Below, piece after piece: positions 1 through 36,487 of a stretch of 36,487 nt of DNA. The notes below the pieces were generated by a model that saw only the letters and a program-made list of their open reading frames with translations, was not told where the DNA came from and made no database searches. How positions within the stretch are numbered: position 1 is the first letter of the stretch; each line of letters opens with the position of its first letter. The stretch is from Bacteriovoracaceae bacterium (GTDB lineage: Bacteria; Bdellovibrionota; Bacteriovoracia; Bacteriovoracales; Bacteriovoracaceae), in NCBI GenBank assembly GCA_947446575.1, contig CANFHC010000030.1, positions 1-36,487 on the forward strand. The letters are read 5' to 3'. A program made the position numbers and the translations under genes.

Positions 1-851
1 AGAGAAGTTTTATAACAAACGACAGTTGGAACTTCAAAAAGAGCACAAGTGAGCGTCACAGTTCCGCTAGCAGCGAGCGCGAAATCTGCAACTTCTAGCG
101 CCGAAACTAACTCTTCATTAGTATAAATTTTATCAAAATATTTATTATAGGAATCAAAAAGCTCTTCTTTTATGCTGCTGGATTTAACAATCGAAATCTT
201 AAGTGGAATTTCTTTCTTTAAAATTTTTAGTGACTCCATAAACGGTGCCAGTAAACTCTCCACTTCAAAATGCCGTGAACCTGGGAGTAGTAAGACATTT
301 ATAGGCAAGGTATATTCGTGAGAAGTAAAATTTTTTAATTTTTGTTCGTAGGTTGTCCATAATGGGTGATCAATACCGATAACATTTTTCACTCCGCGGT
401 CGTGAAACCATTTTTTTTCAAAAGGAATGATAGTGAAGAGTGTATGTACACAGCTACTTAGTTTTTTAACTCTGTATTCTTTCCAAGCCCAGGCTTGAGG
501 GGCCACATAATAAAGAACATCAACTCCACGCTCTTTTAATTTTCCGGCGAGTTTTAAGTTGAAAGATTGATAATCCACGAGGATGGCTACTTTTGTTCCG
601 CGACGATCCACTTCAGCCAAAATTGCATTCATAACTTTTATATAAAAAGGAATTTTTGAAATGACGCCACTATAACCCCAAGATGAAAAATCTTTTAAGT
701 GATACAAAAGTTCAAGCCCTTTTGCTTGTAAATCGTCGCCGCCTACTCCATAAAATTGTGTATCGGGTGAATTATTTTTGAGATCAGTAAAAAAGCTGAG
801 CGCGTGCTCTTCACCTGATTTTTCACCGGTAATAATCAGGCAAGAATTCAT
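1..851 (-). CDS. lpxB: Lipid-A-disaccharide synthase LpxB, C-terminal part outside window
   Basis: Glycosyltransferase family 19 enzyme that joins UDP-2,3-diacylglucosamine and lipid X into the lipid A disaccharide at the inner membrane. The gene runs off the left edge; 283 codons of a family length near 380 are visible. Seen in the translation: an N-terminal turn GEKSGEEHA (residues 9-17), YYVAPQAWAW (114-123), LLLPGSR (187-193) and, near the edge, ASGTVTLTCALFEVPTV, all matching conserved LpxB blocks. The ATG (851-849) shares one base with the stop of the upstream oxidoreductase (TAATG), implying translational coupling in the lpxD-fabZ-lpxA-oxidoreductase-lpxB string. Identity is secure; the missing part cannot be judged. 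Confidence 0.93.
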   Translation of the reverse strand, partial: MNSCLIITGEKSGEEHALSFFTDLKNNSPDTQFYGVGGDDLQAKGLELLYHLKDFSSWGYSGVISKIPFYIKVMNAILAEVDRRGTKVAILVDYQSFNLKLAGKLKERGVDVLYYVAPQAWAWKEYRVKKLSSCVHTLFTIIPFEKKWFHDRGVKNVIGIDHPLWTTYEQKLKNFTSHEYTLPINVLLLPGSRHFEVESLLAPFMESLKILKKEIPLKISIVKSSSIKEELFDSYNKYFDKIYTNEELVSALEVADFALAASGTVTLTCALFEVPTVVCYKTS

Positions 852-1801
852 TAAATCATGACCTCGCGATTCGTTTCTACACTTTCGATAACTTTATCAA
901 TTAAACGAACTGCTAAAAGACCGTCTTCAAGAGAGACAATAGGTTTAGTTGCATGAGTGATGGAATTATAAAAATGACTATGTTCAAGCATTAAATGATC
1001 GCGCTTTTCATATTTGTCTAAACTCACGAACTCAGGCCCTGGAGAAGATCCCAAAGCTTCAGAAATTTCATTTTTCATAAGATCAACTAAGAGAGTTCCA
1101 TTCTTGTTAGAGATTTCTAATTCTCTGACTTCTTTTGTTTGATTGCGGCCAACTGTAATAGTAGCGCGATGACCAGATTTGAATTTAAAATTACTTGAAA
1201 CATAATCATAGCGATTTGTTCGCATTTTAAATCCAACAGATTCAACGCTAACAGGAGTTTCTCCAAAGAGATAAACCAATAAATCTAAATCGTGAATCAT
1301 AAGATCTTGTACGACATCTACATCAGTTGCTCTTCCTTTAAAAGGAGCAACTCTTCTAAGGGTGATATGTGCAGGGGAACTAAAAAATTGTTGGTAATTT
1401 TCTTTTCGCTCCCAAGCTTGATGGAATCGTTCAGAGTGTCCAACTTGCAACACGATATTTTTATTTTTGAGTAATTCTTTAAGTGCTAGAGCTTGAGTCG
1501 TAGTTTCCGTAACCGGTTTCTCGCAAAAAACATGCTTTTCATGTTTAAGTAAGTAATCGACTAATTCAAAGTGAAATGAAGTAGGTGTGACAACAAAAGC
1601 AGCATCAATATCATTTATGCACTTTGAAATATCATCTACAACGGTCACATTAGGATGAGCCTTGGCAGCAGCTTCCATACCCCCAGGAAATTTTTCTACG
1701 ATATATTTTAGTTCTGCTAATTCGGGAAAAGCTTCTGCTTTTTGAGCATGCCATCTTCCCAAGTGACCAAATCCCACGACTGCAACTTTTATCTTTGCCA
1801 T
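851..1801 (-). CDS. Gfo/Idh/MocA-family oxidoreductase, GnnA-like candidate
   Basis: NAD(P)-dependent dehydrogenase of about 316 residues. The N-terminal Rossmann motif VAVVGFGHLGRWHA follows the start, and CEKPVTET is the family's conserved E-K-P block, followed by the second alpha/beta domain. I chose the ATG at 1801 because AAGGA lies about seven bases upstream; an in-frame ATG at 1837 would overlap lpxA. Its place between lpxA and lpxB is where gnnA sits in some bacteria, where GnnA oxidises the 3-OH of UDP-GlcNAc so that GnnB can aminate it, giving amide-linked lipid A acyl chains. No GnnB-like transaminase is in this window, so that role is inference. The family assignment is firm. Confidence 0.9.
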   Translation of the reverse strand: MAKIKVAVVGFGHLGRWHAQKAEAFPELAELKYIVEKFPGGMEAAAKAHPNVTVVDDISKCINDIDAAFVVTPTSFHFELVDYLLKHEKHVFCEKPVTETTTQALALKELLKNKNIVLQVGHSERFHQAWERKENYQQFFSSPAHITLRRVAPFKGRATDVDVVQDLMIHDLDLLVYLFGETPVSVESVGFKMRTNRYDYVSSNFKFKSGHRATITVGRNQTKEVRELEISNKNGTLLVDLMKNEISEALGSSPGPEFVSLDKYEKRDHLMLEHSHFYNSITHATKPIVSLEDGLLAVRLIDKVIESVETNREVMI

Positions 1802-1811
1802 TAAATAATCC

Positions 1812-2603
1812 TTAAGAGTTAAACGGTGCAATTCCAACTTCAGATTTTCTGATTTGTTCAGCCATTTCTTGAACTACGCGGTTATCTTTATATTCGGCCA
1901 TGAGTTCAGCGTGATCAACAAAAGCGCGTGGAGATACTTTTGCAGTTTCCATTGTTCTGACAAAATCGACAACTTCAGAAATTTCCTGTTTGCTGTATCC
2001 TTGTCGCTTCATTCCGATGATATTAATTCCTTTTAAGTGAGCTCTATTTCCCATCGCTGTACAAAAAAGAGGAATATCGCGATCGATTGCTGCCGCTCCT
2101 CCGATATAAGCTCCTCTACCAAGAGTGATGAATTGTTGAACTTGCGTTCCACCACCAATGATAACTCGCTCTCCAACTTTTACGTGGCCTGCGAAGTTAG
2201 TTGAATTTGCGATTGTGCAATTATTTCCAAGAACAACATCGTGTCCGATATGAACATAGGCCATCAATAGACAATTGTTACCAATAGTCGTCACAAGATT
2301 TTCTTTTAAAGTTCCTCTGTGAATAGAGACGTATTCGCGGAATGTATTATTGTTTCCAATAACTGTTCTAGTTGGTTCGCCCTTATAAGAATTATCTTGA
2401 GGAGGAGCACCTACTGAGCAACCTTGAAAAAATTGGTTTCCTTCGCCGATGGTTGTGTGACCATCAACCACGACATGTGAATGAAGAATTGTTCCAGCTC
2501 CAATTTCTACATTGGGGCCTATGATACAAAACGGTCCAACTCTAACTGTTTCATGTAATTTTGCTTGCGGGTCTACGAGAGAACTTGCGTGTATTTTTGC
2601 CAT
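1812..2603 (-). CDS. lpxA: UDP-N-acetylglucosamine acyltransferase LpxA
   Basis: First enzyme of lipid A synthesis; transfers a 3-hydroxyacyl chain from ACP to a UDP-GlcNAc-type sugar in the cytoplasm as a homotrimer. The 263-residue length is normal. Left-handed beta-helix hexapeptide repeats fill residues 1-190, followed by the helical C-terminal domain. The catalytic His of E. coli LpxA (H125) corresponds to H121 in HIGHD; K74 in YKGEPTR, H118 and H140 (AGH) are also kept. The position matching E. coli H160 is Gln (Q156 in VQQF), a departure from E. coli. AAGGAT precedes the ATG and overlaps the fabZ stop. Same operon as fabZ and lpxD. Confidence 0.96.
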   Translation of the reverse strand: MAKIHASSLVDPQAKLHETVRVGPFCIIGPNVEIGAGTILHSHVVVDGHTTIGEGNQFFQGCSVGAPPQDNSYKGEPTRTVIGNNNTFREYVSIHRGTLKENLVTTIGNNCLLMAYVHIGHDVVLGNNCTIANSTNFAGHVKVGERVIIGGGTQVQQFITLGRGAYIGGAAAIDRDIPLFCTAMGNRAHLKGINIIGMKRQGYSKQEISEVVDFVRTMETAKVSPRAFVDHAELMAEYKDNRVVQEMAEQIRKSEVGIAPFNS

Positions 2604-2612
2604 ATATAATCC

Positions 2613-3104
2613 TTACTGCATCTTCAGTGAGGCCAAAACTGTGGCTTCACTCATCAATTGATCATTGTGATAAATCTTGCATTCACTAGTGAGCATAGGT
2701 CCTCTCACCTTTAAAGTACGAGTAACCAACTTCAAGTCCATTTCTGGAAAAATTGGTTTTCTAAATCGCGCTTCATTTATTCCTAAAAGAGCGACATCCA
2801 TTTTCATGCCCAATGGATTTTTATGAAGTAGCAATACGATAAAGCTTGTTGCTTGGGCCATCATCTCAACTTGAACAACTCCAGGAAGGATTGGGTAATC
2901 AGGAAAGTGTCCAGCAAATATTGCGTGATTTTTTTTCGTCGTATAATTAGCGATAACTTCTGCGTCTTGAATATCTTTTAGATCAACGATTTCTCCCGGA
3001 AGAAGTGTACGACCTGGAATACTAACTGATTCAACAGAATCAATAAAAAGGAATGGATCGCGGTGGGGTAAAATTTGTCTTACTTGATCAGTATTTAAAA
3101 TCAT
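2613..3104 (-). CDS. fabZ: 3-hydroxyacyl-ACP dehydratase FabZ
   Basis: Hot-dog fold dehydratase of fatty acid elongation; converts 3-hydroxyacyl-ACP to trans-2-enoyl-ACP in the cytoplasm. At 163 residues it is slightly longer than E. coli FabZ. The N-terminus ILPHRDPFLFID and the active-site block GHFPDYPILPGVVQVE, with His66 and Glu80, are clear. It competes with LpxA and LpxD for hydroxyacyl-ACP, and it sits between lpxD and lpxA, the usual proteobacterial arrangement. It follows lpxD after ten bases and is followed by lpxA after nine, so it is almost certainly co-transcribed and translationally coupled with both. Confidence 0.96.
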   Translation of the reverse strand: MILNTDQVRQILPHRDPFLFIDSVESVSIPGRTLLPGEIVDLKDIQDAEVIANYTTKKNHAIFAGHFPDYPILPGVVQVEMMAQATSFIVLLLHKNPLGMKMDVALLGINEARFRKPIFPEMDLKLVTRTLKVRGPMLTSECKIYHNDQLMSEATVLASLKMQ

Positions 3105-3114
3105 AAAACCTCTG

Positions 3115-4143
3115 TTAAGTTTGTTTATTAAGTGAGTGCTTTCTAACGTAGGCCACTCCTTTCATCCATTCTTTAATATCTCTTGCGGGAAATCCTCCCA
3201 CAACTTCGCCTTCTCCGACATCGCTAATGACTCCAGCATTGCCTGCGATCTGTGCGCCCTTGCCAACACTTACACCATTGCCCACCGCTGCTTTTCCGCC
3301 TAAAACAACGTAATCACCAAACGTACAACTTCCCGCGACTCCAGCTTGACCACAAATAATAACTCCACGCCCGAATCTACAATTGTGTCCGATTTGAACC
3401 AGGTTATCGATTTTTGAACCAGCTCCAATAATAGTGGGTGAAAATGTTCCGCCATCAACACAAGAATTTGCACCAATTTCAACATGATCGTGAATGATCA
3501 CACTTCCCATATGCCAAACTTTTAAATGCTCGCCTTTTGAAAAATTATAACCAAATCCATCAGCTCCAATTGAGCAATTGGCATGTATGCGAACAAACTT
3601 TCCAATTTTTACATTTCTATAAACGACAGTGTTGGAAAATATTTCAGAGTCTTCTCCAATTTCAACACCTGACATGAGAACAACACCAGAGTGAATTTTA
3701 GCATTCGCTGCAATCACTACATTTTCACCTATAAAAACACCTTGAGCAATCCAGGCACTTGAGTCAACGGCAGCTGAGCCCATTTGCCGGCCATCGACGA
3801 TGTCGTTGGGTGATTTAAATTTTTCATAGTAAAAAACTTTTGAAAGATGAGACATTGCCAAATTAACATCATCAACTAAGGCTAGAAAAAGTGTGTTGTG
3901 TTGAACATTACTCTTACTCTCAACATCCATTAAGTCGTAGAATTTTTTTTCAATAACTAAACCGGTGCTTTGTGTTCCACCATTTTTTTCCATCCATTCT
4001 AATAAAAATTTTTTATTTTTGATAAAAACAAAATGATTGGGAGATAAAAGAAAATTATCTGTTATGCCATGAACTTCTAATTCATTTGCACCATGAATGA
4101 TTTGGAAACTTGCTTCGGTATTTTTCAGGTTGCCTAATTTCAT
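3115..4143 (-). CDS. lpxD: UDP-3-O-acylglucosamine N-acyltransferase LpxD
   Basis: Third enzyme of lipid A synthesis; adds the N-linked 3-hydroxyacyl chain. The N-terminal uridine-binding region (about residues 1-115) precedes a long left-handed beta-helix of hexapeptide repeats (about 130-310). The catalytic His lies in IDNLVQIGHNC, His253 counting from my start. The usual IDRGT-type block reads VDGGTFS here. I start at the ATG at 4143: AAGGGG lies eight bases upstream of it, whereas an ATG at 4152 directly abuts the same Shine-Dalgarno. The protein is 342 residues, normal for the family. A strong hairpin separates it from skp upstream, so expression may be set partly apart from the BAM genes. 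Confidence 0.95.
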   Translation of the reverse strand: MKLGNLKNTEASFQIIHGANELEVHGITDNFLLSPNHFVFIKNKKFLLEWMEKNGGTQSTGLVIEKKFYDLMDVESKSNVQHNTLFLALVDDVNLAMSHLSKVFYYEKFKSPNDIVDGRQMGSAAVDSSAWIAQGVFIGENVVIAANAKIHSGVVLMSGVEIGEDSEIFSNTVVYRNVKIGKFVRIHANCSIGADGFGYNFSKGEHLKVWHMGSVIIHDHVEIGANSCVDGGTFSPTIIGAGSKIDNLVQIGHNCRFGRGVIICGQAGVAGSCTFGDYVVLGGKAAVGNGVSVGKGAQIAGNAGVISDVGEGEVVGGFPARDIKEWMKGVAYVRKHSLNKQT

Positions 4144-4158
4144 TAGGTACATCCCCTT

Positions 4159-4211
4159 AAAAAATTTTGGGACCCGAGAAGATTTTATGCTTCTACGGGT
4201 CCCTATTTTTT
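4159..4211 (-). terminator. Strong hairpin with T-tract between skp and lpxD
   Basis: The arms GGGACCCG (4169-4176) and CGGGTCCC (4196-4203) pair perfectly, continue after a one-base bulge with five more pairs (AGAAG/CTTCT) and close on an eight-base loop. On the minus strand the stem is followed by AAAATTTTTT, and on the plus strand by TATTTTTT. It therefore looks like a Rho-independent terminator, read after skp and just before the lpxD ribosome-binding site. Since the genes form one string, partial termination or mRNA processing is the likeliest role. The rest of the 145-base gap shows no gene. Confidence 0.6.
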
Positions 4212-4288
4212 AGAATTCTTTATTTAAGTAAACTGCCCGCTTCGGCTCCTGCCTCTCGCGTGCATACCATCCATCCTGGAGGATATAA

Positions 4289-4798
4289 CTACTTAGGAAA
4301 TTTTTTATTGTAAGACTTAATTACATCGTCAGTAAGATCTTTTTCTTCTTTTGCATAAAGAATTGGAGCAGTAGCTGCTTCATACACAAGATCAACGTCT
4401 GCTGATTTAGCAACATCATCAACGATTGCTTTTACTTTTTCTAAAATTGGAGTTTTTAGTTTTTGCTCCATATCTTGGATATCCTTTTGGAAAGCAGCTG
4501 TCTTTTGTTGAATAGCTACGATCTTATCTTGGATTTCTCTTTCTTTTTTTCCTTTTTCTTTATCATTTAAAACAGAAGCTTTCTTTTGGTAGTCATCCTG
4601 AAGCTTTCTGATTTTGTCTTCTTCATCTTTTAAAACTTTTTGCTTATCATCGAATGATTTTTTAAGCTGGTCGCGAACACCTTGCCCCTGAGCAACTGAG
4701 ATGAGAACTTTTTGAACGTCTACTTTTCCTACTGCTACTTTAGCAAATGCAGAACTTGTAACGAGCAAAGATGCGATAACTGCGATTAAAGATTTCAT
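4289..4798 (-). CDS. skp: Periplasmic OmpH/Skp-family chaperone
   Basis: Periplasmic holdase that binds unfolded outer-membrane proteins on their way to BamA. It has 169 residues and a clear Sec signal peptide (1-19, ending SAFA). The mature part begins with a short beta stretch (VAVGKVDVQKVL), continues as a long charged coiled coil (about residues 40-120, Lys/Glu/Gln rich), and returns to a beta stretch near VDLVYEA. This is the OmpH/Skp layout of a trimer with tentacle-like helices. AGGGAG precedes the ATG. It lies 25 bases after bamA, the conserved bamA-skp-lpxD order. Such proteins diverge quickly, so the call rests on architecture and neighbours. Confidence 0.88.
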   Translation of the reverse strand: MKSLIAVIASLLVTSSAFAKVAVGKVDVQKVLISVAQGQGVRDQLKKSFDDKQKVLKDEEDKIRKLQDDYQKKASVLNDKEKGKKEREIQDKIVAIQQKTAAFQKDIQDMEQKLKTPILEKVKAIVDDVAKSADVDLVYEAATAPILYAKEEKDLTDDVIKSYNKKFPK

Positions 4799-4823
4799 GA
4801 ACGTCTCCCTTTATGGATAAATC

Positions 4824-7115
4824 TTAAAATAATTGTCCTATATCAAAATGAAATTGAGAACCCTGATTTTTATATTCTCCGGTTAATGGGTAACCAAATT
4901 CGAAACGTAATGTTCCAATTGGCGAGAACCATCTAAATCCGAAGCCGTAGTCAGTGTAAATTTTTACATTTTGGAACGATCCAGCATGACCAGCATCAAA
5001 GAACATAACCCATTTAAGGCCAGCTTCTCTAGAAAGTGGATGTTGAAATTCCAAGTTAGTAAATGTTGAGAAAATCCCACCTTTGTTAAAAGTAAGAAGT
5101 TGGCCTGCTGTATTAACCGCTTTTTCTTTTGGACCAATTGCTTCGTAAGCATATCCACGAAGATTTCGTGATCCCCCTAGCGTAAATTTCTCAGTGCGTG
5201 GAATTTCTCTGCCGTTCACTTCATCTAGTCTTCCTGCATAAAGACGAGATCTAAAAATGAGATCACCCCAGACTGGATAGAATCCACGAGCTTCAGCTTC
5301 GTTTTTCACCCATTTTTTATCTCCGCCTAATCCAGTGTACTCAGTTGAGTAACTCAAGAACACACCTTTTCTTGCATCAGATCTATCATCGCGACGATCG
5401 TGGACCATAGATGTTTGAATTGTAGACGCTAAACCATTTTCTAAATTAACATTAATAGTTGGATCATCTACAGACTTAATTCGCGTATCTTCTAACTTAT
5501 ATGTCGTATAAAGGTTCGTGAATTGGAAAATTGGGTAACCCACTCTAACGTTCAAGCCTTTTTTCTTTTCACTATATGAAGAAGAAGTGTCGTCACTGCT
5601 TACAAATATACCGCCACCAAGCGACCACTTGGTATCAAGGAAGTACGGCTCTGTGAAATCGATACTAAATGTATTCGATGTTTTTGCTATATTTAAACTA
5701 AATGTTAAATTCTGGCCCATCCCTCTAAAGTTAGATTGCGAAACGGAAGCTTGGAAAAATCCACCAGTCGCAGTTGAATAACCCGCCCCAAGCGAGATTT
5801 GCCCAGTATTTTTTTCTTTAACAGCAATTTCAACATCGAGAACGTCTTCTTTTTCTTTTGGAGAAACAGTGTTGAATACAATCGACTCTGGTTCAAAAAA
5901 TCCTAAACGTTGAACATTTTCTTTTGATTGGCGAAGGGCCGTACCGTTAAACTTTTGTCCTTCACGGATAAGAAGTTCACGACGGATAACTTTATCGCGA
6001 GACTTAGAGTTACCCTTAACTTTAATTCGTCCGAAGTAAGCAATCTTCCCTTTTTCAAACGAGAATTCAACATCAACTTTATTTTCACCAGGAACGACAT
6101 TTAGATTTCGAATAACGTTGGCAAACGCATATCCTTCATCCTGATACATTTCTGTTAATTGTTGGATATCTTTTCGGAGTGATTCTTCAGAATAAGTTTC
6201 ATTTTCTTTTAGAGTTAACTTATCGCGCATATCGCCTTCAGGAAAAAGTAATTCTCCCTGAAAAGTAATTTTATTAACAGTAAACTGCGGGCCTTCCGTG
6301 AGCTTCATTGTGATGAAAACCCATTTTTTATCTTCTGAAACCGTGATCTCTGGTGTCCCTACGTTAATTTGCAGGTAACCTTTCATGCGATAAAAATATT
6401 TCAAGCGTTCAATATCATTTTGAAAATTTATTTCTTTAAAATTTCCCGATCCAGACATAAAAGAAAACAAACTATCTTCCTGAGTTTGCAAAATACTTTT
6501 AATCTCTTCGTCTTTAAAAGCTTTATTTCCTAAGAAACTAATCTTTTTTACTTTAACTTTATCAAATTCTTTAATGTTAAAAATCAATTCAATATTTTCG
6601 TCATTGATCTTTTTTTCTTGGAAATCTACTGAAGCTAAAAAGTAACCTTTTTCTTCGTAGTGCTTTAAAAGGGCCTGAACATCATTTTTGACTGAAGTGG
6701 CGTCAAGGATAGAAAAAACTTTTGTCTTCACTTGTCCTTTCAAGTCATCGTCGGCTAAACCATCATTGCCTTCAAAAGAGATTTTAGTGATGATTGGTTT
6801 TTCTTTCATCTTCAAGATCAAAACATTTTTACCAGCAACAACTTCATGCTCGGCCGAAACTTCATCGAAGTATTTCATTGAGTAAATTTTTTCAAGGTCT
6901 TTTTTTAAGAGGTAATTATCGAGAACCATTTCTGGCTTAGATCCGATTTTTTCGAGGACAGCTTCTTTTTCAACTTTTTTGAGACCCTTCAATTCAATTC
7001 GATCAATCTTAAAAAGATTTATTCGAGGTCCTAGATCTTCGAGAGCATAAGCATTCACCACGAGGTTAAAACTCAAGGCCATCAAGAAAAATAATGAGAT
7101 AAATCTCAGAGACAT
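4824..7115 (-). CDS. bamA: Outer-membrane protein assembly factor BamA
   Basis: Core insertase of the BAM complex, in the outer membrane. It has 763 residues: a signal peptide (1-24), five POTRA-like repeats (about 33-420) and a C-terminal 16-strand barrel (about 440-763). GGSRNLRGY near residue 652 corresponds to the conserved (V/I)RGF motif of barrel loop 6, and the chain ends in Phe, as expected for the last strand. GGAG lies upstream of the ATG. The downstream gene is its chaperone skp; the upstream neighbours are lipoprotein-sorting lolD/lolC-like genes. No truncation or frameshift seen. Confidence 0.96.
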   Translation of the reverse strand: MSLRFISLFFLMALSFNLVVNAYALEDLGPRINLFKIDRIELKGLKKVEKEAVLEKIGSKPEMVLDNYLLKKDLEKIYSMKYFDEVSAEHEVVAGKNVLILKMKEKPIITKISFEGNDGLADDDLKGQVKTKVFSILDATSVKNDVQALLKHYEEKGYFLASVDFQEKKINDENIELIFNIKEFDKVKVKKISFLGNKAFKDEEIKSILQTQEDSLFSFMSGSGNFKEINFQNDIERLKYFYRMKGYLQINVGTPEITVSEDKKWVFITMKLTEGPQFTVNKITFQGELLFPEGDMRDKLTLKENETYSEESLRKDIQQLTEMYQDEGYAFANVIRNLNVVPGENKVDVEFSFEKGKIAYFGRIKVKGNSKSRDKVIRRELLIREGQKFNGTALRQSKENVQRLGFFEPESIVFNTVSPKEKEDVLDVEIAVKEKNTGQISLGAGYSTATGGFFQASVSQSNFRGMGQNLTFSLNIAKTSNTFSIDFTEPYFLDTKWSLGGGIFVSSDDTSSSYSEKKKGLNVRVGYPIFQFTNLYTTYKLEDTRIKSVDDPTINVNLENGLASTIQTSMVHDRRDDRSDARKGVFLSYSTEYTGLGGDKKWVKNEAEARGFYPVWGDLIFRSRLYAGRLDEVNGREIPRTEKFTLGGSRNLRGYAYEAIGPKEKAVNTAGQLLTFNKGGIFSTFTNLEFQHPLSREAGLKWVMFFDAGHAGSFQNVKIYTDYGFGFRWFSPIGTLRFEFGYPLTGEYKNQGSQFHFDIGQLF

Positions 7116-7187
7116 AGATCTCCACAGTCGATTAAAAAACTAAGGTATTAAAAAGTAGCAAGAACATTACGATGTGCAAAGAAATTT

Positions 7188-7862
7188 CTAGGCGAGCACG
7201 AGCATTCCATCTTTCATTAAAAACTGGTTACTAAAGCTCTCGGCAATCACGGGATCGTGAGTGACTACGACCAATGTTGAATGAAATTCACGCGCGAGTG
7301 TGCGCAGAAGTTGAATAACAATTTTTGAGTTCTCCGAATCAAGGTTTCCTGTTGGCTCATCGCAAAGAAGTAGCTTGGGCTTAAGTGAAAGAGCGCGAAT
7401 AATATTAATTCTCTGCTGCTCTCCGCCTGAGAGTTCATAAGGAAATTTTTCTAAACAATGATTCACATGAAGGGTGTTGGCTAAATTTAAAACTCGCTCT
7501 TTTACTTCGGCGCTTTCTAGGGCACCAAAACCAGCAAGACGCGCTGGTAGAAGTAAATTATCTAAACAATTCATAGAGGGAAGCAAAAAGTGAAATTGAA
7601 AAACAAATCCAACGTAACGATTGCGATATAACGCAAGCTCTTCGTCAGATAAATCAACTAAGTTTTTTTGATTCACATGAACTTCACCTTCTGTTGGACG
7701 GTCAAGTCCCCCAAGTAGATAAAGCAAAGTTGATTTTCCCGAGCCTGAAGCCCCCCGAATTAAGTACTCTTCACCCTCATTCATCGAAAGTGTGACGCCA
7801 TTGAGCGCGCGCGATTGTTTATAGAATTTTTTAACATTCATTAATTTTATAATAATACCCAT
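7188..7862 (-). CDS. lolD: LolD-like ABC transporter ATPase
   Basis: ATPase of the LolCDE/MacB type that pulls lipoproteins out of the inner membrane. In 224 residues it shows Walker A GASGSGKST (37-45), a Q-loop near residue 89, signature LSGGEQQR (144-151), Walker B LLLCDE (164-169) and the switch His202 in VVVTHD. NLD after Walker B and the short length fit the LolD family. Its ATG overlaps the stop of the permease gene by one base (TAATG), so the two subunits are translationally coupled. Close relatives (FtsE, MacB-type ATPases) share these motifs; the permease partner and the BAM context favour LolD. Confidence 0.87.
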   Translation of the reverse strand: MGIIIKLMNVKKFYKQSRALNGVTLSMNEGEEYLIRGASGSGKSTLLYLLGGLDRPTEGEVHVNQKNLVDLSDEELALYRNRYVGFVFQFHFLLPSMNCLDNLLLPARLAGFGALESAEVKERVLNLANTLHVNHCLEKFPYELSGGEQQRINIIRALSLKPKLLLCDEPTGNLDSENSKIVIQLLRTLAREFHSTLVVVTHDPVIAESFSNQFLMKDGMLVLA

Positions 7863-9067
7863 TAAGCAAATTCCTGTCTCAGTCCTTCGAGCAGACTTTT
7901 TTGTTTTAATCTTCTAAGTAGATAATACGTAATCAGTAAAATCCAAACGAGTGCTAGAAAAAACACCAGCAGATAGTCTTTGTAACTGAGAAATAATTCA
8001 ATTCTTGGCATATAGTAAATATCTGAAGGCAATTCAAAGAGAGAAAATTTTAAGAGGATGAGTTTGAAGATTTGCACGAAGATAATCGAGATAAGACAAC
8101 TTAATCCCCAGATTGATAAGACGAGTTTCATCCATAAGTCGCTCATGGCCTTTTTAGAAAGTCCCAATGCTTTAAATAAAAAAAGTTCTTTGGATTTTTT
8201 TTCATTGATAAAAATAATGAAAGCAAGAATATTAAAAATAGAAATGATCACAACCATTTGCAAAATCATACTGATCATAAACTTTTCAACTTTAACGGCC
8301 TCAATCAGTGAAGTGAGCTCGCGCCAATAAGGCTTAAAATAAAAATCGTATCCAAAGTGCTGACGCAGGTTGACAATTGAATTTTCTATTAATTTCAAAT
8401 CATCGCGCTCATTTGAATCTGGATTTTTGGGAATATTAAAGGAAATCATATTCACTCTATTTTTTAGTTCCAAAATCCGTTGTATTTCATCTAAACGGAC
8501 ATAAACTAAGCGTGAATCTTTTTGATAAATTCCATGATTGATGATTTCTGTAACTTTAAATCTCTCCAATGAAGGCATAGATTTAATCTCAACATTCCCT
8601 TTTCCAAAAGCTAAAACAATTTCATCACCAATTTTAATTTGATTTATTTTGGCTATCTCACTTCCGATGGCCACTTCCCCCATATTTAATTTCAGAGGGA
8701 GATCTACAACTTCCGCGTAACTCTCATCAATAGCTTTGACTAAAACACCTCGGGAGTCTTCATCAAAGATTAAAAAACTTTCTGTCTGTACGAGGGCGGA
8801 AAATGTCTTTATTTTTTGTTGATCGAACTTTTTTCGAATTTCATCATTTAGGACGAAAAATCCCTGGCGAGAATGCATGGCCACATCGCCTACTGATTTT
8901 TTGAGTCCAACTTTAAGTGCGTGATCAAAGCCATCCATTATCCCCATTGTCGAGAGAATTACGGCAATAGAAAATGCCATACCAACGAGAACGCCTACAG
9001 CGAATTTAACGGTAGTTGGATGATCTAAAAAGAGTGTTAAAAAAAGTTTAAAGCGATCATTTTTCAC
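7862..9067 (-). CDS. LolC/LolE-like lipoprotein-releasing permease
   Basis: Inner-membrane subunit of a lipoprotein-releasing ABC transporter, 401 residues. TM1 (about 17-40) is followed by the LolC/E-type segment GIMDGFDHALK, a large periplasmic domain (about 45-260) and three C-terminal TM helices (about 265-287, 310-335, 362-385) of the FtsX/MacB fold. The start is GTG at 9067: AAGGTGAG lies seven bases upstream, while the nearby ATG is out of frame. It abuts prfB (stop ends at 9068). A single permease gene next to lolD suggests a homodimeric LolF-like arrangement, or a second permease elsewhere. Confidence 0.85.
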   Translation of the reverse strand: MKNDRFKLFLTLFLDHPTTVKFAVGVLVGMAFSIAVILSTMGIMDGFDHALKVGLKKSVGDVAMHSRQGFFVLNDEIRKKFDQQKIKTFSALVQTESFLIFDEDSRGVLVKAIDESYAEVVDLPLKLNMGEVAIGSEIAKINQIKIGDEIVLAFGKGNVEIKSMPSLERFKVTEIINHGIYQKDSRLVYVRLDEIQRILELKNRVNMISFNIPKNPDSNERDDLKLIENSIVNLRQHFGYDFYFKPYWRELTSLIEAVKVEKFMISMILQMVVIISIFNILAFIIFINEKKSKELFLFKALGLSKKAMSDLWMKLVLSIWGLSCLISIIFVQIFKLILLKFSLFELPSDIYYMPRIELFLSYKDYLLVFFLALVWILLITYYLLRRLKQKSLLEGLRQEFA

Positions 9068-10211
9068 TTAGTGCTCACCTTGCGGAGTACCTTTTTCAAC
9101 CATCCATCTTAAATAAGCATCAATGAAGGCATCTAGGTCACCTTCTAAAACTTTTTCTGCTTGAGATGATTCAAAATCTGTGCGGTGATCTTTTACTAAT
9201 TTATATGGGTGAAGTACGTATGATCTAATTTGAGCACCAAAAGCAATATCTTTTTTATTGGCTTCAACTTCGGCGCTTTTGGCACGCCTTTTATCCATTT
9301 CTAATTCATAAAGTCTTGAGCGCAGAACTTTCATCGCTTGTGCTTTGTTTTGCAATTGCGAGCGCTCATTTTGGCAAACAACAACTAAGTTAGTTGGTAA
9401 GTGAGTTAATCTTACGGCAGAGTCAGTTGTGTTTACACCTTGCCCACCGGAGCCACCTGCGCGGTAAACATCAATGCGCAAATCTTTATCAAGAATTTCA
9501 ATTTCTATAGTGTCATCAATTTCAGCCGAAACAAAAAGAGAGGCAAAAGATGTGTGCCTTCTGCCTGCTGAATCAAAAGGAGATAAGCGCACTAAACGAT
9601 GAACTCCAGATTCAGATTTAAGTAGGCCGTAAGCATAATTTCCACTTACAGTGATAGTTGCAGATTTTATTCCAGCAGAGTCACCTTCTTGCGTATCTAG
9701 TACTTGCACCTTAAATTTTTTTGATTCAGCCCATCTCATGATCATCCGAAGAATCATATAGGCCCAGTCGCAAGACTCTGTTCCACCAGCTCCAGCATTT
9801 ACCGTAACGATGGCATTATTGGGATCAACTTCACCTGAGAGTAAAACTTTTTGTTCTGCTAATAAAAATTCAGAGAGAAAATTTTTATAAACACCAATAG
9901 CTTCCTCTGCTGAAGGTTCATCATTTTCCGAAAGTGCGAAGTCTAAGAGCACATCGAAATCATCGTATAATTGTTTTAAGTGAAGATAGGTATTAACAAT
10001 TTCTTCAAGGACAGATTTTTCTTTTTGAATTTTGGCAGCATTGGTTGAGTCATCCCAAAAACCTTCCATTCCTTCGATGCGTTTTATTTCTTCGAGACGA
10101 TTTTGCTTTTTTTCAATCTCAAAGCGACCTCCGGAGAAGATCTAGCTTTTCAGTATAATTTTTTATATCGAGCTTTTTTTCATTGAGCTCAATTTTAATT
10201 TGTTCGTTCAT
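9068..10211 (-). CDS. prfB: Peptide chain release factor 2 with programmed +1 frameshift
   Basis: RF2 ends translation at UGA and UAA. The gene begins at the ATG at 10211, one base after the ybeY stop. Codons 1-30 end in CTT at 10124-10122, followed by an in-frame TGA (10121-10119). A +1 shift at CTT-TGA-G continues into the main frame and gives about 380 residues. CGGAGG sits one codon upstream of CTT, copying the E. coli layout (AGGGGG TAT CTT TGA C). The body holds the stop-recognition motif SPF (in RLSPFDSAG) and the catalytic GGQ (in GSGGQGVN). The shift lets RF2 level regulate its own synthesis. A call from the ATG at 10069 would lose about 47 N-terminal residues. Confidence 0.95.
10119..10136 (-). 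promoter_or_regulatory. RF2 autoregulatory frameshift signal
   Basis: The minus-strand string from 10136 reads an internal Shine-Dalgarno (CCGGAGG), a one-codon spacer (TCG), the slip codon CTT and the stop TGA followed by G. In E. coli the same spacing promotes a +1 slip when RF2 is scarce. Here the base after TGA is G rather than the common C. Confidence 0.93.
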
Positions 10212-10212
10212 T

Positions 10213-10722
10213 TTACTTAAACCCTTTCATTTTTTTATAAATTTTTCCAACTAACTTCGATTCATTTTCTTCCATGATTTTTTCTTCTTTGGTCGAGATT
10301 TCATGATCGAATCCTAACAAATGTAAAAAGCCATGGACGGCTAAATGAATAACCTCTTGCTCATAGGTAATTTTAAACTCTTTTGCCTGTTTTAATGCTA
10401 CATCTTTGCAAATGATCAAATCTCCAAGTTCTACTTGCGGAAGATTTTTTTCTAATACTTTACGGTCCGGACGAAGATTCTCATAAATAGGAAATGAGAG
10501 AACATCCGTGGCGTAATCTTTGTGTCGATACTCGCGGTTTAATCTACGGATCTTTGTTTTTCCACAAAGAGTCATGGAAATAGTCACGACTTTGACGCCA
10601 GCAAAATGCGGGTTCTTGGCCAAAAAAGCCGTAAAACTCTTTTCTAGCAAAGGAGTAAGGTCTTTAACTTTACTAGTTTTCTTTTTTATTCCACTATCAT
10701 GTAGAGTAATACTTAATTTCAT
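10213..10722 (-). CDS. ybeY: Endoribonuclease YbeY
   Basis: Zinc-dependent single-strand endoribonuclease involved in 16S rRNA 3'-end maturation and ribosome quality control. It has 169 residues. The motif VIHLAVHGFLHLLGFDHE holds the metal ligands His130, His134 and His140 (HxxxHxxxxxH), and DVLSFP upstream is also typical. The ATG at 10722 has AGGG immediately before it, so initiation may be weak. It is divergent from mazG with only 17 bases between starts, so both promoters must lie inside the opposite gene or overlap. prfB begins one base after its stop. Confidence 0.95.
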   Translation of the reverse strand: MKLSITLHDSGIKKKTSKVKDLTPLLEKSFTAFLAKNPHFAGVKVVTISMTLCGKTKIRRLNREYRHKDYATDVLSFPIYENLRPDRKVLEKNLPQVELGDLIICKDVALKQAKEFKITYEQEVIHLAVHGFLHLLGFDHEISTKEEKIMEENESKLVGKIYKKMKGFK

Positions 10723-10739
10723 CCCTAAAAAGGTATCAC

Positions 10740-11552
10740 ATGAAAAGTAATTTTGAAAAACTAAAAGATGTAATCACGGCCCTTCGCGATCCTGTCCACG
10801 GGTGTCCGTGGGATTTAAAACAAACCCATGAGTCATTACTCAAGTATCTTCTCGAAGAATCTTATGAGTTCATCGAAGCGGTGGAAGAAAAAGATCCTAA
10901 AAAAATGGAAGAAGAAATTGGTGATGTCTTGATGCAAGTTCTGTTGCATGCTCAAATGGCCAGCGAAAAAGGTCAATTTGATATTGAATCAGTTTCAGCT
11001 GCATTAACTGAAAAACTTATAAGAAGACATCCTCACGTTTTCGAAAATAATCAAACAAAAATTGATGCCGACCAAGTCTTAGTCAATTGGGAAAAAATCA
11101 AAAAAGAAGAGAAAGCACGCACGGAAGGATTGAAAACTCATCACCGCATCAGCGCTTCAGTCTTAAATGCTCCCCCACTTATGGCCGCAACGAAAATTGG
11201 AAAAAAAACTAACGACTTAAAATTTGATTGGGAAGATTACAATCAAGTAGCTTATAAAGTTGAAGAAGAATGGCAAGAGCTTAAAGAAGAGCTTACTCCA
11301 AATCGCGCAATTAACCGAGATGCGGTTATGGAAGAAATGGGTGATTTGCTTTTTTCTATCGCTCAACTTGCTCGTCATTTGAATATGGATCCACACGATG
11401 CTCTAAGAGCAGCTAATAAAAAATTCCTCCGTCGCTTTCACGCCATGGAAGATTTAATGCTGGCCCGTGGAGTTGAACTTGAAGGAATGAATCAAGAGCA
11501 AATGGATGTTTATTGGAATCAGGCAAAACGAGATGAAAAAGCTAAAAAATAA
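10740..11552 (+). CDS. mazG: Nucleoside triphosphate pyrophosphohydrolase MazG
   Basis: Hydrolyses NTPs and dNTPs to monophosphates and pyrophosphate, a house-cleaning enzyme. It has 270 residues, matching E. coli MazG. Two MazG domains are visible: the first with CPWDLKQTH, LLEESYEFIEA and EEEIGDVLMQV (the EExxE and ExxD metal-binding patterns, residues about 39-62), the second with VEEEWQELKEE and MEEMGDLLFS. AAGG lies seven bases before the ATG. Its 3' end overlaps coaE by about 20 bases, implying one transcript. Confidence 0.95.
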   Translation: MKSNFEKLKDVITALRDPVHGCPWDLKQTHESLLKYLLEESYEFIEAVEEKDPKKMEEEIGDVLMQVLLHAQMASEKGQFDIESVSAALTEKLIRRHPHVFENNQTKIDADQVLVNWEKIKKEEKARTEGLKTHHRISASVLNAPPLMAATKIGKKTNDLKFDWEDYNQVAYKVEEEWQELKEELTPNRAINRDAVMEEMGDLLFSIAQLARHLNMDPHDALRAANKKFLRRFHAMEDLMLARGVELEGMNQEQMDVYWNQAKRDEKAKK

Positions 11553-12171
11553 TTTAGTTAAACTAACGCAAGATTCAAGACTGTATCAAATTCCAGTTCC
11601 AATTATTGGACTTACTGGAGGAATTGGTACTGGCAAGAGTACTGTAGCTGATCTTTTTAGAAAGAGTGGAATTCCTGTAATAGACGCCGATAAAAATGTA
11701 AAAAGTATTTATCAAAAGCCAAAAACTATTCAATTTATAAAAGAGAATTTCCCAACAGCAATAAATGAAGGTGTCATTAATTTTAAAAAGATAAGAGAAA
11801 TCGTTTTTATCAATTCGGACGCTAAAGATCTTTTAGAAAAATATATTTATGCCCAATTGCCAGAAGAATTTAAAAAAGCTTTTTTAGAATTTAATGAACC
11901 AACATTTGTTGTTTATGATGTTCCGCTTTTATTTGAAAAGCAGTTGCACCTTTTGGTGGATCTCTCAATTTGCGTCTACGCTCCGAGGGAAACACAAATT
12001 ACTCGCCTTATGGCCCGCGATCATTCAACGAGAGAATTAGCAGAGAGCATTCTTGACAACCAGATTGATATTGAAGAAAAGAAAAAACTCGCTGATCTCG
12101 TTTTGACTAATACTCAAGACAAGAGCGATCTTGCTCTTCAATTCGATAAACTTTTGACAGACATTTCTTAA
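11533..12171 (+). CDS. coaE: Dephospho-CoA kinase CoaE
   Basis: Last step of coenzyme A synthesis: phosphorylates the ribose 3'-OH of dephospho-CoA. Counting from the ATG at 11533 it has 212 residues, close to the family's 200. The P-loop GLTGGIGTGKST is at residues 26-37, and DADK and the lid region TRLMARDHSTRELA are recognisable. An ATG at 11506 would add nine residues and lies deeper inside mazG; the 11533 ATG has AGG nine bases upstream and gives the more usual length. It ends just before a bidirectional terminator shared with the flagellar operon. Confidence 0.93.
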   Translation: MKKLKNNLVKLTQDSRLYQIPVPIIGLTGGIGTGKSTVADLFRKSGIPVIDADKNVKSIYQKPKTIQFIKENFPTAINEGVINFKKIREIVFINSDAKDLLEKYIYAQLPEEFKKAFLEFNEPTFVVYDVPLLFEKQLHLLVDLSICVYAPRETQITRLMARDHSTRELAESILDNQIDIEEKKKLADLVLTNTQDKSDLALQFDKLLTDIS

Positions 12172-12186
12172 ATGCCAATGAGAAAT

Positions 12187-12216
12187 AAAAAAGGCTTCTT
12201 TACGAAGCCTTTTTTA
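12187..12216. terminator. Bidirectional Rho-independent terminator
   Basis: AAGGCTTC (12191-12198) pairs with GAAGCCTT across a short loop, preceded by a run of A and followed by a run of T. It can therefore stop transcription of coaE on the plus strand and of the flagellar operon on the minus strand. It fills the 45-base gap between the two convergent genes. Confidence 0.9.
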
Positions 12217-14571
12217 TTATACTGTTTGCTCAGGAGTAATAATTTTTAAGTGCTCTGCTGTCATGCCAGAGAGTCTGCACATTTCATCAATCCGTTTCAT
12301 CTCAGACTTTAAATTGATCACTAGCATTTTTAAGACTTGAACCATCTCATCATCTTTAGCATGAGCATTTTGAGAAATTTTAGAAGCTGAGAACTGGGCG
12401 TTTTCTAAATTGTTTTTTACGATTTCTAAACGTTGTCTTATAGAGTCTAGATCAATTCTCTCACGAGATTCTACCATCATATCCATTTTCATAACAGTAA
12501 CATCTAACTGAGTCACAACTTCGTTAAAGCCATTTAAAACTTTTTCAAATCCCTTCATTTCTAGTTTTATTTTCCCTAAGAACTGATCAACTCTAAGAGT
12601 GTCATCTTCGTGATTTTGAAAAATTAACAATTGATCGAGCACTTGAGTAATACGTGATTTAAACTCTTCTACGTTGCCTTTAAGTTCTTTAAATTCTGAC
12701 TTTAGACCAGTAATAGTTTTTAAGCTTTTTATATAATCATCGACCGTTTTCTCAGCTTTTTCAGCACTCGTAAGAATCTTGTTTTGATCTTTGTAAAACT
12801 CTCTTGAAGAACTAAGGGCAAATTTAAATTGTTCTTCTAATTGGTCACGGGCATCTAAGACAGCTGTAACAGAAGATTTGAATTGATTGTATTTGCTTAC
12901 AGAGGCCCTTTGAGTTTCAAAAGAAGCAACTAGTGATTTTCTCATATCAGCTAAAATATTGCGTTGATCATTTAGTGAATTTTCTAGTCTTTCAATTTCG
13001 CCTGATAACTCATCACGTAGAGCTTCATTTTTATCTACGTATTGGACAAACTTAGAAAACAGATCTGCTCCTCCAGCGATATCTGCATCGTTGCGAAGTT
13101 GTGCTTTTAAATCGTTTGTCATTGTCTCGTTAGAATAAGTTTCCATTAAAGTAACCAGAGGTGCAACAATAGCCGCTTTTTGATTACTTAATCTCTCTTC
13201 AACTTCTTTCATCGGATAGAAAATAATCATAATGCGTTTTTGTGCCGAATACTCAGCAGGTGAAACGTGCATTTCGTAAGGAATAGGTTTAGCTACTCCT
13301 GCTGTTTTAACTTGGATTTTATAAACACCGTGAGTGCTCATGCGAAGTGCACTTAAAATAGAACTATTATCTTCAAGATTTGTAAAACGTTGTAAGAAGT
13401 CCCATGTTAGTGAATCTCCTCCATCTTCGTTGAAATTTTGTAATTTCCATTCTTCATAAAAATGAGAATTTCCCCAAATCATATTTAGATTTGAATCTAA
13501 TAAGATAGAAGCAAACGGCATCGCCTCTTGAAAGATTGATCCAAAAGTCATTCTTTTGTGAACATAGTCACGATATTTTTCTAACTCACCAGTGAATTCA
13601 TGAGAGAACTTATCTATACTTTTTGGTTCTAAAGGAAGTAATCCTTCTTTTATAGTATCCAAGATAAGTTTCTCAGTTTTTTGAGATCCTCTTTTGGTTG
13701 AATAATTATAAAGCAAGAGCCCTAGAGCTAGGGAAAGCGAAAAACTAGCAAAAACAATTATTAGTGAGTACATAATTGTTTGAGAACTTTTTTCAAATTG
13801 GATTTTCTTTAAAGCGATTTCCGGTTCTACAAACTTAAACCACGTGTGGTAGTCTGCAGAGAAATCTTTAAATGTACGATTGAATTTTTTATGATCTTCG
13901 ACATAAGTATCAAGCATGCTTGTTTCTATTTTTATCGTTTTAATTCGATTAATAATAGCGCTCTTTATATCAGCTGGAAGTCCTGTAGATTCTGCAAAGT
14001 TTGTCATGGCTTCTATATCATTATTAATTGACTGAGCTAAGTTTTGAGTTTTTTCAAAATTATAAAGTCCACCTTGTATGATTCGACCAGGTGAAGATTT
14101 GATTCTCAAATTGATCGCCATTTTTGTAAGTGTCGGCCACTTTTTTTCTGTAACAAAACTCTCAAACGCCGTAGCCTTTGCAGTAATACTATTTAAAACA
14201 GAAGTTAGTTCAGGAGCCGATAGAAAATTTATTAAATCCGCTTTGATTTTTTTAGTATTGTCTTCAAAAGTAGTTTTATCACCAGTAGGTTTTATTGATT
14301 TTAAATCGTGAATGTCTTGATCAAGACGATTGAAGATTCTATTGGCATCTTTAATTCTGTCTCCATCAACAAATTTTTTGATTTCATCAATATCATTACG
14401 CTCTTTTACTGCGCGAACTTTACTAGTTCCATCGTAAAGATTACTGACGTATTCGATATTCAGCAGCCCTGAAGTCCAATAGTAGTTTACTCCATATAAA
14501 AATAAACCTGTCATTGCGAGAATCACAAAGACGTAATAGAAATGCACAACTCGTCCTAGAGTAAATCGCAT
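12217..14571 (-). CDS. Membrane protein with PAS-like region and long coiled coil, last gene of flagellar operon
   Basis: No specific family recognised. The 784 residues read as TM1 (about 10-29), a helical extracytoplasmic region (about 40-265), TM2 (about 273-291), a short linker, a PAS-like region (about 353-462, with ASILLDSNLNMIWGN and YKIQV), then a cytoplasmic coiled coil to the C-terminus. The topology resembles a chemoreceptor, but the conserved MCP hairpin tip is absent and there is no histidine kinase, GGDEF or phosphatase motif. It follows the 320-residue orphan downstream of fliA and ends at the operon terminator. A sensor, scaffold or polar landmark for the motor are all possible; the function is unknown. 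Confidence 0.85.
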   Translation of the reverse strand: MRFTLGRVVHFYYVFVILAMTGLFLYGVNYYWTSGLLNIEYVSNLYDGTSKVRAVKERNDIDEIKKFVDGDRIKDANRIFNRLDQDIHDLKSIKPTGDKTTFEDNTKKIKADLINFLSAPELTSVLNSITAKATAFESFVTEKKWPTLTKMAINLRIKSSPGRIIQGGLYNFEKTQNLAQSINNDIEAMTNFAESTGLPADIKSAIINRIKTIKIETSMLDTYVEDHKKFNRTFKDFSADYHTWFKFVEPEIALKKIQFEKSSQTIMYSLIIVFASFSLSLALGLLLYNYSTKRGSQKTEKLILDTIKEGLLPLEPKSIDKFSHEFTGELEKYRDYVHKRMTFGSIFQEAMPFASILLDSNLNMIWGNSHFYEEWKLQNFNEDGGDSLTWDFLQRFTNLEDNSSILSALRMSTHGVYKIQVKTAGVAKPIPYEMHVSPAEYSAQKRIMIIFYPMKEVEERLSNQKAAIVAPLVTLMETYSNETMTNDLKAQLRNDADIAGGADLFSKFVQYVDKNEALRDELSGEIERLENSLNDQRNILADMRKSLVASFETQRASVSKYNQFKSSVTAVLDARDQLEEQFKFALSSSREFYKDQNKILTSAEKAEKTVDDYIKSLKTITGLKSEFKELKGNVEEFKSRITQVLDQLLIFQNHEDDTLRVDQFLGKIKLEMKGFEKVLNGFNEVVTQLDVTVMKMDMMVESRERIDLDSIRQRLEIVKNNLENAQFSASKISQNAHAKDDEMVQVLKMLVINLKSEMKRIDEMCRLSGMTAEHLKIITPEQTV

Positions 14572-14604
14572 AAGAGCTCCTTAGAGAGAATAGTAGAAAA
14601 TAAA

Positions 14605-15567
14605 TTACTGATTAAATAGGGAGAAAAAATCGATCGTTCGATAATATGTAGAAACATCCTGTTCCCTCATTTGTCCATCTTGACTGCTGGCTAGACTACG
14701 TGAATAAGCCTCAGTTGAAAGGTTACCTTTCATTGGTAGTATGATAGAAACTGGACGAAATAAAAAGGGAAAGTGCAAAATTTCTTTGTTAGCTGATTCC
14801 AGACGAGATAGGTCTGGTACTTGATAAGAATCTTTCACAGACAGATCACTTCCTACCTCTATCACGTTGTGTTCACCTACTGCTTTTACGTCATCTAAAT
14901 GAGCGCGATATTGACAAAAAATATTGGAAAATCCGACAAAATAGTTTTCTTTTTGAGACACTTTAAAATTCACTTTATAAACTAGTGAATCATCGTGAGA
15001 AATATCAACTTTTAAATCTAATTTAAAAAGCCCTGCTCTCGCCGTTTTTTCGACATTAAACGTCAGCAGTACTTTTTGATGCAAAAGTTTTCTAGTTACA
15101 ACATAGATGAATTTGCGGTTAATTTCGAGGTGTCCATCTTCAAGGATCATCCCTGAAATTTGAAGCTTTCCTTCATTGAGTCTAGTTTCAATATTTCCAT
15201 GGTAATTAAACAATGAAACGACAGATAGCACTTCAGGGATGATTTCTAAAATCAGATTCCACTTTTGCAGGTCTATCTTAGAAGTCGACTTATAGTATTC
15301 GAAACTTTTAAATTTTACTTTATTACTAAAAAAATTAGTAAAAATGGATTCAAATTTCTCATCGAGAACTTTTGAGACTTGCTCATAGTGGGCCACTTGT
15401 CCTTGAGAGTTTACGTCAGCCTTTCTTTTCATTTCCGACAAATGAAAATAAGCCCGACCAATCAAGGGCGAGAGTGAAAATTCAGAAAGAAGCTGAATAT
15501 CCTCAAGGGTACTCAGGCTCTTTTCAAATTCATCATTAAATGATGTTTGATGATTTCTTTTTTCCAT
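14605..15567 (-). CDS. Uncharacterised protein in flagellar operon after fliA
   Basis: Soluble-looking protein of 320 residues with no signal peptide or membrane segment and no family I recognise. The N-terminal 100 residues look helical and charged. The middle (about 130-260) is rich in alternating hydrophobic residues and may be a beta-sandwich-like fold (ILEDGHLEINRKFIYVV, LFKLDLKVDISHD). It starts three bases after the fliA stop with no clear Shine-Dalgarno, so translation probably depends on coupling to fliA. The 784-residue membrane protein follows after 33 bases. Position suggests a flagellar or motility role, but nothing in the sequence proves it. Confidence 0.8.
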   Translation of the reverse strand: MEKRNHQTSFNDEFEKSLSTLEDIQLLSEFSLSPLIGRAYFHLSEMKRKADVNSQGQVAHYEQVSKVLDEKFESIFTNFFSNKVKFKSFEYYKSTSKIDLQKWNLILEIIPEVLSVVSLFNYHGNIETRLNEGKLQISGMILEDGHLEINRKFIYVVTRKLLHQKVLLTFNVEKTARAGLFKLDLKVDISHDDSLVYKVNFKVSQKENYFVGFSNIFCQYRAHLDDVKAVGEHNVIEVGSDLSVKDSYQVPDLSRLESANKEILHFPFLFRPVSIILPMKGNLSTEAYSRSLASSQDGQMREQDVSTYYRTIDFFSLFNQ

Positions 15568-15570
15568 TTT

Positions 15571-16356
15571 TTAGCTAGCAAGATCCTCTACTGATTCAAA
15601 AATAGTTCTAAGTTTTGCTCTTAGTTTTAGAATCGCCTGTGTATGAAGTTGCGATACTCTCGATTCAGTTACGTCTAAAACTGATCCGATTTCTTTAAGG
15701 TTTAAATCTTCATAATAGTATAAGGAAAGCACGAGTCTTTGCTTTTCTGGCAAAGTCATAATTCCTTCTTTGATCTTTTCACGTGAATCTTTCTGGCTTA
15801 CAGTCGTGTATGGATTTAATGCTCTATGGTCTTCCATAACTTCTGAAATAAGTTTTTTATCGCCTTTATTAAAGCTGGCTGAATCATCGATATTTAACAA
15901 TGAAATAGACTTCGCTTTATTTAATAAATCATGGAATTCTTCTTGGTTCATTCCCAGCTCAGAACACATTTCTTCATCTGTTGCTGGACGACCTAAATTA
16001 GCTTCCAGTTTCGAGTATGCTCTCTCTACTGTTTTGGCTTTTTCACGGATGGATCTTGGTACCCAGTCTTGAGCACGAAGTTCATCTAGGATGGCCCCAC
16101 GGATTCTGAATTCAGCGTATGTTTTAAATTTGTTATCGCGAGTTGGATCGAATTTTTCAATTGCGTCCATGAGTCCGATAACTCCACAAGAAATGAGATC
16201 ATCCAACTCAATATTTGATGGAAGACGAGACGCAATTTTTTGCGCGATGTATTTTACGAGTGGTGCATACTCAATAATAATTTCATCTTTAACTTTAGGT
16301 TCTACAGTTGAGCGGTAGTCTTTTAAGTTTTTCAATTTTTTTGATAGAGTCGACAT
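15571..16356 (-). CDS. fliA: RNA polymerase sigma-28 factor FliA
   Basis: Flagellar sigma factor (FliA/WhiG/SigD group) that directs late flagellar and motility genes. It has 261 residues. Region 2 is clear (YAPLVKYIAQKIASRLP, DLISCGVIGLMDAIEKFDP, FKTYAEFRIRGAILDELRAQDWVPRS), region 3 follows, and region 4 ends with the helix-turn-helix LNLKEIGSVLDVTESRVSQLH. GGAGAG precedes the ATG. It directly follows flhG, as in many polar-flagellate genomes. Sigma28-like promoter candidates occur in this window at 30232 and, more weakly, at 33684. Confidence 0.95.
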   Translation of the reverse strand: MSTLSKKLKNLKDYRSTVEPKVKDEIIIEYAPLVKYIAQKIASRLPSNIELDDLISCGVIGLMDAIEKFDPTRDNKFKTYAEFRIRGAILDELRAQDWVPRSIREKAKTVERAYSKLEANLGRPATDEEMCSELGMNQEEFHDLLNKAKSISLLNIDDSASFNKGDKKLISEVMEDHRALNPYTTVSQKDSREKIKEGIMTLPEKQRLVLSLYYYEDLNLKEIGSVLDVTESRVSQLHTQAILKLRAKLRTIFESVEDLAS

Positions 16357-16371
16357 TTTTGCTCTCCCTGC

Positions 16372-17259
16372 TTAAAGTGTAAAACGAACGTCGTGTTCGA
16401 GGCGAGTTGTGAACTTCGGTGCAAATTCGGAGTCTGCACTTTTAGCTGCGCCCTCTATCTCTTCGGTAAATTTCTTTACGATTTTCACAAAATTCTTATG
16501 CAGGGAAGAATTTTCCTGGTGAAGTAAAACTGTATCAAAGTGATCGACTGGGGACTCTTCGTTTTTAATTCCACCTAAGATGTGAAGTCGGCATTTTAAA
16601 AATGTTTCGACTGTTTCACTCAGGGTTTTTACCATTCTTTGGTATTGAGGTTCTGAAGAGACTTTATTAATAAGTAAATGATTATCATTCACACCAAATT
16701 CTTTATTTAAGATTTTAATAAGTGAATATGAATCAGTGACAGAAGATTTATCCGGCGTCACGACTACAAAACGATAATCGCTGTAAGCGTTTAGAGTAAG
16801 AGTTTCTTTTGTTATCCCCGCGGGGCAATCCAAAATAATATAATCGTAGTCGCGTTCATGATTAACGAGAATATCAATGATGATGCGGTCTACTTCGAGA
16901 GTCTTGTTAAAGAGATCTATATTGCCATTACAACCCGAAAGTAAATGAAGGTTGCCATCCTTATGGAGACAATCATCAAACTCTCTTTGAGCTGAAATGA
17001 GCTCATAAAAATAATTTGTAATCGGAAGACCAAGTTTTACAACTGTATTAGATAAATTAGTATCACAATCAAGGAGCAAAACCTTATAGCCTGATTGGGC
17101 CATAAGTTTTGCCATTTTTACAGCGACTGAAGTTTTCCCAACTCCCCCCTTACCTGCGGTAACGGAAATTGTTTTTGCTTTTAGACTTGTTTTTTTGGAC
17201 TGGTATTTATTCTGAGAAACGAGCCAATCACTTGGATTGGATTTTTTTAAACTAAGCAT
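16372..17259 (-). CDS. flhG: MinD-like ATPase FlhG (FleN/YlxH)
   Basis: ParA/MinD-family ATPase that limits flagellar number and partners FlhF. It has 295 residues. The deviant Walker A GKGGVGKT is at 36-43, the switch segment LLLDCDTNLSN at 61-71, and the Walker B-like block ILDCPAGI near 146, so ATP binding looks intact. FlhG proteins usually carry an N-terminal DQAxxLR motif that activates the FlhF GTPase; the first 30 residues here contain no such motif. That absence matches the degenerate G-domain in the neighbouring FlhF. AGGAAG precedes the ATG. The 85-base gap to flhF holds no gene. Confidence 0.92.
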   Translation of the reverse strand: MLSLKKSNPSDWLVSQNKYQSKKTSLKAKTISVTAGKGGVGKTSVAVKMAKLMAQSGYKVLLLDCDTNLSNTVVKLGLPITNYFYELISAQREFDDCLHKDGNLHLLSGCNGNIDLFNKTLEVDRIIIDILVNHERDYDYIILDCPAGITKETLTLNAYSDYRFVVVTPDKSSVTDSYSLIKILNKEFGVNDNHLLINKVSSEPQYQRMVKTLSETVETFLKCRLHILGGIKNEESPVDHFDTVLLHQENSSLHKNFVKIVKKFTEEIEGAAKSADSEFAPKFTTRLEHDVRFTL

Positions 17260-17344
17260 GGACTTCCTGTCTCCTCTTAGATGCTTTTTCTTTATTCGAG
17301 CTCCCTCATGGAATTCGAATTTTAATTTTTACTTACAAAACGTT

Positions 17345-18844
17345 TTAAGAAAATTTAAAAATACCGGCTAAAATTCTCTCTGCAGTTGCTGGCTCTAAAT
17401 CATCTGGAACAACTTCACCTGTTCCAAAAAACTTGTAAGGAAGATCTTTAATATCTTGAGTGATGTTAAAGAGAGATCCAAAATTCAAGCAAGCATCCAA
17501 GTGAGAAACTACCACACCATCTGAAAGGCTGCGGTAAGTGCCAAGGACCTTTCTATTGTATAATTCTGTGTGAATTGCTGAAAGAGTGATCAATACTTCC
17601 ACTTTTGAAAATGCTCGTCTTAATCCATCAATAAATTTTTTAGTATCATTGCTTTCTGTCTCGTTGCATTTGTAATCGATGAAGACAGATTTACCATCTT
17701 CCATGGCCTTACGGCACTCGCCTACAATCTCCGCAATGCTTGCAGCTTTTATTACATGCATTCCAAAAATTTTCTCAGTAAAACTTGCTTTTGATTCATT
17801 TACAGTTGTGACATTTCTGATGATCACGGAATCTTTTTTCATCGTACCTATTTTCTGAACCATTGAACTTTGTCCACAAGAAGCTTCAGATAGAAAAACT
17901 GTTATTACTGGATTTTTAGCAGTGGTAGCAGCTGAAAAAAGTGGCATTGCTGTTGATACTGTAGTCATCATTTCTCTTAAAGCAAATTCAAAAACTACAT
18001 CTGCATTTTCAACGTCAGATTCTGTTAATTCAAACAAACCTTTTTTGATAAGATGTTGAATATAAATTTCATTAATATCCAAACTTCTTAGAGTTGTACG
18101 CAATTGATAAATTCCAATTGGCTCTTTTTTATGAATGCGTTCAAAACTTCTTGTTAACTCAAAAAGTTTTTTCTCTAATTCGTCGATTTTTGTTTTTTGC
18201 TTTTCAAACATTTCCTCTCCAATCAAGCGCGATCCTTTTGTATTCGCAGCTTGTTGTTGAGCAGCTTGCTGCTGAACAACACGACTTGGTGCTGCCATTT
18301 GAACTTGTTGTGCCGGTTGAGCTTCCCTGCGTGGAGCTTGAATTATAGGACGACTTGCTTCCACTTCATCGTCAAAATTAAAATCATTATGCGATCTTGC
18401 ATGACGATCTTCTTTTTCACCTAAACTTAAGAAATCATCTAAACCTTCACGAAGACCAGACTTAATTTGTGAAGCAATTCCTTTTGTTGAAGATACTGGG
18501 CGATTGAGTCCTGCACTTCCGTATCCGTTATTGCTTCTAGAACCATTTGATGATGAGTTTGAGCGAGAGTGTTCGTGTTGATCTATCATATTTGCTATAT
18601 ATCCTGCGCTGCCATTATAAAATTCTTCTTTTTGGTTTTCGTTTAATACAGTATCAACCGATGCTTTTCGCACGTAATTCTTTTCAGAAATGGCCGCTGT
18701 AATTTCGATTTTTTTCTTTTTGAATGCGCCCTTTAATCCTTTATTAGTTATTGTTTTTAAAATAACCGCATCAGGACCAAGCTCGCGTTTGATGTCTTTT
18801 AGTGCTTCTTCAATAGTGTCAGCTTCAAATTTTCTTACGTACAT
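17345..18844 (-). CDS. flhF: FlhF-like protein with degenerate GTPase motifs
   Basis: Homolog of the SRP-type GTPase that places polar flagella. The N-terminal signature is intact (residues 1-53: MYVRKFEADTIEEALKDIK, ELGPDAVILKT). Residues 90-205 form a Ser/Gln/Ala-rich linker, and an NG-like region fills 240-499. The nucleotide motifs are eroded: the P-loop position (319-328) reads SEASCGQSSM without the GKT lysine, DTAGR is replaced by IDYKCNE (389-395), and TKLD by SHLD (447-450). The last motif GTGEVVPDDLEPA (475-487) is kept. The fold and gene order flhA-flhF-flhG support FlhF, but normal GTP binding looks unlikely. The start lies three bases after the flhA stop. Confidence 0.9.
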   Translation of the reverse strand: MYVRKFEADTIEEALKDIKRELGPDAVILKTITNKGLKGAFKKKKIEITAAISEKNYVRKASVDTVLNENQKEEFYNGSAGYIANMIDQHEHSRSNSSSNGSRSNNGYGSAGLNRPVSSTKGIASQIKSGLREGLDDFLSLGEKEDRHARSHNDFNFDDEVEASRPIIQAPRREAQPAQQVQMAAPSRVVQQQAAQQQAANTKGSRLIGEEMFEKQKTKIDELEKKLFELTRSFERIHKKEPIGIYQLRTTLRSLDINEIYIQHLIKKGLFELTESDVENADVVFEFALREMMTTVSTAMPLFSAATTAKNPVITVFLSEASCGQSSMVQKIGTMKKDSVIIRNVTTVNESKASFTEKIFGMHVIKAASIAEIVGECRKAMEDGKSVFIDYKCNETESNDTKKFIDGLRRAFSKVEVLITLSAIHTELYNRKVLGTYRSLSDGVVVSHLDACLNFGSLFNITQDIKDLPYKFFGTGEVVPDDLEPATAERILAGIFKFS

Positions 18845-18847
18845 TTA

Positions 18848-20926
18848 TTACAACCTCACCGTTCCTAGTGATCTAATATTCGCATCAGGCGAAAGCTCAT
18901 TGTGGCTTACTACCACAAGGTTGGGGATAAATTTTTCAGTTAAGCGCTTAAAGTGTGAGCGAATAACTGGAGAGCAAAGTACCACCATTTTTTCTCCCAT
19001 ATTGGTTGCTTCTTCAATTTTTTCATTGAGAGAAGCCAATATGATCTGAGTGACTTTGGGATCAAGAGATAACTGTTGTCCTTGGTCGGTTTGAATAATA
19101 TTCTGAGCGATTGACTCTTCAATATTACGATCCAAAGTAAACAATGGAATATCTCCAGAATCACTTTTAATCTTCTCAGTAATGGTTCTAAACAGAGCTT
19201 GACGAGAAAATTCTGTCAACGCTTCTGTGTCTTTAATTGTAGAGCCATACTCAGATAATGTCTCTAAAATTGTGCGTAGATCACGTACCGAAACACCTTC
19301 TCTTAGTAAATTTTTCATGACCTTTAAAACAATTCCCAGATTTAAAATGTCAGGTATTAAGTCATTGACCAATTTGGGATTTGTTTCTTTAAAGTTATCC
19401 ACAACACGAACTAGTTCTTGGCGACCAAATAGCTCGTGCAGATTTGATTTTAAAATTTCTGTTAAATGTGTTGCTACAATTGTCGAGCAATCTACTACGG
19501 TATACCCATTGTATTGAGCATCTTCTTTTTGATCTTCAGAAATCCAAACTGCACGAAGACCAAAAACTGGCTCTGTCGTTTCTACCCCGTCCATTTTTTC
19601 AATAACAGTTCCTGGATCCATTGCTAAAAAGTAATCCGACATCAACTCGCCTTTAGCAACCTGAATTCCCTTAATTTTTACAGAGTATCCACCGGGCTTT
19701 AACTCTAAATTATCTTTAATCTTGACCGACGGAATGATAACTCCCCAATCCAGAGCAAAAATTTTTCTCATGTGAGTAATACGTTCAAGAAGATCACCAT
19801 TTTGTTCAGTATCAACTAAGTGAACTAACCCATATCCAACTTCGAGTTCGACCAGCTCCATATTGAGAAGTTCTTCGAGATTTTGTGGGCTGGTTTTTTT
19901 GGTAACTTCCACAGATTTTTGTTTTTCTGCGATTTCTTCTTTTGTATTTCCTTGCTCGATTTTATAGGCCACGAATCCAAGAGCACCTCCCATTGCAAAA
20001 AATGGAAGTTTTGGAAGACCTGGAATTAATCCAAAGAAAATAAGAACCGCACCCGCGATATAAATGGCTTTTGGGTGAACTTTAAATTGTTTGGAAACCT
20101 GCATACCGATATTGTCATCGTTGGTATTTCTTGTAACAAGAATACCAGCTGCAGTAGAAATAATTAGGGCAGGAATTTGAGTAACGAGACCATCACCCAC
20201 TGTTAAAAGTGTGAATGTCTCTGCTGCTTTTCCAATATCCATTCCGTTTTGAGCAACACCTATAATGATACCGCCGATGATATTGATTGCTGTAATCAAG
20301 ATACCCGCGATTGCATCTCCTCGAACGAACTTCGAAGCACCGTCCATCGACCCGTAAAAATCTGCTTCTTCAGCAACTTCTTTACGTCTGCGTTTTGCTT
20401 CAACATCATTAATTAATCCAGCGTTCAAATCGGCATCGATCGCCATTTGCTTCCCTGGCATCGCATCTAAAGTAAATCGAGCAGCAACTTCAGCAACACG
20501 ACCAGCACCTTTCGTTACAACCATAAAGTTGATGATGACTAAGATGATAAAGATAACGATACCAACAACAAAATTCCCTTCTACAACGAATTCACCAAAA
20601 GACTTGATGATATCACCGGCCGCTCCGGTTCCGTCTTGCGCTCCGTGAATAAGAATATTTCTAGTAGAAGCAACGTTCAAGGCAAGTCGAAAAAGTGTCG
20701 AGATAAGAAGGACCGAAGGAAACGTTGAAAAATCTAGGGGTCTTTTCGTATAGAGAGAAACGAGCATGATCATAACTGAAAAGGCCAGTGACAATGCCAG
20801 TAGCAAATCGAGAATTATGGGTGGGACTGGTACGATCATCACCACGAGAATCATCAAAATACCAATGGCTGCCAGAACATCTGGGCCTTGGGTGAAGATT
20901 TTCATTTTCTTTAACATGTCATTCAT
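18848..20926 (-). CDS. flhA: Flagellar export gate protein FlhA
   Basis: Largest inner-membrane subunit of the flagellar type III export gate; it conducts protons and docks chaperone-substrate complexes. It has 692 residues. About eight TM helices lie in residues 15-310, including the FHIPEP-family block RLALNVASTRNILIHG and the cytoplasmic loop with LDAMPGKQMAIDADLNAGLI. The C-terminal cytoplasmic domain runs from about 330 to 692 (LEVGYGLVHLVD, RTILETLSEYG). AGGTGA lies just upstream of the ATG. It is between flhB and flhF, the usual order. No defects seen. Confidence 0.97.
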   Translation of the reverse strand: MNDMLKKMKIFTQGPDVLAAIGILMILVVMIVPVPPIILDLLLALSLAFSVMIMLVSLYTKRPLDFSTFPSVLLISTLFRLALNVASTRNILIHGAQDGTGAAGDIIKSFGEFVVEGNFVVGIVIFIILVIINFMVVTKGAGRVAEVAARFTLDAMPGKQMAIDADLNAGLINDVEAKRRRKEVAEEADFYGSMDGASKFVRGDAIAGILITAINIIGGIIIGVAQNGMDIGKAAETFTLLTVGDGLVTQIPALIISTAAGILVTRNTNDDNIGMQVSKQFKVHPKAIYIAGAVLIFFGLIPGLPKLPFFAMGGALGFVAYKIEQGNTKEEIAEKQKSVEVTKKTSPQNLEELLNMELVELEVGYGLVHLVDTEQNGDLLERITHMRKIFALDWGVIIPSVKIKDNLELKPGGYSVKIKGIQVAKGELMSDYFLAMDPGTVIEKMDGVETTEPVFGLRAVWISEDQKEDAQYNGYTVVDCSTIVATHLTEILKSNLHELFGRQELVRVVDNFKETNPKLVNDLIPDILNLGIVLKVMKNLLREGVSVRDLRTILETLSEYGSTIKDTEALTEFSRQALFRTITEKIKSDSGDIPLFTLDRNIEESIAQNIIQTDQGQQLSLDPKVTQIILASLNEKIEEATNMGEKMVVLCSPVIRSHFKRLTEKFIPNLVVVSHNELSPDANIRSLGTVRL

Positions 20927-20953
20927 AGGTCACCTATTAGCTTTAAAGCTATT

Positions 20954-22033
20954 TTAAGCTAGTGCTTTTTTCTTTTTCTTTAACTTATAAACAAACGCCA
21001 AAACTTCAGCGACTGCTTTATATAAATTGCGTGGAACAGGGGCTCCAACTTTTACTGTTTTATAAAGTGTTCTCGCTAAAAGAACGTTTTCAACAATTGG
21101 AATATCATGAAGGCGAGCGATCTCTCTTATTTTCATCGCCATATGATCTTGTCCTTTTCCGATGATCATTGGACTGACCATATTTTCAGAATCATATTTT
21201 AAAACAATACTAATATGGGTTGGATTCGTGATGATGACGTCAGCGGTTTGCACATCTTTGATCATGCGTTTTCTCGACATCTCTCTTTGGATCTGACGAA
21301 TTCTTTGCTTAATTTCAGGATTTCCGTCTTGCTCTTTGCTCTCTTGTTTAATTTGTTGCTTCGTCTGTTTCAGTTTGTTGTGATAAGTGTATTTTTGGTA
21401 AGCAAAATCCAACATGGCCACTACGCCTAATGCCATTAGAATCGCAAAAGATAATTTCATAAGAAGTTCTTTTCCATAAGCAAATGCTTGGTAAAACTCC
21501 AAATGCATAAATCCGTTGTAGCGAGAAACATCATCTTTCAAATAAACATAAACAACTGAAAGAACTACTGCAAATTTAATGATTCCTTTAAAAGTCTCGA
21601 AAATTGATTGCATCGAAAAAAGTTTTTTCACACCATTGAGCGGGTTAACGCGATCGAAATTTAATTCCAAAATATCTGGTGAGTATAGAAATCCAATTTG
21701 AGCAATTTGGACAAGCACACCTACGCAAAGAGCAGTAAGCATTACAGGCGCACCACATTTTAGGGCTACCATAAATGTTCTAGTCGTAATTGTATTGAGA
21801 GATTTTTCCGTATAAGCAGAAGCGATATCAAGAGTGTAAAGCCATTCAATATATTTTGTCATTTCTTCGTAGACGTAAACTAGAGATAGAGACAGAGTCA
21901 AGAGACAAGCTGCTAATACAAGAACAGACGTGAGTTCTTTAGAAGAGGCAACATCCCCTTTTTTCCTAAACTCATCAATCCTATGTTGGGACGGTTCTTC
22001 GGTCTTTTCCCCGTCGTCTTGTTCGTCGGCCAT
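20954..22033 (-). CDS. flhB: Flagellar export switch protein FlhB
   Basis: Inner-membrane export component that switches substrate class from rod/hook to filament proteins. It has 359 residues: a charged N-terminus with the family string EKTEEPSQHRIDEFRKKGDVASS, four TM helices (about 34-55, 88-112, 150-166, 193-212) and a cytoplasmic tail. The autocleavage motif NPTH is intact at 270-273 in IITNPTHISIVLKYD. The chain ends in a short Lys-rich stretch. It sits between fliR and flhA. No abnormality seen. Confidence 0.97.
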   Translation of the reverse strand: MADEQDDGEKTEEPSQHRIDEFRKKGDVASSKELTSVLVLAACLLTLSLSLVYVYEEMTKYIEWLYTLDIASAYTEKSLNTITTRTFMVALKCGAPVMLTALCVGVLVQIAQIGFLYSPDILELNFDRVNPLNGVKKLFSMQSIFETFKGIIKFAVVLSVVYVYLKDDVSRYNGFMHLEFYQAFAYGKELLMKLSFAILMALGVVAMLDFAYQKYTYHNKLKQTKQQIKQESKEQDGNPEIKQRIRQIQREMSRKRMIKDVQTADVIITNPTHISIVLKYDSENMVSPMIIGKGQDHMAMKIREIARLHDIPIVENVLLARTLYKTVKVGAPVPRNLYKAVAEVLAFVYKLKKKKKALA

Positions 22034-22059
22034 CCTAGCCTTCTCCTATTTATCTTTCA

Positions 22060-22839
22060 TTATGAAAGAAATTGAAACCACGCACCTAACTTTTCTGTAT
22101 AAATCTTAAAACACGTTTGAAAAAATTCATCTGATCCTGCGACAAAAACCAAAAGTCCTAAACCAATATTCACTGCAAAACTTACTGCGATAACATTCAT
22201 TTGTGGAACTGCTCTTGAGACAATTCCCATCACTGCATTTATAACAACATTTATAAAAATCATTGGCGTTGAAAGCATCAATGCCGAGATAAAAAATGCT
22301 TTAAACATAATCACAAAAAATTCTGCAGAGTGTGCCATTTTTCCAAGGTTATAAATATGCACTGTCGAAAAAGAAGAGACAACACCTTTGAACATTGGAA
22401 TCAAGGCTCCTGAAGTCAGGATCATCATTAAGACTGTCCACTCAATTAATTTTTCAAATGGACCAACTTGTCCACCAGCACTTGGATCAAAATAGTGAAG
22501 AGCATTGAATCCCACTTGTTGAGTAATGATTGCTCCAGCAGAAACAAAAATACTCATAATTGATTTTACAAAAAATCCAATCACAAGACCTACGATTGTA
22601 TTAAAAATTGTTAAGTACCAAAAACTATCTACTCCGACATATTTAATATCCAAAAGTAATTGATCTTGGATCATTGGAAAAAAAGCAAAAGTAATAACTA
22701 CGGCGGTAAGAACTTTTACGACCATCGGAATAGCGACGTTATCAAACAAAGGCAATTGAAACATTACCGCAAACCAACGCGAGAATGCTAGCCAGAAGGC
22801 CACTATCATCGTCATGTCTGTGATTTGCAAATTAAGCAT
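22060..22839 (-). CDS. fliR: Flagellar export protein FliR
   Basis: Inner-membrane component of the FliPQR export channel. It has 259 residues and about six hydrophobic helices across the chain. The family features QVGFNALHYFDPSAGGQVGPFEKL and the C-terminal PQMNVIAVSFAVNIGLGL are visible. AGGAAA precedes the ATG (22839). It lies between fliQ and flhB with short gaps on both sides. The length matches the family. Confidence 0.95.
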   Translation of the reverse strand: MLNLQITDMTMIVAFWLAFSRWFAVMFQLPLFDNVAIPMVVKVLTAVVITFAFFPMIQDQLLLDIKYVGVDSFWYLTIFNTIVGLVIGFFVKSIMSIFVSAGAIITQQVGFNALHYFDPSAGGQVGPFEKLIEWTVLMMILTSGALIPMFKGVVSSFSTVHIYNLGKMAHSAEFFVIMFKAFFISALMLSTPMIFINVVINAVMGIVSRAVPQMNVIAVSFAVNIGLGLLVFVAGSDEFFQTCFKIYTEKLGAWFQFLS

Positions 22840-22846
22840 GTTTTTC

Positions 22847-23122
22847 CTAGCGCTCCATAACGATTTTAGGAATGTTTAAAAATAAATCTTTCGTAAACGT
22901 AGTAAGAGTGTCCGACATCCATGGTGCAAAAAATACAAGAGCTGCCACGATCACCAAAATTTTTGGAATGAACGAGAGTGTTTGCTCGTTGATTTGAGTG
23001 ACTGCTTGGAATAGTGAAACCAAGATCCCCATGATAAGAGCTCCGATCAACATTGGTGCTGAAATCATCAGCGCAACTTTAATTGCTTGGTGGGTAATGT
23101 CAGCGTATGAGTCAAATTGCAT
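22847..23122 (-). CDS. fliQ: Flagellar export protein FliQ
   Basis: Small inner-membrane channel subunit of the flagellar export gate, 91 residues, two hydrophobic helices (about 15-38 and 50-72). The block LIMGILVSLFQAVTQINEQTLSFIPKI matches the family, with the conserved QxxTQI(N)E(Q)TL pattern. GAGG lies upstream of the ATG. It sits between fliP and fliR, seven bases before the fliR start, so it is co-translated. Confidence 0.96.
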   Translation of the reverse strand: MQFDSYADITHQAIKVALMISAPMLIGALIMGILVSLFQAVTQINEQTLSFIPKILVIVAALVFFAPWMSDTLTTFTKDLFLNIPKIVMER

Positions 23123-23131
23123 TTACAACCT

Positions 23132-23923
23132 CTATGGATTAAACGATCTTAAAATTGAGCCCGTTACTAACTGCCATCCATCAACTAAAACAAAAAGTAA
23201 TAATTTAAATGGTAGTGAAACTACTACTGGAGGTAACATCATCATCCCCATTGCCATAAGCACGGAGGCGACGACCATATCTAGAATGAGAAATGGTATG
23301 TACAACAAGAATCCAATTTGAAATGAAGTCTTGAGTTCAGAAATAATGAAAGCTGGAATTAAATAATGAATAGGAACATCGTCAATTGTATTTGGCGCAG
23401 TCTTTCCTGTTACATCATAAAATAATCCGATGTCTGCTTTTCTTACTTGTTTTTGCATGAAAGCACGAAGACCTAATGTAATTTCATCAATCGCAGCTGT
23501 CGTTGTGATTTGTTTATTCATATAAGGCTGAATTGCTTTATTATAGATGCGCTCACCAGTCGGTTGCATAACAAACATAGATAAAAATAAAGAGAACCCA
23601 ACAAGTACCTGGTTTGGTGGCATGTTCTGAGTTCCAATTGCTTGTCTCATAAATGACAGAACTATTAAAATTCTAGTGAAACTTGTACACAAGATTAATA
23701 TAGAAGGCGCAAGTGTGATGATTGTAAAAAGCATTAGGACTTCGATTGAATCGACCAGGTTTACACCTTGACCAAAGTTAATCGACATACCTGGTAGATT
23801 TACACCGTTTGGATTTGCAGCCTGCGGAAACGCCAAAGCTGGCAACATTAAAAGTGCCAACACAGACAAAAACTTTGTTAATTTAATCAGACTAACTGAT
23901 CTTAAGACTTTAAGAGCTTCCAT
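23132..23923 (-). CDS. fliP: Flagellar export protein FliP
   Basis: Channel-forming subunit of the flagellar export gate, inserted with a cleavable signal peptide (about residues 1-35, ending near ALAFPQA). Four TM helices follow, with family blocks LTLAPSILILCTSFTRILIVL, MPPNQVLVGFSLFLSMFVM and FLLYIPFLILDMVVASVLMAMGMMMLPP. I chose the ATG at 23923, nine bases after AAGGA; a TTG at 23932 is possible but directly abuts that Shine-Dalgarno. It gives 263 residues, normal for FliP. It lies between fliO and fliQ. Confidence 0.96.
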   Translation of the reverse strand: MEALKVLRSVSLIKLTKFLSVLALLMLPALAFPQAANPNGVNLPGMSINFGQGVNLVDSIEVLMLFTIITLAPSILILCTSFTRILIVLSFMRQAIGTQNMPPNQVLVGFSLFLSMFVMQPTGERIYNKAIQPYMNKQITTTAAIDEITLGLRAFMQKQVRKADIGLFYDVTGKTAPNTIDDVPIHYLIPAFIISELKTSFQIGFLLYIPFLILDMVVASVLMAMGMMMLPPVVVSLPFKLLLFVLVDGWQLVTGSILRSFNP

Positions 23924-23935
23924 GCTCACCAATCC

Positions 23936-25153
23936 TTATTGTATTTGTTTCATGTTTTTAATTTTAGTCTTAATTTGATCCGAAAATCTTACCTGATCTT
24001 TTACAGGAGCTTTTTCAATTGACTTCAATGCTGGTGCATCAAATTTATCAACCCCCACTCCATCATTGTCATCATTTAACATATCATCCAATGAATAATT
24101 ATCAGCAATATTGTCTTCTTTTAATTTAAATTCTTTTGGGCGTTTTGTAGCATTTGCTGAATACAAATTTGTATCAAAATTAGATCCAGTTATCTCAGCT
24201 TCACCTGATTTAATTAATCCCGTTGTGTCTTGAATTTCAGAAATTAAAGTCATTCCTGCTTCGGTGTTTGAGATTAAGAAAACTTGTTTGTGCGCTTTAA
24301 CCATCATCAATGTTCTCTTTGGTGCAACGTGGGTGGTGCTGATAACTTCAACAATTTTTGTACTGTGAAGAAATCCTAATTTACCTTTTTTAATAACTCC
24401 CTTTTTAAACAGAGTAAGTACTCCGTAAAAACCAAGAACCATTAAACTTAGGAATGCAACGAACTTACCAATATAAGAGCTTAGCGAGAAATTAGATTTA
24501 GCTGGCTCTTCTTTATTAAATGCAGACTTAGCTTCATTCTTTTGAACTCCGGCTTGGGCCAGATTGACTCTATCAGCACGAATAGCAGTATCAGCTTGGA
24601 CTTCTTTTTTGGCCACTTTAGCCGCTTCAACTTCTGGGTGTTTTTCTGCCGCTAGTTTTTCGTTTTCTTTCACTAATGTTGATAAATAATTTTCATCAAG
24701 CTTTTCTGCTTCTACATTGTTAGTTTCTATTGTTTTTGCCACAACACTTGGAGAGCGACTTACCTTGTTTGCAACTGTTGCAACACGAGGGAAACTCACG
24801 TCTACAGAGCCATCTTTGAGCGTGATATTAACAAGCGATTCTTTTCCTTGAAGTGAGTAAGGAAGAATCGTTCTAACAGTTACAGTATTGCGGTCAGCCT
24901 GTGCTGCTGTCACCGTTGTATCGTTGAAACGTCTTTGAATTTTTCCCGCAACATGGGAGTTGGGAATCGTCACTGAGAGAACTTTATCCTTAATAGAAAT
25001 TTGTGGATTGTCGTTAAGATTTCCCACTAACTTTATTGAAAGTCGATTCTCTGTCGCTTTATCACTTTTAAGTTCAACAGCTTTGATATTCACATCGTCT
25101 GCGAAAACATTGAAGTTCAAAAAAATAGTAAAAAATAGTATTACGTTTTTCAC
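23936..25153 (-). CDS. fliO: Long FliO-type export assembly protein with periplasmic AMIN-like domain
   Basis: FliO helps assemble the FliP ring of the export gate. This version has 405 residues, far longer than E. coli FliO (about 120). The parts are a signal peptide (1-18), a periplasmic beta-rich AMIN-like region (about 22-125), a charged Ala/Lys/Glu linker (about 130-222), TM helix 229-249, a FliO cytoplasmic domain (about 252-315, with LHSTKIVEVISTTHVAPKRTLMMVK) and an acidic, low-complexity tail. The start is GTG, with AGGAGA upstream. The call rests on position between fliN and fliP plus the FliO domain. Confidence 0.88.
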   Translation of the reverse strand: MKNVILFFTIFLNFNVFADDVNIKAVELKSDKATENRLSIKLVGNLNDNPQISIKDKVLSVTIPNSHVAGKIQRRFNDTTVTAAQADRNTVTVRTILPYSLQGKESLVNITLKDGSVDVSFPRVATVANKVSRSPSVVAKTIETNNVEAEKLDENYLSTLVKENEKLAAEKHPEVEAAKVAKKEVQADTAIRADRVNLAQAGVQKNEAKSAFNKEEPAKSNFSLSSYIGKFVAFLSLMVLGFYGVLTLFKKGVIKKGKLGFLHSTKIVEVISTTHVAPKRTLMMVKAHKQVFLISNTEAGMTLISEIQDTTGLIKSGEAEITGSNFDTNLYSANATKRPKEFKLKEDNIADNYSLDDMLNDDNDGVGVDKFDAPALKSIEKAPVKDQVRFSDQIKTKIKNMKQIQ

Positions 25154-25169
25154 TGGTAGTCTCCTAGAC

Positions 25170-25502
25170 TTACTTTAAAGTTTCAATTCGCTCGATTGGA
25201 CTAATAATATCTGTTAAACGGATCCCGAATTTTTCGTTAACAACAACTACTTCACCTTTTGCAACGAGCTTGCCGTTTACTAAGATTTCAAGTGGCTCAC
25301 CTGCAAGCTTATCAAGTTCTAAAACCGAACCTTGACCAAGTTGTAGTAAATCTTTTACGATGATTTGAGTTCTCCCCAATTCGACTGAAACTTTAAGTGG
25401 AATATCTAAGATAAAGTCGAGATTTTGGACTTTAAGTTTATTGAGGGAATCATCCCCAGCTTTTACTTCATCCGCCATTCTTTCTACATTAACTTTATTC
25501 AT
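25170..25502 (-). CDS. fliN: Flagellar motor switch protein FliN
   Basis: C-ring protein of the flagellar switch, 110 residues. The SpoA/FliN domain fills residues 30-105, with the conserved string [42 protein letters not shown] broken here only by my quotation limits; [24 protein letters not shown] follows. GGGGAGAG precedes the ATG. It follows fliM after 56 bases and precedes fliO, the standard order. Confidence 0.96.
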
Positions 25503-25558
25503 TTTCTCTCCCCTATATATCTATCGATATTTTTTTATTTAAATTCGTTTTAATTTTA

Positions 25559-26584
25559 TTATTCTTCTTCTGCTTCTTCGTAAGTAATTCCTGAATTCAC
25601 TTGCGTGATTTGAACTGCTCGGTTCCCTTTATAAGTTCCCATCAAGCATTTCATTTTTTCCACACCTTCCACCGCTAGAGTTACTTCTCCTGAAGCATCT
25701 TGGTTGAGCGGGATAATATCACCCGGCTCAAGCGTAAGTAGATCTCCTAAAGTCATCTCTGCTTCTCCTAAGCGCACAACGACTGTCGCTTTAGAGTTCT
25801 TGATGTGCTCGTTCATCGCCTGAGTCCAGATCGAATCGGCCATCTCGTTATCAGTTTGGAAACTAGATGAAAGTTTTTGCTTAATTGGTTCGATTGTTGA
25901 GTATGGAACAACAATCATGATTGTTCCTGAAGCTGATTCAAATTCTACTTCAAGAGTTGTTGCGATAATAACGTCAGAAGGTGGAACAACTCCTACGAAC
26001 TGAGGGTTAATTTCTGTACGAAGATATTGAGCATCTATACGGTGAACGGGAGCCCAAGCTTCTTCTAAGTCATTGATCGCCATATCCATGATCTTTCTCA
26101 TGAATGAAAGTTCGATCATCGTAAATTCTTTTCCTTCAATCTTTGTAAAAGGTCTATCAGTTCCACCAAAGTATGAATCGATTATTGCGTAAGCTAGTTT
26201 TGATTCAAAAACTAAAAGAGCTGGACCTCTGAGCTCATTGAATCTCATAATGCACATACACGATGGGATCGGAAGTGTGTTTACGAATTCACCAAACTTT
26301 AAAAGGTCAGTTGAAATAATCGATATGGTAGAAATTTTTCTAAGTGAGTTTGAGAGCGATACACGAAAGCTTCTAATGAATCTTTCATAGATGATTTCTA
26401 GAATGGGCATTCTTCCGCGGATAACGCGGTCTTGGTTGGTGAGGTCGTAGGTTTGAATATTCTCATCTGATTCATCAGCGCCACCACTGTTTGAATCGCT
26501 ACCACCCGAAAACGAATCGCCACCGCCGTCGTTAACTGCGTTTAATAATGCGTCTACTTCATCTTGACTTAAAACCTGCGCCAT
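25559..26584 (-). CDS. fliM: Flagellar motor switch protein FliM
   Basis: C-ring switch protein that binds phosphorylated CheY and links FliG to FliN. It has 341 residues. The N-terminus carries the CheY-binding type peptide LSQDEVDALLNAV (residues 5-17), then a Ser/Gly/Asp-rich linker (about 18-42), a CheC-like middle domain (about 50-240, with RFRG-type and GGTDRPF segments) and a C-terminal SpoA domain (about 255-330, VRLGEAEMTLGDLLTLEPGDIIPL). AGGAGGGG gives a strong ribosome-binding site. The intact CheY-binding peptide implies chemotactic control. Confidence 0.97.
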   Translation of the reverse strand: MAQVLSQDEVDALLNAVNDGGGDSFSGGSDSNSGGADESDENIQTYDLTNQDRVIRGRMPILEIIYERFIRSFRVSLSNSLRKISTISIISTDLLKFGEFVNTLPIPSCMCIMRFNELRGPALLVFESKLAYAIIDSYFGGTDRPFTKIEGKEFTMIELSFMRKIMDMAINDLEEAWAPVHRIDAQYLRTEINPQFVGVVPPSDVIIATTLEVEFESASGTIMIVVPYSTIEPIKQKLSSSFQTDNEMADSIWTQAMNEHIKNSKATVVVRLGEAEMTLGDLLTLEPGDIIPLNQDASGEVTLAVEGVEKMKCLMGTYKGNRAVQITQVNSGITYEEAEEE

Positions 26585-26659
26585 AATCTTCCCCTCCTGG
26601 GATTCATAAAGCTTTTGAGACTGCTGACATCATGTCGGCGCTCTTAAAGATCCAAAACC

Positions 26660-26680
26660 GATTTCAGTTAATCTGAAATC
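26660..26680 (-). other. Perfect hairpin over the fliL stop codon
   Basis: GATTTCAG and CTGAAATC pair perfectly (8 bp) around a five-base loop, and the fliL stop TGA lies in the second arm. On the minus strand GGTTTTGG follows, a weak T-tract. In the 79-base fliL-fliM gap it could be an mRNA processing or attenuation element. The rest of the gap shows only the fliM ribosome-binding site. Confidence 0.45.
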
Positions 26681-27278
26681 CTACATAGTAAATATCAGTT
26701 ATCTGTCCATCGACAAGAAAATTGTTGATCGATGTTTTAACTTCTTCTTTCAAATACTCTTTGCCTTCTTTTTTCAAAAGCTCTTCTGGCTTTTTAGCAT
26801 TGAGCATACTGATTATCGTGTCGCTAATTTGAGGTTTTCTAGCGTCTACTTCTTCTTTTTTTGTTTCTTTACTAAATTTTAAGACAAGTGAAATACGAAT
26901 AAATCTTCTCGGCCCATCACCTTGAGCAAGGTTAGCTGTGAATGGCTCTAATGGATAAAGAAGGCCGTCAGCTTTTACACCTTCTACTTCTGCTTTAGCT
27001 TCTGCTCCACCGTGTCCACCACCGTGACCGCCTTCTGCTTTTTTCTCACCGTGACCGCCGCCTTCTGCGGCAGCAGCGTGTTCTCCGCCACCTTCAAGAT
27101 CTTGTTTCATAACATCTGCAGCAGTAGTAACTGAATTTAATTTTTTATGATTTTGGAATTGAAAAAAACCAACTGCACCAACTGCAATTGTATTAACTAA
27201 TACTAAAATTACTAAAAGCGGATTTTTAGCTGAAGGCGCTGGTCCTGCATCTTCCTTTTCGTGCTTTTCTTCGGCCAT
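26664..27278 (-). CDS. fliL: Flagellar basal body protein FliL with His/Gly-rich linker
   Basis: Inner-membrane protein that surrounds the stators. A short cytoplasmic tail, one TM helix (PLLVILVLVNTIAVGAVGFF), an unusual linker rich in Gly, His, Ala and Glu with repeated GGHG motifs, and the periplasmic FliL domain (LYPLEPFTANLAQ, RFIRISLVLKF, ending GFQIN). I start at the ATG at 27278, which has GGATGG upstream. An ATG at 27293 adds five residues but has no Shine-Dalgarno. It is the first gene of the flagellar operon, about 30 bases after a predicted transcription start. Confidence 0.92.
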   Translation of the reverse strand: MAEEKHEKEDAGPAPSAKNPLLVILVLVNTIAVGAVGFFQFQNHKKLNSVTTAADVMKQDLEGGGEHAAAAEGGGHGEKKAEGGHGGGHGGAEAKAEVEGVKADGLLYPLEPFTANLAQGDGPRRFIRISLVLKFSKETKKEEVDARKPQISDTIISMLNAKKPEELLKKEGKEYLKEEVKTSINNFLVDGQITDIYYVGFQIN

Positions 27279-27316
27279 TTTTTTACCATCCATGGATTAA
27301 GGCGTACCTGTCAAAA

Positions 27317-27345
27317 ATTATACATAGGAAGGCAATTTGGTTCAA
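27317..27345 (-). promoter_or_regulatory. Sigma70-type promoter for the fliL flagellar operon
   Basis: On the minus strand TTGAAC (27345-27340) is followed by exactly 17 bases and then TATAAT (27322-27317). The expected start lies near 27310, 17 to 32 bases before fliL. A housekeeping-type promoter on the early/middle flagellar genes fits a hierarchy in which fliA is made from the same operon. Confidence 0.7.
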
Positions 27346-27364
27346 GTGATCTTATGTAAAAATG

Positions 27365-27395
27365 GCAAATAGTGCCTAAATCACCTACTATTTGC
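27365..27395. repeat. Perfect 9-bp inverted repeat upstream of fliL promoter
   Basis: GCAAATAGT (27365-27373) and ACTATTTGC (27387-27395) are perfect inverted copies 13 bases apart, about two helical turns centre to centre, and 20 bases upstream of the fliL -35 box. On the minus strand CATTTTTA follows, so it could be the terminator of the upstream HU-like gene, an operator for the flagellar operon, or both. Confidence 0.55.
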
Positions 27396-27459
27396 GACTT
27401 AATGACTACTCTTTGACAGTTGGAGTTTTGACATGGGAAAAAATTACCTGATTAAAAAC

Positions 27460-27738
27460 CTAGAGCGATTCTTTCCAAGGCTTGCCGGGTTTAAATTTCG
27501 GAACAACTCGCGCGCGAATTCTTATACGTTCACCAGTTGAAGGATTTACGCCAAGTCTAGAAGCCTTTCTTGTTTTAGTAAATGTACCAAAACCAACTAA
27601 AGTAACATCCTCACCTTTTTTTACTGTTCTCTTTATAGTCTCAAGCATGACATCGATAAATTGATTGGCCTGCTTTTTTGTCATTGCTCCGAGGTCGCGA
27701 TCTTTTAGTAGAGCTTCAATCAGTTCCTTCTTATTCAT
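27460..27738 (-). CDS. HU/IHF-family DNA-binding protein
   Basis: Small nucleoid protein, 92 residues, that bends DNA as a dimer. It begins MNKKELIEALLKD, continues with QANQFIDVMLETIKRTVKKGEDVTLVGFGTF and has the beta-arm RLGVNPSTGERIRI with the proline that intercalates into DNA, then VPKFKPGKPWKESL. The family is clear; HU versus an IHF subunit cannot be decided from sequence alone. AGGAAT precedes the ATG. It follows the 142-residue orphan after 19 bases, so the two are probably co-transcribed. A nucleoid protein directly before the flagellar operon may influence its promoter; that is inference. Confidence 0.92.
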   Translation of the reverse strand: MNKKELIEALLKDRDLGAMTKKQANQFIDVMLETIKRTVKKGEDVTLVGFGTFTKTRKASRLGVNPSTGERIRIRARVVPKFKPGKPWKESL

Positions 27739-27757
27739 TGATGATTCCTAATTTTTT

Positions 27758-28186
27758 TTAAAACTTTGAGTCTTCTAATTGATAAAGTTCTTCTTCTAAG
27801 GCAATTCGCAATGACTCTTTGATAGACTTTAAAATAAGGACTGCATTGTCAGGATGATTGGTGTTTTCTAATATCGAGCGCATAAATACAGGAGAGAGGT
27901 TTCTGTAAAACTCATCAAAACTTAAGGCCACATCGAAATCTACAGTGGCAATGGCCTGGTATAAATCCGTTTCTAGTTCAAAAAAAGCATTGATCAAGTC
28001 AAAAAGATTTTCTTTTTGCAGAACAATTTTTAATTCTCTTCCAAATGTCTTTTTAAGCTCTTCTTCATTGTGCAAAGTCCATTTGTGTTCTAAAAAATCT
28101 TTAAGTGTTAAAATTTCTTCGCCACGTTTTTCTTGAAATGTACGATTTCTTTTTAATCCTAGATTGTTATAAACCGAGCTTTCCAT
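27758..28186 (-). CDS. Uncharacterised 142-residue protein upstream of HU-like gene
   Basis: Not recognised. The 142 residues are highly charged and predicted helical, with no signal peptide, membrane segment or Cys motif. The N-terminus KRNRTFQEKRGEEILTLKDFLEHKW and acidic middle (LINAFFELETDLYQAIATVDFDVALSFDEFYR) look like a small cytoplasmic helical bundle. It starts about 22 bases after a GC-rich hairpin and has only a weak AGAGAA Shine-Dalgarno. Downstream lies the HU-like gene at short distance, suggesting a shared transcript. Codon use resembles the neighbours, so I believe it is a real gene. Confidence 0.75.
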   Translation of the reverse strand: MESSVYNNLGLKRNRTFQEKRGEEILTLKDFLEHKWTLHNEEELKKTFGRELKIVLQKENLFDLINAFFELETDLYQAIATVDFDVALSFDEFYRNLSPVFMRSILENTNHPDNAVLILKSIKESLRIALEEELYQLEDSKF

Positions 28187-28200
28187 AAAATTCTCTTTGT

Positions 28201-28235
28201 AAAAAAGAAAGGGGCCGAAATAGTTCGGCCCCTTT
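28201..28235 (-). terminator. Rho-independent terminator after the DsbA-like gene
   Basis: A 12-bp stem (AAAGGGGCCGAA, 28208-28219, with its complement 28224-28235) closes on loop ATAG. On the minus strand it is followed by CTTTTTT. It lies after the DsbA-like lipoprotein gene and before the 142-residue gene. A promoter candidate overlaps its upstream side, so it may also be the 5' leader of the next transcript. Confidence 0.8.
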
Positions 28236-28242
28236 TAAGTTT

Positions 28243-28270
28243 ATTATAATAAAAATTTTGAAAATGACAA
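28243..28270 (-). promoter_or_regulatory. Sigma70-like promoter for the 142-residue/HU transcript
   Basis: On the minus strand TTGTCA (28270-28265), a 16-base spacer and TATAAT (28248-28243). The predicted start near 28236 coincides with the first base of the GC-rich hairpin. No other promoter-like sequence was found between the hairpin and the 142-residue gene. Confidence 0.5.
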
Positions 28271-28279
28271 ATCTAGCTT

Positions 28280-28295
28280 TTAATCTTTAGATTAA
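28280..28295. repeat. Perfect 16-bp dyad, operator-like
   Basis: TTAATCT and AGATTAA flank two bases, a perfect dyad ten bases upstream of the TTGTCA box. It may be an operator or simply an AT-rich hairpin behind the DsbA-like gene. Confidence 0.35.
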
Positions 28296-28302
28296 TTTAT
28301 TA

Positions 28303-29100
28303 CTAGAGTTTCACTTTTCCTCTTTTTTGTAATTCATCTACGATGTTTACAAAATACTCAGTTGGGTATGCTCCTCTAACTGGAACACCATTAAGTAAAA
28401 ATCCTGGAGTTCCTTGCATTCCAAAAGATCCTGCTTCTTTTTGGTCTTGTTCGATTCTTTTTGTTACGGCTTCAGAATTTAAGTCTTTTTTAACTTTTGC
28501 CATATCAGCACCAACTTGTTTAGCTGTTGCTTGAAGAAAAGCTTCTCCATTTTTTAACTTTCTTTGGTCTTTAAAAATTGCATCGTGAAAAGCAAAAGCT
28601 TTTTTCTCATCTTGAAGTCTGATAGCTTCATAGTACTTAGCAGAAATCATCGCTTGTTCGTGGAAGCTAAGTGGAAGGTGCTTATAGATAAAACGAATTT
28701 TCCCGTCATATTTTTTAAGCAAGGCTGTGACTGTTTCATATCCGCGTGAACAAAATGGACATTCAAAATCTGAGTACTCCACAAGAGTCAAAGGAGCATC
28801 TTTTGGACCTCTAATTGATTCATCACTTCTGATTTCTGCTACTAATGGCTTTTGAAAAGATTCTTCTAGTTTTTTCTTTTCGTCCGCATCACGATTTTTT
28901 CCCATTTCTTCTTGAGCATTTTTTGCAGCTTTTTGAAGAGCTTCAATAAATTCTGCCGGGTGTTTTTCAATTGCTTCAGTAAGAACTTTTGGATCATCTT
29001 TTAAGATTTTCGTAATTTGTTCTTTCATTTTTTCATCTGAAGTACAGCTAGCTAATAGCACTGCACTTATAAATACAACCAGTAATTTTACAAATTTCAT
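28303..29100 (-). CDS. DsbA-family thioredoxin-fold lipoprotein
   Basis: Envelope thiol-disulfide oxidoreductase, probably anchored by lipid. The signal peptide ends in lipobox LLASC, with Cys19 from my start. A helical linker (about 22-95) is followed by a DsbA/thioredoxin domain with active site CPFC (114-117) in YSDFECPFCSRG and the cis-Pro loop GTPGFLLNG. I start at the ATG at 29100, five bases after AAGG; an ATG at 29106 overlaps that Shine-Dalgarno. It resembles BdbD/DsbG-type proteins seen in this group. Substrates are unknown; a nearby lipoprotein with four spare Cys is one possible client. Confidence 0.9.
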   Translation of the reverse strand: MKFVKLLVVFISAVLLASCTSDEKMKEQITKILKDDPKVLTEAIEKHPAEFIEALQKAAKNAQEEMGKNRDADEKKKLEESFQKPLVAEIRSDESIRGPKDAPLTLVEYSDFECPFCSRGYETVTALLKKYDGKIRFIYKHLPLSFHEQAMISAKYYEAIRLQDEKKAFAFHDAIFKDQRKLKNGEAFLQATAKQVGADMAKVKKDLNSEAVTKRIEQDQKEAGSFGMQGTPGFLLNGVPVRGAYPTEYFVNIVDELQKRGKVKL

Positions 29101-29206
29101 ATCCATCCTTTTGTTGGGAAATTATTTTGGTAATTTTTTTGCTTTTTTATTTTCTCAAATTTTTGCGATTTATCTAGTGTTTTAAATAAGACAATTTTAC
29201 TCGGGA

Positions 29207-30139
29207 TTAGGTGAGGTCTTTTTGGATATAATCGAGGTATTTATTAATCTTGCGGCAATCCTCCCGCAAATAATAATGCCCTATCAAATGCACGCGGCTA
29301 TGGAAGTTGCCTTTCAAAAATGAGCGCATGGTCGCAAACACTGCAAACGCAGGTCCAGAGACTTTTCCATAAAGATGCACCCCAAAGAGGCAGTACATTA
29401 AAATATGCACTCCCATTAAAAAATAAACCGCAATATCCGCAACAGTAAATTGTTCTTCAATAAAATAACGAATCGCTTTGCCACTACCACTTGATTTAGT
29501 AGAAAGTAGTTTTTGAGAAAGTAAAAAGATCTGTTCTCGAATCACATTGTTCATAATCAAGATACTTAGTGAAGCCAAGAGTGCAAAAATGACGATGACA
29601 AAAATGTAATTGAAAAAAAAGTTTTTTTCAAAAACTGGCTTATGAATACGAGTAAAGTCTTGCGGAACATCAATCCGCTCCAATTTTCCTTTGATTTTGG
29701 CTTCATCGATCTTTGAAAAGAAAAATATTGAAAAAGAAGTCAGTAGCTTTAAATCAGACAAATAATCAGGCGAATAATAATTTTCTCTATTTTTGAGACG
29801 TTCCTCGCAGTGCACCCCTATGACCTTAAAAGGTCTGATCATTATGGACGAAAGGTAATATCCCAAAAAGTAAATAAGAATCATGGCGCCGATGGCATAT
29901 GGAATTTCGTCATATAGAGACGAATAGACAAATTCATAGAAGGCATCTTGAAACTCTACCGCCCCAGGATATCCATGGGCCACAAAATATACCAGATCTA
30001 TCCTTAAGAGAAGATAAGTAAAAAGTAGAACTGCGAAAGTAAAGCCAAGTGAAATCAGGACGAACTTTATCCCTGTTCCAAACTTAAACATAAATTCTTC
30101 ATCATTATATAGTCTTACGAGCAAATTTTTTAATTCCAT
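29207..30139 (-). CDS. Four-TM membrane protein with two HAMP-like segments and no output domain
   Basis: Unrecognised 310-residue inner-membrane protein built as two similar halves. TM1 (24-46) and TM2 (81-100) are followed by a HAMP-like segment (RPFKVIGVHCEERL, about 100-150). TM3 (176-198) and TM4 (233-255) are followed by a better HAMP match (about 256-308: GPAFAVFATMRSFLKGNFHSRV, resembling the GP...L..GD...R pattern). It then stops without kinase, cyclase or MCP domain. No Shine-Dalgarno precedes the ATG, and a -10-like TATTAT lies only about a dozen bases upstream, so the mRNA may be nearly leaderless. The function is unknown; a partner sensor is plausible. Confidence 0.8.
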   Translation of the reverse strand: MELKNLLVRLYNDEEFMFKFGTGIKFVLISLGFTFAVLLFTYLLLRIDLVYFVAHGYPGAVEFQDAFYEFVYSSLYDEIPYAIGAMILIYFLGYYLSSIMIRPFKVIGVHCEERLKNRENYYSPDYLSDLKLLTSFSIFFFSKIDEAKIKGKLERIDVPQDFTRIHKPVFEKNFFFNYIFVIVIFALLASLSILIMNNVIREQIFLLSQKLLSTKSSGSGKAIRYFIEEQFTVADIAVYFLMGVHILMYCLFGVHLYGKVSGPAFAVFATMRSFLKGNFHSRVHLIGHYYLREDCRKINKYLDYIQKDLT

Positions 30140-30231
30140 TTAAACTAACTATAATAGATCTTTGCATTTTAGTCTAAGCCCTGAAAATTCTTCGCTATAC
30201 CTGACTAAAACAGACAGTCCTTCATATGAAT

Positions 30232-30259
30232 TAAAGTGTTTTTCTAAATTATCCGATAA
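30232..30259 (+). promoter_or_regulatory. Sigma28 (FliA)-like promoter for the small lipoprotein gene
   Basis: TAAAGTGT (30232-30239), 12 bases, then TCCGATAA (30252-30259). Each box matches the E. coli FliA consensus (TAAAGTTT, 11 bases, GCCGATAA) in seven of eight positions; the spacer is one base longer. The expected start near 30266 gives a leader of about 30 bases. fliA itself lies in this window. Confidence 0.6.
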
Positions 30260-30295
30260 GTCTTATAGATAGAAATCCTCTCGTGGAGAAATGAG

Positions 30296-30949
30296 ATGAA
30301 ATTGACAGTGAAAAATTCTCTTCCTATGACTCTTATTGTGACTTTAGTTCTAATGAGTGCATGTGGGAAAAAAGAAAATAAAGTAAACAGCAGTACTGGT
30401 AATGGAATTAGCAGCAGCACCCCCATTTTCCAAGGCAGCAACGGAACAACTGTTTATAGCCAATACCAAAGTGTTCGTAACAGTGTAGCTTGTCTTTCAG
30501 GAAGAAGCCGACTGGTTAACGATGCCAGTTTTTATATCACGGCTCAAAGTGGATCAATCACTGGAACAACTGTTGGTGGACAATGGTACCCTGGGGTCAT
30601 TCCAAATGGAACAGCTTCTACTATGTATGTTGGTGTGAGTGCCTACCGCGATTTAATGTTTTTAACAAAAGTGACAAGTGGAAGTCAGGTAGTTGGTTAC
30701 AACGTTATTCTTTCATTCTGTGATGTACCAAATGCTTACGTAAATTACCCAGCTCTAGTTTCTAATGATAGAGCACTAATTAACTTCAATGCTCCAAGTG
30801 GGATTACGATCAATACAGCTGTTAGTTGTGGATATGGTTTAATTGCTGCGGCATTAAACACTGTAATCGTTTCTCAAAGAAGTGCTACGAACCCATATAC
30901 TTCGGATTATCCGGTTTATACATCGTTCACAAGGCCAAATTGTCAGTAA
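30296..30949 (+). CDS. Small secreted lipoprotein, candidate FliA-regulated
   Basis: No family recognised. The 217 residues start with a signal peptide and lipobox LMSAC (Cys23), followed by a Ser/Gly/Asn/Thr-rich stretch (about 28-52) and a beta-rich body with four further Cys (66, 142, 178, 216), which could form two disulfides. GGAG lies seven bases before the ATG. It is a single gene, divergent from the HAMP-like membrane protein, behind a sigma28-like promoter and closed by a strong terminator. Surface location is inferred from the lipobox; a flagellar-sheath or motility-linked role is only a guess from the promoter. Confidence 0.85.
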   Translation: MKLTVKNSLPMTLIVTLVLMSACGKKENKVNSSTGNGISSSTPIFQGSNGTTVYSQYQSVRNSVACLSGRSRLVNDASFYITAQSGSITGTTVGGQWYPGVIPNGTASTMYVGVSAYRDLMFLTKVTSGSQVVGYNVILSFCDVPNAYVNYPALVSNDRALINFNAPSGITINTAVSCGYGLIAAALNTVIVSQRSATNPYTSDYPVYTSFTRPNCQ

Positions 30950-30977
30950 TTTAAAAAATATTATTTAGAATAATGAG

Positions 30978-31011
30978 AAAGCGCTGAGGTTATCCTCGGC
31001 GCTTTTTTTTT
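30978..31011 (+). terminator. Rho-independent terminator of the lipoprotein gene, overlapping amidase 3' end
   Basis: AAAGCGCTGAGG (30978-30989) pairs with CCTCGGCGCTTT (30994-31005) with one G-T pair around loop TTAT, followed by a nine-base T run ending at 31011. The second arm and T run are the last codons (Lys-Lys-Arg-Arg-Gly) and stop region of the convergent amidase gene. Confidence 0.9.
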
Positions 31012-31766
31012 GTGCGTAATTGTGTTTGAACTTTTTTTTGCCCTTTTAAAAACGATTCAATTCCTCTGACAACAGAAGCGGCGTAATCATCTTGAAATTT
31101 AGGATTCATCATGCGCACTCTTTCTTTCTGAGTAGAAATAAAACCAACTTCCAACAAAACTCCCGGACGTTTGGAAAGTGCCAATACAAAAAAGAGACCA
31201 GGTTTAATTCCCCTACTATGAATGCCGTATTTTCTTCCTACTGAATTTTTTATTTCATTGTGAATACTTTGGGCCAGAGGTTTTGATGTATTGACCGTTT
31301 GATCAATAACGAGATCTACTAAAATTTGCTGAACGACAACTTCATCGCCATGACTTTGAACGTTTTCCGTCTTCTCTACTTTTTTAATCGCCCAGTCATC
31401 ATGGTTACCTAGATAGTATGTTTCAAAACCAACTGCTCCACTGGCAGGACTAGAATTGATATGCACAGAGATAAAAAGATCTGCTTTGGTTTTTTCCGCA
31501 ATGGCCGCGCGCTCAGGAAGTGAAACGGTTCTATCCATACTTCTCGTTAAAAAAACCGAGTAACCAGCGTTAGATAATTTTTCATAGATTTTTTGCGAGA
31601 TAGCTAAGGCAATATCTTTTTCTTTAACAACTTCAGGTGGCACGCGTCCCACCGTAACTTGCTTTGCCCCGTCATCTTCACCACCATGACCTGGATCGAT
31701 GAGAATGGTCAAGGCAGACGAGTTACTTGCTCGTAAAACTAAAAATAGAAGGAAAAAATATTTCAT
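30990..31766 (-). CDS. N-acetylmuramoyl-L-alanine amidase (AmiC/CwlM type, Amidase_3)
   Basis: Zinc amidase that cuts the bond between MurNAc and the stem peptide of peptidoglycan. It has 258 residues and a signal peptide (about 1-18). Zinc ligands are His27 (DPGHGG), Glu49 (VVKEKDI) and His102 (SVHINSS); the catalytic Glu is Glu206 in PGVLLEVGFIS. The C-terminus is a Lys/Arg-rich tail that could hold the protein near the wall or membrane. It follows a SpoIID-like gene after nine bases, and the two probably act on the same glycan. No AMIN domain is present. The last codons overlap a terminator hairpin of the opposite gene. Confidence 0.94.
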   Translation of the reverse strand: MKYFFLLFLVLRASNSSALTILIDPGHGGEDDGAKQVTVGRVPPEVVKEKDIALAISQKIYEKLSNAGYSVFLTRSMDRTVSLPERAAIAEKTKADLFISVHINSSPASGAVGFETYYLGNHDDWAIKKVEKTENVQSHGDEVVVQQILVDLVIDQTVNTSKPLAQSIHNEIKNSVGRKYGIHSRGIKPGLFFVLALSKRPGVLLEVGFISTQKERVRMMNPKFQDDYAASVVRGIESFLKGQKKVQTQLRTKKKRRG

Positions 31767-31775
31767 GATTAGAGC

Positions 31776-32945
31776 TTAATACAACTTCTTCAGAACGTGA
31801 CCAGGAAAGTAATGTGAGAGAATTTTTTTATAAGACCATCCACGCATGGCCATGGCATAAGCTCCCATTTGGCATAATCCCACTCCGTGACCTAAACCTT
31901 CACCGGAAGCCGTGATTCCTTCCCCATATTTTTTTAACGAAAAAGTATTGGAAGGAAAAATGAATCGTCCAAAAAATTTTCTAAGCACAGCCTTTTCAAT
32001 GATAAAAGGTCGGTCATTAATATAAAAATTAACGGTAAATTTATCTATATCATCTGGAACAAGCACAATTGAACTTAAGTCGCCCGAGAGTTGTTCTTTG
32101 ATATAACCTTGATCACTTGCCCACAGAAAAAAGCTTTTTAGTCTTTCGCGAGTTATTGAATTACTCCATGCTTTTGGTCCAATATTGTGGCAAAAAGGAC
32201 AATTTACCGATTGGTATCCTTCTTCCTTATTATGCCAAACCTGATCGGGTCTCAATGTTCTTCCCCCGCATTTGGCATTGAAAAAGATGGGTTCAATTTT
32301 TCCAGAAGCTGTTGTGAGAACTTCACCAGTTGTTCCAATGCTTGCTGAATTAGTTGATTCAGTGGCATCAAAAAAGTTTCCTCCGACTTGATGTTTTTCT
32401 GAACTCTCCAAATCATAATAAGCTTCATTTCCTAATTCTTTTGTCACTTGTTGAGTGCGAATTTTATTTAGCGCATATGTCCTCGCGGCCACTGCCTGAG
32501 CTTTAAGAGCTTCAATGGGCCACTTCGGATTCATCTCTTTAGTTAAGAGTGAACTTATATACGCTTCCATTGGAATTTCATTAACAATGTCACAACTATC
32601 GCCTTTAGCGTTGGTAATAACTTTAAACATCCCTTGGTACTTATCATTTCCATAAGAAAGTAAACCAGTTGGAGACTCGAGAGTCGCCAGGAGAATAGGT
32701 TTATTTCTTTGTTTATTTAAAGTAGTGAAAGTCTCACAGTTAAATTTAACTGTTTTTTTTCCGGTATAAGTTTTTACGTCATTATTAAAAAAGAGGTGGC
32801 GTTTTAAATCAAGGCCAGTAACCAAGATATTGCGCAGAGATTTTCCTACGCGCACGCTTACGATGGGAGTCTCACTACCAAAAGTGGCGGTGTTTAACGA
32901 TGAAAAAATAAGGGTGATCAAAAATAGTCTTAGCATCCTGCTCAT
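31776..32945 (-). CDS. SpoIID/LytB-domain peptidoglycan lytic transglycosylase
   Basis: Homolog of the SpoIID enzyme, which in Bacillus cleaves glycan strands lacking stem peptides. It has 389 residues with a signal peptide (about 1-23). The block SSLLTKEMNPKWPIEALKAQAVAARTYA (quoted in part: catalytic Glu137 in TKEM, and LKAQAVAARTYA) and the C-terminal GHGVGLCQMGA are family hallmarks. Cys226 (KCGGRT), Cys249, Cys252 and His253 (CPFCH) could form a metal site. The start ATG at 32945 lacks a good Shine-Dalgarno. It is coupled to the amidase gene, which would supply the denuded glycan. Its job in a non-sporulating Gram-negative is unclear. Confidence 0.9.
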   Translation of the reverse strand: MSRMLRLFLITLIFSSLNTATFGSETPIVSVRVGKSLRNILVTGLDLKRHLFFNNDVKTYTGKKTVKFNCETFTTLNKQRNKPILLATLESPTGLLSYGNDKYQGMFKVITNAKGDSCDIVNEIPMEAYISSLLTKEMNPKWPIEALKAQAVAARTYALNKIRTQQVTKELGNEAYYDLESSEKHQVGGNFFDATESTNSASIGTTGEVLTTASGKIEPIFFNAKCGGRTLRPDQVWHNKEEGYQSVNCPFCHNIGPKAWSNSITRERLKSFFLWASDQGYIKEQLSGDLSSIVLVPDDIDKFTVNFYINDRPFIIEKAVLRKFFGRFIFPSNTFSLKKYGEGITASGEGLGHGVGLCQMGAYAMAMRGWSYKKILSHYFPGHVLKKLY

Positions 32946-32988
32946 CAGACTATTCTATCTATAGAAGTGGATTACTCTCTAGCTGTGA

Positions 32989-33642
32989 TCAAATTTTCCC
33001 TACACGTTCCATCACCTTTTGCAGGTCGGTCCAAGCCGTGCGTTTCATGTTGGGATTTATGATGAGGAAATCAGGGTGAAAGATGGGCATCAATGCGTAA
33101 ACACAATCACCTATTGATTTTTCAAAAAATTGACCGTGAATAGTTGACAGTTTTTCTCTTTTACCTAAAAGAATATTTGTTACCGTCGCTCCCAAACTTA
33201 CTACGACTTTGGGACGATTTTCTTTGATAGCATTTAATAAATTTTGAGTTTCTAAGCTAGGCTTTTCTAAATTCATGGCCAAGTCAGTGATCTCTTCAAG
33301 CTGCTCATCCATTTTAAAACGATGGAATTCGCTTCCAAATAATTTCATCGCTGAAATCATTTTTCCTAAAAGATCATCGCCACTTTCGATATAGCTGTCT
33401 CCAACAAAAAGAACTTCACTCAGATACTTATGATCAAGATCGACGATCACAGGTTTTTTTACAACCAACGCAGCGGGCGCTGGTGCAATGACTATAGGAG
33501 CGCTAATCTCAGTTACAATTGGAGTCGTTTCCGTCTCTAAAAACCAACCAGTACTCTCAAAAAGAGCGCCTTCAAACGTCCTAAAAAGAGGATCTTTTTG
33601 GGCCTTAGTAATCTCTCGTAGTTTTTTAAAATTATTTTCCAT
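32989..33642 (-). CDS. Uracil-DNA glycosylase superfamily protein (family 4/5-like)
   Basis: Probable DNA repair glycosylase-like protein of 217 residues. The N-terminal 40 residues are helical, followed by a Pro/Ala/Val-rich linker (about 40-70) and an alpha/beta domain with the motif-A position LFVGDSYIESG (about 77-87), VVVSLGATVTNILLGK, and a motif-B-like PIFHPDFLIINPNMKR...DL near the C-terminus. The four Cys that bind the Fe-S cluster in family 4 enzymes are missing; only one Cys is seen. I start at the ATG at 33642, since the frame is open further but then overlaps the zinc-ribbon gene on the other strand. Activity is uncertain. Confidence 0.8.
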   Translation of the reverse strand: MENNFKKLREITKAQKDPLFRTFEGALFESTGWFLETETTPIVTEISAPIVIAPAPAALVVKKPVIVDLDHKYLSEVLFVGDSYIESGDDLLGKMISAMKLFGSEFHRFKMDEQLEEITDLAMNLEKPSLETQNLLNAIKENRPKVVVSLGATVTNILLGKREKLSTIHGQFFEKSIGDCVYALMPIFHPDFLIINPNMKRTAWTDLQKVMERVGKI

Positions 33643-33683
33643 AAGCAAATTTATCCACAAAATCTCATTTTTATCTGTCGGTG

Positions 33684-33711
33684 TAAAGACACTTGGAGAA
33701 CCTTCCGAAAA
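33684..33711 (+). promoter_or_regulatory. Weak sigma28-like promoter candidate for the zinc-ribbon gene
   Basis: TAAAGACA (33684-33691), 12 bases, TCCGAAAA (33704-33711). The spacing equals that of the stronger candidate at 30232, and the start of the next gene lies about 24 bases after the expected transcription start. The -10 box is a poorer match. Confidence 0.3.
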
Positions 33712-33741
33712 TAAATTTGTAACGCTAAAAGGAGAACCTGC

Positions 33742-33954
33742 ATGTCTATGGAAACTGATTACAAATTCGAAAACTTCCAAGAATATTACGGTGACATCAA
33801 GAACGTAAAAAAGATTATCAATGAATGCCAGATCTGTGGCTCTAAACTAGTTCTTACACATTTATCAGATTATAAAAATCTCATTATGCAAGAATCTGCT
33901 CGTTGCCCAGATTGTGGTCAAGGCCATAGAAAAATGATTCACGTGATTAATTAA
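33742..33954 (+). CDS. Small zinc-ribbon protein
   Basis: Protein of 70 residues with two CxxC pairs (Cys29/Cys32 in CQICG and Cys55/Cys58 in CPDCG), a typical zinc-ribbon spacing. No other domain. A strong Shine-Dalgarno AAAGGAG lies eight bases before the ATG, which argues that this short gene is real. It is divergent from the UDG-like gene with 99 bases between starts. Its stop codon overlaps the stop of the DUF4143 remnant on the other strand. The function is unknown; proteins of this size often bind RNA, DNA or a partner protein. Confidence 0.8.
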   Translation: MSMETDYKFENFQEYYGDIKNVKKIINECQICGSKLVLTHLSDYKNLIMQESARCPDCGQGHRKMIHVIN

Positions 33955-34286
33955 ACTTGTTCAAGATTTCCTAGAAAATTTTCAGCCCTTTGGACTTGAA
34001 TCTTATTTTTATCAACTTCTCTAGTGAGATTATACACAACTTGTGCTTTATTTCGAGGTTGAAGCTTTTCCGAGAAATGCACTAAGCTTGGTGATATGTT
34101 TTCATCGGAAAGTTTTACCTCAACAAGGTCACAAGCCTTCCTGTCTATTATTGTTAAAAAATCAACTTCTCGCTTTTCTTTATCTCTTACATAATAAAGT
34201 TCCGATTTTTCTCCGCGAAGATCCTGACCTAGATGTATTTTTTTAAGTATGGCACAGGCAACAACATTTTCCAGACGAAAGGATAG
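33951..34286 (-). pseudogene. 3' remnant of a DUF4143 ATP-binding protein gene
   Basis: An open stretch of 111 codons without a start codon encodes the C-terminal end of a DUF4143-type ATPase: RLENVVACAILKKIH, GEKSELYYVRDKEKREVDFL and CDLVEVKLSDENISPSLVHF, where REVDFL and EVKLSD are hallmarks. The AAA ATPase part and most of the DUF4143 domain are missing; an in-frame stop (34289-34287) precedes the fragment and nothing recognisable continues in other frames. These proteins are common mobile accessory genes. It marks the left end of a decayed accessory patch. Confidence 0.75.
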
Positions 34287-34380
34287 TTAACAAACTAGGT
34301 TTGTAAAACGTTAGCTTTCGATACTGAAAAAATGCATGATCAATTTGTAACTTTCGAAAATAAAGTGCGGACAAAATGTT

Positions 34381-34399
34381 AAAAAGCCTGAAAAGGCTT
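34381..34399 (-). terminator. Terminator-like hairpin in accessory patch
   Basis: AAGCCT and AGGCTT pair around a four-base loop; on the minus strand TTTTT follows. It could end transcripts reading leftward from uvrC or from a lost gene. Confidence 0.4.
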
Positions 34400-34409
34400 A
34401 TCAAGAATT

Positions 34410-34491
34410 TGGGAAGTTTTCTAGCAGTTGCAGAAACAAGCCTGCAAAGTTTCAATCTCCAACTGCTAGTTTTATGTTAACAAAACTCCCA
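34410..34491. repeat. Nested imperfect inverted repeat, 82 bp
   Basis: The perfect arms CTAGCAGTTG (34421-34430) and CAACTGCTAG (34460-34469) enclose a second pair GAAAC/GTTTC (34433-34437, 34449-34453). Outside them TGGGAAGTTTT (34410-34420) pairs with AAAACTCCCA (34482-34491), leaving a 12-base bulge that includes GTTAAC. It could be a remnant of a small mobile element or a recombination site. Confidence 0.5.
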
Positions 34492-34614
34492 GCTTTTTCA
34501 ACAAGATATTTCTCTATTGAATTAATTGTTCAAGTCCTTATGTATTTTCAAGCTTGTTCCAACTATTTACTTAATATCATTGAAACTAATATATTCGTCA
34601 TTTAAACTTTCTTA

Positions 34615-35279
34615 GTGGAAATTAAAGATCAGTTTACTTCAGCATTGATTTAAGTCGGCACCGTTTTAGGTCTGAGCCTATTGATATATGGTATACACTG
34701 GTTAGTTTCATTGAGACGTTTAAGTGGTCAATCATTTTTTAAATATTTGGGGATTCAATCAGCTAAAGTTCAACTCGATACTAAATTTTTGAAGATCTGG
34801 TCTCTACTAAACGTGTTTGCAATTTTGAGCACGTACTTAGAATTTCGCTTCAGCTCAAATTTTAGGCAAATGTTAATGAATCAATCTTCCCCATACGCAA
34901 AAATCTTAAAAAATGGCTTTAGTTTTCACACATCGAGCCTCGCATTAATTTATTGCTTCATAATGGCCAGTGGATCTGAAGAAATTCTATTCCGAGGGCT
35001 ATATTCCGAGGGCTAATCGCTAGGCGTTTATTTTCTTCTGTTAGTTTTTTCAAAGCAAATTTAATCCAAGCGCTGATCTTTTGGCTCATGCATTTTGCAA
35101 TAGTCAGGCTATTTACGGGAAATTGGATATCATATATTCAGCTGGTAGCATTTGTTACGAGTTTTGGAATGGGATTAGTTTTAGGTTATGTAAATTTTAG
35201 AGAAAATGGAAAAAGTATTCTTCCGTCTTGGATATTACATGGAAGTGCTAATTTCTTTACCTTTCTCACACTAGCTTAA
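34615..35279 (+). pseudogene. CPBP-family intramembrane protease gene broken by 14-bp duplication and early stop
   Basis: Homolog of CPBP (CAAX/bacteriocin-processing) glutamic proteases. The first part has TM helices and motif 1 SEEILFRG, then hits a stop. Dropping one copy of the 14-bp tandem duplication at 34988-35015 restores one frame through motif 2 (FWLMHFAIV) and motif 3 (SWILHGSANF) to the stop at 35279. A GTG at 34615 would start the protein, but its codon 13 is TAA (34651-34653); beyond it the same frame encodes TVLGLSLLIYG, the rest of TM1. A TTG at 34681 could start a shorter product. The repaired protein would be about 215 residues, a normal length. All three catalytic motifs remain, suggesting recent inactivation. 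Confidence 0.85.
34988..35015 (+). repeat. Perfect 14-bp tandem duplication
   Basis: TATTCCGAGGGCTA occurs twice back to back (34988-35001 and 35002-35015) inside motif 1 of the CPBP protease gene. The insertion is not a multiple of three and causes the frameshift. Confidence 0.97.
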
Positions 35280-35313
35280 AAACCAAATCTTGTTTCGATA
35301 AGCAAAGAAAAAA

Positions 35314-36487
35314 TTAATTCTTTTTCTTACGAAGTGTTTTCTTATTGAAAACTCTTTTTGATTCTTCTTTGTGATGAAGCTTACGAGAAAAGCGATGAGC
35401 TTCATCTCGCATCTGAACAATAATTTTAAAAAGCGATCTATTTTGATTGAGCATGTAAGGATTACTCCTTCCTGGAATCACTAAGCGCTCTTCGCTACGT
35501 TTGATATCTTCGTTCTTAAATCCATTTTTCGTTCGCACGACTTTTGATTTTGCAATTCCCACAACAGGAATAGCAATGCCAAATTCTTTTAAGGCCTCTC
35601 TAAAAATATTCACTTGTCCTAAACCACCATCGACAATAAAAACATCCGGAAGATTTCCATTATCCGACCTTCGAGTAATAAGCTCTTTCATCATAGCAAA
35701 ATCGTTATTGCCTTCGGGACGCTCTTCCAAATGATAATGGCGGTATTTTTTCTTATCAGGTTTTCCATCGTGAAAAACAATTTGTGAAGCTGTGGGGCTC
35801 GATCCTTGAAAAATGGCGACATCATAACACTCAAGTACAACGGGGCGCTCGCGCATTCCCAAGAGGTCTTTTAATTTATTTAATCCTACATACACACTGT
35901 CTTCATGAAGCATACGCACGCGTTGCTGCTCGAAAGCATGATCGCGGGTGAGATTTAAAAGGGAGTCGAATTTTTTTTGGGGTGGACGAACGCGAATGTC
36001 TTTGGTGAGTGTGAGCATCCCACTTTCTAGCAGTGAATTAGACTCTTCCGTCATTTGCGTAATAATTAATTCAGGAAGGGAATCATAAGTACTAGAGTAA
36101 TATTGAAAAAGAAAATTATTCACGGTCTCTTCAACGTCATCAACAATTTCTAAATTTGAAAAACTAAAATTTTTGTGACCTAATAAAACGCCATTTCTCA
36201 TCATGTAAATTGAAAGATCAACTTCAATTTCCCCTTGATAAAAAGCGACGATATCAATATCGCGTTCATTTTCAATTTCGGCATTGGCTTGTTTAAAATT
36301 ATTGGCGAACTCTCCGAGCACTTGCAAGCTATCTCTAATTTGCGCAGCTTTTTCAAACTCTTCTGCTTCAGCGGCTTTATGCATACGATGATCGAGTTCG
36401 CGCAACGTTTTAGCACCACTTCCTGAAAACATATCGCGCGCTAATGTTAAGTCTATTTCATACTCAGCACTTTCAATTTTTCCTACG
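35314..36487 (-). CDS. uvrC: Excinuclease ABC subunit C, N-terminus outside window, no C-terminal HhH domain
   Basis: Nuclease of nucleotide excision repair. The gene enters from the right edge; the GIY-YIG domain is out of view. Visible parts are the UVR motif (REL...KAAEAEEFEKAAQIRDSLQ), which binds UvrB, and the RNase H-like 5'-incision domain (VVLECYDVAIFQGSSPTAS, LPDVFIVDGGLGQV, VVGIAKS), ending in RDEAHRFSRKLHHK with the conserved His. The protein stops about 20 residues after that motif in a Lys/Arg-rich tail. The tandem helix-hairpin-helix domain that normally follows is absent, and no remnant of it is seen downstream. An ATG at 36432 is internal to the frame. Confidence 0.94.
   Translation of the reverse strand, partial: VGKIESAEYEIDLTLARDMFSGSGAKTLRELDHRMHKAAEAEEFEKAAQIRDSLQVLGEFANNFKQANAEIENERDIDIVAFYQGEIEVDLSIYMMRNGVLLGHKNFSFSNLEIVDDVEETVNNFLFQYYSSTYDSLPELIITQMTEESNSLLESGMLTLTKDIRVRPPQKKFDSLLNLTRDHAFEQQRVRMLHEDSVYVGLNKLKDLLGMRERPVVLECYDVAIFQGSSPTASQIVFHDGKPDKKKYRHYHLEERPEGNNDFAMMKELITRRSDNGNLPDVFIVDGGLGQVNIFREALKEFGIAIPVVGIAKSKVVRTKNGFKNEDIKRSEERLVIPGRSNPYMLNQNRSLFKIIVQMRDEAHRFSRKLHHKEESKRVFNKKTLRKKKN

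Follow-up and report, generated by a model that had tools for sequence, protein, structure and literature searches.

The window, by which we mean the whole stretch of 36,487 nucleotides analysed here, taken from a contig of a Bacteriovoracaceae bacterium (CANFHC010000030.1, assembly GCA_947446575.1), carries on its minus strand a run of genes that begins with flhA and ends with the gene of a receptor-like protein:

18848..20926, minus strand: flhA, immediately upstream of flhF, with a gap of 3 bp
17345..18844, minus strand: flhF, coding for an FlhF ortholog of 499 aa, with a B domain, a disordered linker and the N and G domains, its GTPase motifs being replaced
16372..17259, minus strand: flhG, coding for a MinD/FleN-type ATPase of 295 aa with an intact Walker A motif
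15571..16356, minus strand: fliA, coding for a sigma-28 factor of the FliA/WhiG type, which adjoins FlhF even in a genus where flagellar genes were not detected
14605..15567, minus strand: gene of a 320-aa protein of no recognized family, found between FliA and the two-transmembrane protein in many relatives
12217..14571, minus strand: gene of a 784-aa receptor-like protein with two transmembrane helices (residues 8-26 and 269-287) and a coiled-coil-like tail

The intergenic gaps, from flhA through flhF, flhG, fliA and the 320-aa gene to the 784-aa gene, are 3, 85, 15, 3 and 33 bp. The order flhA-flhF-flhG-fliA, conserved in the window and in most of 80 named loci, supports orthology, and flhF-flhG-fliA is also found at 12 outgroup loci. 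Further downstream, the succession of FlhF, FlhG, FliA and a two-transmembrane protein is seen in most of the relatives whose loci are long enough to display it. Family profile searches returned no significant match for the 320-aa and 784-aa proteins; the latter is syntenic with flhF-flhG-fliA throughout the class, often with the 320-aa orphan in between. Two-transmembrane proteins of like size also follow FliA in the families f17 and f20, and homology between them and the 784-aa protein was not detected.

The flhF product is an FlhF ortholog by its gene order, its domains and its fold. Its N-terminal signature, MYVRKFEADTIEEALKDIKRELGPDAVILKT, is intact, and in a PDB profile search the class profile matched both the Shewanella FliG-interaction domain (9en1, E 0.0018) and the FlhF structure 2px0 (E 4e-8); matches to influenza HA2 in the same search were discarded as coiled-coil artefacts. 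An AlphaFold2 model of the protein (54 relatives), with pLDDT above 90 for most residues of the NG region, adopts the SRP-type NG fold, with Z about 22.7 against FlhF (2px3/2px0) and FtsY and 22.6 against 8r9r, the superpositions giving an rmsd of 2.4-3.1 Å over about 240 residues. Family models recognize it poorly: TIGR03499 (NCBIfam) covers its first half with 64.2 bits, below the curated cut-off of 174.15, and Pfam finds a weak match to the SRP54 G domain. Retained and replaced elements are distributed along the protein as follows:

18677..18844, minus strand: N-terminal domain of the FliG-interaction type, residues 1-56, the most constrained part (dN/dS 0.013), matching 9en1
17861..17890, minus strand: former P-loop, S319-EASCGQSSM-328, with Gln325 invariant where the lysine stood
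17762..17833, minus strand: former G2 and insertion-box stretch (catalytic DTYR), residues 338-361, truly eroded, its sequence and length both variable
17660..17683, minus strand: former G3 (DTAGR), now FID390YKCNE, with the Asp retained and T, A, G and R lost
17549..17584, minus strand: new class-specific motif LSAIHTELYNRK, residues 421-432, with E427, Y429 and N430 near-invariant
17465..17506, minus strand: former G4, S447-H-L-D450-A-C452...N460, with Asp450 and Cys452 retained and the Lys changed to H, N or Y
17393..17431, minus strand: G5 closing-loop motif FFGTGEVVPDDLE, retained, the window reading GTGEVVPDDL

The initial annotation had noticed SEASCGQSSM, IDYKCNE and SHLD in place of the GTPase motifs, together with the persistence of the N-terminal signature and of a GxxVPDDL-type G5. 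All this is real, and the changes recur in 103 distinct sequences. Glutamine stands at the P-loop lysine position in every one of these 103 class sequences, so that the usual GxxGxGK[TS] reads SxxxxGQ[ST]; the first glycine is a serine in 101 of them, the glycine that precedes the glutamine (G324) is kept in 102/103 and a serine or threonine follows it (position 326) in 100/103. In the model, the P-loop has the length found in a normal SRP GTPase (strand 314-319, loop, helix 325-335). Of DTAGR, the G3 aspartate (Asp390) is kept in 102/103 sequences; of TKxD, the G4 aspartate (Asp450) is present in all 102 sequences with a letter there and the lysine in only 2/103. The DTxR catalytic motif of G2 has disappeared in a stretch that is variable and gapped across the class FlhFs. 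Two motifs specific to the class, LSAIHSExYN and LDxCLNFGALFN, are near-invariant.

As sampled, the GTDB class of the window consists of a single family, with 129 genomes (Bacteriovoracaceae, Halobacteriovorax and relatives). A direct search found the glutamine-type FlhF in 119 of these, and a canonical FlhF turned up in none of the 129 at E<=1e-30; the relatives with a name are Bacteriovorax, Bacteriovorax stolpii, Halobacteriovorax marinus and Bacteriovoracaceae MAGs. In a sample of the phylum, 152 of 291 genomes encode a canonical FlhF. In a joint alignment, the P-loop lysine and threonine are present in 44/44 outgroup FlhFs, which represent 22 further families of the phylum; a profile of the 56 N-terminal residues recovers FlhFs throughout the phylum. 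Nine of the ten class genomes without an FlhF match are also without FlhA, and in the tenth FlhA lacks its C-terminal end, as a contig edge would explain. We considered whether the genome of the window has a second, canonical FlhF and rejected this: its SRP-type proteins are one Ffh, one FtsY and one FlhF, and beyond FlhF the TIGR03499 profile picks up Ffh, FtsY and, weakly, P-loop sequences. Two assemblies (G071 and G028, 99% and 88% complete) have FliG while FlhA, FliP and FlhF were not found in them, reflecting either an assembly gap or a partial loss of the flagellum; another, G025, has two full-length copies of FlhF in an assembly that is 9% contaminated, probably a mixture of two strains.

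Loss of several motifs, together with a score under the TIGR03499 cut-off, might suggest a protein that is decaying and of no further importance, or simply faulty sequencing. Yet the same invariant replacements are found in sequences from many independent assemblies, far more consistently than chance would allow, the matched FlhF frames are free of stops except for one TAG, and the median dN/dS over eight close relatives, a rough measure here as dS is high, is 0.013 in the N-terminal (B) domain, 0.159 in the linker, 0.072 in the N domain and 0.046 in the G domain, the last value indicating strong purifying selection. On the concordance of the 103 sequences and these low ratios we reject both sequencing error and a pseudogene, and find plain degeneration hardly credible. 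The description of the G domain as eroded holds for the G2/catalytic stretch; it does not fit the P-loop, where the lysine has given way to an invariant glutamine with its neighbours retained under purifying selection; what we see there is a new motif that became fixed, not erosion.

The companion FlhG displays a related mixture of conservation and replacement. As first noticed, its Walker A is intact, reading KGGVGKT, and the deviant KGGxGK[TS] of the MinD type is invariant in an alignment of 45 sequences; the fold of its model has FleN/FlhG as closest structures, and its core evolves with a median dN/dS of 0.043 over the eight close relatives. The DQAxxLR enhancer helix, missing from the window, is found in 0/95 distinct class FlhGs. 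Its site is occupied by another element:

17203..17238, minus strand: N-terminal motif NPSDWLVSQNKY of FlhG, standing where the DQAxxLR enhancer helix would be

Within an otherwise variable tail, W12 of this motif is invariant in the alignment of 45 sequences and L13 nearly so; W[LI] (as in WLxSxN) precedes Walker A in 92/95 distinct class FlhGs and is absent from the outgroup FlhG N-termini inspected. Residues 9-15 form a helix in the model, with low confidence. The enhancer helix thus appears to have been replaced rather than merely deleted. Loss of W-L from FlhG accompanies a change of SAIHSExYN in FlhF in two divergent species, and we dropped this covariation as evidence for a contact site: in a third species (L222) W-L is missing although the FlhF motif is almost intact, and a genus (g27) that has no FlhG also keeps this motif. 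At the other end of FlhG (16372-16440), a short peptide resembling EQEV or EHDV recurs, with no obvious amphipathic targeting helix.

It had been proposed that both halves of the GTPase switch, in FlhF and in FlhG, were lost together. Comparison with the sister families does not support this. DQAxxLR is present in the families f7, f8, f9, f20 and f25, and missing in f3, f6, f11, f14, f16, f17, f18, f21-f24 and f26-f28, where FlhF has kept its GK[TS]; in f17 and f24, FlhF is even fully canonical (GPTGVGKTTT, DTTGRS, SKLDET) next to an FlhG without DQAxxLR, and Pseudomonas FleN is likewise without it (PMC12713375). In f6, the G4 lysine and the G3 arginine of FlhF are lost, with the P-loop and a D-T-x-K G2 motif kept. 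A tree of FlhA alone places f17 and f24 beside the class (SH-aLRT 91); a tree of four genes does not settle which group is sister to the class, and AU tests reject neither a grouping of f1 with f17 and f24 (p 0.27) nor one of f1 with the Bdellovibrionia-like families (p 0.08). We therefore restrict ourselves to the statement that the losses in FlhF and FlhG are decoupled, and propose no dated order for them.

The disappearance of the motifs makes it very probable that the FlhF of the class does not hydrolyse GTP. This supports part of the initial proposal of a pseudo-GTPase scaffold, a non-hydrolysing FlhF being the best reading of the sequence; to see this scaffold as deprived of GTP binding was an overstatement, as the glycine, the serine or threonine and the two aspartates of the pocket persist. 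Our preferred interpretation, to which we would give a probability of about 0.6, is that, throughout the Bacteriovorax class, the FlhF ortholog is a GTP-hydrolysis-dead, probably nucleotide-uncoupled, conserved polar adaptor. Its N-terminal domain would still bring FliG/FliF to the pole and its NG domain would still dock a polar partner, with GTP cycling no longer needed; the protein would stay in a single working state and, as an adaptor, link FliG to a membrane partner at the pole. Contact with FlhG would be kept via the new W-L helix of the latter, not via the catalytic glutamine of DQAxxLR, and the intact ATPase of FlhG might be the sole nucleotide switch left in the pair. The two-transmembrane 784-aa protein is a candidate for the membrane partner, by gene order only; in Vibrio, the one-transmembrane protein FipA adjoins the flhF operon (PMC11620751). 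Studies in other bacteria provide precedents for the separate steps. In Shewanella, the N-terminal domain of FlhF binds FliG and docking of NG to the polar landmark HubP is independent of nucleotides (PMC11236974), and a Vibrio FlhF whose catalytic arginine was changed (R334A) has no GTPase activity and places flagella normally (PMC6092412). The flagellum of Bacteriovorax stolpii is single, polar and sheathed (PMC7175336), so members of the group do manage polar placement; that it must work differently there, as the initial annotation had it, is something that one may infer.

Our confidence in the uncoupling from nucleotides is moderate. The conserved Gly-Gln-Ser/Thr and the two aspartates of the pocket could be a sign of continued nucleotide binding. 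We may then imagine an altered switch, in which GTP, GDP or some other nucleotide sits in the modified P-loop (G-Q-S/T) with the help of Asp390 and Asp450, and in which binding and dimerization occur without hydrolysis. Near-invariance of Gly324, Ser/Thr326, Asp390 and Asp450, as well as the unchanged length of the P-loop in the model, would be accounted for in this way. FlhF of Vibrio cholerae and V. alginolyticus apparently needs to bind GTP but not to hydrolyse it; Vibrio K305A is partly functional, and T306A and D439A abolish flagella (PMC6092412). In the class FlhF, the residues corresponding to T306 and D439 are retained, and those corresponding to K305 and R334 are gone. Against such a switch, Lys is changed to Gln, the P-loop is without its first and fourth glycines, and DTxR, the TAGR of G3 and the G4 lysine are lost as well; in P-loop GTPases, combined losses of this kind normally abolish GTP binding or weaken it strongly. 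The G2/insertion region is, moreover, variable. We consider the altered switch unlikely, and keep the nucleotide-uncoupled adaptor as the better account.

This adaptor, if purely flagellar, leaves unexplained the persistence of FlhF in the genus g27, where neither FlhG nor flagellar genes are detectable. Its three genomes (G065, G067 and G068) are 98, 94 and 99% complete; FliG and FliP were found in none of them, FlhA was not found in G065, the sole genome in which it was sought, and a search for an FlhG ortholog gave background MinD-like matches only. FlhF is intact there, with the class motifs, and is directly followed by FliA and then by a protein that a profile search relates to the 784-aa protein (E 1e-51 to 1e-58); an uncharacterized gene, coding for 169-173 aa, precedes flhF at these loci (L047-L049, L287-L289). 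The G domain of the g27 FlhF is still under constraint (dN 0.053 and dS 2.2 in the closer pair), and identity between species is 58-59% for two of the three pairs. The protein is thus either used outside the flagellum or a slowly decaying relic, and this divergence between species favours use; we are moderately confident that in at least one genus FlhF has a role that is not flagellar.

From there one might go as far as to suppose a repurposed module, in which FlhF would mainly serve FliA and the two-transmembrane receptor-like protein, flagellar placement being secondary. The cohabitation of the three genes in g27, the constraint on the G domain and the gene order shared by most relatives with enough sequence all point that way. 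Outside g27, however, the genomes without FlhF are just those in which FlhA is absent too or runs off a contig, which is how a flagellar protein should behave. In addition, g27 may have lost its flagellum with FlhF not yet decayed; the 58-59% identity between species argues against a recent loss, and dS is near saturation. Such a module is in our opinion improbable as the main role of the protein. A broader combination, in which a class-wide pseudo-GTPase would have lost its coupling to GTP and part of its coupling to the flagellum, would form a conserved module with FliA and the two-transmembrane protein for a second, non-flagellar job, and would have been kept by a lineage after loss of its flagellum and of FlhG, can be put forward as a tentative proposal, with somewhat less than an even chance of being right.

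Does FlhF have to bind GTP, to hydrolyse it, or neither? The answer depends on the species, and point mutants have so far been the means of probing it. Here, catalytic motif and P-loop lysine have been removed naturally in a whole class of predators that includes species with a single polar flagellum, and the new invariant pocket and the new FlhG helix make it possible to test what a G domain does without cycling and what FlhG does without activating a GTPase. That FlhF persists in g27, where no flagellar genes were detected, would extend its role beyond flagella. In the open-licence literature we found no GTPase-less FlhF in the Bacteriovorax group, nor FlhF described as a pseudo-GTPase.

The class protein resembles the FlhFs of known structure (B. 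subtilis 2px0/2px3, S. putrefaciens 8r9r and 9en1) in its position between flhA and flhG-fliA, its N-terminal FliG-interaction domain, its linker, its NG fold, its G5 and its G3 and G4 aspartates; it differs from them in the change of Lys to Gln and of the first Gly to Ser in the P-loop and in the absence of DTxR in G2, of TAGR in G3 and of the lysine in G4. With the Vibrio R334A mutant (PMC6092412) it shares the absence of the catalytic arginine, which predicts no hydrolysis, and the fact that polar flagellation can persist, whereas the change is here natural, fixed class-wide and extended to the P-loop and G4 lysines. Class FlhG has the MinD-type fold and intact Walker A of FlhG/FleN (4rz3, 5j1j), FleN also being without DQAxxLR, and differs by its W-L-x-S-x-N motif at the N-terminus and its EQEV-like peptide at the C-terminus. 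Within the same phylum, the FlhF of f6 comes near that of the class, with a G4 lysine changed to G, S or H, a lost G3 arginine and an FlhG without DQAxxLR, but has kept GxxGxGKT and the D-T-x-K motif of G2. The families f3 and f16 have short FlhFs (about 350-390 aa) with GK[TS] kept and the GxxVPxDL of G5 lost, and these make up another divergent type of FlhF.
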